The position numbers were made by a program, and so were the translations under genes. Shown here piece by piece: positions 1-64,000 of a DNA stretch of 64,000 nt. The first letter of the stretch is position 1; each line of letters opens with the position of its first letter. The stretch is from Marinobacterium litorale DSM 23545 (GTDB lineage Bacteria > Pseudomonadota > Gammaproteobacteria > Pseudomonadales > Balneatricaceae): NCBI RefSeq assembly GCF_000428985.1, contig NZ_AUAZ01000014.1, positions 1-64,000 on the forward strand, read 5' to 3'. Below the pieces are notes generated by a model. It ran no database searches and was not told where the DNA came from. It worked only from the letters and a program-made list of their open reading frames with translations.

Positions 1-72
1 GGTAGTTCAGTTGGTTAGAATACCTGCCTGTCACGCAGGGGGTCGCGGGTTCGAGTCCCGTCCGTTCCGCCA
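1..72 (+). tRNA. tRNA-Asp (GUC), 5' end outside the window
   Basis: The anticodon stem CCTGC/GCAGG encloses the loop CTGTCAC, giving anticodon GUC for aspartate. The T-arm GGTTCGAGTCC and an encoded CCA at 70-72 are present. The window begins at the last two bases of the 5' acceptor strand, so about five bases are missing. A short GCACC/GGTGC hairpin follows at 80-94 and may aid 3' processing or termination. It is probably the last gene of a tRNA cluster extending upstream, which cannot be seen here. Confidence 0.95.
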
Positions 73-141
73 CTTATTCGCACCTTTTCGGTGCTCCCTT
101 CCCGGATGTAATCTTGTCGTCTTTCCGGCGGTCCAAGGAAA

Positions 142-1077
142 ATGATCTCTGTCACAAAGCTTAACTCCCGGTTCCTGCTAGAGCGGGAAGTTCAGATGGG
201 AATGCTCAGGCTCGATAAGCTTCACCCCCATATCAGTGGTAACAAGTGGTTCAAACTTCATCGGTTGATTCAGCGGCTGGAAAAAGGGGAGCGTCCCAAT
301 CTGATCAGCTTCGGTGGAGCCTGGTCCAATCATCTGCATGCACTGGCGTATGTGGGCCACTGCTTTGGTGTTAAAACGCTGGGTTTTGTGCGCGGGCATC
401 CCGAGAGCCCTCCTACGGCCATGTTGGACGATGTGCGTGGCTGGGGGATGGAGATCCGGTTTCTTGGTCGCGAGGCGTATCGCCAGAAAGATAAGCCGGC
501 ATTCCTTGCGGAGCTAACCGCCGAGTATCCTGGTTGGGTTGTTATTCCCGAAGGGGGGAGCGGTGCAGACGCCGTACATGGGTGCCGACAGATCTGGGCC
601 GATATGGAGGTGGGCGAGTGGTCGGAGCCCGATATACTGGCTTGTGCCGTGGGTACGGGTGGAACCTTGGCGGGACTGGTGGCGGGTAAGCCCCCAAGTA
701 CAGAGGTTATTGGTGTTCCCGTTCTTAACCTCGGGGAAAACGCCGTGGCCATGGTGCGCGGTCTCCTTGAGCAGGCGGGCTACGTCGATCCGGGTGGTTG
801 GCACATCGACAGTCAGGGAGTGTTTGGTGGATATGCGCGGTTACCGGGGCAGTTGGCGCTGTTGGATCAGTTATTCTCGGCTAGGCACCACTTTGATCTC
901 GACCCGGTGTACACATTGAAGTTGGTGATGTCGATTCATCGTGGAATCTTGAGGGGCTCGATTCCTGCGGGAAGTCGTGTCTTGCTGGTACACTCTGGAG
1001 GCTTGCAGGGGCGTCGAGGTTTCCAGGATAGAATCCAGAGGGCTGTTTCTGACTTTTATGGGCCGCTACCCCTATAA
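142..1077 (+). CDS. PLP-dependent ACC deaminase / D-cysteine desulfhydrase family protein
   Basis: This 311-aa fold-type II PLP enzyme belongs to the 1-aminocyclopropane-1-carboxylate deaminase / D-cysteine desulfhydrase family. The motif SGNKWFKL carries the likely PLP lysine (K35). A GGAWSNHLHAL segment near residue 60 matches the substrate and PLP ring contact region, and GTGGTLAGL near residue 175 is the phosphate-binding loop. The N-terminus is slightly short for the family, but no upstream start is better. The ATG at 142 has AAGGAA at 135-140, unusually close to it. It is followed after 55 nt by nadK on the same strand. Family members act on D-cysteine, ACC or related D-amino acids, and the substrate cannot be read from sequence. 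Most family members of this length are uncharacterised. Confidence 0.85.
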   Translation: MISVTKLNSRFLLEREVQMGMLRLDKLHPHISGNKWFKLHRLIQRLEKGERPNLISFGGAWSNHLHALAYVGHCFGVKTLGFVRGHPESPPTAMLDDVRGWGMEIRFLGREAYRQKDKPAFLAELTAEYPGWVVIPEGGSGADAVHGCRQIWADMEVGEWSEPDILACAVGTGGTLAGLVAGKPPSTEVIGVPVLNLGENAVAMVRGLLEQAGYVDPGGWHIDSQGVFGGYARLPGQLALLDQLFSARHHFDLDPVYTLKLVMSIHRGILRGSIPAGSRVLLVHSGGLQGRRGFQDRIQRAVSDFYGPLPL

Positions 1078-1132
1078 TAGCGAGCGTTTACGCCTCTGTA
1101 AGGGAGGGTCGGGCTAAGCTAAGGGCATATTC

Positions 1133-2014
1133 ATGGAAAATTTTCGCAATATCGGGTTGATTGGTCGCCTGGGTAGTAAAAAGGTGATCGATACGCTCAA
1201 AGCGCTGATCCGTTTTCTGGATGAGCAAGGCCTGAATGTCATTCTCGATCAGAAGATCGCCGAAGTGATGCCCGGGCACGGGCGTCAAGTCGCCAAGCAG
1301 TCACGAATGGGCGATAGCTGTGACCTGGTTATCGTGGTGGGGGGAGATGGAAGTCTGCTGGGGGCTGCCCGTTCGCTGGCCCAAAGTCATGTGCCGGTAT
1401 TGGGCGTGAATCGCGGTAATCTGGGCTTTCTTACCGATATAGCACCGGCTGAGATCGAGGAGAAGGTTGCCGAAGTGCTGGCCGGGCGTTATGCCGTGGA
1501 TACGCGCTTTCTGCTCGACGTGACAGTGAAGCGTGAAGGGGAGCCGATCGCTGAATCGACAGCGCTTAATGACTGCGTGCTCCACCCGGGCAAGGCAACC
1601 CGGATGATTGAATTCGAACTCTACATAGAGGGGCAGTTCGTTTATACCCAGCGTTCCGATGGTTTGATTGTTTCGACGCCAACAGGCTCGACCGCCTATG
1701 CGCTATCCGGTGGTGGCCCGATTATGCACCCTAAGCTGGATGCTCTGGTTCTGGTACCCATGTTCCCCCACACGCTTTCCAGTCGTCCTATCGTCGTTGA
1801 CGGGAACAGCGAGTTGAAACTTGTGATCACAGATCGCAATGAAACCTACCCCTCTATCTCCTGCGACGGTCAAATGAATATCGCACTGGCGCCGGGTGAT
1901 ACCGTGACAATTCACAAAAAACCGCACAAGCTAAAGCTACTACACCCTTTAAATTACGACTTTTACCGGACATGTCGGGAGAAGTTGGGGTGGGGCACGA
2001 AGCTGGGTGAATAG
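1133..2014 (+). CDS. nadK: NAD kinase
   Basis: NadK phosphorylates NAD+ at the 2' hydroxyl of the adenosine ribose using ATP to make NADP+, in the cytoplasm. The 293-aa length matches the E. coli enzyme. The catalytic GGDG lies at residues 70-73, followed by the NRGNLGFLTDI segment and the conserved STPTGSTAYALSGGGPI nucleotide-binding stretch. The start ATG follows a purine-rich AAGGGCAT leader. The stop is separated by only 2 nt from the downstream phosphoesterase, and the rhomboid gene then overlaps that one, so the three are very probably co-transcribed. Confidence 0.97.
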   Translation: MENFRNIGLIGRLGSKKVIDTLKALIRFLDEQGLNVILDQKIAEVMPGHGRQVAKQSRMGDSCDLVIVVGGDGSLLGAARSLAQSHVPVLGVNRGNLGFLTDIAPAEIEEKVAEVLAGRYAVDTRFLLDVTVKREGEPIAESTALNDCVLHPGKATRMIEFELYIEGQFVYTQRSDGLIVSTPTGSTAYALSGGGPIMHPKLDALVLVPMFPHTLSSRPIVVDGNSELKLVITDRNETYPSISCDGQMNIALAPGDTVTIHKKPHKLKLLHPLNYDFYRTCREKLGWGTKLGE

Positions 2015-2016
2015 GT

Positions 2017-3006
2017 GTGCTGGTGACTGAAGAACGACGCGGGGTAGACCTGATCGGTGATGTGCACGGTTGTGCTATCAGTCTGTGTCTGTTGCTGGAC
2101 AGAATGGGCTACCGGCGCATAAACGGTGTTTACCGACACCCCCATCGACGGGTCGTTTTTATTGGCGATATTGTTGATCGTGGTCCCCATATACGCGAGG
2201 CGCTGCATATCGTCCGCGCCATGGTCGATGCCGGCGAGGCTGACATCATCATGGGTAACCATGAGTACAACCTGCTGTGCTATCTCACGCCCAAAGCGGA
2301 TGGTGAAGGCTATCTGCGCGCGCATACGGCACGCCACCAGCGCATTTTGCAGCAGACGCTGGATCAGTTTCATGGACATGAGTATGAGCTGCAGGAGTAT
2401 ATGGAGTGGTTTCTGCAGCTACCCTTATTTATCGAGACCGACCGGTTCCGTGCTGTCCATGCCTGCTGGCACCAGACGTTGATCGATCAGTTTGTTGAGC
2501 AGAGGGGCGGCAACCGTATTGATAAGGCGTTTTTACTGCGCTCCGCCGAAGAGGGTAGTTTTGAGTGGGAGGTGATGGATCGCCTGCTGCGTGGCACTCA
2601 CCTGCGTTTGCCCAACGACGAGGTTATTGTCAGTAAGGATGGGTTTAAACGCCACTTTTTCCGAACCAAGTTCTGGTCCGACAACCCTCAGCGCATGGGC
2701 GATGTCGTTTTCCAGCCCGATCCACTGCCTGAGCACATAGCGCGCCGCGAACTGACCGATTCTCAGCGTGCAGACCTGCTGCATTATGGCCCGGATGAAA
2801 AGCTGCTTTTTATGGGACATTACTGGTGCGAAGGAACGCCGGCACCGATTCGCGATAACATCGCGTGCCTGGATTTCAGTGCCGTTAAGTACGGCAAGCT
2901 GGTCGCCTACCGGCTCGATGATGAAACGGCGCTCCGGGCCGATAAGTTCGTCTGGGTTGATGTGGCACGAGAAGTCGGGCGCATGGATGTGGAGATGGGG
3001 GGGTGA
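2017..3006 (+). CDS. calcineurin-like metallophosphoesterase
   Basis: This 329-aa protein carries the full metallophosphatase signature: DLIGDVHGC (metal ligands D15 and H17), VFIGDIVDRGP and IIMGNHEYN, with a later MGHYW histidine near residue 268. The arrangement resembles PrpE/ApaH-like and PP2A-like bacterial phosphatases. Substrates may be phosphoproteins, diadenosine polyphosphates or nucleotides, and I cannot choose between them. The start is a GTG two bases after the nadK stop, and a second GTG two codons later is equally possible. The stop overlaps the GTG start of the rhomboid gene. Confidence 0.85.
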   Translation: MLVTEERRGVDLIGDVHGCAISLCLLLDRMGYRRINGVYRHPHRRVVFIGDIVDRGPHIREALHIVRAMVDAGEADIIMGNHEYNLLCYLTPKADGEGYLRAHTARHQRILQQTLDQFHGHEYELQEYMEWFLQLPLFIETDRFRAVHACWHQTLIDQFVEQRGGNRIDKAFLLRSAEEGSFEWEVMDRLLRGTHLRLPNDEVIVSKDGFKRHFFRTKFWSDNPQRMGDVVFQPDPLPEHIARRELTDSQRADLLHYGPDEKLLFMGHYWCEGTPAPIRDNIACLDFSAVKYGKLVAYRLDDETALRADKFVWVDVAREVGRMDVEMGG

Positions 3007-3857
3007 TTCCGGTCATTGAGGTTTCATTGGCCGAAGACCTGGCACCCTTCACGACCGTTCTGTGGGAGTACGAAGTGCCCCACCGGGTTGTGGAAGAAGC
3101 CGATCGCCAGATCTTACTGGTTTCTCGAAGCGTCGACCCGGGCCAGGTTCGCGCCCTGTATGACTATTGGAAGCAGGGGGGCGATCTGGGGCGAATCGAG
3201 TTACGACCGGTTAAGCGGAGACGGTTGAGTGCTCCACGGGTAAGCCCGGGCCGTATAAAAGCAACCCTGTCCCTGATTGCGCTGAGCGTTCTGGCGACCC
3301 TGTTGATCGGCTTTGGCGCCAACGATCAATGGATGGCGCGACTGACATTTGTCGACTTTACGTTGACCGGTGATGGCCGGCTTTATTTCGATAGCCTGCT
3401 CAGCATGCTGGAATCCGGGCAATGGTGGCGCTTGGTGACACCGGTTTTTCTCCATTTCAGTCTGCTTCATATTCTGTTCAACCTGCTTTGGGTGTGGGTT
3501 GTCGGACAGAGGGTGGAGGTGTTGCAAGGGCCCTGGGCGCTGATCGGGTTGGCTGCATTCACGGGTGTGGCTTCCAATGTGGCGCAGTTCTGGGTTTCCG
3601 GGCCGATGTTTGGCGGTATGTCTGGTGTGGTGTTCGGACTGCTCAGCTATACCTGGCTCTGGGATCGTCTGGAGCCCCACCGCCGCTTTGGTTTACCTCC
3701 GGCGTTAATGGGGTTAATGGTGCTCTGGCTGGCATTGGGTTTTACTGGCGTTTTAGAGGGGTTTGGACTGGGGGCTATTGCCAATACGGCACACCTGGTG
3801 GGGATGCTTGCAGGTTTGGCGTTCTGGCCGATTGGGCGCTTGTTTAAACCGCGGTAG
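3003..3857 (+). CDS. rhomboid family intramembrane serine protease (GlpG-like)
   Basis: The first ~90 residues form a soluble N-terminal domain resembling the GlpG cytoplasmic domain, followed by about six hydrophobic helices. The catalytic serine sits in the GGMSGVVFG motif (GxSG), and the partner histidine is in AHLVGMLAGL in the last helices. The HFSLLHILFNLLW segment matches the conserved helix-2 HxxxN region. Rhomboids cleave single-pass membrane substrates within the bilayer. The GTG start overlaps the stop of the upstream phosphoesterase and has a GGAG sequence about 10 nt before it. Unlike in E. coli, it is not next to glpE or glpR but in a nadK operon. Confidence 0.9.
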   Translation: MIPVIEVSLAEDLAPFTTVLWEYEVPHRVVEEADRQILLVSRSVDPGQVRALYDYWKQGGDLGRIELRPVKRRRLSAPRVSPGRIKATLSLIALSVLATLLIGFGANDQWMARLTFVDFTLTGDGRLYFDSLLSMLESGQWWRLVTPVFLHFSLLHILFNLLWVWVVGQRVEVLQGPWALIGLAAFTGVASNVAQFWVSGPMFGGMSGVVFGLLSYTWLWDRLEPHRRFGLPPALMGLMVLWLALGFTGVLEGFGLGAIANTAHLVGMLAGLAFWPIGRLFKPR

Positions 3858-3929
3858 AGCTGCACTGGCGTTAAATTCCTTTACCGCTGTAAGATGATCG
3901 GTTCTTGCAGTGCTCGCAGGAGAGAGACA

Positions 3930-4199
3930 ATGAACTTTGAAAAAATGATCGAGGCGATGACGCCGGAGGTCTACGAGTCCTTAAAGCGTTCGGTTGAGCT
4001 GGGCAAATGGCCCAACGGCGAGCGCTTGAGCCAGGAACAGCGAGAAACCAGTTTGCGTGCAGTCATTGCTTATGAACATGCGCGCGATATGCCGCAGGAT
4101 AAGCGCGTTGGCTTTATTGATCGAACCAAAGCGGATGGCAGTCAACATGGTAGCGATCCCCTGGCCGCTGAAACATTGAAGATATTGAATGAGCATTGA
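3930..4199 (+). CDS. YeaC family protein (DUF1315)
   Basis: This 89-aa acidic protein has the MTPEVYESLKRSVELGKWPNG and LSQEQRE segments characteristic of the DUF1315/YeaC family. Function is unknown. The ATG at 3930 is chosen because the family starts with MNxEKMI-like sequence and because GCAGGAGAGAG precedes it. An upstream in-frame start at 3894 would add 12 unrelated residues. Its last 11 nt overlap the following DUF2797 gene, indicating coupled translation. Confidence 0.85.
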   Translation: MNFEKMIEAMTPEVYESLKRSVELGKWPNGERLSQEQRETSLRAVIAYEHARDMPQDKRVGFIDRTKADGSQHGSDPLAAETLKILNEH

Positions 4200-5034
4200 T
4201 CTATCGGAGCCGCTGCATACCCAGGGCGCGCTGCGAAAAATGCAGGTGGTGCTCTCAACGCCGGTGGAGTATCGACTGGCGTTTAACGATGGGCAGACCG
4301 TTAAACTCAATGATCTGCTGGGGCAGCCCATCGAGTTGCAGTATGAGGGAGAGATCCACTGCCTTCACTGTGGTCGTAAAACCAGCAAAAGTTTTAATCA
4401 GGGATATTGCTACCCCTGTTTCAAGCGCCTGCCCCAGTGTGATTCCTGCATTGTGAAACCCGAACTCTGCCATTTTCATGAGGGTACCTGCCGGGATCCC
4501 GCCTGGGGCGAGCAGAACTGTTTTGCTCCCCATGTGGTGTACCTGGCGAATTCGTCCGGGCTCAAGGTAGGAATTACCCGGGCGCAGCAGATACCGACCC
4601 GGTGGATTGATCAGGGAGCCGTGTCTGCGCTCCCTATCCTCGAAGTTGATAACCGCCTTCATTCCGGTCTAGTCGAACGGATATTTGCCGAGCATGTCAG
4701 CGATAAGACCAACTGGCGTACGATGCTTAAAGGGGATCAGTCAGAGATTGATCTCACTGAGGAGAGAGCGCGGCTGTTGGCGCTGTGTGCCGATTCACTG
4801 GCCTCGCTTCGTGCTACGTATGGGGAGGCGTCGATCAGGGAACTCGATCGAGAACCGGTGCGGATCGAATATCCGGTGCTTGAGTATCCGGCCAAGGTCA
4901 GCAGCTTCAATTTCGACAAGCAACCCCGTGTCACAGGCACTTTGCTGGGAATCAAAGGTCAGTACCTGTTACTGGATACCGGTGTAATCAATATCCGTAA
5001 GTTTGGTGCCTATCAGGTCAGTATTCGCGCGTAA
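4189..5034 (+). CDS. DUF2797 domain-containing protein
   Basis: This 281-aa protein matches the DUF2797 family. Six cysteines in the first half (CLHCGRK, CYPC, CDSC) look like a zinc-binding module. It is followed by a VVYLANSSGLKVGITR segment that resembles the first strands of a GIY-YIG-like fold, then an ILEVDNR region. Biochemical function is unknown; nuclease activity would be a guess from the fold resemblance only. It overlaps YeaC by 11 nt and is followed 10 nt later by pepN, so the three may form one transcription unit. Confidence 0.8.
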   Translation: MSIDLSEPLHTQGALRKMQVVLSTPVEYRLAFNDGQTVKLNDLLGQPIELQYEGEIHCLHCGRKTSKSFNQGYCYPCFKRLPQCDSCIVKPELCHFHEGTCRDPAWGEQNCFAPHVVYLANSSGLKVGITRAQQIPTRWIDQGAVSALPILEVDNRLHSGLVERIFAEHVSDKTNWRTMLKGDQSEIDLTEERARLLALCADSLASLRATYGEASIRELDREPVRIEYPVLEYPAKVSSFNFDKQPRVTGTLLGIKGQYLLLDTGVINIRKFGAYQVSIRA

Positions 5035-5044
5035 ATCAGGAGTG

Positions 5045-7663
5045 ATGATGTCGCAACAACAGCCACAAACCATCTATCTGAAAGACTATCAGGTTCCGTC
5101 CCATCTGATCGCAAAAACCGAGTTGCGCTTCGAGCTGGCTGAGGAAGAAACGCTGGTTCGGGCGACCCTGCATGTACGGCGCAATCCCGAGGGGGCTCAA
5201 GCCCGGCCGGCACTGGTCCTGAATGGGCATCCCTCTTTGGAGTTATGCCGTCTTTCTATCGATGGTCAGGTGCTTTCGGAGCGGGATTTTCAACGTACGG
5301 ATGAGACGTTGACCATCACCCAGGTGCCGGAAGAGTTCACTCTGGAGTGTCTGACCCGTATTCATCCCGAGACCAATACTGCGCTTGAGGGGCTCTACAA
5401 GTCCGATGGTATGTTTTGCACCCAGTGTGAAGCGGAAGGTTTTCGCCGGATCACCTTTTACCCGGATCGTCCCGATGTGATGTCGGTGTTCAGTACGACG
5501 GTCGTTGCCGATAAAACGCGTTATCCGATACTGCTTTCCAATGGCAATCCGGTGGAAACCGGGGAGGAAGATGACGGCCGTCATTTTGTCACCTGGGACG
5601 ATCCTTTCCCCAAGCCCGCCTACCTGTTTGCGCTGGTCGCCGGCGACCTCGCGGTGCTAGAGGATAGCTATACCACGAGCTCTGGTCGCAAGGTCAGCCT
5701 GAAGATTTATGCGGAGCGCAAGGACCTGGATAAGCTCGATCACGCCATGGCGTCGCTCAAAAAAGCGATGCACTGGGATGAGCAGGTATACGGCCGTGAG
5801 TACGATCTCGATATTTATATGATTGTCGCGGTGGATTTCTTCAACATGGGGGCGATGGAAAACAAGGGCCTGAATATCTTCAATACCAGCTGTGTGCTGG
5901 CGAGCCCGAAAACCACCACAGATGCCGCTTTTCAGCGGGTCGAAAGCGTCGTTGCCCACGAGTATTTTCATAACTGGTCGGGTAACCGGGTTACCTGCCG
6001 GGATTGGTTCCAGCTCAGCCTGAAAGAGGGCTTCACCGTCTTTCGTGATGCGGAGTTTTCGGCCGATGTGAACTCGCGCACCGTCAAACGGGTTGAGGAC
6101 GTGACGCTGCTGCGAACGGCCCAGTTTGCCGAAGACGGTGGGCCCATGGCGCATCCGGTTCGTCCGGATTCCTACATGGAAATCTCTAATTTCTACACGC
6201 TGACGGTCTACGAGAAAGGTGCGGAAGTCGTTCGGATGATTCACAGCCTGCTCGGGCCTGAGCAGTTCAGAGCCGGGGCGGATCTCTATTTCCAGCGTCA
6301 CGACGGTCAGGCCGTGACCACCGACGATTTCGTTAAGGCGATGGAAGATGCCTCGGGGCGTGATCTGACCCAGTTCCGCCGCTGGTACAGCCAGGCGGGT
6401 ACGCCAAACGTGGAGGCCTCAGGTTCCTGGGATGCAGAACAGGGCCGTTACCGCCTTACGCTGCGACAGAGTACGCCGGCCACGCCGGGACAGGATGAAA
6501 AACTGCCACTCCATATGCCCATCGCCTACGGGTTGCTGGATCAACAGGGTCGTGAACTCAGCGCTGGTGTCCTTGAGTTGACCGAGTCTGAGCAGACATT
6601 TGTTTTTGATAACCTTCCTGGTCACCCGGTACCTTCCCTGCTGCGGGGCTTTTCTGCGCCGGTGAAGCTCAGTTTTGATTACAGCGACGAGGAGCTGATG
6701 CTTTTGCTGAAGTCCGATACGGATGGCTTCAATCGCTGGGATGCCGGTCAGCGTATGGCGGTACGCCTGATGCTGGGAATGATCGATGACTACCGGGCGG
6801 GCCGCTCGATCCAGGTACCATCACTCCTGGTGGAGAGTTGGGCCAGTGTGCTGCGTGATCGCTCGCTGGATCCGGCCATGGTGGCGCACTTGCTCAGACT
6901 GCCGGGCGAAGCCTATCTGGCGGAACAGTGTCAGACGGTGGATGTGGAAGCGATCCATGAGGTGCGCCAGGCGTTGCGAGAGCAGTTGGCGAATGCGTTA
7001 AAGGACGACTGGCTGCAGGCCTACAAGCGCAGCTGCCAGGACGGCGCCTATACCCCGGATGCGGAATCGATCGCACGGCGCAGCTTGAAAAACCTCTGTC
7101 TGGGGTATCTGCTGGCAACGGGTGAAGATGCGTGGCTGGCATTGGCCGAGGAACAGTTCAGCCGTGCCGACAATATGACGGATCAGCACGCGGCGCTATC
7201 GCTGGTGGTGCACTCATCTTTCCGGGAAGCTGGCGAGCGTATGCTGGATGCGTTCCATAACCAGTGGCAGCATGAGGCGCTGGTCATGAATCAGTGGTTT
7301 GCTGTACAGGCCAGTGATCCCTGGCCCGGTGCACTGGAACGGGTACAGAGGCTGGCCGAGCATCCGCTGTTCGATGAGCGCAATCCGAACAAACTGAGAG
7401 CGCTGATAGCCGCCTTTTGCGCCCAGAATCCGGTCCGTTTTCATGCCGAAGATGGCAGCGGTTACCGCTTCCTGGCGGATTGGATTATCAAGCTTAATAC
7501 TTCGAATCCACAGGTTGCATCCCGGTTGCTGACCCCGTTAACCCGGTGGAAGCGCTACCCGGACGCCGCACAGGCTAAAATGAAGTCTGAACTGGAGCGG
7601 ATTCTGGCTGTGGATAAGTTGTCGCCGGATGTCTATGAGGTAGTCAGCAAAAGCTTGGCTTGA
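5045..7663 (+). CDS. pepN: aminopeptidase N (M1 family)
   Basis: This 872-aa M1 zinc aminopeptidase has nearly the same length as E. coli PepN (870). The exopeptidase signature GAMENKGLN lies near residue 269. The zinc motif HEYFHNW is near residue 305, with the third ligand in the downstream LKEGFTVFRD glutamate. It removes N-terminal residues from peptides in the cytoplasm as part of peptide recycling. ATG ATG at 5045/5048 is preceded by CAGGAG, so either codon could be used. An in-frame upstream start at 5003 lies inside the DUF2797 gene and is unlikely. Confidence 0.96.
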   Translation: MMSQQQPQTIYLKDYQVPSHLIAKTELRFELAEEETLVRATLHVRRNPEGAQARPALVLNGHPSLELCRLSIDGQVLSERDFQRTDETLTITQVPEEFTLECLTRIHPETNTALEGLYKSDGMFCTQCEAEGFRRITFYPDRPDVMSVFSTTVVADKTRYPILLSNGNPVETGEEDDGRHFVTWDDPFPKPAYLFALVAGDLAVLEDSYTTSSGRKVSLKIYAERKDLDKLDHAMASLKKAMHWDEQVYGREYDLDIYMIVAVDFFNMGAMENKGLNIFNTSCVLASPKTTTDAAFQRVESVVAHEYFHNWSGNRVTCRDWFQLSLKEGFTVFRDAEFSADVNSRTVKRVEDVTLLRTAQFAEDGGPMAHPVRPDSYMEISNFYTLTVYEKGAEVVRMIHSLLGPEQFRAGADLYFQRHDGQAVTTDDFVKAMEDASGRDLTQFRRWYSQAGTPNVEASGSWDAEQGRYRLTLRQSTPATPGQDEKLPLHMPIAYGLLDQQGRELSAGVLELTESEQTFVFDNLPGHPVPSLLRGFSAPVKLSFDYSDEELMLLLKSDTDGFNRWDAGQRMAVRLMLGMIDDYRAGRSIQVPSLLVESWASVLRDRSLDPAMVAHLLRLPGEAYLAEQCQTVDVEAIHEVRQALREQLANALKDDWLQAYKRSCQDGAYTPDAESIARRSLKNLCLGYLLATGEDAWLALAEEQFSRADNMTDQHAALSLVVHSSFREAGERMLDAFHNQWQHEALVMNQWFAVQASDPWPGALERVQRLAEHPLFDERNPNKLRALIAAFCAQNPVRFHAEDGSGYRFLADWIIKLNTSNPQVASRLLTPLTRWKRYPDAAQAKMKSELERILAVDKLSPDVYEVVSKSLA

Positions 7664-7752
7664 ACAAAGGTCTACACCGGGAACGGTTGACGTGTGGGTG
7701 TCGGATGCCGTTGAATTTGTCAGATAATAAAACTGCCAGGATGAGATAAAGG

Positions 7753-8139
7753 ATGGAAAAATATTTAAGTGCTTCCGATAAGTTCGATCTGCAACAGAAC
7801 TATCGCAGGTTTCTGAAATATCAGGAGCAGTTCAGCTTTGCCAATGAATCGCTAAAAGAAGCGCGGGCGAGCCGGGTGTGGGTGGTTGGTCTGATTACGC
7901 TGCTGTTTGCGCTGGCTTCCGATTTTTTCCTGGGGGCTGCTGCGGCGCTGTTTGGTCTTTATTTTTACCGCATAGTGCTCGCCTGGTATCAGAGCTCTCA
8001 GGCGGAAGAGGGGCGCGAGCAGATGGAGCGCTGGTTTGCCGGTAAGGGATTGAAGTTCCAGGGGCGGGTTCTCTATCACCGTAACGACGAACTGCTTGAA
8101 AGCCCGATCGACCCGTTTGACGACGCACTTTACCGCTAA
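7753..8139 (+). CDS. uncharacterised small membrane protein
   Basis: I do not recognise this 128-aa protein. Residues 1-35 are charged and polar. Residues ~38-75 form one long or two closely spaced hydrophobic segments (VWVVGLITLLFALASDFFLG and following). The C-terminal 50 residues are soluble and acidic. AAAGG at 7748-7752 directly precedes the ATG. It is followed after 16 nt by the AlbA_2 protein and then the HAD phosphatase, so the three look like one operon. Confidence 0.7.
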   Translation: MEKYLSASDKFDLQQNYRRFLKYQEQFSFANESLKEARASRVWVVGLITLLFALASDFFLGAAAALFGLYFYRIVLAWYQSSQAEEGREQMERWFAGKGLKFQGRVLYHRNDELLESPIDPFDDALYR

Positions 8140-8155
8140 TTGACGGAGGCCGGGC

Positions 8156-8983
8156 GTGAAACGTGAGTATCGCCGCCTGAGCCGACGTACTCAATCCCTT
8201 CTGGCTGCGCCGGAAGGGATTAATGTGGACTTTAAACGCGAGGTGCAGGCGGTGCGCAGTGCCGATCTGGTTGCCTTCGCGAACTCACCGCTTGGCGGTA
8301 CCCTTCTGATCGGCATCGATGAATATACCAGTCCCGATGGCGTGCAGCGTGGCCGGGTAGTCGGCTGTGATGTGGATGACCGGGCGCGCCTGTTGCTTGT
8401 CAACAAAGCCACGGAGTGTATTCCCAATATCGAGCTTCAGATCGTCACCGAAAACCTCTCTCAGTCCCGGCCGGTTTTGCGGGTCGAAATCCCTTCAGGG
8501 CGGATAAAACCTTACTGTACCCATGGCGGCGAGTATCGGATTCGAACGGATGGCCGAAACCGCGCGCTGCTCCCCGAGGAACTGCTGGCGATCTATATGG
8601 ATCGGGAGGGGGAGCAGTTTATATCCCGCTTTCGTTACGCGGTGAGTCAACTTGAACACCAGGTTGAGGGCGTTAATCGCTCGTTGAGCCAGGGGATGTT
8701 GACGGTCAGCCAGCACCTGGAGGACCTGGACGACCAGTTGCGGCATACGCTTCACCGAATTGAGCAGCTGACTGACAGCAATAAGAAGCGTTCCCGAAAC
8801 CTGCTGCAGGCCTTGAGAGAGAGCCAGCGCAGCATTACCCAGCTCGAACAGGTCGTCACACCGAAAATGGATGCGATGGGAGGCACCCTGTTACAGGATA
8901 TCGAGCACAAACTGGGGATGCTGCTGGATTTGATCGACAATGACGTGGAGCTGGATGAGTCTCCTCCGGATGAGATGGATTGA
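8156..8983 (+). CDS. AlbA_2 (Schlafen-like) domain protein with C-terminal coiled coil
   Basis: Residues ~18-140 match the AlbA_2 (Schlafen AlbA_2, putative DNA-binding) domain. The signature runs from EGINVDFKREV through VAFANSPLGGTLLIGIDE to RIKPYCTHGGEYRIRTDGRNRALLPEE. The remaining ~120 residues are strongly heptad-like and glutamine/leucine rich, and predict a coiled coil. It lacks the helicase-like C-terminal part found in many AlbA_2 regulators. The start is a GTG at 8156 preceded by GGAGG. The TGA stop shares one base with the next ATG (TGATG). Role unknown; a DNA- or RNA-binding regulator or scaffold is possible. Confidence 0.75.
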   Translation: MKREYRRLSRRTQSLLAAPEGINVDFKREVQAVRSADLVAFANSPLGGTLLIGIDEYTSPDGVQRGRVVGCDVDDRARLLLVNKATECIPNIELQIVTENLSQSRPVLRVEIPSGRIKPYCTHGGEYRIRTDGRNRALLPEELLAIYMDREGEQFISRFRYAVSQLEHQVEGVNRSLSQGMLTVSQHLEDLDDQLRHTLHRIEQLTDSNKKRSRNLLQALRESQRSITQLEQVVTPKMDAMGGTLLQDIEHKLGMLLDLIDNDVELDESPPDEMD

Positions 8984-9573
8984 TGAAACTGACGCTGCGC
9001 AAATACTGGATTTTCGATCTGGATGGGACTTTGACGCGCCCGGTACATGACTTCGAGCACATTCGTGGCGAGTTGGGTCTTCATCCCGATGCCGATATTC
9101 TGGGGACGCTTGCGGACCTGCCGGAGCCGCAGCGCAGTGCGCAGTTTGCACGACTGGATGAACTGGAGCTGTATTACGCGTCCAAAGCTGAGGCAGCGAT
9201 CAGTGTAAACGAAGTCCTGCAGGCGCTGGCGGAGCGTGAGTGCCGGATGGGTATACTGACTCGAAACAATCAGCCGGTTGCTCTACGCTCACTGGAGGCG
9301 ATAGGTGCGGCGCATTACTTTTCCCCGGATGATGTGCTTGGTCGCGACGAAGCGCGGCCAAAGCCTGACCCGCATGGCATTGAGCAGTTGCTGACGCGCT
9401 GGCATGCCGATCCCGGGCAGGCTGTGATGGTCGGTGACTTTCGATATGACCTGGAAGCGGGTCGCGCCTGTGGCGTCGCGACGGTCTTTGTTGATCATGG
9501 AGTCCATCCGGGCTGGCCGGAGCTGACCGATGTGCGTGTGACCTGCATGTCCCAACTGCTGCAGTTGATTTGA
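8983..9573 (+). CDS. HAD-superfamily hydrolase, phosphoglycolate phosphatase-like
   Basis: This 196-aa protein has all four HAD motifs: DLDGTLT (nucleophile and acid/base aspartates), ILTRNN (motif II threonine), the lysine in RPKPDP (motif III) and VGDFRYDLEAG (motif IV). A short helical cap lies between motifs I and II, as in subclass I phosphatases of the Gph/PgmB type. The substrate cannot be assigned. The ATG overlaps the previous stop by one base, so translation is probably coupled to the AlbA_2 protein. Confidence 0.85.
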   Translation: MKLTLRKYWIFDLDGTLTRPVHDFEHIRGELGLHPDADILGTLADLPEPQRSAQFARLDELELYYASKAEAAISVNEVLQALAERECRMGILTRNNQPVALRSLEAIGAAHYFSPDDVLGRDEARPKPDPHGIEQLLTRWHADPGQAVMVGDFRYDLEAGRACGVATVFVDHGVHPGWPELTDVRVTCMSQLLQLI

Positions 9574-9720
9574 TCCCGGTCAGATGAGCGTGTGACTCTG
9601 GTCGGTCGGGGATCGATTTTTTGGCGGCGGTGCCAGAGATTTAGCTATAGTGATAGAGAAACCGGAAGAGCCAACCGGTTAGGCGTTAAGATTTTTATCA
9701 GCCATGTGGAGGGTTCGAAT

Positions 9721-10278
9721 ATGGCGATCATGACTGAGTTACATCAGGAGCATGTGAATCTGAAACGGCTTCTCGATATGCTCGATCGCAAGGTAGAGAA
9801 ATTTCGCAACGGTACCCACCCCAACTTCCAGCTGATGTCGGATGTGGTCAGCTATGTGGGAGGCTACGCCGATACTCATCACCATCCCCGTGAAGACCGG
9901 ATGTTCCATTATTTCGCCGGGCGTGATGCGGAAGTTGACAAGCTCACCGCCGAATGTGAACGGGATCACGAAGCGCTTAAGCACCTATCATCACAGCTGA
10001 AGGACTCCATCGAAGGTGTTCTCCATGATGCAGCCGTTGTGGAGCTGGATAAACTGGTGGATCACCTTGCACGCTTTGTACAACGTGAGAATGAACATCT
10101 GAACTTTGAAGAAGAGAAGGTGTTCCCGGCGTTGGATGCGGTGGCTACTCAGGCTGACTGGCAGGCGCTGGATGCCGAAATTCCCTCGCCAAGCGATCCG
10201 CTGTTTGGTCTGAAGCAGTCCGAAGAGTATCGAGACCTGTATCAGGCGCTGGCCGAAGATGACAGAGACGAGGGCTAA
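9721..10278 (+). CDS. hemerythrin HHE domain protein
   Basis: This 185-aa protein contains the HHE cation-binding pattern: HQEHVNL near the start, HHHPRED near residue 60, HEALKHL, and a final ENEHLNFEEEKVFP. It should form a four-helix bundle with a di-iron centre that binds O2 or NO or stores iron. The ATG at 9721 is chosen because of GGAGGG at about 9708 and because the HHE domain begins right there. A much longer upstream in-frame extension is not hemerythrin-like. The gene appears monocistronic and ends in a hairpin overlapping its stop codon. Confidence 0.88.
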   Translation: MAIMTELHQEHVNLKRLLDMLDRKVEKFRNGTHPNFQLMSDVVSYVGGYADTHHHPREDRMFHYFAGRDAEVDKLTAECERDHEALKHLSSQLKDSIEGVLHDAAVVELDKLVDHLARFVQRENEHLNFEEEKVFPALDAVATQADWQALDAEIPSPSDPLFGLKQSEEYRDLYQALAEDDRDEG

Positions 10279-10290
10279 AACCTCGTCTTT
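10266..10290 (+). terminator. probable rho-independent terminator after the hemerythrin gene
   Basis: AGACGAGG pairs perfectly with CCTCGTCT around a seven-base loop that contains the TAA stop codon, with a short TTT tail. It lies between convergent genes. The T run is short, so efficiency is uncertain. Confidence 0.55.
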
Positions 10291-10331
10291 ACCGCGTATT
10301 CAGTGATTCCGAGCTGGCCTGTCGGTAAGGC

Positions 10332-10955
10332 TTAACCGGTAACAGCCGCTGACCTGTCACTCAAATAGCGTTCCACCGTATCTACAATCGCCTGGGTTTG
10401 CGGGTCGATCTCCAGGTTGACCCTGGCCCCGGGTTGTAAAACTCCAAAGGTGGTCAGACGCAATGTCTCCGGGATTAGATAGACCGAAAAACGGGCGGCT
10501 TCCACAGCAGCCAGAGTCAGGCTGCAGCCGTTCAAGCCCACAAAGCCTTTATTAAGCAGGTAGCGCGCCAGATCAGCGGGGCGTTCAAACCAGAGTATGC
10601 AGTTGTTCTCGCTGCGCTCGATCGACAGTAAGTTCAGTGTGCGATAAATATGCCCCGACATCGTGTGGCCGCCAATCTCATCACCGACACGGGCAGCCCG
10701 CTCAAAATTGACCCGATCACCCACACTGAGGTCACCCAGGTTGGTGGTGTTTAGTGTCGCTGCAATCAGGTCGAAACTGACGGCGCTGCCATCGAACTCT
10801 GCCACAGTAAGACAGGTGCCGTTGAGTGCAATGCTGGCACCGAGCTGCAAGTCCAGAGCGGATTCCTCCGGCAGTCTGACAGTCATACGCATAAAGTCGT
10901 CGCGGCGCGCCAACGTTTCAATGCACGCGGTCCCCTGCACGATGCCGGTAAACAT
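10332..10955 (-). CDS. ribC: riboflavin synthase, alpha subunit type
   Basis: Riboflavin synthase converts two molecules of 6,7-dimethyl-8-ribityllumazine into riboflavin plus the pyrimidinedione precursor. The 207-aa protein has the expected duplicated lumazine-binding fold. Each half opens with an MFTGIVQG/GGHTMSGHI type strand and carries an NGTCLTV/NGCSLTL motif; the catalytic-type cysteine is in NGTCLTV. The C-terminus has EIDPQTQAIVDTVER, as in the E. coli RibC group. It stands alone rather than with ribD, ribBA and ribH, like the E. coli gene. No FMN riboswitch is evident upstream. A lumazine-protein-like paralogue cannot be wholly excluded. Confidence 0.88.
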   Translation of the reverse strand: MFTGIVQGTACIETLARRDDFMRMTVRLPEESALDLQLGASIALNGTCLTVAEFDGSAVSFDLIAATLNTTNLGDLSVGDRVNFERAARVGDEIGGHTMSGHIYRTLNLLSIERSENNCILWFERPADLARYLLNKGFVGLNGCSLTLAAVEAARFSVYLIPETLRLTTFGVLQPGARVNLEIDPQTQAIVDTVERYLSDRSAAVTG

Positions 10956-11058
10956 CCTGTGCTAACCTCCAAGTATACGGATGATCGGATGGGTTAAACC
11001 GTAAGCCCATCCATGACGTATTACTGAATATACTGCATTCGCGACAGGGAGACGAACC

Positions 11059-11943
11059 ATGAGAGTGTTGATCACTGGCGGTACCGGCTTTATCGGTCGT
11101 CATTTGATACCACGGCTGTTGACGCGAGGCGATCAGGTGATGGTGCTCAGCCGTCGGCCTCATGCAGCAAAGCTGGATTCGCGGGTTGCGGTGTATTCTG
11201 AACTCGCGCAGGTCGAGACACCGGTGGATGCCGTCATCAATCTGGCGGGGGCACCCATTGCGGACAAGCGTTGGAGTGACTCGCGTAAGGCGCTTTTGCG
11301 TGAAAGCCGTATTGAGCTGACCCGTGAACTGGTGCAGTGGATGGGGAGTTTGAGCGTTACTCCCAAGGTGCTGATTAGCGGTTCGGCGATTGGATACTAC
11401 GGCAGTCAGGGCGATAAACCTCTGGGTGAGGATGCAGAGCCGAAACTCGGCTTCACTCACGAGCTGTGTGCTGACTGGGAGCGCGAGGCGCAGGTGGCGG
11501 AAAAGCTTGGAGTACGTGTATGTTGTATCCGCACCGGCGTGGTACTCGGCGATGGGGGCGCGTTACAAAAGATGCTGCCACCGTTCAAGTTAGGGCTCGG
11601 TGGGCCTATCGCGTCTGGCCGGCAGTGGATGTCCTGGATTCACGTGGAGGATGAAGTGGGCGCCATTCTGCATTTGCTGGATCAGGAGGCATTAAGCGGA
11701 CCCTTTAACCTGACCGCGCCGAACGCGGTGTCCAACGAAACATTCAGCAAAACGTTAGCGAATGTGCTGGGCAAGCCCGCTTTTTTTCGCGTACCGGCTC
11801 CCGTTATGCACTTGATCATGGGGGAGGCTGCCGAACTTGTAGTGAAGGGGCAGCGCGTTATTCCGTCGAAACTAGAGGCGAGTGGTTACCGTTTTCGCTA
11901 CCCGGAGCTGGAGTCCGCACTTAATCAGGTTCTGAACGCTTAG
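11059..11943 (+). CDS. TIGR01777 family NAD(P)-dependent epimerase/oxidoreductase (YfcH-like)
   Basis: This 294-aa extended SDR has the Rossmann motif GGTGFIGRHL at the N-terminus and an NLAGAPIADKRW segment near residue 63. It also has a SAIGYYG segment (YxxxK-type region altered) and a C-terminal DUF1731-like tail around residues 245-290. This is the YfcH/SulA-like TIGR01777 group, whose substrate is unknown. The ATG has GGGAGACGAACC upstream. The 3' end overlaps the convergent potassium channel gene by 23 nt. Confidence 0.85.
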   Translation: MRVLITGGTGFIGRHLIPRLLTRGDQVMVLSRRPHAAKLDSRVAVYSELAQVETPVDAVINLAGAPIADKRWSDSRKALLRESRIELTRELVQWMGSLSVTPKVLISGSAIGYYGSQGDKPLGEDAEPKLGFTHELCADWEREAQVAEKLGVRVCCIRTGVVLGDGGALQKMLPPFKLGLGGPIASGRQWMSWIHVEDEVGAILHLLDQEALSGPFNLTAPNAVSNETFSKTLANVLGKPAFFRVPAPVMHLIMGEAAELVVKGQRVIPSKLEASGYRFRYPELESALNQVLNA

Positions 11944-12817
11944 GTTTTGCGTTGCCGTCGTCGGTACCCTGTCCCGGGGCTCGTTCCAGGGCCTCCAGGG
12001 CTTCAAGGCGTTCGAGCGTCGTCACGGCACGCTCCAGCTGGTGTTCGATCCGGTCCAGGCGACTTTCCAGGCGTCCCAGGCGTTGGATGTTCTTATCCTC
12101 TTTCTCCACCATCTCCTGCTCGTCCCGTTCTATAAAGAAGACCGAGAAGCTCGCGGTCAGCATGGAGAATAATCCAATCCCGGCCAGGATAAGCAGCATG
12201 CCGAACAGGCGTCCTTCAGTGGTCGAGGGTACCAGGTCGCCATAACCGACGGTGGTCATTGTGACCCAGGCCCACCAGATGCCGTCCAATGGATCCTTGA
12301 ATGCCGGATCAATACCGGATATCAGAAAACCGGAGATAACGAGAAACAGCAGCGCGACGCCCAGCGTTTTGCCCAGTTGGTGGCGCGCCAGAATATTGCG
12401 CAGGTCCTGGGACACCTTGAACAGGATGCCGATCATGATCAACAGCCGCAGACTGCGCAGGACCCCGGCGTAGAAGAGCTCGACTCCCCACAGCACCGGG
12501 AGGCCGGTCAGGATAATGACAGGGTTTAGCCAGTTCTGCCTGAGGTAGCGTTTGCGATCATCAACCAGGAGCAGCATGACGACGAGCTCAACCGTAAAGC
12601 AACACCAGATAAACCAGTCGGTGATTCGCGTCAGGACCGGATCGTCAACGCCTTCGGCCTTGAGGTACCAGTCCAGGAGAATCCAGATCGCCAACAGCAG
12701 CATCGGCCACTCAAGTCGCTTGGCCCAAAGTCGTGCACGCTCGTTCTCGCGGGTATCGACACCCCCGAGCCCAATTCGATTCATGAATGCGTTGTGGCGT
12801 GGGTAGTGGATGCTCAC
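11921..12817 (-). CDS. voltage-gated-type potassium channel
   Basis: This 298-aa inner-membrane ion channel has the selectivity filter TMTTVGYGDLVP between hydrophobic segments near residues 185-197. Several helices precede it, including an RSLRLLIMIGIL segment resembling a short S4 voltage sensor. The C-terminal ~70 residues form an acidic/basic heptad region, likely a tetramerising coiled coil. The GTG start at 12817 has AAGGA about 12 nt upstream, and an ATG at 12784 is an alternative. It lies 28 nt downstream of batD on the same strand and overlaps the convergent epimerase gene. Confidence 0.88.
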   Translation of the reverse strand: MSIHYPRHNAFMNRIGLGGVDTRENERARLWAKRLEWPMLLLAIWILLDWYLKAEGVDDPVLTRITDWFIWCCFTVELVVMLLLVDDRKRYLRQNWLNPVIILTGLPVLWGVELFYAGVLRSLRLLIMIGILFKVSQDLRNILARHQLGKTLGVALLFLVISGFLISGIDPAFKDPLDGIWWAWVTMTTVGYGDLVPSTTEGRLFGMLLILAGIGLFSMLTASFSVFFIERDEQEMVEKEDKNIQRLGRLESRLDRIEHQLERAVTTLERLEALEALERAPGQGTDDGNAKPKRSEPD

Positions 12818-12845
12818 GGTTGACGGTCCTTGCCGATGGTGTCCA

Positions 12846-14504
12846 TTACGATGCCTGTAGAAGTGTCTCGTCGACGTTACCGGAAGGAGTCGACGCGTTT
12901 AGGCGCCGACGGCGAAGGGCGTCGACCGTCTTGTAAAGCAGGTCTCCTTGCCAGAGTTCTGCGTTGTCGTGCAGCTGCTGTTCCAGATCGAGAATCAGGA
13001 AGTCCAGCGTCTGGTTGCGTGCGGCGTCACAGACTTCGGTCAAGCTGGAGGGCGCGCGTTCGGGCCAAAAATTCTGAGCCCATTCAATTAAGCGGGCACG
13101 GGCCATGGCCGCGTTATTCTGCTGACAGGCGATAGCCAGAGCCTGAAAGGTATTGCGCTCGGCACGTTCATTGGCTTGCAGCAGTTTGCGATGACGTCTG
13201 GCCTCGTCCTCGATTTCCTGGGCGCTGTTGGTCACCCGCTGCCGACGTAACGCGGCCCCGGTGTAGAGCCAGCCCAGTGCGCAGGTGATACTGGTCAATG
13301 TCAAAAAGAGGTTAGCCCAGGGAAACTCAGCCGAGCGGCCCTCAGCGGCTTCCGGACTTGTCGTTGCGGCGACGGGCGGTTCAGCGTCAATGAACGCAGG
13401 CGGTGAAACCTGGAATGAGCGAGGGGGGAGGGCCGCATGGCGTCCCCGGTCCAGTCGTGTATCCCACCAGTGCACATCGATGGGCGCCAACGTGAATTCG
13501 CCGGTGGCCAGTGGCTCGATAAACAGCGTTTCTGTGCGTGTGCTGACCAGACCAAACTGTGTTTCAGACTCTGACAGCTCAACGTTACTGCGATCGATGA
13601 AAAGGCCGTCCGGCTCTTGAGTCATCAGCTCGGGAAGCTGTTCAGCGGGTAACCCGGTCACCGTCAAACGAATAACACGCTTGATCCTGTCGCCAGGCTG
13701 AAGTGTCTCAGGGGTGGACCAGTTGTCTTCCAGAGACAGTCGCTCGGCCGGTAACCACTGGCCTTGTGATGAGCGGAAAGCCGGTGGCAGCACCTCGACT
13801 TCCAATGTTTCTCCCAGTAATTCGGTGATGGCGTGATCGCCGCGGTCCGGAAGGTGAAGGCTCGGCCCCTGGATCATAGCCAGCCCCTCCTGGTCGGGAA
13901 ACAGTGCATACTGCTGTTCGGTGACCAGATAGGGCGTTCCCCTAAACTCCCCTTCGTATTCACGGCGTTCGCCCACCGTGCGTGCGGGAACGCCGTTAAG
14001 GGTTGGTGGCTCGATGCGAGCTGAAACGGGAAGAGGTTCCAGGTGATAGACACGTGCGGTGTAAAGCAGCTGCCCGTTCAGGTAGACCTCGCGACTGTCC
14101 AGCTGGGTTGAGAAGAAAAGACCGCTGCCTTCCTGGCCATTGAATGAGGGGCTGGCTTCACTGACCTGAACATCCACAGGTTCGGTTTGCTCTCCGGCGA
14201 TGCTCAGGGGTGGTATGGTCAGGGTGCCGCTGGTTCGAGGCCGTAAAGAGACTTCCCAGCGCGTGCGTACCTCACGGCCAGCGCTGCTGTGGCTGGAGAT
14301 CAGCGTGCGTTTGCTGCCCAGCAGGCGGAACTGGTCGAAAAGCGGAGAGAAATCGGGTTGCCCGTCCACACGGGCGGTGACTTCAACACTGAGCGTCAGG
14401 TTATCGAGCGCCGTGACCCGTGTTCGGTCCAGCGTCGCTGTAGCATCCGCGTTAGCAGTTGATAAATATCCCAGCAGTAACAGCGCAGCTAGAAGAGATC
14501 GCAT
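12846..14504 (-). CDS. batD: BatD family protein (orphan)
   Basis: This 552-aa protein has a Sec signal peptide (MRSLLAALLLLGYLSTANA, with cleavage predicted after ANA), then a long beta-rich periplasmic region with BatD repeats. A transmembrane helix follows near residue 410 (LFLTLTSITCALGWLYTGAAL), then a ~120-residue cytoplasmic tail. BatD usually sits with MoxR, a DUF58 protein and von Willebrand A proteins BatA/BatB, a set linked to oxygen tolerance in Bacteroides. Here no VWA gene is next to it; the MoxR-DUF58 pair is 8 kb away. The ATG at 14504 is chosen because the signal peptide begins there; a longer start at 14537 adds 11 residues. Confidence 0.8.
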   Translation of the reverse strand: MRSLLAALLLLGYLSTANADATATLDRTRVTALDNLTLSVEVTARVDGQPDFSPLFDQFRLLGSKRTLISSHSSAGREVRTRWEVSLRPRTSGTLTIPPLSIAGEQTEPVDVQVSEASPSFNGQEGSGLFFSTQLDSREVYLNGQLLYTARVYHLEPLPVSARIEPPTLNGVPARTVGERREYEGEFRGTPYLVTEQQYALFPDQEGLAMIQGPSLHLPDRGDHAITELLGETLEVEVLPPAFRSSQGQWLPAERLSLEDNWSTPETLQPGDRIKRVIRLTVTGLPAEQLPELMTQEPDGLFIDRSNVELSESETQFGLVSTRTETLFIEPLATGEFTLAPIDVHWWDTRLDRGRHAALPPRSFQVSPPAFIDAEPPVAATTSPEAAEGRSAEFPWANLFLTLTSITCALGWLYTGAALRRQRVTNSAQEIEDEARRHRKLLQANERAERNTFQALAIACQQNNAAMARARLIEWAQNFWPERAPSSLTEVCDAARNQTLDFLILDLEQQLHDNAELWQGDLLYKTVDALRRRRLNASTPSGNVDETLLQAS

Positions 14505-14722
14505 CCAATCATCCGGACAGGTATTCCTGGGTGCCACTCGCAGTGACGTCTCAACCCATTATCAGCTAAGGAAAAATGCATCGCAACTGCACGTGAATCG
14601 GGGCCGGGTGGAATGCACTTCTCTTGGTGGTCTCAGCCGTGCTGGTTTGATGAAAGCTGCCATCAATGGAGCAATCCGCGGTATCCTTTACCTCAGAAGT
14701 AATAGCCTGTCTAAGATTGCCG

Positions 14723-14941
14723 ATGAATGAATTAATAGTTGATCTGAATATCAGTGCCGACCAGTTCCTGCGGCTTTACAGAGGGGAAGTAGAAGATGTG
14801 GTGACCCGTTCCCGTGACGGTCGCCGGGTACGCTTTCCAGCCGGCAACCTGAGGCGTTTTGTGACCCGGGAGGGAATTCGGGGAGCGTTTCGTATTCGCT
14901 ATGACGCTCAAGGCAAACTGACCGAGATCAGCCGGCTTTAA
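14723..14941 (+). CDS. DUF2835 family protein
   Basis: This 72-aa basic protein matches the DUF2835 family (NISADQFLRLYRG, RDGRRVRFPAGNLRRFVT, GIRGAFRI). Function is unknown; the pattern suggests a small beta-rich nucleic-acid-binding protein, which is inference. The ATG at 14723 is chosen because the family begins two or three residues before the conserved strand. No strong ribosome binding site is visible. It stands alone upstream of pyrD. Confidence 0.8.
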   Translation: MNELIVDLNISADQFLRLYRGEVEDVVTRSRDGRRVRFPAGNLRRFVTREGIRGAFRIRYDAQGKLTEISRL

Positions 14942-15029
14942 ATCCGGCCGTTCGTGCCCCAGGCATTGGCGTGGGGGGGCGGATGACCGCTATAATAGCC
15001 GGCCTTTTTATGCGCTAGGATGAGGACTC

Positions 15030-16064
15030 ATGCTTTACGATCTGGCTCGCACATTGATGTTTAAACTGGACCCGGAGCTGACCCACAACCTGGCCATCGG
15101 AGCGCTTTCGTTGGGGGCGGGGCTGGGTCTGGACCGGTTCTGTAACCGGGAGGAGTTTTCCGAACCCGTTGAAATCATGGGGTTGCGGTTTCCCAATCCG
15201 GTGGGCTTGGCTGCGGGGCTGGATAAAAACGGCGAGGCGGTTGATGGCCTTGCGGCCCTTGGGTTCGGGTTTATCGAGGTGGGCACCGTGACGCCTCGGC
15301 CGCAGTCGGGCAACCCTAAACCGAGACTGTTCAGAATTCCGGAGCATCGAGCGATTATCAACCGGATGGGGTTTAACAATGCCGGTGTCGATCAACTGCT
15401 GGTCAATCTTGAGCGAGCGCGCTACAAGGGGATCCTCGGTATCAATATTGGCAAGAACAAGACGACCGCCAATGACCGGGCACACGAGGACTACCTGGTT
15501 TGCCTGCGTAAGGTCTATGAGCGCGCCAGTTATATAACGGTCAATATCTCTTCGCCCAACACTCCGGGGCTGCGGACACTGCAGTTTGGTGAGTCGTTAA
15601 ATACCTTGCTTGACGCACTTAAAACCGAGCAGGCACGGCTGACCCGGGTGCACGGACGCTATGTGCCGATCGCGGTGAAAATCGCGCCCGATATGAGTCG
15701 TGAAGAGATCACGCTGGTTGCCGGCTCACTGAAGACCTATGAGATGGATGCGGTGATCGCCACCAATACCACGCTGTCCCGTGAAGGTGTCGAAGACAGT
15801 CGCCATGGTGGTGAAGAGGGTGGACTCAGCGGGGAGCCCGTGCGTGGTCCGTCGAATACAACGATTCGCCAGCTGGCTGCCGATCTGGATGGAGCCCTGC
15901 CGATCATCGGTGTTGGCGGGATTTGTGAAGGCTTTGATGCTGCCGAGAAGCTGGAAGCGGGGGCTAGTCTGGTGCAGCTCTATTCCGGTCTGATCTACGC
16001 CGGGCCGCGGCTGGTACGTGATTCGATTCGGGAGATTGAGCTGCTGCGCAACGCGAAGCGTTGA
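15030..16064 (+). CDS. pyrD: dihydroorotate dehydrogenase (quinone), class 2
   Basis: PyrD oxidises dihydroorotate to orotate with FMN and passes electrons to quinone, in pyrimidine synthesis at the inner membrane. The 344-aa protein starts with the membrane-associating helices typical of class 2 ([20 protein letters not shown]). It contains [13 protein letters not shown], the [12 protein letters not shown] region with the class-2 catalytic serine, NTTLSREG, and GVGGI for FMN phosphate binding. AGGATGAGG precedes the ATG. It faces rmf, as in Pseudomonas relatives. Confidence 0.97.
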
Positions 16065-16147
16065 GCAGCAGCTTGGGCCTGGTGTTTATTCTGAAGGTTG
16101 CGGCGGGCAGCAACCCGGCCCGGGTGAAGAGTAGAAATCCCTAAAAA

Positions 16148-16354
16148 TCAATGTAGCGATGGATTAGCTTGAATTGCAGAAACGCCGGACATTCCGCTCC
16201 AGTGTGCCTCTCGTCCTTCACGCCAACCGCTCATCCAGTGGCTTCTCAGCTCCGTTGCCTGTACCGGGCATTCGCTCTGCGATTTGCCGCTCAGGCCGGC
16301 CTGGAAACCGCGGTTGAACAGAGTAGAGGTACGATCTCGTTTCTGTTTTTTCAT
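16148..16354 (-). CDS. rmf: ribosome modulation factor
   Basis: This 68-aa basic protein closely resembles E. coli RMF: MKKQKRDR, NRGFQAGLSGKS, CPVQATELRSHWMSGWREGRE. RMF drives 70S ribosomes into inactive 100S dimers in stationary phase. The ATG at 16354 is chosen to match the family start MKRQKRD; four codons upstream is another ATG. The protein has a slightly longer C-terminus than E. coli RMF (55 aa). It lies between pyrD and rlmKL, as in Pseudomonas. Confidence 0.92.
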   Translation of the reverse strand: MKKQKRDRTSTLFNRGFQAGLSGKSQSECPVQATELRSHWMSGWREGREAHWSGMSGVSAIQANPSLH

Positions 16355-16651
16355 AGTGCGCCTCACATTGTTCTATTCTTCGAAATAACGCCGGAGATGT
16401 TGCCGGCGCCTGACGCCTTGAAGGGACTTTACTTCCTGCCCTTCAGTTTCCATTCATATCGAATTTTGTTTTCGAGTGTAATTTAAAAATCCTATTCAAA
16501 TGCAAGAGCTTATAGTGAGAGTTACGACGCATCTGCAAAAAAGTGTTTGTTTTCAGTAGATTGTCATTAACCTGAAACCTCAGTATGTATCGTGAAAAAT
16601 TTTCACTTCGGTCAGCGAATCTGGCCAGCTTGAAGGAGACCGGTCACGCTA
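16355..16651. other. divergent intergenic region rmf / rlmKL
   Basis: About 300 nt without a gene between the divergent rmf and rlmKL starts. It is AT-rich between 16480 and 16610, in contrast with the flanking genes, as expected for promoters of two divergent units. A ribosome binding site GAAGGAGACC precedes rlmKL. I see no clear consensus promoter hexamers that I would defend. Confidence 0.5.
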
Positions 16652-18772
16652 ATGGAACTCTTTATTACCTGCCCCAAGGGGATTGAACAGCTGCTTGAAC
16701 AGGAGCTGAGCACCCTGGGTGCGGAGTCCACCACTCAAACGGTAGCGGGTGTGAAAGCGCAGGGAGATCTGGCCTTTGCGTATCGCATCTGTTTGTGGTC
16801 CCGTCTGGCCAATCGTGTGCTCCTCCCTCTGGTTGAAGGAGAAGTGAGCGATGCGGATGCGCTTTATCAGCTGGTTCAACAGGTGGACTGGCTGGAGCAC
16901 TTACGGCCAACCGGCACTTTGACCGTGGACTTCAATGGTCGCAGTGCCACCATACTGAATACGCATTTCGGAGCCTTGAAGGTCAAGGATGCCATCGTTG
17001 ATCAGATTCGAACGGCCACCGGGCAGCGCCCAACCGTTGAGCGCAGTCGGCCGGATCTGAGAGTCAATGTTCACCTGGCCAAGGGGCGGGCAACGGTGGC
17101 GGTGGATCTCTCGGGTGAAAGCCTGCATCGACGGGGATACCGGCAGGAAGCCGGAGCTGCGCCATTGAAAGAGAATCTTGCCGCAGCGGTATTGATGCGT
17201 GCAGGATGGCAGGATAGTGCCTACCCCGCGTTGTTGGATCCGATGTGCGGCTCCGGGACACTGCTGATCGAGGCGGCTCTTATGCGCGCTGATGTGGCGC
17301 CCGGGTTGTTGCGAGAGCACTTTGGATTCCAGTTCTGGCTGGGGCACCGTGCCGAGGTTTGGAACAGCCTGCTGGATGAGGCCCGCCAACGCCGCGCGGC
17401 GGGTGCGAACGTCCCGGTACCGGATTATATCGGCTATGATGCCGATGACGCTGTGCTCCAGCGGGCACGGCAGAATGCCAGGCGCGCCGGCGTAGACGGC
17501 CTGATTAGATTCAAGCAGCAGGAACTGGCCCGGTTGACGGGGTTGGATCGGGTTGAACCCGGTCTGGTGCTGACTAATCCACCCTACGGTGAACGCTTGG
17601 GCGAAGAATCGGAGCTGATGTTTCTCTATCAGCTGTTTGGCCAGTTGCTGCATAAGCATTTTGCCGGATGGCGGGTCGGTGTTTTCACCGGTAACCCGGA
17701 ACTCTGCAAAGTGATGAAGCTGCGTGCGGATAAGCAGTACCGGCTTTTTAACGGCACGATCCCGAGCCAGTTATTGCTGTTTCAAGTACATGATAAACCG
17801 GCGCAAGCCAAAGAAGCTCCGGCGCTATCTGAGCATGCGCGGATGTTTGAGAACCGGCTGCGTAAAAATCTCAAGCAGCTAGCGCGCTGGCGCAAACGCG
17901 AGGGGATTACCTGCTTCCGGGCTTATGATGCAGATATTCCTGAGTACGCCGTTGCGGTGGACGTGTATGAGCCTCTGGTCATGGTTCAGGAATATGCGCC
18001 ACCGGCCAAGGTGGATAAGGTCAAGGCATTTGAGCGAATTCAGGAGGTGATGCAGGTTGTCGAGCACGTCTTTGAATTGACGCCCGACCAGGTTGTGCTC
18101 AAGCAGCGTAAACGGCAGCAGGGGAGTGCTCAATATACGCGTCAGAACGAGACGCAGCATTTCTATCAGGTGACTGAGCTGGGTTGTCGCCTGCTGGTTA
18201 ACCTGCATGATTATCTGGATGCGGGTCTTTTTCTCGATCACCGTCCGGTGCGCCAACGTCTGCAAAAGATGGCCGCAGGTAAAGATGTCCTTAATCTGTT
18301 CTGCTACACCGGCAGTGCCACTGTGCATATGGTAGCGGGCGGAGCTCTTAGCTCCACCAGTGTGGATATGTCGGCTACCTACCTGGATTGGGCGCGTCGC
18401 AATCTGGCGCTCAATACCGATGACCTTTCCCCGCATATGTTTGTACAGTCCGACTGTTTCAAATGGCTGGAAAAGCCACGCAGGGAACGGTTTGATCTGA
18501 TATTCATGGATCCGCCTACTTTCTCCAATTCCAAGCGAATGCAGGATGTACTGGATGTTCAGCGCGATCATGTCCAGTTGATAAAGGGAGCCATGAGTCT
18601 GCTGCGTCCCGGTGGCGTTCTGGTTTTTTCCAATAACTATCGCCGGTTCAAACTCGATTACGATGCATTGGCGGCGTTTGAGGTTGTTGATATTACCGGG
18701 CAGACCATCGATCCGGACTTTAAGCGCAACGCTAGAATTCATACGGTGTTCGAAATTCGACACCCCGCCTGA
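16652..18772 (+). CDS. rlmL: bifunctional 23S rRNA methyltransferase RlmKL
   Basis: RlmKL makes m2G2445 (N-terminal half) and m7G2069 (C-terminal half) in 23S rRNA. The 706-aa length matches E. coli RlmL (702). Residues ~45-155 form the THUMP domain, followed by a first Rossmann methyltransferase with DPMCGSGTLLIEAA and the N2-guanine motif NPPYGERLG. A second methyltransferase has NLFCYTGSATVHM and DPPTFSNSKRM. GAAGGAG lies 10 nt before the ATG. The rmf-rlmKL proximity puts two ribosome-acting genes together. Confidence 0.97.
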   Translation: MELFITCPKGIEQLLEQELSTLGAESTTQTVAGVKAQGDLAFAYRICLWSRLANRVLLPLVEGEVSDADALYQLVQQVDWLEHLRPTGTLTVDFNGRSATILNTHFGALKVKDAIVDQIRTATGQRPTVERSRPDLRVNVHLAKGRATVAVDLSGESLHRRGYRQEAGAAPLKENLAAAVLMRAGWQDSAYPALLDPMCGSGTLLIEAALMRADVAPGLLREHFGFQFWLGHRAEVWNSLLDEARQRRAAGANVPVPDYIGYDADDAVLQRARQNARRAGVDGLIRFKQQELARLTGLDRVEPGLVLTNPPYGERLGEESELMFLYQLFGQLLHKHFAGWRVGVFTGNPELCKVMKLRADKQYRLFNGTIPSQLLLFQVHDKPAQAKEAPALSEHARMFENRLRKNLKQLARWRKREGITCFRAYDADIPEYAVAVDVYEPLVMVQEYAPPAKVDKVKAFERIQEVMQVVEHVFELTPDQVVLKQRKRQQGSAQYTRQNETQHFYQVTELGCRLLVNLHDYLDAGLFLDHRPVRQRLQKMAAGKDVLNLFCYTGSATVHMVAGGALSSTSVDMSATYLDWARRNLALNTDDLSPHMFVQSDCFKWLEKPRRERFDLIFMDPPTFSNSKRMQDVLDVQRDHVQLIKGAMSLLRPGGVLVFSNNYRRFKLDYDALAAFEVVDITGQTIDPDFKRNARIHTVFEIRHPA

Positions 18773-18788
18773 TCTCCTCCCTTCCCAG

Positions 18789-19008
18789 ATAGGTGCAGAC
18801 CACTATGGGTGCACCTGTCTGGATATGATGCACCTATTTGTGGCGCGAATATTGCTTATTTTGGTGCATTCATTCAGCCGTTAGGGTTGATCATGGTGCA
18901 ATACTCATAGTTATTGGTTGTTTTTTGGCCATTTTGTGCGTGTTTCATCAGGCGATCGCCCGCTATTCCCTGTAATGGTGCATCTGTAGTGATCTACATT
19001 TGTGCACC
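18789..19008. promoter_or_regulatory. cluster of NtrC-like half sites (GGTGCA/TGCACC) upstream of amtB
   Basis: The hexamer GGTGCA or its complement occurs eight times in 220 nt: 18792, 18808, 18810 (overlapping), 18829, 18863, 18895, 18977 and 19003. Arms ATAGGTGCA (18789-18797) and TGCACCTAT (18829-18837) form a perfect inverted repeat. 18852-18868 resembles a complete NtrC site of the enterobacterial glnA type, with a perfect right half. NtrC recognises TGCAC-N7-GTGCA dyads, and amtB is a classic NtrC target, so this is most likely an NtrC enhancer region. Binding is inferred. Confidence 0.6.
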
Positions 19009-19010
19009 CC

Positions 19011-19024
19011 GGTTGGTTTGATGC
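19011..19024 (+). promoter_or_regulatory. possible sigma-54 promoter of amtB
   Basis: GG at 19011-19012 and GC at 19023-19024 are separated by exactly 10 nt, the invariant spacing of -24/-12 promoters. The flanking bases (CGGTTG and ATGC) only partly match TGGCAC and TTGC. The placement just downstream of the NtrC-like cluster and about 36 nt before the amtB start supports it. Confidence 0.4.
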
Positions 19025-19060
19025 CCCTTATAAGTGCAATAAATATAAGCAGGAGAGACT

Positions 19061-20272
19061 GTGGATACGATTAACAGTGCTGTAGAGACGCTGATGCAGA
19101 GCGCCAATACCCTGTTCATTCTGATGGGTGCGATCATGGTCTTTGCCATGCACGCCGGCTTTGCTTTCCTTGAGGTGGGTACCGTCCGTCACAAAAACCA
19201 GGTTAATGCGCTGGTCAAGATCATGACTGATTTCGGCTTTTCTGCGCTGGCTTACTTTTTTGTGGGCTACTGGGTGGCGTATGGCGTCACGTTTTTTGAC
19301 GATGCTCAGACGCTGGCGCAGAACAGTGGCTATGATCTGGTTAAATTTTTCTTTTTGATGACCTTTGCTGCCGCAATTCCGGCGATTGTGTCCGGCGGTA
19401 TCGCTGAGCGTGCGCGTTTTTGGCCGCTACTGAGCTGTTCGGCGCTGAGCGTGGCGCTGATCTACCCGTTTTTCGAAGGCGTCATCTGGAACGGCAATTT
19501 TGGGTTTCAGGATTGGCTGGAAGGCACTTTCGGTGCACCTTTCCATGATTTTGCAGGATCCGTGGTGGTCCATGGCGTAGGCGGGTGGATCGCTCTGGTG
19601 GCGGTGTTAATGCTGGGTATTCGTAATGGACGCTATCGGGGTGGGCGGCTGGTCGCTTTTCCTCCGTCCAATATCCCCTTTCTGGCCCTGGGTGCCTGGA
19701 TTTTGTGTATCGGTTGGTTTGGGTTCAACGTGATGTCCGCCCAAACATTAGATGGTATTTCCGGGCTGGTTGCCGTTAACAGCCTGATGGCGATGGTCGG
19801 TGGTATCGTCGTGGCCACAATCCTGGGTAAGAACGATCCGGGCTTTATCCATAACGGCCCGCTGGCCGGTCTGGTGGCAATTTGTGCGGGCTCCGATTTG
19901 GTGCATCCGATAGGTGCTCTGGTTATCGGCGGTGTTGCGGGTGCGCTGTTCGTCTGGATGTTTACCCTGATTCAGAACCGTTGGAAGATCGACGATGTTC
20001 TTGGTGTCTGGCCTCTGCACGGGTTGTGTGGCGCCTGGGGTGGTGTAGCTGCCGGCATTTTCGGGGCACAAGGCCTCGGAGGGCTGGGTGGTGTAAGCCT
20101 GCTGTCGCAACTTATCGGAACACTGGCCGGTATCGTCGTGGCCGTGGTGGGTGCAGCCGTGGTTTATGGTGGTATTAAGGCAGTGGTTGGCCTGCGTCTG
20201 AGTGAAGAGCAGGAGTTTGATGGAGCGGATCTGAGCATCCATCGCATCGAAGCCACTGCGGACGATAAGTAG
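19061..20272 (+). CDS. amtB: ammonium transporter
   Basis: This 403-aa inner-membrane channel of the Amt/Rh family has about 11 transmembrane helices. The pore twin histidines are in SVVVHGVGGW and GVWPLHGLCGAWG. NQVNALVKIM and AIPAIVSGGIAER are family hallmarks. The start is a GTG with CAGGAGAG 8 nt upstream. The protein lacks the N-terminal signal peptide seen in E. coli AmtB, which is common in this subgroup. No glnK gene is adjacent, unlike the usual glnK-amtB pair. The upstream half-site cluster and the -24/-12 element suggest nitrogen-limitation control. Confidence 0.95.
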   Translation: MDTINSAVETLMQSANTLFILMGAIMVFAMHAGFAFLEVGTVRHKNQVNALVKIMTDFGFSALAYFFVGYWVAYGVTFFDDAQTLAQNSGYDLVKFFFLMTFAAAIPAIVSGGIAERARFWPLLSCSALSVALIYPFFEGVIWNGNFGFQDWLEGTFGAPFHDFAGSVVVHGVGGWIALVAVLMLGIRNGRYRGGRLVAFPPSNIPFLALGAWILCIGWFGFNVMSAQTLDGISGLVAVNSLMAMVGGIVVATILGKNDPGFIHNGPLAGLVAICAGSDLVHPIGALVIGGVAGALFVWMFTLIQNRWKIDDVLGVWPLHGLCGAWGGVAAGIFGAQGLGGLGGVSLLSQLIGTLAGIVVAVVGAAVVYGGIKAVVGLRLSEEQEFDGADLSIHRIEATADDK

Positions 20273-20290
20273 CAGCGATCAACTCAAATA

Positions 20291-20329
20291 AAAAAGCCCG
20301 CCGGTGGCAAGGCCAGCGGCGGGCTTTTT
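20291..20329. terminator. bidirectional rho-independent terminator between amtB and slyD
   Basis: Thirteen-base arms (A5 GCCCGCCG and CGGCGGGC T5) enclose a 13-nt loop that can pair further (TGGC/GCCA). A runs on one side and T runs on the other let it serve both convergent genes. Confidence 0.9.
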
Positions 20330-20346
20330 AGCGTAGATACACGGCT

Positions 20347-20829
20347 TTAGTGCTCGTGTCCGCCTTCGCCGTGGACATGACCGTGAGACAGCTCTTCTTC
20401 AGTCGCTTCACGCACGTTTACGACTTCCACGTCAAAATTCAGTGTCTGGCCGGCGAGCGGGTGGTTTCCATCCAGAGTGACAGTCTCATCCTGAACCTTG
20501 ACCACGGTTACCGGCTGTTGGCCCCAGGGGGTCTGAGCCATGAACTGCATGCCGGGCTCGATAACATCGATGCCTTCGAAGTTGGAGCGGTCAACGTCCT
20601 GAACCAGCTCGTCGCGGACTTCACCATAGCCTTCAGTCGGCTCTACGGTTACGCTGAGCTTGTCGCCTTCGCCTTTACCGACCAGTGCATTTTCCAGGCC
20701 CGGAATGATGTTGTTGGCACCATGTAGGTACGCCAGCGGTTCCTGGCCCTGAGAGCTGTCGAGCTGCTCACCGGCACTGTTGGTCAGTGTGTAATGAATG
20801 GATACAACGGCGTTCGCTGCGATCTGCAT
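20347..20829 (-). CDS. slyD: FKBP-type peptidyl-prolyl isomerase SlyD
   Basis: This 160-aa cytoplasmic chaperone/prolyl isomerase has an FKBP domain (VSIHYTLTNSAGEQLDSS, PLAYLHGANNIIPGLENAL) split by an IF chaperone insert near residues 70-125. It ends in a short metal-binding tail (HGHVHGEGGHEH). The tail is much shorter than the cysteine/histidine-rich tail of E. coli SlyD, so nickel-handling capacity is probably lower. AGGAGAATAC precedes the ATG. Confidence 0.95.
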   Translation of the reverse strand: MQIAANAVVSIHYTLTNSAGEQLDSSQGQEPLAYLHGANNIIPGLENALVGKGEGDKLSVTVEPTEGYGEVRDELVQDVDRSNFEGIDVIEPGMQFMAQTPWGQQPVTVVKVQDETVTLDGNHPLAGQTLNFDVEVVNVREATEEELSHGHVHGEGGHEH

Positions 20830-21094
20830 CTGTATTCTCCTGCTGTTTCGGAGGTGCGTGACCTTACAGACAACCTGCTGGAGCTATGCCGCAATACCGG
20901 AGCGAACCGGCAAATAGACATTCAAAGCGGGGGATGACTGAGTGGTTGTGCAGTGCTCCCTGACTGGGCTGGTTTGTAAAGGCGCTCATGCTAACCACGC
21001 CTTGACGGCTGTGCAACCTTGATTGATCGAAAGCCGGGTATACAGCGTAACTATAGCCAAAGACTGTCGTTCAAGGGTAAGGGGAAGCGCCGAA

Positions 21095-21652
21095 ATGAGC
21101 ACGAAAGGCTGGTTTGCCGCCTGGGCTTTGAGTTGTCTGGGCGTATCTGCCAATGCTGCCTGCATGGATTGGATGGATCTGGATCTGCGCCGACTGGCTG
21201 GAGAGGAACGCGTTAATCTGTGTCAGGCCTACTCGGGCAAGGTGCTGCTGATCGTCAATACGGCCAGTCGTTGTGCGTTTACGGATCAGTATGAGGGGTT
21301 GGAAAAGCTCTACGGCCGGTACCGCGATCAGGGGCTGGTCGTGCTGGGATTTCCCTCAAATGATTTTGGCGGTCAGGAGCCGGGCGATGAAACCGGCATT
21401 CAAAATTTTTGTCGGACCACTTACGGGGTTCAGTTCCCCATGTTTGCCAAAGCCCATGTGCGCGGCGACGATGCCGACCCGTTGTGGCAACGGTTGATAC
21501 AGCAAACGGGTGAAGCGCCGCGCTGGAATTTTTACAAATACCTCGTCGGGCGTGACGGGAGTGTCCGCCGTGTATACTCAAGTATGACATCCCCACAAAG
21601 CGGGCGCTTGATTGAGGCGGTGGAGGCGGCACTGGCCGAGCCCGAAGAATAA
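21095..21652 (+). CDS. glutathione peroxidase family protein, probably exported
   Basis: This 185-aa thiol peroxidase begins with a probable Sec signal peptide (KGWFAAWALSCLGVSANAA). The catalytic cysteine lies in NTASRCAFTDQYEGLE, the conserved glutamine in DFGGQEPG, and the tryptophan in WNFYKYLV. The usual second-motif cysteine (FPCNxF) is replaced by serine (FPSNDF). The ATG at 21095 follows AAGGGGAAG. An in-frame upstream start at 21023 would destroy the signal peptide. A periplasmic peroxidase role is inferred. The FAD oxidoreductase begins 20 nt downstream. Confidence 0.85.
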   Translation: MSTKGWFAAWALSCLGVSANAACMDWMDLDLRRLAGEERVNLCQAYSGKVLLIVNTASRCAFTDQYEGLEKLYGRYRDQGLVVLGFPSNDFGGQEPGDETGIQNFCRTTYGVQFPMFAKAHVRGDDADPLWQRLIQQTGEAPRWNFYKYLVGRDGSVRRVYSSMTSPQSGRLIEAVEAALAEPEE

Positions 21653-21672
21653 AGGAGCGGAAAAGGACAGGA

Positions 21673-22656
21673 ATGACCATTCGAGAGAGAACAGTAGCAG
21701 TTGTAGGATGTGGTCTGGCCGGTATGCGGGCTGCAGAGCGTTTGCAGGCGGCGGGATGGCAGGTCACGCTGTTTGATAAAAGCGCCGGTACGGGAGGTCG
21801 AATGGCTTCCAGTCGTATCGGAGAGGCAAGTGCCGATCTGGGCGCGCCCGGAATTCAGACTGAAGAGATGGGGTTCGCACAGTGGCTGGAGGCGCTGGGG
21901 GCGGTGTCCTGGTCGCCGGGCCGGGCTAACTTTGCACTGGAATCGCTTAAAGCCGATCCGGTATGGGTCGGCGTGCCGCGGTCCAGCGCCGTCACACGGG
22001 CGTTGGTCGGTGGGGCGCAGTTGCGCACTCAAACCCGGGTTGGAGTTGTCTGGCCTGATCGCGAAGGCGTGTTATTGCGTGATGTTGAAGGTGAGGCACT
22101 GGGTCATTTTGACGCGGTTGTGATCGCAACTCCGGCGCCTCAGGCGGTACCGCTGCTGGATGCTGTACATCGCTTTCAGCAGCGTGCCGAGAACGTAGAG
22201 ACCGCGCCGATTTGGTCGGTGCTTCTGGAGTTGCCTGAGCCATTAACGGCGCTGGCTCGTTTCCACTGGCTGGAGGGTGAGCACCCTGTGTTGGCGCGTG
22301 CCGTTCGTGACAGCGCCAAACCGGGACGTCAGGATGGAGAGGTCTGGATGTTGCAGGCTTCAGAGGCGTGGAGTGAACTTCATGTGGATGATGATCCGGC
22401 CAGCGTAGGCGAAGCGTTGATTGAAGCCTTTGGCAGCGTGCTTGGAGTGGCTGTTCACCCTCGCCACCAGCGGGTCCATCGTTGGCTGTATGGCCGTTCA
22501 CAGCCGGAGCCCGGCAAACCGGCATCGCTGTGGGACGCAGATAGCGGTATAGGGGTGTGCGGTGATTGGCTTACAGGGGGCGATGCGCAGGGCGCTTGGG
22601 AAAGTGCGAACCACCTGGTGGATCGTATGCTGGAGCCGGATATTAAAGTGGCCTGA
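21673..22656 (+). CDS. FAD/NAD(P)-binding oxidoreductase (renalase-like)
   Basis: This 327-aa flavoprotein has the N-terminal dinucleotide fold VAVVGCGLAGMRAAERL and the GTGGRMASSRIG motif shared with renalase and amine oxidases. A C-terminal FAD contact GVCGDWLTGGDAQGAWESA is also present. The bacterial renalase-like group oxidises isomeric dihydronicotinamides, but the substrate here is unknown. AAAGGAGCGGAAAAGGACAGG precedes the ATG. It lies between the exported peroxidase and the moxR operon, with 20-21 nt gaps on both sides. Confidence 0.85.
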   Translation: MTIRERTVAVVGCGLAGMRAAERLQAAGWQVTLFDKSAGTGGRMASSRIGEASADLGAPGIQTEEMGFAQWLEALGAVSWSPGRANFALESLKADPVWVGVPRSSAVTRALVGGAQLRTQTRVGVVWPDREGVLLRDVEGEALGHFDAVVIATPAPQAVPLLDAVHRFQQRAENVETAPIWSVLLELPEPLTALARFHWLEGEHPVLARAVRDSAKPGRQDGEVWMLQASEAWSELHVDDDPASVGEALIEAFGSVLGVAVHPRHQRVHRWLYGRSQPEPGKPASLWDADSGIGVCGDWLTGGDAQGAWESANHLVDRMLEPDIKVA

Positions 22657-22677
22657 CGCAAAGACTAAGGAGAGGAT

Positions 22678-23610
22678 GTGACCAAAGCCCTGGCAAGTGG
22701 CGTGGATGACGCGCTTTCAGCGTTGGAAAAAGTGTTGTTGGGTAAGCGCAGGCAGGTGCGACTGGCACTGACGTGTCTGCTTTCGCAGGGGCATCTGCTG
22801 ATTGAAGACCTGCCGGGGATGGGGAAAACGACGTTGGCCCATGGCCTGGCGCGGGTGCTCGGGCTCGAGGATCAGCGAGTACAGTTCACGTCCGATATGT
22901 TGCCGGCCGACATTATCGGTGTATCGGTCTTTGAGTCGGGTTCCGGCGAATTTCGCTTTCACGCGGGGCCCGTTTTCTGCCAGCTGTTACTGGCAGATGA
23001 AATAAACCGGACCACGCCCAAAACCCAAAGTGCTCTGCTGGAGGCAATGGAGGAAGGGCAGGTCACAGCTGATGGTCACAGCTATCGGTTGCCCAAACCG
23101 TTTTTTGTGATCGCGACTCAGAATCCGGTGACGCAGTACGGAACCTTTCCGCTACCGGAGTCACAGCTCGATCGCTTCCTGATGCGCATATCGCTGGGCT
23201 ATCCCGCACCTGAAGTGGAGCGGGAGCTGTTGGCCGGGGGGGATACTCGCGAGCGGCTCGATGGGTTGCCACGATGTCTCAAACCGGATCAATTAATTGA
23301 AGTTCAGAGTCAATGCCGTCAGGTGCACGCATCGGCTGGCGTAATCGACTATCTGCAACGTCTGATTCAATACACCCGTGACAGTGATCTGTTCAGCTAC
23401 GGCGTCTCTCCCCGCGGGGGGCTCGCACTTTTGCGCTGCGCCAGAACCTGGGCGTGGCTGGATGGGCGTAACCATCTTGTGCCCGAAGACATCCAGCAGG
23501 TCCTGGAACCGGTGATCGGCCACCGCGTGCGCCCGGCCGACGATATCGGCAGTCATGCCGGAGCCCGCTTGGTCAACGAGCTTTTGGCGCAGGTCGATGT
23601 TCTGGGCTGA
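22678..23610 (+). CDS. MoxR family AAA+ ATPase
   Basis: This 310-aa AAA_3 ATPase has Walker A EDLPGMGKTTLAHGLA, Walker B LLADEINRTTPKTQ, sensor-1 FFVIATQNPVTQYGTFPLPE and an arginine-rich C-terminal lid (SPRGGLALLRCAR). MoxR proteins act as chaperones that mature client complexes, often with DUF58 and VWA proteins. The GTG start has AAGGAGAGGA immediately upstream. The gene overlaps the DUF58 gene by 14 nt and begins a moxR-DUF58-tgpA unit. Confidence 0.93.
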   Translation: MTKALASGVDDALSALEKVLLGKRRQVRLALTCLLSQGHLLIEDLPGMGKTTLAHGLARVLGLEDQRVQFTSDMLPADIIGVSVFESGSGEFRFHAGPVFCQLLLADEINRTTPKTQSALLEAMEEGQVTADGHSYRLPKPFFVIATQNPVTQYGTFPLPESQLDRFLMRISLGYPAPEVERELLAGGDTRERLDGLPRCLKPDQLIEVQSQCRQVHASAGVIDYLQRLIQYTRDSDLFSYGVSPRGGLALLRCARTWAWLDGRNHLVPEDIQQVLEPVIGHRVRPADDIGSHAGARLVNELLAQVDVLG

Positions 23611-24577
23611 GCGTCTGGGTTTGGCAGCGATTGCCCGGCGGATGCGCCAGTGGAGTCTGTCCAGGTTCCCACGCAGCCGGTCGGTAACGCTGACCCAGAA
23701 CCGAATTTACATTTTGCCCACAGGATCGGGTTTCGGCTTTCTGGTTTTGCTGTTGCTTCTGCTGTTGATGGCGATCAACTACGAGAACAACCTGACCTAT
23801 GCGTTTACCTTCCTGCTGGCCAGTCTGTTTGTCATTTCCATACTGCACACCTACGGTAACCTGGCGGGGTTGAAGCTCAATGTGCAATCGGGACAGAACT
23901 GTTTTAAAGGTGAGTATGCGGGCTTCACCCTGCAACTTCATGCGGCGCCGGGGCGGGATCATGAGCAGCTGAGTCTGAAGTGGGAAACAGGGCCGGAGCT
24001 GACACTGGATCTAACCGATCAGCGAATGACTCAGGTTGAGCTGTCCTGTCCGGCCCCGGCTCGCGGGTGGCTGGATCCGGGCCCGTTGCGTTTGCAAACG
24101 CGGTTTCCGTTAGGGCTTTTTCGTGCCTGGACCTGGATTGATACCGGATTGACGGCGCTGGTCTATCCCTACCCGCAGCCCTGTCGGTTACCCGGCGGTG
24201 GTGCCGGTGATAGCGATGATAGAGAGGGACTTACATATATCCAGGGTACTGATGAATATCAGGGTTTGTCTCGTTATCAGCCCGGCGTATCTCCGGGGCA
24301 GATCGCCTGGAAAAACTACGCACGGGGCCAGGGGCTTTATGTTAAGGATTATGCCAGCCTGATAAGTAGCGAGCTTTGGCTGGATTGGGAGAACTGGCCG
24401 GGTGGTGGCGTGGAGGCCCGCCTGTCCGGGATCTGCTACTGGGTGCTCGAGTTCAGTACGAGGCAGCAACCGTTCGGTTTGCGCTTACCCGGGTTTACGT
24501 TGCCCCCCGGGACCGGCGAGACGCATAAGCTCCGTGCCCTGCAAGCGCTTGCGCTGTTTGGCAAGGAGACAGTCTGA
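23597..24577 (+). CDS. DUF58 domain-containing membrane protein
   Basis: This 326-aa protein has an N-terminal basic segment, then two transmembrane helices around residues 35-80 (FGFLVLLLLLLLMAINYENN, YAFTFLLASLFVISILHTYG). A soluble DUF58 region follows, with YxxGD-like features: EGLTYIQGTDEYQGLSRYQ and IAWKNYARGQGLYVKDY near residues 220-255. It pairs with MoxR and the transglutaminase protein in many gammaproteobacteria. The ATG at 23597 overlaps moxR by 14 nt. Function is unclear; membrane or envelope maturation is inferred from the partners. Confidence 0.88.
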   Translation: MFWAERLGLAAIARRMRQWSLSRFPRSRSVTLTQNRIYILPTGSGFGFLVLLLLLLLMAINYENNLTYAFTFLLASLFVISILHTYGNLAGLKLNVQSGQNCFKGEYAGFTLQLHAAPGRDHEQLSLKWETGPELTLDLTDQRMTQVELSCPAPARGWLDPGPLRLQTRFPLGLFRAWTWIDTGLTALVYPYPQPCRLPGGGAGDSDDREGLTYIQGTDEYQGLSRYQPGVSPGQIAWKNYARGQGLYVKDYASLISSELWLDWENWPGGGVEARLSGICYWVLEFSTRQQPFGLRLPGFTLPPGTGETHKLRALQALALFGKETV

Positions 24578-26598
24578 TGCGTCAGATTAGCCGTGCGGCC
24601 GTCCTCTGGCAGTTGATCGCTTTTATTGCTGTGGTACTGCCACATTTCGGTTGGCTTCCATGGTGGCTGATAGGGCTCTGTGTCGGTGCGCCGGCACTGC
24701 GTTTAATGATTCATGCCGGACGTTGGCCTTTTCCACACTGGAGCATCAAGCTGGCGCTGGTCGTGGCGGTCAGTGGAGGTTTGCTGCTCACCTTCAATCG
24801 GGATACCGGCATGAGTGCGACCGTCGCACTGCTGGTGGCGGGTTTGGCGCTGAAGATGATTGAGATCTACCACCGGCGCGACGCGCTGGTGTTGTTGTAT
24901 GTGGCGCTGTTCGTGGCAGCGACAACTTTCCTGTTTTATCAGTCTATCGGTGTCGCGCTCTATGTCATGCTGGCGTTGGGTGTGGTAATTACGGCCCTGA
25001 ACAGCATTTTCCAGAACCCGATGCAGAACGACATGATGCGTCCGCTTCGACGCTCTGGACGGTTACTGCTTTTTTCGTTACCGATGATGTTGGTGTTGTT
25101 TCTGCTGTTCCCGCGAATCGGGCCGCTGTGGTCGATTCCATTGGATAGGCAGGCGGCGCGCAGCGGCCTTTCTGACACGATGTCGCCGGGCGAGATCTCC
25201 CAGTTGACACGCTCCGACGAGCTGGCGTTTCGGGCCGCGTTTTCCGACGCACCACCGTTACCATCCCAGCGCTATTGGCGCTCTCTGGTATACAGTCATT
25301 TCGACGGCCGACGCTGGACCCGGGAGCCCTGGGAGCAGCGTGCGAGGCTGGAGGATGAACGACTGATTGATGAATCCAGCCCCGTCACCTACGAGGTGAT
25401 ATATGAACCTTCCCGGCGCCGTTGGCTGGTGGCGCTCGATCAGCCTGCCGTTGCTCCGCGGGATTACCGACTGGGGTATGCCCGAACCCTGGTGTCGGAT
25501 CGCCCGGTAGATCGTCGAATCAACTATGAGGTGACCTCCTATCTGCAATACAAGCTGTCGCCGGAGCTACTCAGTGAGCGCAAACGCGCACTGTTTCTGC
25601 AACTCCCGGAGGCCGGGAATGAGCGTGCGAGGGCTTTGGCGGACCAGTGGTGGCGGGCGGCGCAGCAGCGCCCAGAGCCGTTTGTTCAGCAGGTACTGAA
25701 TTATTTTCGTGGGGACTTCAGTTATACGCTGACGCCGCCTGCTCTGCAGGGCGATACCATCGACCAGTTTCTGTTCGAAACCCGGCAGGGGTTCTGTGGC
25801 CACTACGCGGGCGCACTCGCTTTTTTGCTGCGCTCTGTCGGCGTTCCGGCGCGGGTTGTAGGGGGCTACCAAGGGGGAGAGTGGAACCCCTACGAGGGAT
25901 ATCTGACGGTGCGTCAATATGATGCCCATGCCTGGGTTGAATATTGGCAGCCCGCCGGGGGATGGGTGCGCGTGGATCCGACTGCGGCTGTCTCTCCCGA
26001 CCGGGTGGAGGGGAGTGCGGATCAAGTGTTTGCACAGGACCCGGCTTTTCTATCAGAAACGCCGCTGGCGCGTTTGCGTTTGGGTCAGGATGGCTGGTTG
26101 GCGGAACTGCGTCGACGTGCCGAGGCGATTAATTTCAACTGGCACCGCTGGGTTCTGAACTATCAGGGCCAGCAAATAGAGCTGTTAAAGGGCCTGCTCG
26201 GGCAGTTGAGCATGGTGAAGATGGTGTTGGCCATGATGGGGCCGGTTGCACTGATCCTGGCAGCTGTCGCCTGGTTTCAGCTACGAGATAGGCGGCGCCG
26301 ACCGTCTGACCCCATCAGTCGCGGCCTGACCACGATATTAAAGCGGCTGGAGCGGCAGGGTTTCCAGCGTCATCCTTCAGAACCGCTGCACAGGTTTCTG
26401 CGCCGAGTCGCCGAGGCGGCTCCAGAAGTGGCTGACCCGCTGTTGCGGCTGGCGCAAGCCGATGAGGCGGTTCGTTACGCGGAGGATCCGGGGCAGCGCG
26501 ATACATTGCTGTCAGCGGTGAAAGCCTGTCAGAATGCGCTGGCAAGAAATACCAGTGTGATTCATAAGCGCATCGAGGATGAGAAAGCGGGTCGGTAA
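24577..26598 (+). CDS. DUF3488 / transglutaminase-like membrane protein (TgpA type)
   Basis: This 673-aa protein has an N-terminal block of about six to seven transmembrane helices (DUF3488) and a large periplasmic transglutaminase-like domain. The triad is visible as RQGFCGHYAGALAFLLR (Cys), YDAHAWVEYW (His) and WVRVDPTAA (Asp). A last helix near residue 550 and a cytoplasmic DUF4129-like tail follow. TgpA of Pseudomonas aeruginosa, in the same operon type, is essential there. The ATG overlaps the DUF58 stop by one base. Confidence 0.92.
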   Translation: MRQISRAAVLWQLIAFIAVVLPHFGWLPWWLIGLCVGAPALRLMIHAGRWPFPHWSIKLALVVAVSGGLLLTFNRDTGMSATVALLVAGLALKMIEIYHRRDALVLLYVALFVAATTFLFYQSIGVALYVMLALGVVITALNSIFQNPMQNDMMRPLRRSGRLLLFSLPMMLVLFLLFPRIGPLWSIPLDRQAARSGLSDTMSPGEISQLTRSDELAFRAAFSDAPPLPSQRYWRSLVYSHFDGRRWTREPWEQRARLEDERLIDESSPVTYEVIYEPSRRRWLVALDQPAVAPRDYRLGYARTLVSDRPVDRRINYEVTSYLQYKLSPELLSERKRALFLQLPEAGNERARALADQWWRAAQQRPEPFVQQVLNYFRGDFSYTLTPPALQGDTIDQFLFETRQGFCGHYAGALAFLLRSVGVPARVVGGYQGGEWNPYEGYLTVRQYDAHAWVEYWQPAGGWVRVDPTAAVSPDRVEGSADQVFAQDPAFLSETPLARLRLGQDGWLAELRRRAEAINFNWHRWVLNYQGQQIELLKGLLGQLSMVKMVLAMMGPVALILAAVAWFQLRDRRRRPSDPISRGLTTILKRLERQGFQRHPSEPLHRFLRRVAEAAPEVADPLLRLAQADEAVRYAEDPGQRDTLLSAVKACQNALARNTSVIHKRIEDEKAGR

Positions 26599-26599
26599 G

Positions 26600-27298
26600 A
26601 TGGCAACAGAGATACCCTTCCCCTATCGGGTAGTGCGCAGCCGCAAGCGGCGCACCGCGTCCCTGAGTATCGATATGGGACAGGTGGAAGTGAGAGTACC
26701 TGCGTTGGTGGATAATGCGTGGGTGGAGCAGTGGTTGTTGAGTAAAAGCGACTGGGTTCTGCCCCGGCTGGCCCAGCAGCGGGAGGACCTGGCCGATCAT
26801 GAGATACGGATTGAGCCCGGGGCCCAGATTTTTGTGGCAGGTGAGCCCCGGCGATTGAAATGGCGCCGTGGCGCGCGCAGTGGTGTGGTTGAAACACCAG
26901 ACCATCTGGAAGTCATTATCTCCTCTAGAGTGCGAGTGGCCGAGGTTGATGCGGTCCATCGGCAGTTGAAAGCCTGGTTTGCCGAACGTGCTCAGAGCGT
27001 TTTGCCTGAGCGCTGTGAAGCGCTTGCTGAAGCCACCGGCCTGAAACCTGCCAAGGTGGTGGTTAAAGACTATCGGCGCAAGTGGGGACAGTGCAGCAGC
27101 TCGGGAACCGTTTCTTTAAATTGGCGTTTGGTCCATCTGGCACCGCACCTGCAGGATTATGTGATCATCCATGAATTGTGCCATCTTAAATATATGAACC
27201 ACGGCCGTGAGTTCTGGGGGCTGGTGCATCGTCTGGACGCTGACTATGATCAAAATAGACGTCAATTGGCGCGAGCTTACCCCTATTTGATGTGGTGA
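26600..27298 (+). CDS. YgjP-like metallopeptidase (M48-type HExxH, DUF45)
   Basis: This 232-aa protein carries the zinc motif HELCHLKYMNHGREFW near residue 196. The preceding RRKWGQCSSSGTVSLNWRL segment is diagnostic of the YgjP/DUF45 family, which is often associated with restriction systems or stands alone. Here it directly follows tgpA with a 1-nt gap, so it may belong to that operon. The start is uncertain: ATG at 26600 is chosen because it follows the tgpA stop, while 26579 would overlap and add seven residues. No strong ribosome binding site is seen for either. Confidence 0.82.
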   Translation: MATEIPFPYRVVRSRKRRTASLSIDMGQVEVRVPALVDNAWVEQWLLSKSDWVLPRLAQQREDLADHEIRIEPGAQIFVAGEPRRLKWRRGARSGVVETPDHLEVIISSRVRVAEVDAVHRQLKAWFAERAQSVLPERCEALAEATGLKPAKVVVKDYRRKWGQCSSSGTVSLNWRLVHLAPHLQDYVIIHELCHLKYMNHGREFWGLVHRLDADYDQNRRQLARAYPYLMW

Positions 27299-27420
27299 GT
27301 TAGACTTTTGGAGGGTTGCCGCCCCCCCTTCAAAACCGCCACTATCTCGGTGAACCAATGCGCTGAATCCTTGTGGCTTTCTGGCTACAAGTTTGTTCAT
27401 ACATCGAGAAAAAGAACAAT

Positions 27421-29223
27421 ATGAGCCTATATACCTCCATTGAGCGCGCGCTGTTCAATTCGCTGACCAAGAAAATTGTTGGCAACGTGCTCTTCATTCT
27501 GCTCCCTCACGTGGTGCTGGTCGGCCTGGGCGTACACTACGCCAGCGAGATTCGCACTGCGCTGGAAATGTCGGGTGTGACCTCGGAGCAGCAGGCGATG
27601 ATCGGAGCCTCGCTCGATACCTTCTGGACCTATGCCATGGCGACGGTGATCTTTGCCATTCTGGCCGGCATCGGTACGATCTTCTTCATGCGTCATCTGT
27701 TCCTGCGACCGATCCGCGAAATTACCCGGGTGTTGCGGGCAATCAAGGATAAGGATGGTGATATCTCGGCGACACTGCCGGAATATACCTATGACGAGAT
27801 TTCCGATATGGCACGCGCCTATAACGCGTTCTCGGACAGTCTCAAAAAAATGATCGCGGAGACACGCAGGCGTTCTGTCAACGTGGCAGTCAGTGCCCAG
27901 CGTGTTCAGAAAGTGGTGTTATCGGCTCATAAATCCGCCATGACCCAGGAAGAGCAGGCCCAGCTGGTGTTTCAGTCCAGTAGCGAAGCGACCCAGGCGA
28001 TTGATGAAATCGCCGGTACGACGCTAAAGATCAACGAGCAGAACAACGCCAATATGGAAGAGGTGCGCAGTTCAAACAGCGAGCTGCAGCGCGTTCTCGA
28101 CCAAGTGGTGTCAATTCGCGAACTCGCCAGTAGCTTTCAGGACACGGTGGGGCAGCTGAGCCAGAATTCCGAGAACATCACGCACATATTATCCATGGTG
28201 CAGGACTTCTCCGAACAGACCAACCTGCTCGCTCTGAATGCGTCCATAGAGGCAGCACGGGCGGGCGATGCCGGGCGCGGTTTCTCAGTCGTTGCCGATG
28301 AAGTTCGAAACCTATCGCAGAAAGTCAGTCAGGCGACTTCAGAAATCGATACCAATATCGGTCAGATGTCGAAACTTGTGCACAATACGCGGGACAGCGC
28401 GCAGAATATTCTCAATTATGTCGAGGACACCGAAACCTTTATTGGTGACACCAGCACTCAGTTTCAGCGCTTGGTACAGGATTTTGAGGAAGTTAACTCT
28501 CAGCTGGCGGGTATCAGTGCCGCGATTGATGAGCTTTCCTACACCAATAAAGAGTCCCACTCTCATGTGGCCCAGATTACGGAGATCTCCGGCGGTATCA
28601 AGGATGAAATGGAGGAGTCACGTAGTTACTCGGAACAACTGGAGCTTTCGACCGAGGAAACTCAGGAACTGCTTTCACGCTTCATCATCGGCTTTGGCGG
28701 TTTCGAAAATATGATTCTGACCGGCCGTGGTTGGGCAGAAAAAACGACACAGGCGCTGGAAGAGTTGCAGGGACGTGGGTTGAATCTCTTTGATCACAAC
28801 TACCGCCGGCTCAATGAAGGCCAGTCCCCGGAGAAATACGAAACCAGCTATTCCCAAGCCTATGAGTCGACGATGCGTCCGCTGTTCGATAGCTTTATTC
28901 AGGAGCGGCCCGAGTTTACCTATGCAATAGCGGTGGACCGTAACGGCTACGCGGCCGCACACCATAGCAAGGTATCGAAGCCGATGACCGGGGACTTCTC
29001 GGTGGACAATCTGCAGAGTCGCAACAAGCGGATCTTCGCCGGTAACCGCGCAGAGAAGCGCCGTGCAACCCACACATCGCCGTTCCTGCTGCAAACCTTT
29101 ATCCGTGATACGGGCGAAGTTTTGAATGACCTGTCGATCCCGATCTATTTGAACGGGCAGCATTGGGGGGCTTTGATTATGGGGTTCGATCCCAAACATC
29201 TGCTGGATGAAGGGCAGGACTAG
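27421..29223 (+). CDS. methyl-accepting chemotaxis protein with C-terminal sensory domain
   Basis: This 600-aa receptor has two transmembrane helices (residues ~20-45 and ~62-85) separated by only ~25 periplasmic residues, then HAMP (~85-140) and a coiled-coil signalling domain. The hairpin tip is near residue 265 ([32 protein letters not shown]). After the signalling domain, residues ~440-595 form a globular module. It contains ITGDFSVDN-like (MTGDFSVDN), [29 protein letters not shown] and [18 protein letters not shown] segments, and resembles a cytoplasmic Cache-type sensor. Sensing therefore probably occurs inside the cell. It has its own strong terminator. No CheR-tethering pentapeptide is visible. 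Confidence 0.9.
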
Positions 29224-29246
29224 CGTCGGGTAGCGCTTGTTGGAAG

Positions 29247-29281
29247 AAAAAGAGGGAGCGTGATTGGCGCTCCCTCTTTTT
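29247..29281. terminator. bidirectional rho-independent terminator between the chemotaxis receptor and the response regulator
   Basis: Perfect 14-bp arms (A5 GAGGGAGCG and CGCTCCCTC T5) surround a seven-base loop. The poly-A/poly-T flanks serve both convergent genes. Confidence 0.92.
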
Positions 29282-29305
29282 ATTTGGTCGTTGAGTCCCG
29301 GCTGC

Positions 29306-30148
29306 TTAGATTTCGATGTCAGCCACCAGCTGCTGAATCAGCTGCTTCATGATGTCATAGGACAGCGGCTTGCTGCACAGCGCCGATACCCCCGCATTCT
29401 GAATAGCCGCCAGCCGGTTTTCGTTCTGTTCCGATGTGATCATCATCACCGGCACGGTGGGCTGCTCGCTGTGGTGACGGATGTGTTCCACCAGTTCCAG
29501 GCCATCGATATTGGGCATGTTGTAATCAGAGATGACCAGGTCGAACATGCGCTCATTGAGGTAGCGCAGGGCTTCTGCGCCATCGGCAGCCTCAACAATA
29601 TTCTCGATGCCGGTGGCGCTGAGAATCTGATGGACAAATTTACGTGACAGGGCGCTGTCATCCACCAGCAGTACGTTCATATCCTCGAACAGCTTTTCCT
29701 CTTCCTGATCGGGGTCGGTCAGCGAGTCAGTGATGTAATGCATGGTGCCCTGAAGAGCACGCTGCAGGTCACTGCGGGTGAAAGGCTTTGGCAGTATGGC
29801 GATGGCGCCCGCCTGCCGGATTGGTTCCAGGTAACGGTAGTGAGTTTCCGAGGAAACCAGCAGAAAGGTGATATCGGACAGTGATGGGTCCTGGCGCATC
29901 TTTGCGACCAGTTCGGTGCCGGTCATATCCGGAAGATGCATCGCCGACATAACAATATCCGGTCGGGCCAGGCGCATACGATCCAGCGCCGGGGCTGCCG
30001 ATTCGAACTCTTCGATTTCGCGGATGCCGAGTTGACGCAGCGAATCGACAATAATGTGTCGCTGAACCCGTGAAGGCTCTATAACCTCAACCAGTAGATC
30101 TTCAATTTTCATAGAGTAGGGCCATACTTCGTCGTTGTAAGCGGACAT
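29306..30148 (-). CDS. twin-receiver response regulator, first receiver degenerate
   Basis: This 280-aa protein consists of two CheY-like receiver domains and no output domain. Receiver 2 (residues ~155-278) is complete: LLVDDSALSRKF (acidic pair), VISDYNMPNIDG (phospho-acceptor Asp), MITSE and the lysine in SKPLS. In receiver 1 the acidic pair is VIEPSR, and the acceptor position reads VMSAMHLPD, with alanine in place of aspartate, although SSE and PKPFT remain. Receiver 1 is thus probably a non-phosphorylated module. The start is uncertain (30148 or 30112); 30175 falls inside a likely -10 element. It faces the chemotaxis receptor, suggesting a chemosensory or c-di-GMP role. Confidence 0.87.
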   Translation of the reverse strand: MSAYNDEVWPYSMKIEDLLVEVIEPSRVQRHIIVDSLRQLGIREIEEFESAAPALDRMRLARPDIVMSAMHLPDMTGTELVAKMRQDPSLSDITFLLVSSETHYRYLEPIRQAGAIAILPKPFTRSDLQRALQGTMHYITDSLTDPDQEEEKLFEDMNVLLVDDSALSRKFVHQILSATGIENIVEAADGAEALRYLNERMFDLVISDYNMPNIDGLELVEHIRHHSEQPTVPVMMITSEQNENRLAAIQNAGVSALCSKPLSYDIMKQLIQQLVADIEI

Positions 30149-30173
30149 TATCGATCGGGGCACCGCTGGAATC

Positions 30174-30179
30174 ATTCTA
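30174..30179 (-). promoter_or_regulatory. possible extended -10 element for the twin-receiver gene
   Basis: On the minus strand the sequence TGC-TAGAAT fits an extended -10 promoter. Transcription would begin near 30167, just upstream of the ATG at 30148. No good -35 hexamer is visible, as is common for extended -10 promoters. Confidence 0.35.
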
Positions 30180-30287
30180 GCACGGTTGGAGTACGAATCG
30201 AGAAAGAGTGAACTTGATCGATAACTCAGATTTTTGTTCAGCTAACTGTTCAGGTTAGGTTCATCTGGATTGCGTTATAATGGAGGT

Positions 30288-30440
30288 TCGCGTTCCCGCT
30301 GTGTACCGGAACATGGCCTGTATCGCGTTCAGGAGCGAAGGGCGTCGGTTATCATGGCGCCGGGTTGACGGATTTACCAACCCATCATCATTTTTCTTTT
30401 CCATATTTCAAGGTCGCCTCCATGGCGACCTTCTTTCTTT
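30288..30440 (+). ncRNA. candidate small RNA between the twin-receiver gene and ptsP
   Basis: A perfect TATAAT at 30276-30281 on the plus strand is followed 130 nt later by a hairpin AAGGTCGCC/GGCGACCTT (30410-30432) with the tail CTTTCTTTC. Both flanking genes are on the minus strand, so nothing annotated uses this promoter or terminator. The predicted transcript of about 150 nt contains several GGA triplets (ATGGAGG just at the 5' side, CCGGAAC, CAGGAGC, ACGGATT) and a pyrimidine-rich stretch before the hairpin. The -35 region is poor. A 64-codon reading frame overlaps it but runs through the terminator and looks non-coding. No known RNA family is recognised. Confidence 0.35.
30410..30440 (+). 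terminator. plus-strand terminator hairpin
   Basis: AAGGTCGCC and GGCGACCTT form a perfect 9-bp stem with a five-base loop, followed by a T-rich tail on the plus strand only. No protein-coding gene on this strand ends here. Confidence 0.55.
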
Positions 30441-30450
30441 CAGGGGCTGG

Positions 30451-32748
30451 TTAACCGCGGCTTTCATAGTCTGACGGTAATGCGGGTCCATCCGCGGACC
30501 AGCCCAGTTGCTCCACGACCGGCCGGAACAGGTCACGTATTTCACTCTCGTCGGTACAGTCTTTTGCCTGCTCCAGCAGCGGCAGCAGATCTTCACGTCT
30601 GACTGAGCGAATCAGCAGTTTAATTTTCGGGATGTTGTAGGCACTGAGGCTCAGAGTATCGTAGCCCAGAGCGATAAGCAGCAGCACCGCGATCGGATCA
30701 GACGCCATCTCCCCGCAGAGAGAGACCGGCAGATCCAGCTTGCGGCACTGAGTCAGTATTTGCTCCAGAGCAACCAGCATGGCGGGATGCAGATTGTCGA
30801 ACAGGTTCGAGACTCTTGGATTGTTGCGGTCCACCGCCAGCAGATACTGGGTCAGGTCGTTTGAGCCGACCGATACAAAATCGATGTAAGGTGCCAGCTT
30901 GGGCAACAGAAGCATGGCTGATGGCACCTCGATCATCATGCCGATCTCCGGCATTGAGGCATGAATGCCATCGCGTTCCAGTGCTGCCAGCGCTTTTTCG
31001 ACCAGCTCTCTGACGGTTTTTATCTCATCAACCCGGCTGATCATCGGTACCAGGATTTTCAGGTTGCCATGCTCGGCATGGGCCCGGAGCATGGCGCGAA
31101 TCTGACTGACCAATAGCTGGGTATTATCCAGCGTGAAACGGATCCCGCGCCACCCGAGGTAGGGGTTGCTTTCATTGATTTCAAAGTAGGGAAGCTGCTT
31201 GTCACCGCCGATATCCAGTGTTCGCATGGAGACCGGGTAGGGTGAATAGGCTTTCAGCACTTTTTGATAGATTCGATACTGTTCGTGCTCGGTCGGGAAG
31301 CTGTGATGAACCATAAACGGGATTTCGGAGCGATACAGTCCTACCCCCTCGGCGCCCCGCTGCAGGCCAGGCGTTGCGTCGGCGAGGAGGCCGGTGTTCG
31401 TCAGAAGCCTGATACGCACGCCATCCAGTGTCTCGGCAGCTTGGTCGCGCAGCCGGTCCAGCCCCTTCATAAAGCGCTGTTCTTGAACAATCATGCGCTT
31501 GTATTCAGAGAGCAGCGCCGGTGGCGGGTTGATAACGCACTCGGCCCGGTTGCCATCCACAATGACTCGAGCGCCTCGGTTGTGCTCCAGCTCAAGGCCT
31601 TCAACGCCCATCACGGCCGGTATACCCAGCGCATTAGCGACAATCGCGGTGTGCGACAGGGCTGAGCCATCGGTGCAGATCAGGCCTCGAATACGCTCCT
31701 GTGGGAAGGCCGCGATATCGGCGATGCTGATCAGGTCTCCCGCCAGAACAAGCTCCTCGTCCGGTGTTTCGATCACCTGTTGGTCGCGCTCGAGAATCTG
31801 GTTCAAGAGCCGCTGGCCGATATTGCGGATGTCCTCGCTACGCGCCTGCATGTAGGGATCGGCCGATTGCTCAAACATGCCGGCCATCTCATCAATGGTC
31901 TGCTTCAAAGCCCATTCGGCCGATGCGCCTTCGCTGATCAGTTTGATGACCCGCTCACTGAGCTCAGGACTTTGCAGCATCATCTGGTAGACGTGAAAGA
32001 GGGCGCCGACGTCGGCGGGGAGGTGTTGTCCCAAACGACCAGAGCCGGATTCCAGCTCTTCCCGGACGGCGGCCAGCGCATCCTGGAAGTCCTGTTTCTG
32101 TTGCGCCGGGTTGCTTGTTATCGAGGGTTTGACGTCAGAGAGAGACATCTGGGGGTGGATCTGCCAGAGGCGGCCACAACCAACGCCGGGTGCACCCTTC
32201 ACCCCGTTATAACGGCGATAGGGCGAGCTGCTGTCAGGCAGGTTGGTCATCCACTTGCCATCACGGTGCAGCTGGTAAAGTGTACTGCCCAGCTGAGAGG
32301 CGACGGTGATTAAGAAAGCCTCGTCCTCTTCACTGAATGGTTCACGCTGATGCCCCTGAATGACCAGTACACCGACCAGTTTGCGCAGGTGTAGTAGCGG
32401 AACCCCGAGAAAGCGGTGGTACGCCATCTCATGGGTTTCCGGAATATATACGAATCGGTCATCAGCCGGCGCGTCGGCCAGGTTGACCGCGCTGAGCGTA
32501 GCCGCGATGTGGCCTACCAGGCCCTCGTTGATTGCAAGGTGGGCCTGTCCCACCGCTTCCGCCGAGAGTCCTTTAGTGGTGGCCAGGATCAGGCTGTCCC
32601 TTTCGGGGTTGCACAGGTAGATACTGCACACTTCGACATTGAGAAGCTCGCTCAGTCGTTGGACAATTGTCGCCATCATCGCCGACGGATCCTGAGTACG
32701 GGCGATTTGCTCAACAAGAGCGGTTAGGGTACTGAGCGGGTGATGCAT
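30451..32748 (-). CDS. ptsP: phosphoenolpyruvate-protein phosphotransferase PtsP (nitrogen PTS enzyme I)
   Basis: PtsP takes phosphate from PEP and passes it to NPr and then PtsN in the regulatory nitrogen PTS. The 765-aa protein has an N-terminal GAF domain (residues ~1-155; EVCSIYLCNPERDSLILATT) and then the enzyme I part. The phospho-histidine is in TDGSALSHTAIVANALG, PEP contacts are in GLYRSEIPFM, and the active-site cysteine is in SLCGEMASDP. The ATG at 32748 is chosen because the GAF domain starts there. The frame stays open 200 codons further upstream, but that sequence is unrelated and overlaps the divergent gene. RppH, a common upstream neighbour, is absent here. Confidence 0.95.
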   Translation of the reverse strand: MHHPLSTLTALVEQIARTQDPSAMMATIVQRLSELLNVEVCSIYLCNPERDSLILATTKGLSAEAVGQAHLAINEGLVGHIAATLSAVNLADAPADDRFVYIPETHEMAYHRFLGVPLLHLRKLVGVLVIQGHQREPFSEEDEAFLITVASQLGSTLYQLHRDGKWMTNLPDSSSPYRRYNGVKGAPGVGCGRLWQIHPQMSLSDVKPSITSNPAQQKQDFQDALAAVREELESGSGRLGQHLPADVGALFHVYQMMLQSPELSERVIKLISEGASAEWALKQTIDEMAGMFEQSADPYMQARSEDIRNIGQRLLNQILERDQQVIETPDEELVLAGDLISIADIAAFPQERIRGLICTDGSALSHTAIVANALGIPAVMGVEGLELEHNRGARVIVDGNRAECVINPPPALLSEYKRMIVQEQRFMKGLDRLRDQAAETLDGVRIRLLTNTGLLADATPGLQRGAEGVGLYRSEIPFMVHHSFPTEHEQYRIYQKVLKAYSPYPVSMRTLDIGGDKQLPYFEINESNPYLGWRGIRFTLDNTQLLVSQIRAMLRAHAEHGNLKILVPMISRVDEIKTVRELVEKALAALERDGIHASMPEIGMMIEVPSAMLLLPKLAPYIDFVSVGSNDLTQYLLAVDRNNPRVSNLFDNLHPAMLVALEQILTQCRKLDLPVSLCGEMASDPIAVLLLIALGYDTLSLSAYNIPKIKLLIRSVRREDLLPLLEQAKDCTDESEIRDLFRPVVEQLGWSADGPALPSDYESRG

Positions 32749-32946
32749 GGTGCGTGAACTCCGGCAGGACTGAGCCCGACTATCATACCCCATTTTCCTG
32801 TCAGCTTGGGTGGTCTGGGGTGGGAATCCCTGGATTCGGGGCGGTATTACCGTGGTTATACAGTCAGGCTTATACAGCGCCGGGGGAGCTGGTACAATCC
32901 CATTTTGATCGCATGATGTCCATCGGGGGCGATTACTCACCAGCGC

Positions 32947-35478
32947 ATGAATACAGAAGTCCTTTTGAGCCACAGCCTGCCGGTCTCCAAGATCTGCCAG
33001 ACCGACATAGTTTGCTGCACACCTGACGATACGCTTGAGCTTGCGTTGCGGCTCATGGCGGAGCGCAATATCGGCTCTGTACTGGTCTGCCAGAACGAGG
33101 AACCGGTGGGGATCATCACCCGCCGAGATGCCATGACCTGCTGTCTGCGTCAGGCCGGTGGCGAGAGTGAACTGCTGCTGGGCGATATCATGTCGCGTCA
33201 GTTGCTGATCGTTGATCATGCCTCCGGCATTGATGAAGTGGGTGTCGAGCTGATGCGCCAGCACCTGCGCCACGCGGTGGTTGTGGATGCTTCGGGCAAA
33301 TTGGTCGGTATCGCCAGTGAGAGCGATATCGTCAACAATCAGGGCGTGGAGCACGACCTGTTTCTGCGCAGCGTGGCAGATATTGCCCCCAAGTTGTCGC
33401 TACGCCTGGAAGGCGCTCAGTTCATGCGTGATGCCATTGATCTGTTGCGCTCCAACAATCAGAGTGCGGCGCTGGTGCGCTCCAATGGCGATCATTTCAT
33501 TCTTACCGATACCGATGTTATCCGTATCCTGGCCAGCGGCTGTTCACTGGACCGTCCTCTGGTGGAGTTTGAGCTCTCCCGGTTAATTTCCATCGATGAA
33601 ACGCTTAGCCTCTATATCGCGCGTAAGATCTTTCGACGCCACGGGTTTCGCCATCTCGGTTTGACGGATGAAGCCGGGCAGGTCACCCGCATTCTGTCCT
33701 ACTCCGATATCCTGCGCAGTGTCGAGAAAGACTACGTTACTCGGCTGCGGGAGCTGCTGGCCAACCGCAATGAGGCGTTGCAGCGTTCGATGCACAATCT
33801 GAAACTGATTGAGCAGGTGATCAACGCGTCCATGGAAGGCGTGGTCGTCACGGACGCGTCGGGCCACATCCAGAGTGTTAACCCGGCTTTTACCGCCATC
33901 ACCGGCTACCGGGCTGACGAAGTGATTGGAAAAAACCCCAATCTCCTCAGTTCTGGCCGTCATGACCGCCGGTTCTACGATCAGATGTGGCGGTCGTTGA
34001 AGCTGCGCGGCGAATGGCAGGGCGAAATATGGAATCGGAACAAGGCCGGTGTTGTTTATCCGGAGTGGCTAAGCATTACCGCGATCACTGACGGGGAAGG
34101 CAACATTACTCAATATGCGGCGATCTTCCACGATCTGACGGAGATGAAACGCTCTGAGGCCCGGATTCGTCAGATGGCGCAGTTTGATGATGTGACGCGG
34201 CTGGCCAACCGCAAGCTGTTTATGGATCGCCTGGATATGGCGGTTCACTATGCCGGCGATCAGCAGCGCAAATTCGCTGTTCTGGCCATCGACCTGGATC
34301 TGTTTAAGCGCATTAATGATCGCTTTGGTCACGACAGTGGTGATGAAGTTCTCAGGACCCTGGCCGGGCGTCTCGAAGAGTTTCTTCAAGGTGGAGATAC
34401 CGCGGCTCGTCCCGGCGGTGATGAGTTTGCGCTGATCCTCAGTGATATCAGTGACGATACCCTGAACCGGCGGTTGGACCATCTGGCACGCGTAATCTCG
34501 ACCCCTGTACTGATTGATGATTCTGAAGTACGAATAACCGCCAGTATCGGTGTGGCTGTGTATCCCCAGGATGGCGAGGGCGTTGATTCGTTACTGCGCG
34601 CCGCGGAAGCGGCCTTGCATCAGTCGAAGGAGGAGGGGAGAAACAGTTTCAGATTCTTCTCGTCCGAGCTGCATCAGCGTCGCCAGTCGCGGTACCTGAT
34701 TTCGGCGCAGCTTCATCAGGCTCTGGATCGTGCGGAGTTTTCACTGGTTTACCAACCCAAGATCGATATCCGAACCCGGCAGGTGGTTGGCGTGGAAGCG
34801 TTGATTCGCTGGAGTAATGATGACTTGGGTATGGTGCCGCCGGACCAGTTCATTCCGCTGGCTGAAGACAGCGGAATGATCAATCCGATCGGGCGCTGGG
34901 TCATTGACGAGGCTGCAACTCAGGCCAAGCGATGGCTGGATGCGGGCTATCCACTTCAGATTGCGGTCAATCTGTCCGCCCGCCAGTTCCAGCATGGCGA
35001 TCTGGTTCAGGTTATTGAATCGGCGCTGAAAAGAGTGCAGCTGGACCCGGCGTGGTTGAGCGTTGAGCTCACTGAGACAAGTTTTCTGCACAGTGCCGAG
35101 CAAACGGCTCAGGCACTGGTTGAACTCAGAGAGCTGGGTGTGGCGGTGGCGATCGATGATTTTGGTACCGGCTACTCCAGCTTGAGTTATATCCGCAATA
35201 TGTCACTGGACCTGCTTAAAATTGATCGCAGCTTCGTCAACAATCTGGGCGAGGAAGAGCGCGATCGGCAGCTCGTCAGTGCCATGATCGCCATGAGTCA
35301 GGCGTTGGGTTTACAGGTGGTTGCTGAGGGTGTCGAAACCGATGAGCAGCTGACCTTGCTGGAGTCTCTGGGATGTAATCAGGCGCAGGGGTATGGCATT
35401 TGCCGACCGCAGACGCCGGGTCAGTTGGCAGCCTGGTACGCGCAGTACAATCAGCGCTTGATGGAGAGCTCTCGATGA
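32947..35478 (+). CDS. CBS-PAS-GGDEF-EAL c-di-GMP signalling protein
   Basis: This 843-aa cytoplasmic protein begins with two CBS pairs (residues ~10-260). A PAS domain follows (~288-395; NASMEGVVVTDASGHIQSVN), then GGDEF (~410-565) and EAL (~590-835). The cyclase signature PGGDEF is intact, preceded by RLGG-like RPGG, but the inhibitory I-site RxxD is absent (QGGD). The EAL residues needed for phosphodiesterase activity are present: EALIRW, AVNLSARQF, VELTETSFL, IDDFGTGYSS, LKIDRSF and AEGVET. It may therefore make or degrade c-di-GMP, gated by nucleotide binding to CBS. Its stop overlaps the next start (ATGA). Confidence 0.92.
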   Translation: MNTEVLLSHSLPVSKICQTDIVCCTPDDTLELALRLMAERNIGSVLVCQNEEPVGIITRRDAMTCCLRQAGGESELLLGDIMSRQLLIVDHASGIDEVGVELMRQHLRHAVVVDASGKLVGIASESDIVNNQGVEHDLFLRSVADIAPKLSLRLEGAQFMRDAIDLLRSNNQSAALVRSNGDHFILTDTDVIRILASGCSLDRPLVEFELSRLISIDETLSLYIARKIFRRHGFRHLGLTDEAGQVTRILSYSDILRSVEKDYVTRLRELLANRNEALQRSMHNLKLIEQVINASMEGVVVTDASGHIQSVNPAFTAITGYRADEVIGKNPNLLSSGRHDRRFYDQMWRSLKLRGEWQGEIWNRNKAGVVYPEWLSITAITDGEGNITQYAAIFHDLTEMKRSEARIRQMAQFDDVTRLANRKLFMDRLDMAVHYAGDQQRKFAVLAIDLDLFKRINDRFGHDSGDEVLRTLAGRLEEFLQGGDTAARPGGDEFALILSDISDDTLNRRLDHLARVISTPVLIDDSEVRITASIGVAVYPQDGEGVDSLLRAAEAALHQSKEEGRNSFRFFSSELHQRRQSRYLISAQLHQALDRAEFSLVYQPKIDIRTRQVVGVEALIRWSNDDLGMVPPDQFIPLAEDSGMINPIGRWVIDEAATQAKRWLDAGYPLQIAVNLSARQFQHGDLVQVIESALKRVQLDPAWLSVELTETSFLHSAEQTAQALVELRELGVAVAIDDFGTGYSSLSYIRNMSLDLLKIDRSFVNNLGEEERDRQLVSAMIAMSQALGLQVVAEGVETDEQLTLLESLGCNQAQGYGICRPQTPGQLAAWYAQYNQRLMESSR

Positions 35479-35696
35479 AAAGCTATCTGTTTACGACCGA
35501 TAATGGACGTGGTGGCGTCATGCTTTGTGATATCGACAGTCTTGAAGAGGCGGTTCCCTATCTGTGCGACCGCTTTGATGGCGTGATTCGCATTGAACAG
35601 GGCCTGGAGCTTTGGACGCGAGAGGAAGGTTTTGGCACCTTCTCGCCGAAACCTGTTGAGTCCGTGATGGGGGAATCGGGCGACCCCGGAGCCTGA
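35475..35696 (+). CDS. 73-aa protein translationally coupled to the GGDEF-EAL gene
   Basis: I do not recognise this acidic 73-aa protein (MKSYLFTTDNGRGG..., rich in D/E). It has no signal peptide or membrane segment. The ATG overlaps the upstream TGA as ATGA, and GAGAGCTCTCG precedes it, implying coupled translation with the CBS-PAS-GGDEF-EAL protein. It may be a small accessory protein of that enzyme, which is inference from coupling only. Confidence 0.65.
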   Translation: MKSYLFTTDNGRGGVMLCDIDSLEEAVPYLCDRFDGVIRIEQGLELWTREEGFGTFSPKPVESVMGESGDPGA

Positions 35697-35735
35697 GCGC
35701 CGGGGGCTTGGTTAAGAATGCGGGACGCTGCTGGC

Positions 35736-35885
35736 CTACCGATGACGCTGGCGGCGTTGAGGCTGCTTTCGTTCCTCCTCGACGCGGATGCGCAACGGCT
35801 CTGCGCGACCGGTGGGCCAGGCCATCAATACAACCGCCAGAGCGCCTGCGGCCAGAAGGGCTGTCATAAGAATTGTGGTCAGCAT
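35736..35885 (-). CDS. 49-aa single-pass membrane protein
   Basis: A 49-codon frame runs from the ATG at 35885 to a TAG at 35736. The ribosome binding site is a perfect AGGAGG located 7 nt before the ATG. Residues 4-23 are hydrophobic (TILMTALLAAGALAVVLMAW), followed by a charged tail rich in R, E, K and Q (RIRVEEERKQPQRRQRHR). The topology is thus a short membrane anchor with a basic cytoplasmic tail. No family is recognised. It lies in the intergenic region upstream of the divergently placed 73-aa gene and downstream of the glutaredoxin. Confidence 0.6.
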   Translation of the reverse strand: MLTTILMTALLAAGALAVVLMAWPTGRAEPLRIRVEEERKQPQRRQRHR

Positions 35886-35961
35886 ACTGTTGCCTCCTAG
35901 ACTGCGTTATTGCAGTTTCTCATGTGTGCTATCAGCCTGCCTGACTGCGCCCGCCATCGGG

Positions 35962-36213
35962 TCAGTCAGCGATCGCTTCCTGCTGCTCGACAAAGGCCGC
36001 GAATTCGGTGTACCCACCGATATGTTCCTGACCGCAGAAAATCTGAGGCACGGTTTCCACCGGCTTGCCTACGGTCTTCTCAAGATCCGCTTTGCTTATA
36101 CCTTCAGCATGAATATCAATGTAACGGAAATCAAGGTTTTTGATTTCACAAAGTTCTTTCGCGCGTTTGCAGAAGCCACAGCCTTCGCGGCCAAAAATCG
36201 TGATACGTTTCAT
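35962..36213 (-). CDS. glutaredoxin
   Basis: This 83-aa thioredoxin-fold protein has active site GCGFCKRAKEL (CGFC rather than the more usual CPYC). It also has the cis-proline segment ETVPQIFCGQEHIGGYTEF that binds glutathione. It reduces disulfides or glutathione adducts in the cytoplasm. GGAGATCGGAGTAAGCG precedes the ATG. The length fits GrxA/GrxC-type single-domain glutaredoxins. Confidence 0.93.
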   Translation of the reverse strand: MKRITIFGREGCGFCKRAKELCEIKNLDFRYIDIHAEGISKADLEKTVGKPVETVPQIFCGQEHIGGYTEFAAFVEQQEAIAD

Positions 36214-36311
36214 CGCTTACTCCGATCTCCTTGTGCAGTTTGTGGCATTTAACCGTAAACCTGGGCTCACGAACAATGAGTATCAACAATGCCGTTCATA
36301 GTTGCTCGCTA

Positions 36312-36875
36312 TCAGAACCAATCGTTGCGCGGTTTTCGGCGTCGAGGTAAGTAAGGTACCAGTAATCCGATCAACACGCCCCCCAGGGCGACCAGTCCGC
36401 CGTGGGTGAGCCAGCGCATCAAGTTTGACTGGTCCATGTTGGCGATCTCCGTTTTCAGCGTGGCGATCTCCTGCTCCAGCTGAGCCACCCGGGCTTGGTT
36501 TTGCTGACTCTCCTGAAGGCGTGAATTCGCCGAACTTTTTAAAACACGAATCTCCTGCTTTTGCGCCTCAACCTGCTGCCTGCTCGCGCTCAAGGCGGCC
36601 TCCAGCTCAGGCATGCGGCTCAGGTTGCTCACACCTTCATCAACAAACGGGGCGGGAACCCAGCCAACGCGTCCACCCTCAGTTTTGATCTGAACGTACT
36701 CATCTCTACGATCAAGTATCTCAACCGGTTCACCACTGGTGACCCGGCCGTTAATTCGGTACTGGTTGCTGGGGCCGCTGTTCATAAAGACGTAAACATC
36801 ATCGGCGATGTGAGCGGCTTGTGCCAGGGAGTGGGAGCTGAGGCCGATCAAGGCCAAAAAAAACCATTTTTTCAT
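36312..36875 (-). CDS. TIGR04211 family SH3 domain protein (YgiM-like)
   Basis: This 187-aa envelope protein has a signal peptide (MKKWFFLALIGLSSHSLAQA) and a bacterial SH3-like domain at residues ~25-90 (VYVFMNSGPSNQYRINGRV, GRVGWVPAPFV). A coiled coil follows (~90-150), then a C-terminal transmembrane helix (LVALGGVLIGLLVPYL) with a basic end. This order is that of E. coli YgiM. Function is not established; envelope association is inferred. The ATG at 36875 follows a TTG in the same frame that is less likely. Confidence 0.88.
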   Translation of the reverse strand: MKKWFFLALIGLSSHSLAQAAHIADDVYVFMNSGPSNQYRINGRVTSGEPVEILDRRDEYVQIKTEGGRVGWVPAPFVDEGVSNLSRMPELEAALSASRQQVEAQKQEIRVLKSSANSRLQESQQNQARVAQLEQEIATLKTEIANMDQSNLMRWLTHGGLVALGGVLIGLLVPYLPRRRKPRNDWF

Positions 36876-37173
36876 CAAACTGTCCGCGAACTCTTGTGGA
36901 TCTCGTTGTGTTAAAGCGTGTTGATACGGCCCGGCCCATCATGCGGTCCGACTCAAGCAGTGACTGCAGAGGGCCTGTGAAGTTCAACCTGTGTCAGGAA
37001 GTGACATCATATCATGGATCGCCAACAGGGCTTACGATGGTGTTTCGTTTGACTTTGCTCCGGGGCGACCCCATCCTTTGCACAGACCGCATGTGGCGGT
37101 CATTTCAACGCGCCCGGTGGGTTTGTCGAAGGCAGCGTGCGCGTTAAATCATTAAGGAATTGAGGGTTCATCG
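36876..37173. other. divergent intergenic region ygiM-like / mscS
   Basis: About 300 nt separate the divergent starts. The sequence contains TTGACT near 37050 with a weak downstream -10, and AAGGAATTGAGGG before mscS. A short open frame here (36896-37147) lacks a ribosome binding site and typical composition, so I treat the stretch as non-coding. Confidence 0.45.
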
Positions 37174-37977
37174 ATGGAAAGCTTCTGGGATGTATACATA
37201 GTGCCCTGGGCACTGAATATTGTCCTTGCGCTGGCGATTTTCTTTGTCGGTCGCTGGGTGGCCAAGCAGATTGTGAATCTGGTGGGGCGGATCATGCGCC
37301 GCTCGAAAGTGGACGAGATGCTGGTCAACTTTGTGACCTCGATTGTCAACGTACTTCTGCTGCTCTTTATTATTGTCGCAGCGCTGGGTGAGCTCGGCGT
37401 TGATACCACATCACTGATCGCCTTGGTCGGTGCTGCCGGTTTGGCAATTGGTCTTGCGCTGCAGGATTCTTTGAAGAACTTTGCCGCCGGTGTTCTGCTG
37501 ATTATCTTCCGTCCGTTCCGCGAGGGGGATTTCGTCGAGGTGGCCGGTATCGCCGGTATCGTTGAGCAGATCACAATCTTCAATACGATTCTTCGTACCG
37601 GTGATAACCGCGAGATGATCGTGCCTAACGGCGGGATCTACAGTGATGTGATCACCAACTACTCCAAGCGAGAGACTCGTCGCGTGGATATGGTGTTCGG
37701 GATCAGCTACGACGATGATCTACGCAAGGCCAAAACCATCTTGATGGAGATTCTGAAGGCCGACGAACGCGTTTTGGAAGAGCCGGAGCCGGTCGTTGTT
37801 GTCTCTGAATTAGCCGACAGCAGTGTTAATTTCAACGTGCGTCCGTGGGTGAAAACCGGCGATTACTGGCCGGTATTGTGGGATGTGACTGAGCGAGTGA
37901 AACTGCGCTTTGATGAGGAAGGCATCACCATACCCTTCCCGCAGATGCAGATCCATCGTTCAGAATCGCAGGACTGA
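37174..37977 (+). CDS. mscS: small-conductance mechanosensitive channel MscS
   Basis: This 267-aa inner-membrane channel releases solutes on osmotic downshock. Three transmembrane helices are present; the pore helix is GAAGLAIGLALQDSLKNFAAG, with the glycine/alanine pattern of MscS TM3. The cytoplasmic beta domain begins with FRPFREGDFVEVAG and the VPNGGIYSDVITNYS segment. The length is close to E. coli MscS (286). Few hydrophobic residues precede TM1, as expected for a minimal MscS. Confidence 0.95.
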   Translation: MESFWDVYIVPWALNIVLALAIFFVGRWVAKQIVNLVGRIMRRSKVDEMLVNFVTSIVNVLLLLFIIVAALGELGVDTTSLIALVGAAGLAIGLALQDSLKNFAAGVLLIIFRPFREGDFVEVAGIAGIVEQITIFNTILRTGDNREMIVPNGGIYSDVITNYSKRETRRVDMVFGISYDDDLRKAKTILMEILKADERVLEEPEPVVVVSELADSSVNFNVRPWVKTGDYWPVLWDVTERVKLRFDEEGITIPFPQMQIHRSESQD

Positions 37978-37997
37978 TCGACAGGCGCATCGGCGAG

Positions 37998-40175
37998 TTA
38001 GTCGCCGGTGCGCTCTATCCTTTCTTTCAGATCATCGCGTTCTACACGCAGGTTCTGTACTTTCACCCGCAGCTCAAAATTGTACGCGTACTGTTTATCC
38101 AGGCGTGTTTTCAGCCTTTCCAAAGCGGTTGCTTGCTCCCGGTTTTTCCGCTCCAGTTGTTCCACCTGGTGCTGGAGGTGAGCGACCATCTCCGATCCTC
38201 TTCGCGGTTTGCTGCTCGCTTGCTCGGTTTCATCGTCAGACGGCATTTCATACACTAAATGACTGTAAAGTGCTTTAAGATCCGCCGTCTCTCGTTCTGA
38301 ATAGTGAACAGCTTCTCCCACCGCTGTATGTGCGGCAGCGGCCCCAATGGATCCGGCCAGCAGGTGTTCCAGCATCCGGTGCAGCTCCATCAGCTCGATG
38401 ATTGTAATCCGGTGTTTGCCGCTGATCTGAAGATCCTCGCAGACTTGGCCTAATGCAGCGCTTGCTTTGCTTGGCTGAAGATAGCGCTGAAGAATTTCCA
38501 GGGCCTCTTCAAGTTTGGCGGGCAGTGTTATGTAGGCGTCCAGCCCGGTGGGTCGAGCTTGCTTGAACAGCGGGTTACCGCGCATGCAGGCGAGTAGCTC
38601 CCGGGTTAAACGGCGCTCATTCTTGCGGGCTCTGAACAGAAGGCTGCCGAGAAGATAGCCGCTGACATTAAAGGTGAGCGACCAGAATACGCTGTGACTG
38701 AGTGGGGGAAGCGTTTCCAAACCAAAGAGCTGCTCGGGTCTGAGTGCCTGAATGCCCAGCAGTCCGTTGTTCAGTATTGCGGGCGCGAGCCAGCCCTCCT
38801 CAACCCAGGCGGGGATGATCAGCGTGTAAAACCAGGCAGTAAAGCCCAGTGATAAGCCAAGCAAGGCCCCGCGACTGTTACCGCGACGCCAGAACAGGCC
38901 GATCAGCATCGGGGGCGCGAATTGCAGCACGGCTGCAAAGGAGATGAGTCCGATCGAAACCAGAATGTAGGAGTCATCTAGTATACGACCGGTCCAGTAT
39001 GCGCCGATGAGGATCAGGCAAACCAATAACCAGCGCACTTGTAACATCCAGCTGCGGAGCCCCGACAGTGGCCGGATACGCTCGCATACTGGCAGTAACA
39101 GGTGATTTGAGGCCATGGTGGCCAATGTCATCGTGGTAATGATAATCATCCCGGTGGCAGCAGCGAAACCACCTAAAAAGGCCAGCAAGGTCATGGCAGG
39201 GCTGCCCACGATTTGTGGAATCAGCAGCATGAATTGATCCCCTTGATCCGCAGGCAGTCCCAACAGCAGTCCCGCACCGGTGATCGGGACAACAAACAGA
39301 CTGATAGCAACGGTGTAGAGGGGGAACGTCCAGAGCAGCACGCGCCAATGATGACGACTGCTGTTCTCGACCACGGCAACATGAAACTGCCGAGGCAGGC
39401 AGTGAATCGCGGCGAACCCGAGAATAATCAGTGTCAGCCATTCGGTGCCGGCGTGGGGGCGTGCGGAGAGAGAGAACAGCGCGCCCAGGTCTTGTTCACC
39501 GATCTTGATCAGTATGTCGCTGGGACCATCGAAGAGAAAGTAGCTTATAAAAATGCCCAGTGTCAGAAAAGCGATCAGCTTGAGCACACACTCGGCCACA
39601 AGAGCCGCAATCATGCCTTGATGGCGTTCGGTCGGATCGAGCCTTCGGACCCCGAAAACGATGGTGAACAGGATCATAAGCATCGTGACCAGTGTCCCTG
39701 ACAGGTTCCAGTCGGCACCTTCATGGGTGGCCGGGGTGATGACCGCCAGTGATCCCACGATTGCCTTAAGTTGGAGTGCGATGTAGGGGGTAACGCCGGC
39801 CAGAGCAACCAATGTGGCCAGAGCGGCGACAAGTTGCGAATGGTTGTAACGGGTCGAGATAAAGTCAGCAACGCTGGTTATACGGAACGCTTCCTTGGCC
39901 CTGACCATGCGCAGGAAGGTAACGCCAGAAAGCAGCATACCCAGTATTGCGCCGATATAGATGGCGAAAAACTGAAGGCCCCGCTCGGCTGCGAAACCGA
40001 CGCTGCCGTAGAATGTCCATGACGTGAAAAATACCGCCTGAGACAGCGCATAGATCCAGGGGGATGAGAAGCGCGACTTGCCGGTGCTGATCCGGTGCTC
40101 CACCCACTGGGCCAGAATAAACAGCAGGCCCATGTAGACCAGTACGGTAAGGAGTACGCTAAGCGGTGAAAACAT
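37998..40175 (-). CDS. SLC5-type transporter with STAC-like domain and coiled coil, no kinase
   Basis: This 725-aa protein has residues 1-~510 as about 13 transmembrane helices of the sodium:solute symporter (SLC5) fold (SSPWIYALSQAVFFTSWTFYG, ITSVADFISTRYNHS). After this comes a soluble segment (~535-640; LEEALEILQRYLQPSKAS, HRITIIELMELHRMLEHLLAG) resembling the STAC domain that joins SLC5 and histidine kinase parts in CbrA-like sensors. Instead of PAS and kinase domains, the protein ends with a ~75-residue coiled coil (KNREQATALERLKTRLDKQ). It could be a transporter-sensor working with a separate partner. MscS converges on it. Confidence 0.82.
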   Translation of the reverse strand: MFSPLSVLLTVLVYMGLLFILAQWVEHRISTGKSRFSSPWIYALSQAVFFTSWTFYGSVGFAAERGLQFFAIYIGAILGMLLSGVTFLRMVRAKEAFRITSVADFISTRYNHSQLVAALATLVALAGVTPYIALQLKAIVGSLAVITPATHEGADWNLSGTLVTMLMILFTIVFGVRRLDPTERHQGMIAALVAECVLKLIAFLTLGIFISYFLFDGPSDILIKIGEQDLGALFSLSARPHAGTEWLTLIILGFAAIHCLPRQFHVAVVENSSRHHWRVLLWTFPLYTVAISLFVVPITGAGLLLGLPADQGDQFMLLIPQIVGSPAMTLLAFLGGFAAATGMIIITTMTLATMASNHLLLPVCERIRPLSGLRSWMLQVRWLLVCLILIGAYWTGRILDDSYILVSIGLISFAAVLQFAPPMLIGLFWRRGNSRGALLGLSLGFTAWFYTLIIPAWVEEGWLAPAILNNGLLGIQALRPEQLFGLETLPPLSHSVFWSLTFNVSGYLLGSLLFRARKNERRLTRELLACMRGNPLFKQARPTGLDAYITLPAKLEEALEILQRYLQPSKASAALGQVCEDLQISGKHRITIIELMELHRMLEHLLAGSIGAAAAHTAVGEAVHYSERETADLKALYSHLVYEMPSDDETEQASSKPRRGSEMVAHLQHQVEQLERKNREQATALERLKTRLDKQYAYNFELRVKVQNLRVERDDLKERIERTGD

Positions 40176-40237
40176 TCATGCTCTCCTGCCGGAACGGGCT
40201 TGAGGCAAGTATTGTTGTTGGCAGGTCGCCTTGCAAC

Positions 40238-40519
40238 TCAATCCTGCTTGGCAGGAGGGGGCTCCGAATGACGGTGTGAGCACTTGGCGGGTGGGACGGG
40301 GTCAATACCCCCGTCACTGAGAGGGTGGCACCGCAGTATGCGACGAAGACCCAGCCAGGTTCCGCGCAAGGGGCCATGTTCCTCGATCGCTTCGAGGGTG
40401 TACTGAGAGCAGGTCGGATAAAACCGGCAGTTGCTGCCCAGAACAGGGCTGATCAGATACTGATATCCCTTTATCAGAAAGCGAAGCAGGCGGCTGAACA
40501 ACTGGCGGACCCGACTCAT
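40238..40519 (-). CDS. yidD: membrane protein insertion efficiency factor YidD (orphan)
   Basis: This 93-aa protein has an N-terminal amphipathic helix and the conserved core [30 protein letters not shown], and the [14 protein letters not shown]-terminal motif. YidD assists membrane protein insertion with YidC. It normally lies between rnpA and yidC; here it is far from any such gene, so it is either relocated or a second copy. It sits between the SLC5-STAC gene and mqo. Confidence 0.93.
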
Positions 40520-40587
40520 GGATACTCCCGTTTTAGAATCATGGTTCGCAGTGTTTCAAGCCGCCTGATTAACGTCAAGCACCAGGC

Positions 40588-42096
40588 TTACGCCGGTTCA
40601 AGTTCCTCTACCTGAGTTTCCAGTTCAAGGACCTTGAGGTTGTGGTCTCGCACGCGTTTGAGGAGTTCCGGATTGTCGTTCAGCGACTCCCCGTAGGAGG
40701 GGATCATCTCCTTGAGTCGGGTGCTCCAGTCCGCTTTGCCCTGATGCTTGATAAAGCAGTTTTCGATAATGTTGATCATCGTGCCAACAGCTGTGGATGC
40801 TCCGGGAGAAGCACCCAGCAGAGCAGCGATGGAGCCGTCATCGGCGGTAATAACCTCGGTTCCGAACTCCAGTTTACCGCCTTTGTCCGCGTCTTTCTTG
40901 ATGATTTGCACGCGCTGGCCGGCATAGGCCAGAGTCCAGTCTTCATCTTTGGCTTCCGGGAAGAATTTGCGCAGCGCATCGACGCGGGAGCTGTGCGATT
41001 GCAAGACTTCACCGATCAGGTAGCGGGTCAGGTCCATGTTGTGGATCGCTACGGACAGCATTGGTTTGATGTTACCGGCGCGGATGCTCTTGGGCAGGTC
41101 CAGAAAGGAGCCCTGTTTCAGGAACTTGGTGGTGAAGCCTGCAAACGGCCCGAACAGAAGTGCGCGCTGACCATCGATAATGCGGGTATCCAGGTGGGGG
41201 ACCGACATGGGAGGCGCCCCAATGGGCGCTTTGCCGTAAACCTTGGCCAGGTGCTGCTCAACAATCTCGGGCTTTTTGCACACCAGCCACTGTCCGCTGA
41301 CCGGGAAGCCGCCGTAGCCTTCGCCCTCTTTAATGCCGGATTTCTGGAGTAACGGCAGTGCGCCACCGCCTGCGCCAAGGAATACGAAGCGGCTGTTGAC
41401 GACCTCTTTCTCACCGGTTTCGGTGTTTTTAAGGGTGACGTTCCAGCTGCCGTCATCCTGTCGATCCAGGTCCGCGACTATACGGCTCAGCAACAGGTCG
41501 AAGCCCTCCTGGGTACCGAGGTACTTGGCCATGGAGCGCGCCAGCTCGCCGAAGTTTACATCGGAGCCGTAGCGAACACGTGTAGCGGCGACTTTTTCAC
41601 CCGGTGCCCGGTTCTTCATGACCAGCGGCATCCATTCTTTGAGAAGCTCCGGGTCCTCAGAATACTCCATGTCGGCGAATGCCTGATGGGCCGAGAGCGC
41701 TTCGTAGCGCTGGCGCAGGAATTCCACGTTCTCCTCGCCCCAGACGAAGCTCATGTGTGGAGTCGGGTTGATGAACTGTTTGGGGTTGGGGAGGATGTTG
41801 TTTTCGACCAGGTGGGACCAGAACTGAAGGCTGACTTCGAACGCGGCGTTGATATTGAACGCCTTGGTTGTGTCGATGCCGCCGTCCGGCTTTTTCGGCG
41901 TGTAGTTGAGCTCACAGTAGGCGGCGTGTCCTGTGCCGGCGTTGTTCCATCCATCAGAGCTTTCGCACGCCACATAGTCCAAGCGCTCAACCATGCAGAT
42001 TTTTATAGCGGGGTCGAGCTGTTTGAGCAGCATACCCAGGGTTGTGCTCATGGCACCGGCCCCGACAAGCAACACGTCAACAGATTTTGTAGTCAT
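40588..42096 (-). CDS. mqo: malate:quinone oxidoreductase
   Basis: Mqo oxidises malate to oxaloacetate with FAD and delivers electrons to quinone at the inner membrane, an alternative to malate dehydrogenase. The 502-aa protein opens with the FAD fold VDVLLVGAGAMSTTLGMLL. It contains ESSDGWNNAGTGHAAYCELNYTP and GASPGASTAVGTMINIIE, both diagnostic of Mqo. The ATG at 42096 is chosen because the FAD fold begins nine residues later. The upstream TTG at 42123 has no better ribosome binding site. Confidence 0.96.
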   Translation of the reverse strand: MTTKSVDVLLVGAGAMSTTLGMLLKQLDPAIKICMVERLDYVACESSDGWNNAGTGHAAYCELNYTPKKPDGGIDTTKAFNINAAFEVSLQFWSHLVENNILPNPKQFINPTPHMSFVWGEENVEFLRQRYEALSAHQAFADMEYSEDPELLKEWMPLVMKNRAPGEKVAATRVRYGSDVNFGELARSMAKYLGTQEGFDLLLSRIVADLDRQDDGSWNVTLKNTETGEKEVVNSRFVFLGAGGGALPLLQKSGIKEGEGYGGFPVSGQWLVCKKPEIVEQHLAKVYGKAPIGAPPMSVPHLDTRIIDGQRALLFGPFAGFTTKFLKQGSFLDLPKSIRAGNIKPMLSVAIHNMDLTRYLIGEVLQSHSSRVDALRKFFPEAKDEDWTLAYAGQRVQIIKKDADKGGKLEFGTEVITADDGSIAALLGASPGASTAVGTMINIIENCFIKHQGKADWSTRLKEMIPSYGESLNDNPELLKRVRDHNLKVLELETQVEELEPA

Positions 42097-42578
42097 AGGA
42101 AGTCGCCAATTGATAGTAAACAATGGGATTCAATACGCCACCTGCACGGGCTTTTGGCCTCGCTGGCACTGCTAACTGGAGCAGGCGCGGGTCAGGTGCC
42201 GTCCCCGCCGCCGATCCTCTGGGTTAGGCTGGAACGATGGGTTCCGCCGGATCAGTCGGGGTGGGCCGCCAGAAAGTCGGGCCCTGTTAAAATTGCCATC
42301 TGCAGCGCGCATCCACTGGAGGACGTCGCTTGCCGGCACGATGAAGACGCATAGATAGATGCATTTTCATCATAGTGTCACCGATTTATTGTTGCGCTGC
42401 ATTATATGGAAGTATACGTGGAATTAAAGCGGTTAGAGCTAGGGGAACTCTCGGTTTTGTCGACAAAAAATGGTGAAAAGCACGTAATACAAGGGATGTA
42501 AGCAATTGTAAGACTTTGGTATCCCTGACCAAAGTCGAGCTTGATGGGGAGTGGCATTGGCCACTCCCCTGGGGGGGC
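42097..42578. other. long intergenic region upstream of mqo and downstream of phoH
   Basis: A 480-nt non-coding stretch. A perfect minus-strand TATAAT lies at 42401-42406 and could drive mqo with a ~300-nt leader. Two inverted repeats lie near the phoH end: GACTTTGGT/ACCAAAGTC (42512-42536) and GGGGAGTGGC/GCCACTCCCC (42546-42569), likely ending or protecting the phoH transcript. No open frame here has a ribosome binding site. Confidence 0.5.
42546..42569 (-). terminator. terminator-like hairpin after phoH
   Basis: A perfect 10-bp GC-rich stem with a four-base loop begins 10 nt after the phoH stop. It lacks a clear T run on the minus strand, so it may act as a stabilising or rho-assisted element together with the next hairpin at 42512-42536. 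Confidence 0.45.
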
Positions 42579-43967
42579 TTACAGATGTTCTTCGGCGTAT
42601 TCCGCCAGCCGCGAGCGGAAAATACCTTCAAAATGGATCGCCGCCGATCCATCGAAACCGCGGAAGCGCTCTACGATATAGGTCAGGCCTGAGGTCAGCG
42701 CCGTCAAATAATTGGAGTCGATCTGTGCCAGGTTACCCAGACAAACCATCTTGGTGTTTTTACCGCAGCGGGTGAGAATCGTCTTGAGCTGCTGAGGTGT
42801 CAGGTTCTGTGATTCATCGATCAACACAATCGCATTCTGGATGCTTCGGCCACGGATAAAGTTGAGTGACTTGAACTGAATGTTGGCTTTCTCGATCGCG
42901 TATTTCACGCTGCTCTGTGGTCGCTCATCATGCTCATGCATCGCTTCCAGGTTATCGTTGATCGAGCTGAGCCAAGGGGTCATTTTCTCCTCCTCGGTAC
43001 CTGGGAGGAAGCCGATATCCTCGGCCACCGGCGGCGTAGAGCGGGTCACAATGATCTTGTTGTAAAGACGGTCTTCAATCACCAGCTCCAGCGCGCAGGC
43101 CAGCGCAATCAGTGTCTTACCGGAGCCCGCAGCGCCAAGCAGTATGCTCAGGTCGATGTCGGGGTCCAGTAGCGCCTGCATGGCAAACGCCTGTTGCAGG
43201 TTGATCGGTTGAATACCCCAGCAGGTCTGTTGCATCAGCCGGTCGTAACCCAGGTCGAGCAGGGTCACCTTGTCGTCGGTGACGGCTACCGTGCGCGCCG
43301 CGAAGTCGCGACTGTCATCGTAGATATATTCATTGGGGTACGTATCCGGTAGCAGTGAGCGGTCCACCTTGTGATAGGTTTTACCCTCTTCCTGGTAACT
43401 GTCGACTGTCTCGACCTGCTCCCAGAATGGTGCGTCCATGTGTTTATGGCCCGCAGGCAGCAGTTCTATATCGGAAACCAGCTGGTCGGTTCGGTAATCT
43501 TCAACCCGCTCCAGCCCGGCCCCCAGCGCCTTGAGACGCATGTTGATATCTTTGGTGACCAGTATGACCTGGCGGTGGGGGAAGGTGGCCTGCAGATGCA
43601 GGGCACAGTTGATGATCTTGTTGTCCTTGTTGCGTTCGTCCGGCAGAAAACCCTGGCGGGTTGTCAGTTCATGGTCCGGGAAGATGGAAAGCCGGCCCAG
43701 CTTGATAACGCGCTCCTTGCCCTCAAGACGTATCTGAACGCCTTTTGTGATCTGGCTGGCGCTGGTTGCGGTGCTGATTATCTCGTCAATCGCTCGGATG
43801 GCATGGCGTGCCTCGGCGGCTACGTGCTTTTTGCGGTCCTTGATGTCATCGAGTTCTTCGAGCACGGTCATGGGAATCGTAATGTCCTGCTCCTTAAACT
43901 GAAACAGGCACTTGGGGTCGTGGAGGAGGACGTTGGTATCGAGGATGTACAGCTTGGACGCGGTCAT
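42579..43967 (-). CDS. PhoH family protein with N-terminal PIN domain
   Basis: This 462-aa protein has an N-terminal PIN nuclease domain (YILDTNVLLHDPKCLFQF, VLEELDDIK) over residues ~1-150. A C-terminal PhoH ATPase domain follows, with Walker A LGAAGSGKTLIALACALE, Walker B IVLIDESQNLTPQQLKT and TRCGKNTKMVCLGN. PIN-PhoH proteins (YlaK/PhoH2 type) act as RNA helicase/ribonucleases in mycobacteria; activity here is inferred. The ATG at 43967 has AAGGAACGAG 5 nt upstream. A TTGTCA/TAGTTT promoter lies 30-60 nt upstream. Confidence 0.92.
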   Translation of the reverse strand: MTASKLYILDTNVLLHDPKCLFQFKEQDITIPMTVLEELDDIKDRKKHVAAEARHAIRAIDEIISTATSASQITKGVQIRLEGKERVIKLGRLSIFPDHELTTRQGFLPDERNKDNKIINCALHLQATFPHRQVILVTKDINMRLKALGAGLERVEDYRTDQLVSDIELLPAGHKHMDAPFWEQVETVDSYQEEGKTYHKVDRSLLPDTYPNEYIYDDSRDFAARTVAVTDDKVTLLDLGYDRLMQQTCWGIQPINLQQAFAMQALLDPDIDLSILLGAAGSGKTLIALACALELVIEDRLYNKIIVTRSTPPVAEDIGFLPGTEEEKMTPWLSSINDNLEAMHEHDERPQSSVKYAIEKANIQFKSLNFIRGRSIQNAIVLIDESQNLTPQQLKTILTRCGKNTKMVCLGNLAQIDSNYLTALTSGLTYIVERFRGFDGSAAIHFEGIFRSRLAEYAEEHL

Positions 43968-43998
43968 AGCTCGTTCCTTTTGCGGGCGCTTTACCCTC

Positions 43999-44027
43999 AA
44001 ACTAAATCAAGGTGCCCGGCTTGACAA
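43999..44027 (-). promoter_or_regulatory. probable sigma-70 promoter of phoH
   Basis: On the minus strand TTGTCA (44022-44027) and TAGTTT (43999-44004) are separated by exactly 17 nt. Transcription would start near 43992, giving a leader of about 25 nt with a good ribosome binding site. Confidence 0.5.
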
Positions 44028-44234
44028 TCACTATGAGGTTTTTGTGGGTGATCCGTGTTTGTTTTTGCAGGGTTGGTTGAATTATAGACAGTTAATGTGT
44101 CCCAAGTGCTTGTTTTAAGGTCGGTACTGGCCAAAATTGCCAGAGCGGTTCATAGTGAAAATGTGGGGCGGTCGCTTTTTTACGTAGAGTGAGGCTGCCC
44201 GCCCCGTATTCAGTTCGTGCAGGGAGGTCCTGAT

Positions 44235-45632
44235 ATGACCGATGCTTATGTCAATGCCAGCGTTACGCCGCTGGAGAGTCTGGACATGCTTTCGCCCTAC
44301 GAGGTGGCAAAGCTTCAAGATAAGAGTCAGGGGGGGCTCTACCGTCTGTTGCGTCAATGTGCACTGGCGGTACTGAACTGTGGCAGTGAATTGGACAGTA
44401 CGCGGATGGTGTTGGAGCGTTTCCGCGATTTCGATATTCAGATCAGCCATAAACACCGCGGGGTGAAGCTGGACCTGCTTAATGCACCGCCCTCGGCGTT
44501 TGTTGACGGTGAAATCATTCAGGGGATTCGGGAACACCTGTTCGCCGTTTTACGCGATCTTCTTTATGTGGAGGACGAGTTCAGGGATTGTTGTGAAGAT
44601 CTGGATCAGTCCGCCATGGCGACGAACATGGTGTTCCATATTCTGCGCCACGCTAACGCGTTGAGACCGCATGTTAAACCCAATCTGATGGTCTGCTGGG
44701 GTGGGCACTCTATTCAGCGCCACGAATATGAATACACCAAAAAAGTGGGGTATGAACTGGGACTGCGCTATCTGAATATCTGTACCGGCTGTGGTCCGGG
44801 GGCGATGAAAGGGCCGATGAAAGGCGCAGCCATTGCCCATGCCAAACAGCGTATTCCGGACGCGCGGTATGTGGGGATTACGGAGCCCGGTATTATCGCG
44901 GCGGAATCCCCCAACCCAATCGTTAACGAGCTGATTATCATGCCCGATATCGAGAAGCGGCTGGAGGCGTTTGTGCGGTTGGGACACGGTATTATCGTGT
45001 TCCCGGGTGGGGTGGGTACCGCCGAGGAGATTCTCTATATGCTTGGCATCCTCCTGCAGGAGGAAAACCGGGATATCCCCTTCCCGTTTATCTTTACCGG
45101 CCCCTCCGGCAGCGAGGCCTACTTCGAAACGGTAGACCGTTTTATTGCCGATACGCTGGGCGAGCGGGCGCGAGGCCTGTATGAGATCATCATCGATAAC
45201 CCCCACGCAGTCGCGGCCCGCGCACGTCAACGGGTCGATGAGGTCACTACTCACCGACGCGGGGCCGGTGAGTCATTTCATTACAACTGGCAGTTACATA
45301 TACCGATGGGTTTTCAGCAGCCTTTTGAACCGACCCACGCCAATATGGCAAAGCTGAATCTATCAAAGCAACAGCCTGACCATGTGTTGGCCTCTCAGTT
45401 GCGTTGTGCGCTTTCCGGGATTGTCTCCGGCAATGTCAAAGAGCCCGGGATTCGGGCGATCGAAGAGTTTGGACCGTTTGAGCTCAAAGGGGAGCCTGAG
45501 GTCATGGAAGCCCTCGATCGGTTGCTCAGCTCGTTTGTCGAACAGCGGCGCATGAAAATCAACCACGAGGATTACAAACCCTGCTTCCGGCTGGCGCGAC
45601 CGGCGGCGTCAGCGTCAGTCCAGAGCGTCTAA
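44235..45632 (+). CDS. ppnN: nucleotide 5'-monophosphate nucleosidase PpnN
   Basis: This 465-aa protein is close to E. coli PpnN/YgdH (454), which cleaves purine and pyrimidine nucleoside 5'-monophosphates to base and ribose 5-phosphate and is controlled by (p)ppGpp. The LOG-type catalytic motif is visible as GCGPGAMKGPMKG and FPGGVGTAEEILYMLGILL. GGGAGGTCC precedes the ATG at 44235. Its last 18 nt overlap the convergent PutA-like gene. Confidence 0.94.
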   Translation: MTDAYVNASVTPLESLDMLSPYEVAKLQDKSQGGLYRLLRQCALAVLNCGSELDSTRMVLERFRDFDIQISHKHRGVKLDLLNAPPSAFVDGEIIQGIREHLFAVLRDLLYVEDEFRDCCEDLDQSAMATNMVFHILRHANALRPHVKPNLMVCWGGHSIQRHEYEYTKKVGYELGLRYLNICTGCGPGAMKGPMKGAAIAHAKQRIPDARYVGITEPGIIAAESPNPIVNELIIMPDIEKRLEAFVRLGHGIIVFPGGVGTAEEILYMLGILLQEENRDIPFPFIFTGPSGSEAYFETVDRFIADTLGERARGLYEIIIDNPHAVAARARQRVDEVTTHRRGAGESFHYNWQLHIPMGFQQPFEPTHANMAKLNLSKQQPDHVLASQLRCALSGIVSGNVKEPGIRAIEEFGPFELKGEPEVMEALDRLLSSFVEQRRMKINHEDYKPCFRLARPAASASVQSV

Positions 45633-48035
45633 CAAGCTTTCGGGCCGGCTGGCGCGCTGGAAACGCGCCAGCGCTTTCAGGTAATCCGCTGTGCCGGGCA
45701 GCGCGGTGGTACCTGAGAGACCAACACCGCTGCGTGTGGGCGGGTAAGCGCAGCCCGCATCGGACGAGGGTGCCAGGGCGTACTCGGCCAGACGTGCCTC
45801 GCGCTCGATATGTTCGCTCAGCGTTGTGTCGTCGGTAAACAGTGAGAGGGCGATAGCGAAGCCCGACCGGTTGATTTCATCGGTGACACGACGAATCTGG
45901 TCGCGGTTAAAACGGACAATGTACAGCAGAGGTCCATCGATCTGCTCCTGTAATTCATCCAGACTGTAAAGACGCAGGAGCGCGGGTGGGACATAGTACC
46001 CCTCTTCGAGCTCGGTTCGTATCTCGCCGTGGGCGATCAGCCTTCCTTTGGTTCGGAAACGCTCAATTTGAAGATAGGCACGATCCATCTGATCCCGGGT
46101 AATCAGGGGCCCTATATCGGTAGCACGATGCTCCGGTGGACCGATCCTGAGGTTTAACAGTGCCTGCTTCAGCATCTGTTCCAGCCGGTCGGCGATCGAC
46201 TCTTCCACGTAAGCAACCCGCAAGGAGCCGGGGTTCTGACCATTATCCCTGAAGGCTGCCTCAATCAGTCTGGGCAATATCTGATTCAAGTCCTGATCGG
46301 AATCAACAATCGCCAGGTGACGGCCACCGGTGTCGGTCAGCAGTGGCAGGGGCGGTGCGCCAACCCGGCGGGTCAGCCGTCGGTAAACTTCCGCTGCAGC
46401 GGATGGATTGCCACAGAACATCACGCCGTCGAGGCGATAATCGTCCAGCAGAAAGTGCCCCGTGGACTCCAGAGAGCCGGGTAAAAACGCGGTTAAGTTG
46501 GCGGGAAGGCCTGCCTGTAACAGTAAACCGTAAAGGTGAGCGCTGACCAAAGTTGCCCGGCTGGCGGGTTTTATCAACAGTGCATTGCCCATCAGCAGCG
46601 CGGCACTGGTCGTGGCGCAGAACTGAAAGATTGGCTGGCTCCAGGGTAAAAGAGCAAGCAGAGTGCCCAATGGGTGTGGCGTGAGCGTACAGGTCCGTCC
46701 GGGAGATGCGCTCAACGGTGTACTCGACAGTACATGGGTGGATAGACGCAGATGCTGCCGAATCAGCTGAATACCCTGACGGGTCTCTTCCAGAAGGTCT
46801 TTCAGCGGTTTGCCGGTTTCCGTCGCGCCGATCAGCGCAACTTCAAGCTGCTGATCGCAGAGGAGCTGCGTAAAACGCTCGATAATCGAGTGTCGTTCAT
46901 AGGGCGCTTGGTCGCGCCATACAATCTGCGCATCGGTGCACAGTGCGAATGCTTCACGGGTGTCATCCTCGGTCGCTTCCTGTACCTCACCGATGGGATC
47001 ATGCACGGCGCCCGGATGGTTGATGGTTTGCGGCTCACTTCCGCCTTTCGGCTGACTGCCGATCACGGGCTTTCCATGCATCGGTTTGGCGCGCAGGCTA
47101 TGGGTGATCTCATTCAGGCGCTCGCTGACGATGGTGAGCCCTTCATGTAAACAGGGTGCCCCCTGAATTGTTTCGCCCGTTTCACTCGCACTGGCCGATG
47201 AGGCCTCCAAAAGATCTATTCTCCAGCCACGTTCTTCGCACAGAGCCGCCAGATTGGGTTCAATGGTCGGCCCTTGCAGGATCAACGCCGGCGTCAATCC
47301 GCTGTTATTTTCACTCTCAAGAAAGGCACAGGCGGTCATCAGGTTGAGATGAATGCTGTTCGTGCTTTCCAAGTGGGGCTGGCAGTTGGCAAACGGCCAG
47401 GGTTGGGGCGAAAGATAGCTGCACTGATAAAGACGTACAAAAAGCGGGTGTGTCAGGTCAACGGTTAGCTTTTCCAGATAGCCCAGGGTGGGTAGCAGGC
47501 GTTTGGAAGCCGCGCTAAGCTCGATCCCGAGTTTGGCATCCGAGGGCGCAACTTCAAGCAGCCGCTGGAGTATTTTCAACCAGCTTTCCAGTTGCGTTTC
47601 AGAAGGCAGCGCAAGAATCAGAGCGGTGTCGCGCTCCTGAGCGATCTGTGCCAGGGCGGCCAGTTTACGCACCAGCGATTCCAGTAGTAGATCTATCGCC
47701 TCTACGGAACAGTTACCTTGCAGACTGAACGGATCCACCAATACTGAATCGCCACTGTTGCTCTGTTCGATCGCGTTCAGGTAGATGTTGAAACGGTGGG
47801 TTGCCTGCTCTGTGGTCAGGACGCGAGGGGAGGGGAGAGCGATCGTGGCGTCGTGCCGGTGGCTCTCCTTCGCAGCGGGCGGTTCGTCCCCGGAACTCAA
47901 TGAAAGTTCAAGCTCCATGAGTGCCTGAAGCAGGTGCTCCGAGTCCGTGAGCGCAGCCTGAGCGACGCCCCGCCGCAGCTGCTGGGCGTTCATCAGACGG
48001 AACTCTTCCGAAAAGTATAAAGACGGCGGTAGCAT
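45615..48035 (-). CDS. PutA-like protein with lost catalytic residues (pseudoenzyme)
   Basis: The C-terminal ~460 residues of this 806-aa protein align by eye with the P5C (aldehyde) dehydrogenase domain of PutA: TETGKPLKDLLEETRQGI, HPLGTLLALLPW, GNALLIKPAS, RATDIGPLITRDQ and the final GVGLSGTTALPGT. The N-terminal ~340 residues look like a shortened proline dehydrogenase barrel. However, the nucleophile segment GQRCS reads GQNPGS (Cys to Pro), and the catalytic Glu of ETGG is Asp (DTGGRH). PWNFP is PWSQP and EVFGP is QIDGP. Both activities are therefore doubtful. The frame is intact over 806 codons. The ATG at 48035 is chosen because GTAGAGG precedes it; 48056 and 48083 are alternatives. Confidence 0.82.
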   Translation of the reverse strand: MLPPSLYFSEEFRLMNAQQLRRGVAQAALTDSEHLLQALMELELSLSSGDEPPAAKESHRHDATIALPSPRVLTTEQATHRFNIYLNAIEQSNSGDSVLVDPFSLQGNCSVEAIDLLLESLVRKLAALAQIAQERDTALILALPSETQLESWLKILQRLLEVAPSDAKLGIELSAASKRLLPTLGYLEKLTVDLTHPLFVRLYQCSYLSPQPWPFANCQPHLESTNSIHLNLMTACAFLESENNSGLTPALILQGPTIEPNLAALCEERGWRIDLLEASSASASETGETIQGAPCLHEGLTIVSERLNEITHSLRAKPMHGKPVIGSQPKGGSEPQTINHPGAVHDPIGEVQEATEDDTREAFALCTDAQIVWRDQAPYERHSIIERFTQLLCDQQLEVALIGATETGKPLKDLLEETRQGIQLIRQHLRLSTHVLSSTPLSASPGRTCTLTPHPLGTLLALLPWSQPIFQFCATTSAALLMGNALLIKPASRATLVSAHLYGLLLQAGLPANLTAFLPGSLESTGHFLLDDYRLDGVMFCGNPSAAAEVYRRLTRRVGAPPLPLLTDTGGRHLAIVDSDQDLNQILPRLIEAAFRDNGQNPGSLRVAYVEESIADRLEQMLKQALLNLRIGPPEHRATDIGPLITRDQMDRAYLQIERFRTKGRLIAHGEIRTELEEGYYVPPALLRLYSLDELQEQIDGPLLYIVRFNRDQIRRVTDEINRSGFAIALSLFTDDTTLSEHIEREARLAEYALAPSSDAGCAYPPTRSGVGLSGTTALPGTADYLKALARFQRASRPESLLDALD

Positions 48036-48241
48036 CTCTGTTGCCTCTACATCCATGCAAAGTGAACCGGGAATTGCCGGCACGGATCGCTACCGTTGGT
48101 CATATCCGCGGAGCGTTCCTTAGGACAGTGTATCGGAATCCGCAGCAGATGCCATCGGCTTGTTCGTTGCCTGGAGTATGACTTTTGGGGTTTCAACCGC
48201 TATATTAGCGCGGTTTTTTCAATCTTTAGCGGGTATCGATT

Positions 48242-49174
48242 TTGCGGCGCAAACTTGTAGTGACCCTGACCACTGTGCACGGATCGCGGCAGTACACGCT
48301 TAATCAAATCGCAAAATATATCGTCGCGGCTTTTCTGTTGATGGCCGCGCTCAGCTTTTTTGTATCCAATCTGCTTTTGGTCAAGACCACCGATGATCTA
48401 CTGGAGCTGGAAGATACGCACCAGCAGTTGTCGGATCAGTACGAACTGATGCTGGGAACGCAGCAGCTTTACCGGTCTGAGCTGAACTCATTGGGTGATG
48501 CGTTGTCATCGCTGTATGCCGAGCGTGAAGAGCTGGCACAGCAAAACCAGATGATGGGCACTGAGCTGGAAAATCTGGAGTCGATGTTGGGTGTACTGGA
48601 CGCGGAACCCGCAGCGACGGCCCAGGAGCGGGCTGAGGTGGCCAAAGCCGCGGCGAAACAGCGTCTTTTCATGCTTTATGGTGTGCCGAACGGCGTTCCG
48701 ATTCAAAGTGAGAGAATCAACGACCGGTTCGGGATGAGAAATCATCCGACACTTAAGAAACGCACCATGCATAACGGCATCGATTTCAAAGCCGCAAAGG
48801 GAACACCGGTGTATGCAACGGCGGATGGTGTGGTCGAGTTTGCCGGATATAACAAAGGGTCGGGATACGGTTATATGGTGCGTCTGACCCACAATCTGGG
48901 TTTCAAAACGTACTATGCGCATCTGGACTCGGTCAAAGTGAAGCCCAAGGCCTTTGTGCACAAGGGGCAGCTGATCGGTTTGAGCGGTAATTCCGGGCGC
49001 TCTACCGGGCCGCATCTGCATTACGAGGTACGTCACCTCTATACACCACTTGATCCGGAGCCGTTCATGAAATGGGGGCTCAATAATTTCGAATCGATTT
49101 TCTCCGCCGTCGAGGAGGTTCAGTGGGAATCATTAAGCGCAATGTATCCGCTAAATCAGGCGGCTCAGCCGTAA
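48242..49174 (+). CDS. M23 family peptidoglycan endopeptidase with coiled coil
   Basis: This 310-aa membrane-anchored protein has one transmembrane helix (IAKYIVAAFLLMAALSFFV), a periplasmic coiled coil (~50-125) and a LytM/M23 domain. The zinc ligands are in MHNGIDFKA (H, D) and GPHLHYEV (HxH), with the catalytic histidine region YYAHLDSV. It should cleave peptidoglycan cross-links. The start is a TTG at 48242. The RRKLVVTLTTVHGSRQYTL opening is characteristic of a shape-related group. The bactofilin gene overlaps its 3' end by 52 nt. Confidence 0.9.
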   Translation: MRRKLVVTLTTVHGSRQYTLNQIAKYIVAAFLLMAALSFFVSNLLLVKTTDDLLELEDTHQQLSDQYELMLGTQQLYRSELNSLGDALSSLYAEREELAQQNQMMGTELENLESMLGVLDAEPAATAQERAEVAKAAAKQRLFMLYGVPNGVPIQSERINDRFGMRNHPTLKKRTMHNGIDFKAAKGTPVYATADGVVEFAGYNKGSGYGYMVRLTHNLGFKTYYAHLDSVKVKPKAFVHKGQLIGLSGNSGRSTGPHLHYEVRHLYTPLDPEPFMKWGLNNFESIFSAVEEVQWESLSAMYPLNQAAQP

Positions 49175-49611
49175 CGATTATTGCTCAGGGCAACCGTTTT
49201 CACGGCGAAACCAGCATCAGCGGCAAGATGCATGTGGATGGCGAGTTCGCCGGCAGTATTGATTCCAGCGATGATATATCCATCGGGAAAACGGGGCGTG
49301 TGTCCGGTCGGATTCGGGCTCACGCCGTTAATGTCAGCGGGGAGCTCGAGGGTGAACTGGTGTGTGAATCACTGCATATCGAGCGCGGTGGGTGTGTACG
49401 CGCCAACGTTTATTGCGAACGACTCTCTATCGATAACGAAGGGTTGTTTGTGGGCGAGCGGCACCTTCCCGGGGACGATAAACTAACCTGGGAGGGAGAG
49501 GCATCGTTGCTACCCGCTTACGACACGCCCCCGTCCCCATCGGAGGAAACGGTTGAAGAGGGAAGTCTGATCGACTCGCTGCCCAGCCGGATTACGCTGT
49601 CGCGGGATTAA
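49123..49611 (+). CDS. bactofilin (polymer-forming cytoskeletal protein)
   Basis: This 162-aa protein has a central beta-helical bactofilin domain (residues ~20-115) with six-residue repeats (GETSISGKMHVDGEFAGSI, GELEGELVCES, ADV-type turns). Disordered N- and C-terminal tails flank it. Bactofilins polymerise without nucleotides and localise cell-wall enzymes. The GTG start is preceded by GAGGAGG and lies 52 nt inside the M23 gene, so the two are translationally linked. An M23 endopeptidase plus bactofilin is the known shape-determining pair in Helicobacter and Leptospira, and curved or helical cells are inferred here. Confidence 0.92.
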   Translation: MGIIKRNVSAKSGGSAVTIIAQGNRFHGETSISGKMHVDGEFAGSIDSSDDISIGKTGRVSGRIRAHAVNVSGELEGELVCESLHIERGGCVRANVYCERLSIDNEGLFVGERHLPGDDKLTWEGEASLLPAYDTPPSPSEETVEEGSLIDSLPSRITLSRD

Positions 49612-49653
49612 CCCGGATCCAGTCAAGCCAGGGTTCAATCAAGGAGGGGTGGA

Positions 49654-50457
49654 ATGTGTGAACTGCTCGGTATGAGTGCGAATGTGCCGACCGATATCTG
49701 TTTCAGTTTTGCCGGGCTCATGCAGCGCGGCGGTGGGACGGGGCCTCATCGTGATGGATGGGGTATCGCTTTTTACGAAGGACATGGCTTGAGAGCCTTC
49801 CACGACCCGATGCCCAGTGTAGACTCACGTATCGCAGAACTGGTGGTCGGCTATCCGATTAAAAGCTGTCAGGTTATCAGTCATATTCGGCAGGCCAATG
49901 TGGGCGATGTCTGTCTTGCCAACACCCACCCCTTTAGTCGAGAACTCTGGGGTTACATGTGGTGCTTTGCCCACAACGGCCAATTGGACCCCCGGCTGTT
50001 TGAATGGCCGCTTGGCCATTACCGGCCGGTCGGTAGCACTGACAGTGAATATGCGTTCTGTTGGCTATTAAATCAGATTCGCACCGCCTTTCCAGATGGA
50101 CCGCCGGAAGATCACCAGGCCCTGATCGAGCTGATCCATGGCTGTTGTGAGCAACTGCGTGCCATTGGCGTTTACAACATGCTTTTGGGGGACTCCTGTC
50201 GTCTCTATTGCTACTGCACCAGCAAGCTTTCGTGGATTACCCGGCGTGCGCCCTTCGGCGAAGCACGTCTTAAAGACCGCGATATGATAGTTGATTTTCA
50301 CGCCGAAACGACGCCGGACGACGTGGTGACCGTGATTGCCACCGAGCCGTTGACCGATAATGAAGACTGGCAGCGGTTGCTACCGGGCGATCTGATTGTA
50401 TTCGCTGACGGCGAGGTCGAGAAACGGATCAGTACCCGGGGGCCGGAGGTGTGCTGA
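49654..50457 (+). CDS. yafJ: class II glutamine amidotransferase family protein (YafJ-like)
   Basis: This 267-aa Ntn-type protein begins with [10 protein letters not shown], so cysteine 2 would become the N-terminal nucleophile after methionine removal. [16 protein letters not shown] and [27 protein letters not shown] are the glutamine-binding features. Family members hydrolyse glutamine or related amides; the partner or substrate is unknown. AAGGAGGGGTGG precedes the ATG. It overlaps the acyl-CoA ligase by 7 nt. Confidence 0.9.
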
Positions 50458-52073
50458 TTCCCGCAAGTCTCTGTGACCTGCCGTCGGACCTGAGTCACCG
50501 CTTTGGAGAGCGCCCTGCCTTCGGTCACCTGGGCGAGAGCCTGAGCTACGTCGAGCTCGATATACTGTCGCGGCGTGTCGCGGCTTGGTTTCAGCATAAT
50601 ACGGATCTCCAGCCGGGGGAGCGGATCGCACTCCAGCTGCCCAATATCATGCAGTATCCGGTGGTGCTATTCGGTGCCCTGCGCGCAGGTCTGATTGTTG
50701 TCAGCACCAGTCCCTCTTACACCCCGGAGGAGCTTGAACGGCACTTTACCCAGTCCGGCGCGCGTGCACTGGTTGTGTACGACGCTTTTGCCTGGAAAGC
50801 GGCGCGGATACTGGCCCGAACCCCGATAGAGTATGTGATTACCACGCGCATTGCTGATCTGCATCCGCGCTGGAAGCGCTGGCCTGTGAACATGAAGGTG
50901 CGCTATCGCCGGGGCAAAACGCCGGCCTATCGGTTTCATGCCGGTTCCACGTTTAAATCGGTGCTTGAGCTTGAGACCGGGCGGTTCTGGGAGCCGCCTC
51001 TGTTCCACGCCCAGGATGTGGCTTTACTGCAATATACGGGGGGAACGACGGGACCTGCGAAAGGCGCAATGCTGACCCACGCATCCTTAATCTCCAACAT
51101 TCACCAGCTGAGGACCCGGCTGAGTGAGGCAGGTCTGGAGGAGGGGCAGCGTTTGTTTCAGCCGTTGCCGCTTTACCATGGCTACTCACTGACGGTGGTG
51201 CTCTTGATGATGTCACTGGGCAGCTATGTGGAATTGATCCCCGACCCACGAAATCTGCGACAGCTTGCCAAGGCGTTCGAAAAGATAAACCCGACCGTGA
51301 TTGCTGGTGTTAACCCGCTATTCGTCGCCCTCAGCCAGCATGCTGAGTTTACCCAGCTTGATTTCAGTAGTTTGCGATTGACGATCTCCGGCGGGATGGC
51401 GTTGACCGAGTCCACCGCGAATCGCTGGCACCAGGTTACCGGCTGTGTGATTACCGAGGGTTACGGTCTGACCGAGTGCTCTCCGGTTGTCAGTGTGGCT
51501 GAACCCGGTCGGATGCACCCGGGCAGTGTGGGTCGGCCGTTGCCCGATACCCAGGTCCGGATCATCGGTGATAACGGGGAAGTGCTGCCAACCGGAGAGA
51601 CCGGGCGGATCCAGGTGAAAGGGCCTCAGTTAATGGCGGGATACTGGGATGGTATGGCCATTCGCTCCGGACTCTCCGGTGGCTGGTTTGCGACCGGGGA
51701 TATCGGGCAGCTCGATGACCGCGGGGAGTTACGAGTCATAGAGCGAGAACAGGAGGTGATTCACAGTGCCGGTTTTAAAGTCTATCCCACGGAGCTTGAG
51801 AATGTGATCAGTGATCATCCGGGCATTCTCGAATGCGCGGTGATCGGAGTGCCCGACGAAGAGTTGGGAGAGTCGATTAAAGCCTATATCGTAGCCAATA
51901 ACCCTCGCCTGACCCCCCGTGATGTACGCGATTATTGCCGCGAGCGACTGACTTCCTATAAGGTGCCGCGCAGTGTGGAGTTCTGTCGAGACCTGCCGCG
52001 TACCTCCATTGGAAAAGTTCAGCGTCGCCGGCTAAGGGACCAGGCGCTGAGTGAAATGCCAAAACTGCGTTAA
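50451..52073 (+). CDS. AMP-dependent acyl-CoA ligase (long-chain fatty-acid type)
   Basis: This 540-aa ANL-superfamily enzyme has the P-loop motif [19 protein letters not shown] near residue 197 and the adenylate motif [10 protein letters not shown] near residue 340. [21 protein letters not shown] and the C-terminal lysine in TSIGKVQRR complete the signature. It activates an acid via acyl-AMP and transfers it to CoA; substrate length is not readable. The likely GTG start at 50451 is close to a GGAGGT that may be its ribosome binding site, so the start is uncertain. It overlaps the amidotransferase by 7 nt, which suggests co-expression. Confidence 0.88.
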
Positions 52074-52121
52074 AATCCCCGGTCCCAAACGACATCCCGA
52101 AACAGAGATCCCGAGGTTTTC

Positions 52122-55100
52122 TTGGTCGCTACACTTTCAGAACTGTTTGACCTCTTGCCTGAATGCCAGATCGCCGACCGCTTCCCGCTGCGCAAACAGC
52201 TGGAAAAGGCGAGCCGTGCAGATCAGATAGACCCCGAGCGCTTGAAAGCGTTAGCACAACGCCTTGAGCAGTCGATCGCCCGGGTGGAGGCGCGAGAAGC
52301 ACTTCCGCGTCAGATCGACTACCCGGACCTGCCGGTGGCCGAGCGCCGCGAAGAGCTCCTGAAAGTGATCCGGGATAATCAGGTTGTGGTGATCGCCGGT
52401 GAAACGGGTTCAGGCAAAACCACCCAGATTCCCAAACTGTGCCTCGAGCTGGGGTTGGGCTGTAAGGGAATGATCGGGCACACCCAGCCGAGACGGCTCG
52501 CCGCCCGCAACGTGGCGGCGCGCATTGCGGAAGAACTTCAAACGCCGCTGGGAGAGCGGGTTGGTTATCAGGTACGGTTTCATGATCAGGTTTCGGAGCA
52601 GACTCAGATCAAACTGATGACCGACGGTATTCTGCTGGCGGAGACGCAGAACGATCGCTTTCTGGACCGGTATGAAGTTCTGATTATCGATGAAGCTCAC
52701 GAGCGGAGTCTTAATATCGATTTCCTGTTGGGCTACATCAAGCGGATTCTGCCTCAGCGCCCAAGCCTGAAACTGATTATCACGTCGGCCACTATCGACC
52801 TGGAAAAATTCTCCCGTCACTTTGCCGGTGCTCCGGTTATTGAGGTTTCCGGACGCACCTATCCGGTGAAGACCCTCTATCGGCCGCTCCATGAAATGGA
52901 GGGGGATGATGAGAAGGCGATGGACCTCCAGCAGGGGATTCTGCAGGCGGTGGAAGAGATAGCTGATCTTGATAGACAGACCAAAAACAGTGGCGCTCGG
53001 GATATTCTCGTATTTCTGCCCGGTGAACGCGAAATCCGAGAGACAGCGGACCAGCTCAGGAAGGCCGTGAGTCAGGGGCGCCTGCGTGACCTGGAAGTGA
53101 TCCCGCTCTACGCGCGGCTTTCAGTTAAAGAACAGAACCGTGTTTTTCATGGCCAGCGGGGAGCGGGGCGCAGGATTGTTCTTTCAACAAACGTGGCTGA
53201 AACGTCGCTGACGGTCCCCGGTATCCGGTACGTGATCGATCCGGGTCTGGCGCGTGTCTCCCGTTACAGCTATCGCTCCAAGGTGCAGCGTTTGCCGATT
53301 GAGGCGATCTCTCAGGCCAGCGCCAACCAACGTGCCGGGCGTTGCGGACGTATCGCGCCGGGTACCTGTATACGCCTTTATTCGGAAGAGGATTTTCTGA
53401 GCCGTCCCGCATTTACCGATGCCGAAATCCGGCGCACCAACCTGGCGGCGGTGATTTTGCAAATGCTGCAGCTCAAGTTGGGCGATATTGCACGTTTTCC
53501 GTTCATCGATCCGCCCGACTCCCGGTTTATCAATGACGGTTTCAAACTGCTTGAGGAGCTCGGCGCGGTCGACGGCAAGCGTCGTATGACATCGATTGGT
53601 CGGCAGCTGGCGCGTTTGCCGGTGGATCCCAGGATTGGCCGGATGGTGATTGAAGCCAGTCAATATGATGCGCTTAAAGAAGTGTTGATCATTGCCAGCG
53701 CGCTCAGCGTTCAGGATCCGCGCGAGCGGCCCCATGACAAACGCCAGGCTGCCGATGAAAAGCACAAGGCCTACCAGGATGATCAGTCCGATTTTATGAC
53801 ACTGCTAAACCTGTGGAACCTTTTTGAAGAGCAACGCCAGGCGCTCAGTCAAAACCAGCTGCGGCAGTGGTGTCAGAAGCACTTTATCTCCTTTATGCGG
53901 ATGCGGGAGTGGCGCGACATCCATCGCCAGCTCCACCTGAGTATCCGGGAGATGAAACTCAGAGAGAATAGTGAACCCGCTGAGTACACGCCGGTACACC
54001 GTTCGCTGTTGGCCGGGTTGCTAAGCCACATCGGCAACCTGGCTGAGAAGGGCGAATACCTGGGCGCGCGCAACCGCCGGTTCCGGATATTTCCGGGGTC
54101 CGGGCTGTTCAAGAAAAGTCCCAAGTGGGTAATGGCGGCTGAGCTTATCGAAACGAGCAAGCTTTATGCGCATCAGGTGGCGCGTATTGAGCCCCAGTGG
54201 ATCGAGCAACCCGCCGAACATCTGGTCAAGCGTAGCTGGTCGGAACCGCATTGGGAGAAAAAGCGTGCTCAGGTGGTGGCCAATGAACAGGTCTCCTTGT
54301 TTGGGTTGGTCATTGTCCCCAAACGAAAAGTGAACTTCGGCAAGGTCGACCCTATCGCCGCTCATGAAATTTTTCTGCGCAGCGCTCTGGTTGAGGGGGA
54401 GTTTGAGACGCGAGCCGATTTTTTCCGTCGCAATCGAGCGCTTCTTGATAGCGTCGAGTCGATGGAGTCCAAAACGCGGCGTCGAGATCTGCTGGTTGAT
54501 GAAGAGACACTTTATCAATTCTACGCCGGTAAGTTCGATGCGCTCGGTGGTGGTCATGTTGTAAACGGGGCCGGTTTTGAAAAGTGGTACAAAGGTGTTA
54601 AAGCCAGGGATCCGAACGCCCTCATATTGACCGAGGATGATGTTCTCCAGCGTTCGGCCGAACATGTCAATGAAAATGACTACCCCGAACAGCTGCCGAT
54701 GGAGGGGGTGAAGCTCAAGCTGGACTACCTGTTTGATCCTTCAGCTGAGACGGATGGCGTTTCGGTAGAGGTTCCGCTGCCGTTGCTTAAATCCCTGCCG
54801 GTCAGACGCCTGGAATGGCTGGTGCCGGGGATGCTGGAAGAGAAGGTAACCTCCATTTTAAAGGGATTGCCCAAACAGCATCGCAAACATTTTGTCCCGG
54901 TGCCGGATTACGCACGTTCTTTTTGCGAAGTGGTGACCTTTGGTGAGGGCGATCTATATGAAGCACTCAGTCATCATCTATTAAGAGCCTCAGGACATCG
55001 AATCGACCCGGTATTATTGCGCGAGTCCCATCTGGAACCTCATCTGCGTTTTAATATTGCGCTGCTCGACAGCAAGGGCAAAACGCTTGGCCAGGGGCGC

Positions 55101-56045
55101 GACTGGGAGTCCTTGAATAAGCGTTTCGCCAAACAGGCAGAGGAGGCGATCCAAAAGGATGCGGCGAAACCCTGGGGGGGGGAAGGAATTACCAGATGGG
55201 ATTTCGGGGTCCTGGAACCGTCGGTTCGAGTAAGGCAGGCCGGGGGCCTTGAGGTGGAAGCTTTCCCGGGGCTGGTTGACATGGATAAAAGCGTCACCCT
55301 GCGATTGTTCAGCAGCGCCGATGAGGCGCGGTACCAGACCCGGCTGGGTGTGGCCAGGTTGCTGGCATTGAGTGTGCCTGAGCAGCTTAAAACGATCCGT
55401 CGTCAGTTGCCTCATATGGATAAGGTAATGTTGTTGACCGCCAAACGGTTCGATCGTCGTCGACTGGAGGATGACCTGCTGATCAGGGCGATCATCAGAG
55501 CCGCCGATGTTGATCAACTGCCGTCTACAGTGACCGAGGCCGATTTTGAGTCCGCCCGCACGCGGATGCTCAGTGTGCTGGAGCGCGAGGCGCATGCGTT
55601 GGTGGATTTTGTTATGCAGTGCCATCAGTGGGTTCATGAGATCGATAAGCGGTTGAACGGCCGTGTTGATCTGGTTGCGGTACCGGTACTCAACGATATA
55701 AAAGGTCAACTGAGTCGCCTGATCTTTCCCGGCTATCTGTCGCAGACGGAGGACCGCTGGTTAACACAACTGCCTCGGTACCTGGAAGCGATCCATGTGC
55801 GGCTGGAGAAGTTTCAGCGCGATATTCGTCTGCAAACGCTGCAATCAACTCAGCTTGAATCTTTTGAACAGCGCTATAAAAAGCGTTTAGAGGAGGCTCG
55901 GGCGCGTGATGCCGTGACCGATGAACTGAGGGATTTCCGCTGGTGGATTGAGGAGTACAGGGTATCGCTATTCGCCCAGCAGCTGGGGACACTATTTTCT
56001 GTCTCCGAAAAGCGCCTTAACAAGCGCCTGGAGGAGTTGATCTGA
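52122..56045 (+). CDS. hrpA: ATP-dependent RNA helicase HrpA (DEAH box)
   Basis: This 1307-aa protein is the length of E. coli HrpA (1300). The helicase motifs are all visible: GETGSGKTTQIPK (I), DEAHERSLNIDFLLGY (II), TSATID (III), STNVAETSLTVPG (V) and QRAGRCGR (VI). The C-terminal ~500 residues form the DUF3418/OB and helicase-associated region. HrpA resolves stalled or collided ribosomes in E. coli. The start is a TTG at 52122 with CGAGG 7 nt upstream. Downstream, 350 nt separate it from the porin. Confidence 0.96.
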   Translation: MVATLSELFDLLPECQIADRFPLRKQLEKASRADQIDPERLKALAQRLEQSIARVEAREALPRQIDYPDLPVAERREELLKVIRDNQVVVIAGETGSGKTTQIPKLCLELGLGCKGMIGHTQPRRLAARNVAARIAEELQTPLGERVGYQVRFHDQVSEQTQIKLMTDGILLAETQNDRFLDRYEVLIIDEAHERSLNIDFLLGYIKRILPQRPSLKLIITSATIDLEKFSRHFAGAPVIEVSGRTYPVKTLYRPLHEMEGDDEKAMDLQQGILQAVEEIADLDRQTKNSGARDILVFLPGEREIRETADQLRKAVSQGRLRDLEVIPLYARLSVKEQNRVFHGQRGAGRRIVLSTNVAETSLTVPGIRYVIDPGLARVSRYSYRSKVQRLPIEAISQASANQRAGRCGRIAPGTCIRLYSEEDFLSRPAFTDAEIRRTNLAAVILQMLQLKLGDIARFPFIDPPDSRFINDGFKLLEELGAVDGKRRMTSIGRQLARLPVDPRIGRMVIEASQYDALKEVLIIASALSVQDPRERPHDKRQAADEKHKAYQDDQSDFMTLLNLWNLFEEQRQALSQNQLRQWCQKHFISFMRMREWRDIHRQLHLSIREMKLRENSEPAEYTPVHRSLLAGLLSHIGNLAEKGEYLGARNRRFRIFPGSGLFKKSPKWVMAAELIETSKLYAHQVARIEPQWIEQPAEHLVKRSWSEPHWEKKRAQVVANEQVSLFGLVIVPKRKVNFGKVDPIAAHEIFLRSALVEGEFETRADFFRRNRALLDSVESMESKTRRRDLLVDEETLYQFYAGKFDALGGGHVVNGAGFEKWYKGVKARDPNALILTEDDVLQRSAEHVNENDYPEQLPMEGVKLKLDYLFDPSAETDGVSVEVPLPLLKSLPVRRLEWLVPGMLEEKVTSILKGLPKQHRKHFVPVPDYARSFCEVVTFGEGDLYEALSHHLLRASGHRIDPVLLRESHLEPHLRFNIALLDSKGKTLGQGRDWESLNKRFAKQAEEAIQKDAAKPWGGEGITRWDFGVLEPSVRVRQAGGLEVEAFPGLVDMDKSVTLRLFSSADEARYQTRLGVARLLALSVPEQLKTIRRQLPHMDKVMLLTAKRFDRRRLEDDLLIRAIIRAADVDQLPSTVTEADFESARTRMLSVLEREAHALVDFVMQCHQWVHEIDKRLNGRVDLVAVPVLNDIKGQLSRLIFPGYLSQTEDRWLTQLPRYLEAIHVRLEKFQRDIRLQTLQSTQLESFEQRYKKRLEEARARDAVTDELRDFRWWIEEYRVSLFAQQLGTLFSVSEKRLNKRLEELI

Positions 56046-56397
56046 AGCAGTATATCCTAAGGTAGCCGCAAACCCCTGATATCGGGGTATTTAAAGGGTT
56101 GCAAGGGGCCTGGTGCTGTGCTGTAATGCGCCAAATTTAGGTGCTGGCGGTTTAGTCAACTAAATACGCGCCTAAAATGTTGCAGACGTAAAGAAGAAGC
56201 ATCGGCCAGCGGCCCAAATGCTCCCATCTGCAGAAGGTTAATTTAGGTTTAAAAGCCTTTGAGTGGGCTAAATCAAAAAAGTTCACTCTCTGGTTTGAAA
56301 AGTTCATGAATTATAGTATTTTCGTAAGTAGCACTCCGGTGTGCTGAGAAAAACTAGAATTCACTACTAGTAAGTTGAATACTGAAGGGGAAATTTG
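56046..56397 (+). other. porin upstream regulatory region
   Basis: An AT-rich 350-nt stretch without a gene. TTTAGT-CA-ACTAAA (56151-56164) is a short palindrome. TTGAAA (56295-56300) and TATTTT (56317-56322), 16 nt apart, form a plausible promoter. GAAGGGGAAA supplies the ribosome binding site. A leader of about 70 nt would precede the porin start. Confidence 0.45.
56295..56322 (+). promoter_or_regulatory. possible sigma-70 promoter of the porin gene
   Basis: TTGAAA and TATTTT with a 16-nt spacer lie 76 nt before the ATG. The highly expressed porin must have a strong promoter nearby, and this is the best candidate I can see. Confidence 0.4.
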
Positions 56398-57300
56398 ATG
56401 AAAAAGTCACTGATCGCTCTGGCTGTTGCTGGCGCTATGGCTGCTCCGATGGCCGCTCAGGCCGACGCTACTCTGTACGGCTCTCTGCGTATTAAAGTCA
56501 TGGATAACGACAACGTCAGCACTGGTGTTGTTGATAACTCTTCTCGTATCGGTATCAAGGGTTCTTCTGACCTGTTCTCCGGTGCTAAAGCTATCTACCA
56601 GTTCGAGCAGTTCATCGACACTGAAGCTGGTTCTTGGGGCGGCGGTCGTCAGTCCTACATCGGTGCTACCGGTGATTTCGGTACCTTCCAGCTGGGCCGT
56701 ATGTGGACTCCGTACGCGCTGTGGACCGTATTCACCACTGATGTACTGGATAACGATACTACCGGTTCTTCCGGCTACGTGATCGGCGCGCACCGTACTC
56801 CGGACACCATCGCCTACATCACTCCGGCTATGGGTGGCTTCCAGGCTGCTGGTGCGGTAATCGCTACCGATGCAGACGCTGGTACTACTGACAACTCCGT
56901 AGACGTTTCTCACCTTGCTGCCAAGTACGAAATGGGCGGTTTCTTCGGTGCTGTTTCTTACCTGGGCTTCGAAGAAGGTAACCTGGACGACGTATGGTCT
57001 GTAGGTCTGTCCTACACCCTGGACGCTCTGTACCTGGGTGCTCGTTACGAAGATCGTGATTTCGTAAACACCGACGACCAGAAAGCATGGGAACTGGCTG
57101 CTACCTACACCATGGGTAACACCAAGCTGCTGGCTAACTACATCGACGACGAAGCTGATGACCTGGGTGACGACGACGGTCAGCAGTGGTCTATCGAAGC
57201 ACAGCAGAAGCTGGGCAAGCAGGCTCGCGTATTCGCAGCCTATGCTGACTACGGCAACGACGTAGACGGTATCGAGCTGGGCTACCGCGTAGACTTCTAA
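56398..57300 (+). CDS. outer membrane porin
   Basis: This 300-aa protein has a signal peptide (MKKSLIALAVAGAMAAPMAAQA). The mature part is a beta-barrel of a gram-negative porin (ATLYGSLRIKVM, RQSYIGATGDFGTFQLGRMW, WELAATYTMG) ending in the aromatic GYRVDF required for outer membrane assembly. It is short for a 16-strand porin (typically 330-360). Loop 3 appears to be around DVLDNDTTGSSGYVIG. Codon choice is sharply biased to GCT, GGT, CGT, CTG and GTA, unlike its neighbours, indicating very high expression. Many acidic residues suggest a marine, cation-selective barrel. Confidence 0.93.
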   Translation: MKKSLIALAVAGAMAAPMAAQADATLYGSLRIKVMDNDNVSTGVVDNSSRIGIKGSSDLFSGAKAIYQFEQFIDTEAGSWGGGRQSYIGATGDFGTFQLGRMWTPYALWTVFTTDVLDNDTTGSSGYVIGAHRTPDTIAYITPAMGGFQAAGAVIATDADAGTTDNSVDVSHLAAKYEMGGFFGAVSYLGFEEGNLDDVWSVGLSYTLDALYLGARYEDRDFVNTDDQKAWELAATYTMGNTKLLANYIDDEADDLGDDDGQQWSIEAQQKLGKQARVFAAYADYGNDVDGIELGYRVDF

Positions 57301-57325
57301 GCTTGATTTAATTCAAGTAATAGAG

Positions 57326-57353
57326 AAAACGCCTCACACTGTGAGGCGTTTTT
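57326..57353 (+). terminator. rho-independent terminator of the porin gene
   Basis: AAAACGCCTCAC pairs with GTGAGGCGTTTT around a three-base loop and is followed by further Ts. It also has an A run on the other side, so it may terminate the convergent EF-hand gene as well. Confidence 0.9.
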
Positions 57354-57391
57354 GTTTTGGGTGGACCGTCAGTTTGTTGATCAGGTTTCCG

Positions 57392-58522
57392 TCATATTTT
57401 TAGATCGATCTGTTGTACTGATTTGGTTTGGCCCTGCTCGGTCAGGAAAAAGCTGGTACTTCTAACCTTACCCAAGAGCTCATTATTCGAGTCCCGGATA
57501 TCAAAAGGTGTAGCGATAGACCCCAGATGGATCGCGCCGACGTTTGCCTGTTTTAACGACAGAAGGTCGCTTTGATTGTCGGTCGGGCGAATCCAGACTC
57601 GGAGTTCATTGAAGATAGAGTCTGCTTCATCGATAAAGCCATTGCCGTCATCATCGTACGCTGCGAGTTCTTTAAAGCCGTCACCCGTTTGAGCCCCAAA
57701 GAGTTCACTGCCGTCATCTATTTTCCCATTCCCGTTTTTGTCCAGGGCAAGAAATCCACTGCCACTTTTTAATCGATTCACCTGTTCGCGGGTGCCGTCG
57801 GCATCGAGGTCGAAGCTAAACGTTGCGCTGTCCAAATCCGCTGAGGGCGCATCATAGTTGATGACCAGCGGATCTTTTAACTGAGCGCCGGCCGTGATGA
57901 CCATCGAGCTGTTCTCGGTATAGCGGCGGGACATGGTCAAAGCTAGATCAACGTCGATCTCTTTCCCGTCCTGGGTCATGATCTTGCCTTTCGCGTTAAA
58001 ATCCGTTTCCTCAATTTCGGTCCTCGACTCACGCCATTCGTAGCGCATCCCTTCAGCGCCGGCAAAATCTGAAGCAACAGTCGCCTGCTCAATGCGTGCC
58101 GAGTGCTTTATCTGAAGCTGAGTTTCATTCGTGATTTCACCTCCGGCCTGCAAACGACTGGCGTCAAAAAGCTCAATCTGTTTACCCGTCAGAGAGGCGA
58201 TAACTGCGGCGAAAAGCTTAAGTTTGGGGTTTCCCGTGACAGTACTCGGAGCGACGGCCTGATCCACGGGATGGAGCTCTATTTTCAAACCGGATTTCAC
58301 ATCGAATCGGGGAGCTTGTTCCTCAGGTGCGCGCGCCTCAATATCTGCAGCAAGGCTGAGAGCGCGTTTGGACAAGCTGACCTCCCCATTACCTTTGTCC
58401 TCGATGGCTTCCGCGTTTCCATTTGCATTCAGCCGAAAATGCTCCAGTCGCTCAAACGACTCCGTGCGCACTTCTCGATGATGGCTTGCAGTTTGCAGGA
58501 CATCTGAATTGCTAATAATCAT
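57392..58522 (-). CDS. EF-hand-type calcium-binding protein
   Basis: This 376-aa protein has no signal peptide. Its C-terminal half contains DxDxDG-type calcium loops: DLDADGTRE, DKNGNGKIDDGSELFG and DDDGNGFIDEADSIFNELRVW. These closely resemble the VCBS/EF-hand segments seen next to RTX adhesins and hemolysins. The N-terminal half is polar and unrecognised. The ATG at 58522 follows CAGGGTGAAAG, and the frame extends upstream to 58639 without a good ribosome binding site. It converges on the porin. Confidence 0.72.
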   Translation of the reverse strand: MIISNSDVLQTASHHREVRTESFERLEHFRLNANGNAEAIEDKGNGEVSLSKRALSLAADIEARAPEEQAPRFDVKSGLKIELHPVDQAVAPSTVTGNPKLKLFAAVIASLTGKQIELFDASRLQAGGEITNETQLQIKHSARIEQATVASDFAGAEGMRYEWRESRTEIEETDFNAKGKIMTQDGKEIDVDLALTMSRRYTENSSMVITAGAQLKDPLVINYDAPSADLDSATFSFDLDADGTREQVNRLKSGSGFLALDKNGNGKIDDGSELFGAQTGDGFKELAAYDDDGNGFIDEADSIFNELRVWIRPTDNQSDLLSLKQANVGAIHLGSIATPFDIRDSNNELLGKVRSTSFFLTEQGQTKSVQQIDLKI

Positions 58523-58710
58523 GCTTTCACCCTGTTCAATGATGGGTGGGGCTCCGGCCGGAGAAAGGGGTGGCAGGTGGGCGCCCGATTGTCTTTGTAT
58601 CGGCATTTTGCAGCGAATGTTTAATGTGGGCTTAATCATGACTTTAAAAATAGTTGAGTAAAATGGTAAGGTATGAGGTGTGAATGCCTGATGACCTGAT
58701 GGAGGGGGGT

Positions 58711-60180
58711 ATGGCTAAAGGGTTGGAAGCGCTCAGTTTCGACAACTCGTATGCGCGATTACCGGAACACTGGTATCAACGGATCGACATCAAGCCGTTA
58801 AAGGGGGCCCATCTGGCGAGTTTTAATCCTCCTGTGGCCGCTATGCTGGGGCTCGATCCGTGTGAGCTGGACCCGAATCGTCTGGTTTCTCAGATCAATG
58901 GAGACGTCTCAGTGCCAGGGGCTGATCCTATTGCAATGAAGTACACCGGACACCAGTTCGGGTTTTACAATCCAGATCTGGGTGATGGGCGTGGCTTGCT
59001 TTTAGGCGAAGTGATTAACGACAAGCGAGAGCGTTGGGATATCCATTTGAAGGGGATAGGGCGGACTGCATATTCTCGGTTCGGTGACGGGCGTGCTGTT
59101 CTGCGCTCCAGCATTCGTGAATACCTCGCCAGCGAGGCGATGGCGGGCCTGGGTATTCCCACAACCCGTGCGCTGTGTCTGGTGGCAAGCGATCAATTTA
59201 CCCAACGCAATGGGATGGAGCCCTGCGCGGTATTGGCCCGAGTAACACCCTGTCATATCCGGTTTGGCCACTTCGAGTATTTTTTCTACAGTCGGCGGTA
59301 TGACGAGCTCAAGCAGCTCGCCGATTACACGATTGATCGGTACTACCCGGAGTGTCGTAAAGCGGACAATCCCTACCTGGCGTTTTACCAGGCGGTCCAA
59401 TCACGCACAGCTTCGCTGGTCGCTCTCTGGCAGTGTTACGGTTTTGTCCACGGCGTTTTGAATACCGATAATATGTCGGTGCTGGGCGAGACGTTCGATT
59501 ACGGCCCCTATACCTTTATGGATCGATATGAGCCGGGCTTTGTTGCTAATAAAAATGACGATGAGGGGCGCTACGCGTTTGATCGTCAGCCGGAGATCGT
59601 GCTCTGGAATATGAGCGCCCTGGCTCAGGCACTGGTGCCGTTGGTTCCGCAAAAGGAGCTGGAACAGTCATTGGTGGGCTTCATGAAGGAGTTTCGCGAT
59701 CAGGAAGCGCTCCGCATGCGGGCTCGGCTTGGATTTCAACGCGAAGAAAAAGGGGACCGGGAGCTCGTCGACGCATTCTTTCGTATCGCACGAGAGTGTC
59801 AGCTCGATATCAACCGGTTTCTCTACGCGTTAACCGAAGCAAACGATTTCAATGGCTTGGATCTGGCTTCGCTGTGCGGTCGGTGCGATACAGACGGAAG
59901 CCTTTCAGAATGGCTCGGACACTACCGGGAACGGTTGGCCCGGGAGGCGGCCAGTGACCCGATTCGGCGGGCTCAGATGAGATCGGTTAACCCGCGCTAC
60001 GTGCTGCGTAACTACATGGCCGAGGAGGTGATCAGGGAAGCTCATAATGGTGATTATAAGCCGCTTAATAACCTGCTTGCGCTACTCCGCACGCCAGCGG
60101 AGAAAAATGAGCAGCTGGACCATTATGCCGGTACGCCACCGGATTGGGCGGGAGCAATCTGCTTGACCTGTTCTTCATGA
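58711..60180 (+). CDS. selO: protein adenylyltransferase SelO (YdiU)
   Basis: This 489-aa pseudokinase-fold enzyme transfers AMP from ATP to serine, threonine or tyrosine of proteins. GIGRTAYSRFGDGRAVLRSS is the glycine-rich ATP region, and GVLNTDNMSVLGETFDYGPY holds the metal-binding Asn and Asp. The C-terminus ends CLTCSS, the position where SelO homologues carry selenocysteine or cysteine; here it is cysteine (TGC). GGAGGGGGGT directly precedes the ATG at 58711, so I chose this over an in-frame ATG at 58684. In E. coli SelO regulates glutathionylation under oxidative stress. Confidence 0.94.
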   Translation: MAKGLEALSFDNSYARLPEHWYQRIDIKPLKGAHLASFNPPVAAMLGLDPCELDPNRLVSQINGDVSVPGADPIAMKYTGHQFGFYNPDLGDGRGLLLGEVINDKRERWDIHLKGIGRTAYSRFGDGRAVLRSSIREYLASEAMAGLGIPTTRALCLVASDQFTQRNGMEPCAVLARVTPCHIRFGHFEYFFYSRRYDELKQLADYTIDRYYPECRKADNPYLAFYQAVQSRTASLVALWQCYGFVHGVLNTDNMSVLGETFDYGPYTFMDRYEPGFVANKNDDEGRYAFDRQPEIVLWNMSALAQALVPLVPQKELEQSLVGFMKEFRDQEALRMRARLGFQREEKGDRELVDAFFRIARECQLDINRFLYALTEANDFNGLDLASLCGRCDTDGSLSEWLGHYRERLAREAASDPIRRAQMRSVNPRYVLRNYMAEEVIREAHNGDYKPLNNLLALLRTPAEKNEQLDHYAGTPPDWAGAICLTCSS

Positions 60181-60277
60181 GCGGGGCATGAGCGCCAGTT
60201 TTTGTGGTGATTACTGTTATGTGCCGGTTTCAGTGTATATATTGGGGGAGTTGGTTTAAATCGAAAGGAGATCCGTA

Positions 60278-60565
60278 ATGTCGAATGAAGGATACCACGA
60301 GCCCATTGATGAGCTGTCCGATGAAACCCGGGATATGCACCGTGCCATTGTCTCATTGATGGAGGAGCTGGAAGCGGTTGATTGGTATAACCAGCGCATG
60401 GATGCCTGTAAGGATCCAGAACTCAAGGCGATCCTCAAGCACAACCGTGATGAGGAGAAAGAGCACGCGGCGATGGTGCTTGAGTGGATTCGGCGTCGAG
60501 ATTCAAAGTTTGATGAGGAGCTGCGTGACTATCTGTTTACCGATAAACCGATAGCGCACGATTAA
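60278..60565 (+). CDS. encapsulated-ferritin-type protein (EncFtn family), no targeting tail
   Basis: This 95-aa two-helix protein closely resembles encapsulated ferritin EncFtn of Rhodospirillum rubrum: HRAIVSLMEELEAVDWYNQR, HNRDEEKEHAAM, LEWIRRRD, LFTDKPI. The di-iron and entry residues correspond to E30, E32, W36, Y37, E60 and H63. EncFtn oxidises ferrous iron at a dimer interface and needs an encapsulin shell to store iron. No encapsulin gene is next to it, and the C-terminus (...PIAHD) ends without a targeting peptide such as LTVGSL. AAAGGAGATCCGTA precedes the ATG. A perfect terminator follows, so it is monocistronic. Confidence 0.9.
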   Translation: MSNEGYHEPIDELSDETRDMHRAIVSLMEELEAVDWYNQRMDACKDPELKAILKHNRDEEKEHAAMVLEWIRRRDSKFDEELRDYLFTDKPIAHD

Positions 60566-60581
60566 AACATCAGAGCGAGAT

Positions 60582-60611
60582 AAAAATACCCGGCAATTGC
60601 CGGGTATTTTT
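60582..60611. terminator. perfect bidirectional terminator between EncFtn and aroQ
   Basis: A 30-nt perfect palindrome: each 15-nt arm has an A5 or T5 end and a core GCCGGG/CCCGGC. It ends both the ferritin gene and the convergent TRAP-aroQ operon. Confidence 0.92.
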
Positions 60612-60631
60612 GGTTATGCGCGCGGGATTGA

Positions 60632-61066
60632 TTAGTCGGCAAAATAGTCCAGCGCCATTACATAGCCGAGCGTCCCCATACCGGCGATGATTCCCTCCGC
60701 CCGCATGGATACGTAAGAGTGGTGGCGAAAGGCCTCACGCTTATGGATGTTAGAAATATGCACCTCGACAACGGGATTGTCGAAGGTGTTCAACGCGTCG
60801 AGGATGGCGACTGATGTGTGGGTGTAGGCCGCCGGGTTAATGATAATCCCTGCTGCCTTATCACGCGCCTCGTGGATTTTTTCGACGAGGGCGCCCTCAT
60901 AGTTGCTCTGGAAAAATTCGATTTCCAGCCCTAGTCCCCGCGCTTTCTCCACCATCCGCGCTTCCACGTCAGCCAGTGTCTCGTGACCGTAGATTTCCGG
61001 CTGTCGTTTACCCAGCAGATTCAGGTTGGGGCCATTAAGAACATAAATTGTTTTGCTCAAGCGCAT
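60632..61066 (-). CDS. aroQ: type II 3-dehydroquinate dehydratase
   Basis: AroQ interconverts 3-dehydroquinate and 3-dehydroshikimate. The 144-aa dodecameric type II enzyme shows [17 protein letters not shown] (catalytic arginine and tyrosine region), [12 protein letters not shown] and [18 protein letters not shown] (catalytic histidine). It is the last gene of a dctP-dctQ-dctM-aroQ operon with a 16-nt gap after dctM, instead of standing before accBC as in many gammaproteobacteria. This context suggests catabolic use (quinate or shikimate breakdown) rather than biosynthesis. Confidence 0.95.
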
Positions 61067-61082
61067 ATCTCCCTTCAGTCGA

Positions 61083-62351
61083 TCAATAGCCGAATAGTCG
61101 TGGCAGGAAGGTTACTGTTTCCGGGATAAACGTCACAATGCCCAGCACAATCAGTTCGACGATAAACAAAGGCATGATTCTACGCGAAATCGCCCCGACG
61201 CCCACATTGGCGATCGAGTTGGAAACGAACAGGCATATACCCATCGGCGGCGTCACCAGGCCAATCATCAGGTTAAAGATAACGACAATGCCAAAATGAA
61301 CCGGATCCAGACCCAGCTGCATGGCGATGGGATGCAGAATCGGAAGCAGAATCAGCATGGCGGCTATCCCTTCAAGGAACAGTCCAACAACGAGAAGAAT
61401 GACGTTAACGGCCAGCAGGAACATCCAGGGACTGGTGACTTCGGCCAGTACCATCTCACTGACTTTCTGGGGAACCTGTGAGAAGGTCAGCAGCCAGTTT
61501 GCGACGGAAATGACGCCAATGATGATCAGTATGACGGAGGAGTCACGCATGGCGCGGATAAATACGTTGGGCAGGGCACGCAGGTGCAGGCTTTTCAGGA
61601 CAAACATACCGGCGATCAGCGCGTAGCCGGCGGCCAGTGCGGCGGCCTCGGTTGGAGTCACAATACCGGTCAGGATCGATCCGACGATGAAGATCGGCAT
61701 GAACAGCGGTACCCAGGCATCCTTGAAGGCAATCATCCGCTCTTTGAAGGAAAGGCGTTCATGCATCGGCGCGTAGTGCGCCGCCTTGGCGCGGACATAC
61801 AGTGACAGGCCAATAGCCAGCAGGATACCGGGCGCGACACCTGCCAGAAACAGTGCCGGTACCGAAACACCGGACGTGATCAGTGCGTAGATGATGACTG
61901 GAATGCTGGGCGGAATCATCGGACCGATCACTGAAGAGGCTGCGGTTAATGCGGCCGCGAAGTCCCGGGGATAACCCTCTTTTTCCATCTCGGGAATAAA
62001 GATACGGCCCAGTGCAGAAGTATCAGCAACCGCGGAGCCTGAGAGGCCGGCAAAAATCACCGATGCCCAGATGTTGACCTGCGCAAGGCCCGCTTTCATA
62101 TGGCCGACACAGGCATTGGCAAAGCGGATGATGCGGCCCGTTATCCCGCTCTCGTTCATCAGCTCACCGGCCAGAACAAACAGAGGGATAGCCAGGATGG
62201 CGAAAGAGTCGAGGCCGGAGAATAACCGTTGGCCGACCAGGCTGACAGAAAACGGAGTTTGAGACAGGTAGCCCAGGACTGCTATCAGAATTGAAAAGGC
62301 AATTGGACTGCCAAGAATCAGCAGCGCCAGCAGAATCATAAAACCTAACAT
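61083..62351 (-). CDS. dctM: TRAP transporter large permease DctM
   Basis: This 422-aa inner-membrane subunit has about 12 transmembrane helices and the DctM family signatures, including [33 protein letters not shown] and [12 protein letters not shown]. Together with DctQ and the periplasmic DctP it imports an organic acid, driven by the sodium gradient. It starts 1 nt after the dctQ stop. The adjacent aroQ points to quinate or shikimate as substrate. Confidence 0.95.
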
Positions 62352-62352
62352 G

Positions 62353-62826
62353 TTAATCCTCGCTCTGGGCTGTCTTGGACTTCAGGTGATCGGGCAGCTT
62401 GATCAGCGCAGCAAGGACCAATCCGACACCGCCAACAATAATTGCCGACTGGAACGCGCTCATGGGTATGCCGGTGCCCGGCGCATCGATTCCGCCCCTT
62501 TTCATGACGAACAGGTAGCCGGACCAGGCCAGAACGCCACCGGTGCCCAGGGCTATCAGATCCAGCACCAGATCGAGCACACGGCGTATCGGTGCAGGAA
62601 CCCCTTTCTCGAGGAAACCAAACTTAATGTGTATATCTTCCATGTAGCACAGTACGGTGCCGAACATTGCACCGTATATCATGGCGTAGCGGGCGACCTC
62701 TTCACTCCATTGAATGGGGTAGTTGAACAGGTAGCGAGTCAGGCTGCTTATCAAAACGACGGCAAAAACGATGAAAAGCGAGCCCCCCGTCAACCAGGAC
62801 AGGAGCTTTGAGTACAGATCTTTCAT
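62353..62826 (-). CDS. dctQ: TRAP transporter small permease DctQ
   Basis: This 157-aa protein has four transmembrane helices with a conserved RYLFNYPIQWSEEVARYAM segment between helices 1 and 2 and a VGLVLAALIKLPDHL C-terminus. It forms the membrane complex with DctM. Gaps are 86 nt to dctP, holding an intercistronic hairpin, and 1 nt to dctM. Confidence 0.92.
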   Translation of the reverse strand: MKDLYSKLLSWLTGGSLFIVFAVVLISSLTRYLFNYPIQWSEEVARYAMIYGAMFGTVLCYMEDIHIKFGFLEKGVPAPIRRVLDLVLDLIALGTGGVLAWSGYLFVMKRGGIDAPGTGIPMSAFQSAIIVGGVGLVLAALIKLPDHLKSKTAQSED

Positions 62827-62855
62827 CGGGTTGTCCCAGATACAGGTAGGGTAGA

Positions 62856-62883
62856 AGTCACCGGGCCCTGCGGCCCGGTGACT
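62856..62883 (-). repeat. intercistronic hairpin between dctP and dctQ
   Basis: A perfect 12-bp GC-rich stem (AGTCACCGGGCC/GGCCCGGTGACT) with loop CTGC and no T run lies between the binding protein and permease genes. Such hairpins stabilise the upstream mRNA and allow more binding protein than permease to be made. Confidence 0.75.
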
Positions 62884-62912
62884 GGGTCTTGCTAGAGTAT
62901 AGTTGCGCTGGG

Positions 62913-63932
62913 TCAGTCGGCCATTGCGGCTTCAACCGCGCCCTGGGCTTTGTTGATCCAGGCTTCGTCGATCTCACCCTTGAGCCACTCGATCACCGGC
63001 GGCTGAGCGGCGCTGCGGAACTGTTCCAGCTGGTCGGCGGTGGGCGCGGTAATCTCCATACCTTCCTGAGCCAGCTTGGTCAGGCCTTCAGCGGAATTGA
63101 ATTGCTGAACGGCACGTCCCATAACCCCCGCAACCTTGGCGGCGCGATCAACGGTGGCGCGATCCTTATCGCTCAAGCCCTGATATACATCATCGTTGAT
63201 CACCAGGAAGTCGGTGCCATAGACGTGACCATCCAGGGTGATGTACTTCTGCATCTCGTAGAACTTGTTGTTGTAGATAACGCCGACCGGGTTTTCCTGG
63301 CCATCGACAACGCCGGTGGTCAGAGCCGACGGTACTTCCGGCCAGGAGATTGGTGTCGGCTGGCCACCCATCGCTTTAACCATTTCCACGTACAGCGGGG
63401 TGGTCATAACGCGAATCTTCAGACCTTCCAGATCTTTGGGTGTCTCGATCGGGCGCTTTGAGTTGGTGAAGTTACGGAAGCCGGTTTCGCCGTAAGCGAG
63501 AATACGCAGACCGGTTTTCTCGTAACAGTGCTGACTCAGCTCCTTACCGAACTCGCCGTCGAGAACCTCCCAGGCAACCGGAGCGGACGGGAACAGGTAG
63601 GGGGTCTCAAGCACTGACGCTTCCGGGCACAGCTTTGAGAACGGGCCGGAGACCATGGCCATGCTCAGTGTGCCATCCTGGGCAGACTGCAGCAGTTCGG
63701 TTTCACCGCCGAGCTGTCCGGCCGGGTAAACGTTAACTTCAATGCGGCCGCCAGACTCACCTTCAACCAGGTTCTTGAACACGGTCGCAGCAGCACCTTT
63801 TTTGGATGTGGTCCATTCCTGGGGATCCACGTGCGCAAGGGTCAGGGTAACGTCAGCAGCCTGAGCCTGGAGGGTTAAGGCTGCAGCAGCTGTTGCCAGG
63901 GCCGTGGTTATTTTTTTTGTCGAGAATTTCAT
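62913..63932 (-). CDS. dctP: TRAP transporter substrate-binding protein DctP
   Basis: This 339-aa periplasmic binding protein has a signal peptide (MKFSTKKITTALATAAAALT..., cleavage after LQAQA). The DctP pattern is GGRIEVNVYPAGQLG, RILAYGETGFRNFTNSKRPI (with the ligand arginine), and GVVDGQENPVGVIYNNKFYE. It captures an organic acid and hands it to DctQM. The ATG at 63932 follows AGAAGGAAACAGC, a good ribosome binding site. The first gene of the operon lies next to the window end, so the promoter lies at or beyond the last 68 nt. Those show nothing clear. Confidence 0.95.
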   Translation of the reverse strand: MKFSTKKITTALATAAAALTLQAQAADVTLTLAHVDPQEWTTSKKGAAATVFKNLVEGESGGRIEVNVYPAGQLGGETELLQSAQDGTLSMAMVSGPFSKLCPEASVLETPYLFPSAPVAWEVLDGEFGKELSQHCYEKTGLRILAYGETGFRNFTNSKRPIETPKDLEGLKIRVMTTPLYVEMVKAMGGQPTPISWPEVPSALTTGVVDGQENPVGVIYNNKFYEMQKYITLDGHVYGTDFLVINDDVYQGLSDKDRATVDRAAKVAGVMGRAVQQFNSAEGLTKLAQEGMEITAPTADQLEQFRSAAQPPVIEWLKGEIDEAWINKAQGAVEAAMAD

Positions 63933-64000
63933 GCTGTTTCCTTCTCTTCTTTGGGTCGTCGCTTCCATGGGGTTGGAGGCGCTACCGGTTTTTGTTGTAC

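Follow-up and report, generated by a model that had tools for sequence, protein, structure and literature searches.

The window analysed here, a stretch of 64,000 nucleotides, carries on its minus strand a gene related to putA, lodged between ppnN and a gene for an M23-type peptidase. Its product, called pseudo-PutA below, belongs to a truncated form found in 13 of 116 genomes of the family. The features of the locus are these, with residues counted from the ATG at 48035.

45615..48035, minus strand: pseudo-PutA coding sequence, 806 aa plus stop, ATG start (frame reading, residue comparison, carrier alignment)
47961..48035, minus strand: residues 1-25, conservation 0.57 in truncated pseudo-PutAs against 0.36 in intact ppnN-linked PutAs (conservation scan)
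47259..47876, minus strand: remnant of the proline dehydrogenase (PRODH) barrel, about residues 54-259, FAD/proline-binding end absent (approximate, profile positions being used as window residues)
45672..47123, minus strand: P5C dehydrogenase (P5CDH) part, of ALDH fold, residues 305-788, without catalytic residues (Pfam, solved-structure match, alignment)
46332..46334, minus strand: codon 568, Asp replacing the general-base Glu (alignment; codon position computed from the ATG)
46230..46232, minus strand: codon 602, Pro replacing the catalytic Cys (alignment; codon position computed likewise)
45861..46160, minus strand: residues 626-725, including the best-conserved stretch of truncated pseudo-PutAs (676-725), near the level of intact ppnN-linked copies (conservation scan)
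44217..45632, plus strand: ppnN, nucleotide 5'-monophosphate nucleosidase, convergent neighbour in 13/13 carriers (ORF list, synteny)
48242..49174, plus strand: M23-type peptidase gene, divergent neighbour in 13/13 carriers (synteny)

The minus-strand frame is free of stops from 45615 to 48083, and its ATG at 48035 is supported by the residues M1-L2-P3, invariant among the 10 aligned carriers. In five of six aligned congeners this ATG is preceded by GGAA; in the window that site reads GCAA, with GAGG a few bases further upstream. At the other end, the 3' ends of ppnN and the pseudo-PutA gene overlap by 18 bases. A block at about 48198-48217, just 5' of the peptidase gene, is conserved across six aligned congeners (in the window, the hairpin CGCTATATTAGCG and then a T-rich tail, on the plus strand) and may belong to that gene rather than to pseudo-PutA. 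An upstream regulatory signal for pseudo-PutA was considered and dropped, as the block adjoins the peptidase gene and little else upstream is conserved.

The initial annotation had seen an intact frame with lost catalytic residues, its C-terminal half being the P5CDH domain of PutA. This is borne out. Pfam Aldedh matches the window protein at E=4.7e-69 (233.6 bits against a cut-off of 23), which gives it the fold of the ALDH superfamily, and the top solved-structure matches, over residues 321-804 of an 822-aa reading, are PutA. The top NCBIfam model is also PutA, but the score of 295 bits, where the cut-off is 747, is too low for a PutA equivalog. In the alignment the catalytic Cys has become Pro602, the general-base Glu Asp568, the oxyanion Asn Ser466, E399 Gln698 and F401 Asp700, the E-x-F nicotinamide contact reading Q-x-D; the aromatic box is absent as well.

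The 13 carriers, twelve of which came from one genome search and the last (G077) from a further one, comprise six genomes of the window's genus (g1), five of g6 and two of g4; a strain-specific error is thereby ruled out. None has kept the nucleophilic Cys or the general-base Glu, as a P5CDH enzyme would, and E399 and F401 are gone in all. Loss of the Cys is common to all 13, but the change to Pro seen in the window is not: g1 has four Pro and two His, g6 five Arg, g4 two Pro. The Glu has become Asp in all six g1 carriers and His in all five of g6, with Asn also among the replacements. Loss of the oxyanion Asn holds for the window but is not general, the residue being kept in 8/13 carriers. 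Substrate contacts of P5CDH named in PMC12398946 include Asn707, Phe708, Arg843, Cys844, Ser845 and Phe1010; Phe708, Cys844, Ser845 and Phe1010 are retained in no carrier, Arg843 in two (G073, G074) and Asn707 in eight. The P5CDH part has 107 columns that do not vary among 32 active PutAs; 19 of them survive in all 13 pseudo-PutAs, and 22 survive in no pseudo-PutA.

The N-terminal half had been taken for a shortened PRODH-like part, which agrees with what a profile comparison finds. Pfam Pro_dh matches window residues 1-339 weakly (E=0.013); a profile of 10 carriers aligns to positions 211-428 of the PutA chain (E=5.5e-17) and to 539-1035, leaving 429-538 unaligned. Proline-site contacts reported for Sinorhizobium PutA include Lys265, Arg488, Arg489, Tyr473 and Leu449 (PMC12398946; by our count, our chain positions run about 2 ahead of that numbering), and all of these except Lys265 lie inside the missing stretch. 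In 13/13 carriers Lys265 is replaced and the stretch with the Arg pair deleted, so that the proline-binding residues of PRODH are lacking. Only 4 of 76 PRODH-part columns invariant in the 32 active PutAs are kept in all 13, and 38 are kept in none. Judged from residues and alignments, both active sites are gone, and deletions have removed the end of the PRODH barrel along with most of the N-terminal arm/alpha region. The extreme N-terminus persists, its motif MLPLxLYFS resembling the MFPLSLYFS of the intact G021 copy.

Repression is a moonlighting activity of trifunctional PutAs (PMC5293562), and DNA binding was among the roles first suggested for the window protein. Pfam at E up to 1 finds in it no RHH or other DNA-binding domain, such as would mark a trifunctional PutA, and Pro_dh-DNA_bdg, detected in an intact copy, is absent from its matches; that the protein should be a DNA-binding transcriptional regulator of the put genes is hardly credible.

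All 13 truncated genes are convergent with ppnN and have the M23 peptidase gene on their other side; because these neighbours are the same across three genera, recent horizontal arrival was ruled out. Genera g7, g15 and g16 have a full-length PutA convergent with ppnN, in most cases adjacent to it but at a distance of about 2.2 kb in G093, G094 and G101. There are 19 such PutAs with ppnN in view. The Cys, Glu, Asn and PRODH Arg pair are all present in 15; the remaining four, all of g15 (G057, G065, G067, G069), have lost some of these residues. These full-length, mostly intact copies at the same locus, and the partly degraded ones among them, were unforeseen by the initial annotation. In the tree the truncated proteins form one clade (support 100/100), and together with the intact ppnN-linked PutAs they split from PutAs located elsewhere, again at 100/100; the tree comes with a warning that the truncated groups bring long branches together. 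G067 was left out of this tree and included in a later one, from which the cut or fragmentary G099, G111, G112 and G119 were excluded; G130 was counted as ppnN-linked in the later tree and the conservation scan, though ppnN was not seen in the stretch of it that was examined. Because other genera hold a full-length, mostly intact PutA convergent with ppnN, and because locus and side of the tree are shared with it, the comparison of sequences places the pseudo-PutA gene as a descendant of an ancestral ppnN-linked putA.

A contig scan with the single window protein found no relative, and one with the alignment as query yielded nine loci, each from a record with Marinobacterium as its title. In an order-wide sample of 390 genomes (two candidates scored for each row shown), 139 had a match at E<=1e-105; among the matches listed, those of 6 genomes only, all g1 or g6, start at profile position 1, and all others start at 241 or later. 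Of the 13 carriers, just these six appear among the order-wide matches, the draw being a sample. In G007 no match to ppnN was found.

Is such a gene simply on its way out? Eleven pairs of truncated genes were compared by NG86, three of them with saturated dS (G085/G087, G001/G005, G000/G005), and in all eight unsaturated pairs dN/dS lies between 0.06 and 0.35. It is 0.063 for G073/G074 (bootstrap 0.019-0.128, dS 0.05), 0.113 for G002/G003 (bootstrap 0.088-0.141, dS 0.97), and 0.135, 0.184 and 0.217 for three further g6 pairs (dS 1.5-2.0); in g4, dS is saturated (pS 0.76, pN 0.20). The window genome against G001, G004 and G003 gives 0.26, 0.30 and 0.35 at dS 1.7-2.2, hence moderate constraint in its lineage, with dS near saturation. 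Other genes of G002/G003, computed on ORFs from the first start codon, give 0.027 for ppnN, 0.043 for the other PutA and 0.111 for M23, a value that may for this reason include non-coding codons. Neutral evolution of the same pair would predict about 76 nonsense changes, and neither frame is interrupted; indeed all 13 truncated frames lack stops, with GC3 well above GC2 in each. When five pairs were split, dN/dS came out lower for the ALDH half than for the first 330 residues in all but G073/G074; one of the four agreeing pairs is saturated. By these measures the truncated pseudo-PutA is under purifying selection, a pseudoenzyme whose catalytic residues are lost and whose frame is constrained. 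Very recent decay without stops, the alternative first entertained, is refuted because dN/dS is low and the losses are common to the carriers, while the selection then proposed on a non-catalytic role gains support from the loss of Cys in 13/13, from dN/dS below 0.4 in unsaturated pairs and from the intact PutA elsewhere in the genome.

A slower decay, in which a redundant putA is gradually being lost while its frame survives under weak residual constraint, deserves separate consideration. The gene evolves fast: the window copy is 44-48% identical to the pseudo-PutAs of congeners, against 82-85% for ppnN. In the congener G006 the M23 gene and ppnN stand about 300 bp apart with no gene between them (L056), a clean loss, so that pseudo-PutA is dispensable there; conserved residues are lost by degrees in g15; and in most pairs with unsaturated dS for both genes, pseudo-PutA has a higher dN/dS than the co-resident putA. 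Exceptions to this last point are G073/G074 (0.063 against 0.081) and G000/G003 (0.346 against 0.339, about equal, with PutAs of different classes). Against the low dN/dS in every unsaturated pair and 13 stop-free frames with their codon bias, slow decay appears quite improbable.

Where the constraint lies is informative. Fourteen pocket positions were picked from papers on ALDH and PutA (PMC8160307 and PMC12398946), 13 of which are conserved columns. Their mean retention is 0.20, against 0.55 for 122 other conserved columns, a value as low being reached in 6 of 10000 random draws; conservation falls from 0.97 in intact copies to 0.25 in pseudo-PutAs in the pocket, and from 0.61 to 0.43 in the rest of the ALDH half. 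By contrast, residues 676-725 remain at 0.60-0.64 (0.67 in intact copies) and residues 626-675 at 0.46-0.49 (0.47-0.52), and 326-375 and 501-525 are likewise near the intact level, at lower conservation. A new enzyme exploiting other residues of the old pocket could account for replacements that are uniform within a genus, as with His for Glu and Arg for Cys in 5/5 g6 carriers or Asp for Glu in 6/6 of g1. The replacements differ between genera, however (Cys to Pro/His, Arg or Pro; Glu to Asp, His or Asn), the pocket is on average less conserved than its surroundings, and E399 and F401 are missing throughout, which leaves this possibility with little probability. Since the constraint sits at the N-terminus and residues 626-725 and not in the pocket, its location suggests binding or scaffolding, and the N-terminal segment together with residues 626-725 would be the candidate binding surface.

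Carriers of degraded copies mostly have another PutA. One is present in 17 of 18 of them (13 truncated, 5 of g15), the exception being G085, an assembly of 420 contigs; in all 12 truncated carriers examined it is intact at the motifs, the other PutAs of g15 carriers lying outside this count. It is linked to putP in 8/12, with 1039-1126 aa; in G004, on a short contig, no putP is in view; and in G002, G003 and G087 it belongs to a different class, of 1143-1208 aa, 44-50% identical to the PutA of the window genome. Between putA and putP of the window genome (L045:9028-9726) lies a 232-aa ALDH-like protein, whose best NCBIfam match is to 663-799 of the bifunctional PutA model and the second-best to 1162-1318 of the trifunctional one, and which is perhaps a PutA C-terminal domain standing on its own; comparable ORFs adjoin putA in G018, G129 and G111. 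That pseudo-PutA might serve the active PutA as dedicated partner or regulatory subunit, in a heteromer, is in keeping with this regular company and with PutA being its nearest relative, and a complex with the true PutA had been suggested at the outset. Yet 108 of the 116 family genomes match a PutA-type profile, which gives co-occurrence little weight, the carriers differ in the class of their other PutA, and G006 retains PutA without the pseudo copy; a dedicated partner is therefore unlikely, though of all the rivals it keeps the most weight.

A second, partial degradation has occurred in g15. Ten of its ppnN-linked PutAs were examined. Five (G021, G060, G063, G064, G066) have intact motifs and retain 97-100 of 101 conserved PRODH columns and 134-136 of 138 P5CDH columns. 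G057, G059, G065 and G069, a clade nested among the intact copies (100/100), retain 61-70 and 105-112, respectively. The Glu is missing from G065, together with one Arg, and from G069, together with the Asn; G057 is without Cys, Asn and one Arg. Every one of these residues (Cys, Glu, Asn, both Arg) is still present in G059, which, going by them, may be active. G067, a long branch of uncertain placement, has an open frame of 1047 aa from which Cys, Glu, Asn and both Arg are gone, and its P5CDH half (72/138) is more eroded than PRODH (63/101), the reverse of the clade of four; a rule that PRODH dies first is contradicted by it, and G059 keeps its motif residues. These degraded full-length PutAs, partly or wholly so, lie at the ppnN locus (L114:4103-7246, L159, L160, L161, L162). 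Four pairs within the clade of four have dN/dS of 0.18-0.25, and three pairs of intact g15 copies have 0.06-0.09, the series leaving out G013/G130 and G013/G027; G067 against G021 gives 0.18 at dS 2.96, near saturation. A single grouping of all 18 degraded rows is rejected (p-AU 0.03, subject to the long-branch caveat of the tool), and the g15 copies are, on these trees, a lineage separate from that of the window.

Taken together, we consider it probable that pseudo-PutA is a conserved pseudoenzyme derived from an ancestral ppnN-linked putA that had become redundant. Another PutA would have taken over proline oxidation, and the old copy would have been retained for a non-catalytic role played by its ALDH-fold part; protein-protein binding, as a scaffold or a self-assembling binding protein, is the likeliest such role. 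More tentatively, and with somewhat less than even confidence, the ppnN-linked PutA may have been made non-catalytic at least twice in one family, with intact, half-degraded and dead stages extant, the selected function of its product being independent of proline chemistry and of any one PutA partner. Conversion of an enzyme to a pseudoenzyme is usually inferred from its end points. Here intact, partly degraded and dead PutAs share one chromosomal neighbourhood in related bacteria, mostly with another PutA elsewhere, and because they coexist at one locus the steps and the retained function are directly testable. Automatic labels of 'PutA' or 'aldehyde dehydrogenase' on such genes would misstate their function. 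Among the matches listed from open-licence PMC literature on inactive PutA or ALDH relatives, there was no earlier report of a PutA pseudoenzyme.

With the bifunctional PutA of type A, as in the intact ppnN-linked copies, pseudo-PutA shares domain order and N-terminal motif besides locus and side of the tree, but it is shortened from about 1045 to about 800 aa and has lost both catalytic sites. The C-terminal domain of type B and C PutAs, as described in PMC5293562, is likewise a PutA-family part that assists without being a catalytic domain; it comprises 100-200 residues within an active PutA, whereas the window protein is a separate, whole P5CDH-like protein. A further parallel is human ALDH16, an ALDH-fold pseudoenzyme without the catalytic Cys for which a binding role is proposed (PMC8160307). 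Both have the ALDH fold and have lost this Cys, but ALDH16 is not derived from PutA, as the window protein is, and, in the Loktanella structure described in the same source, it has an extra C-terminal non-functional cofactor-binding domain not seen in the window protein.
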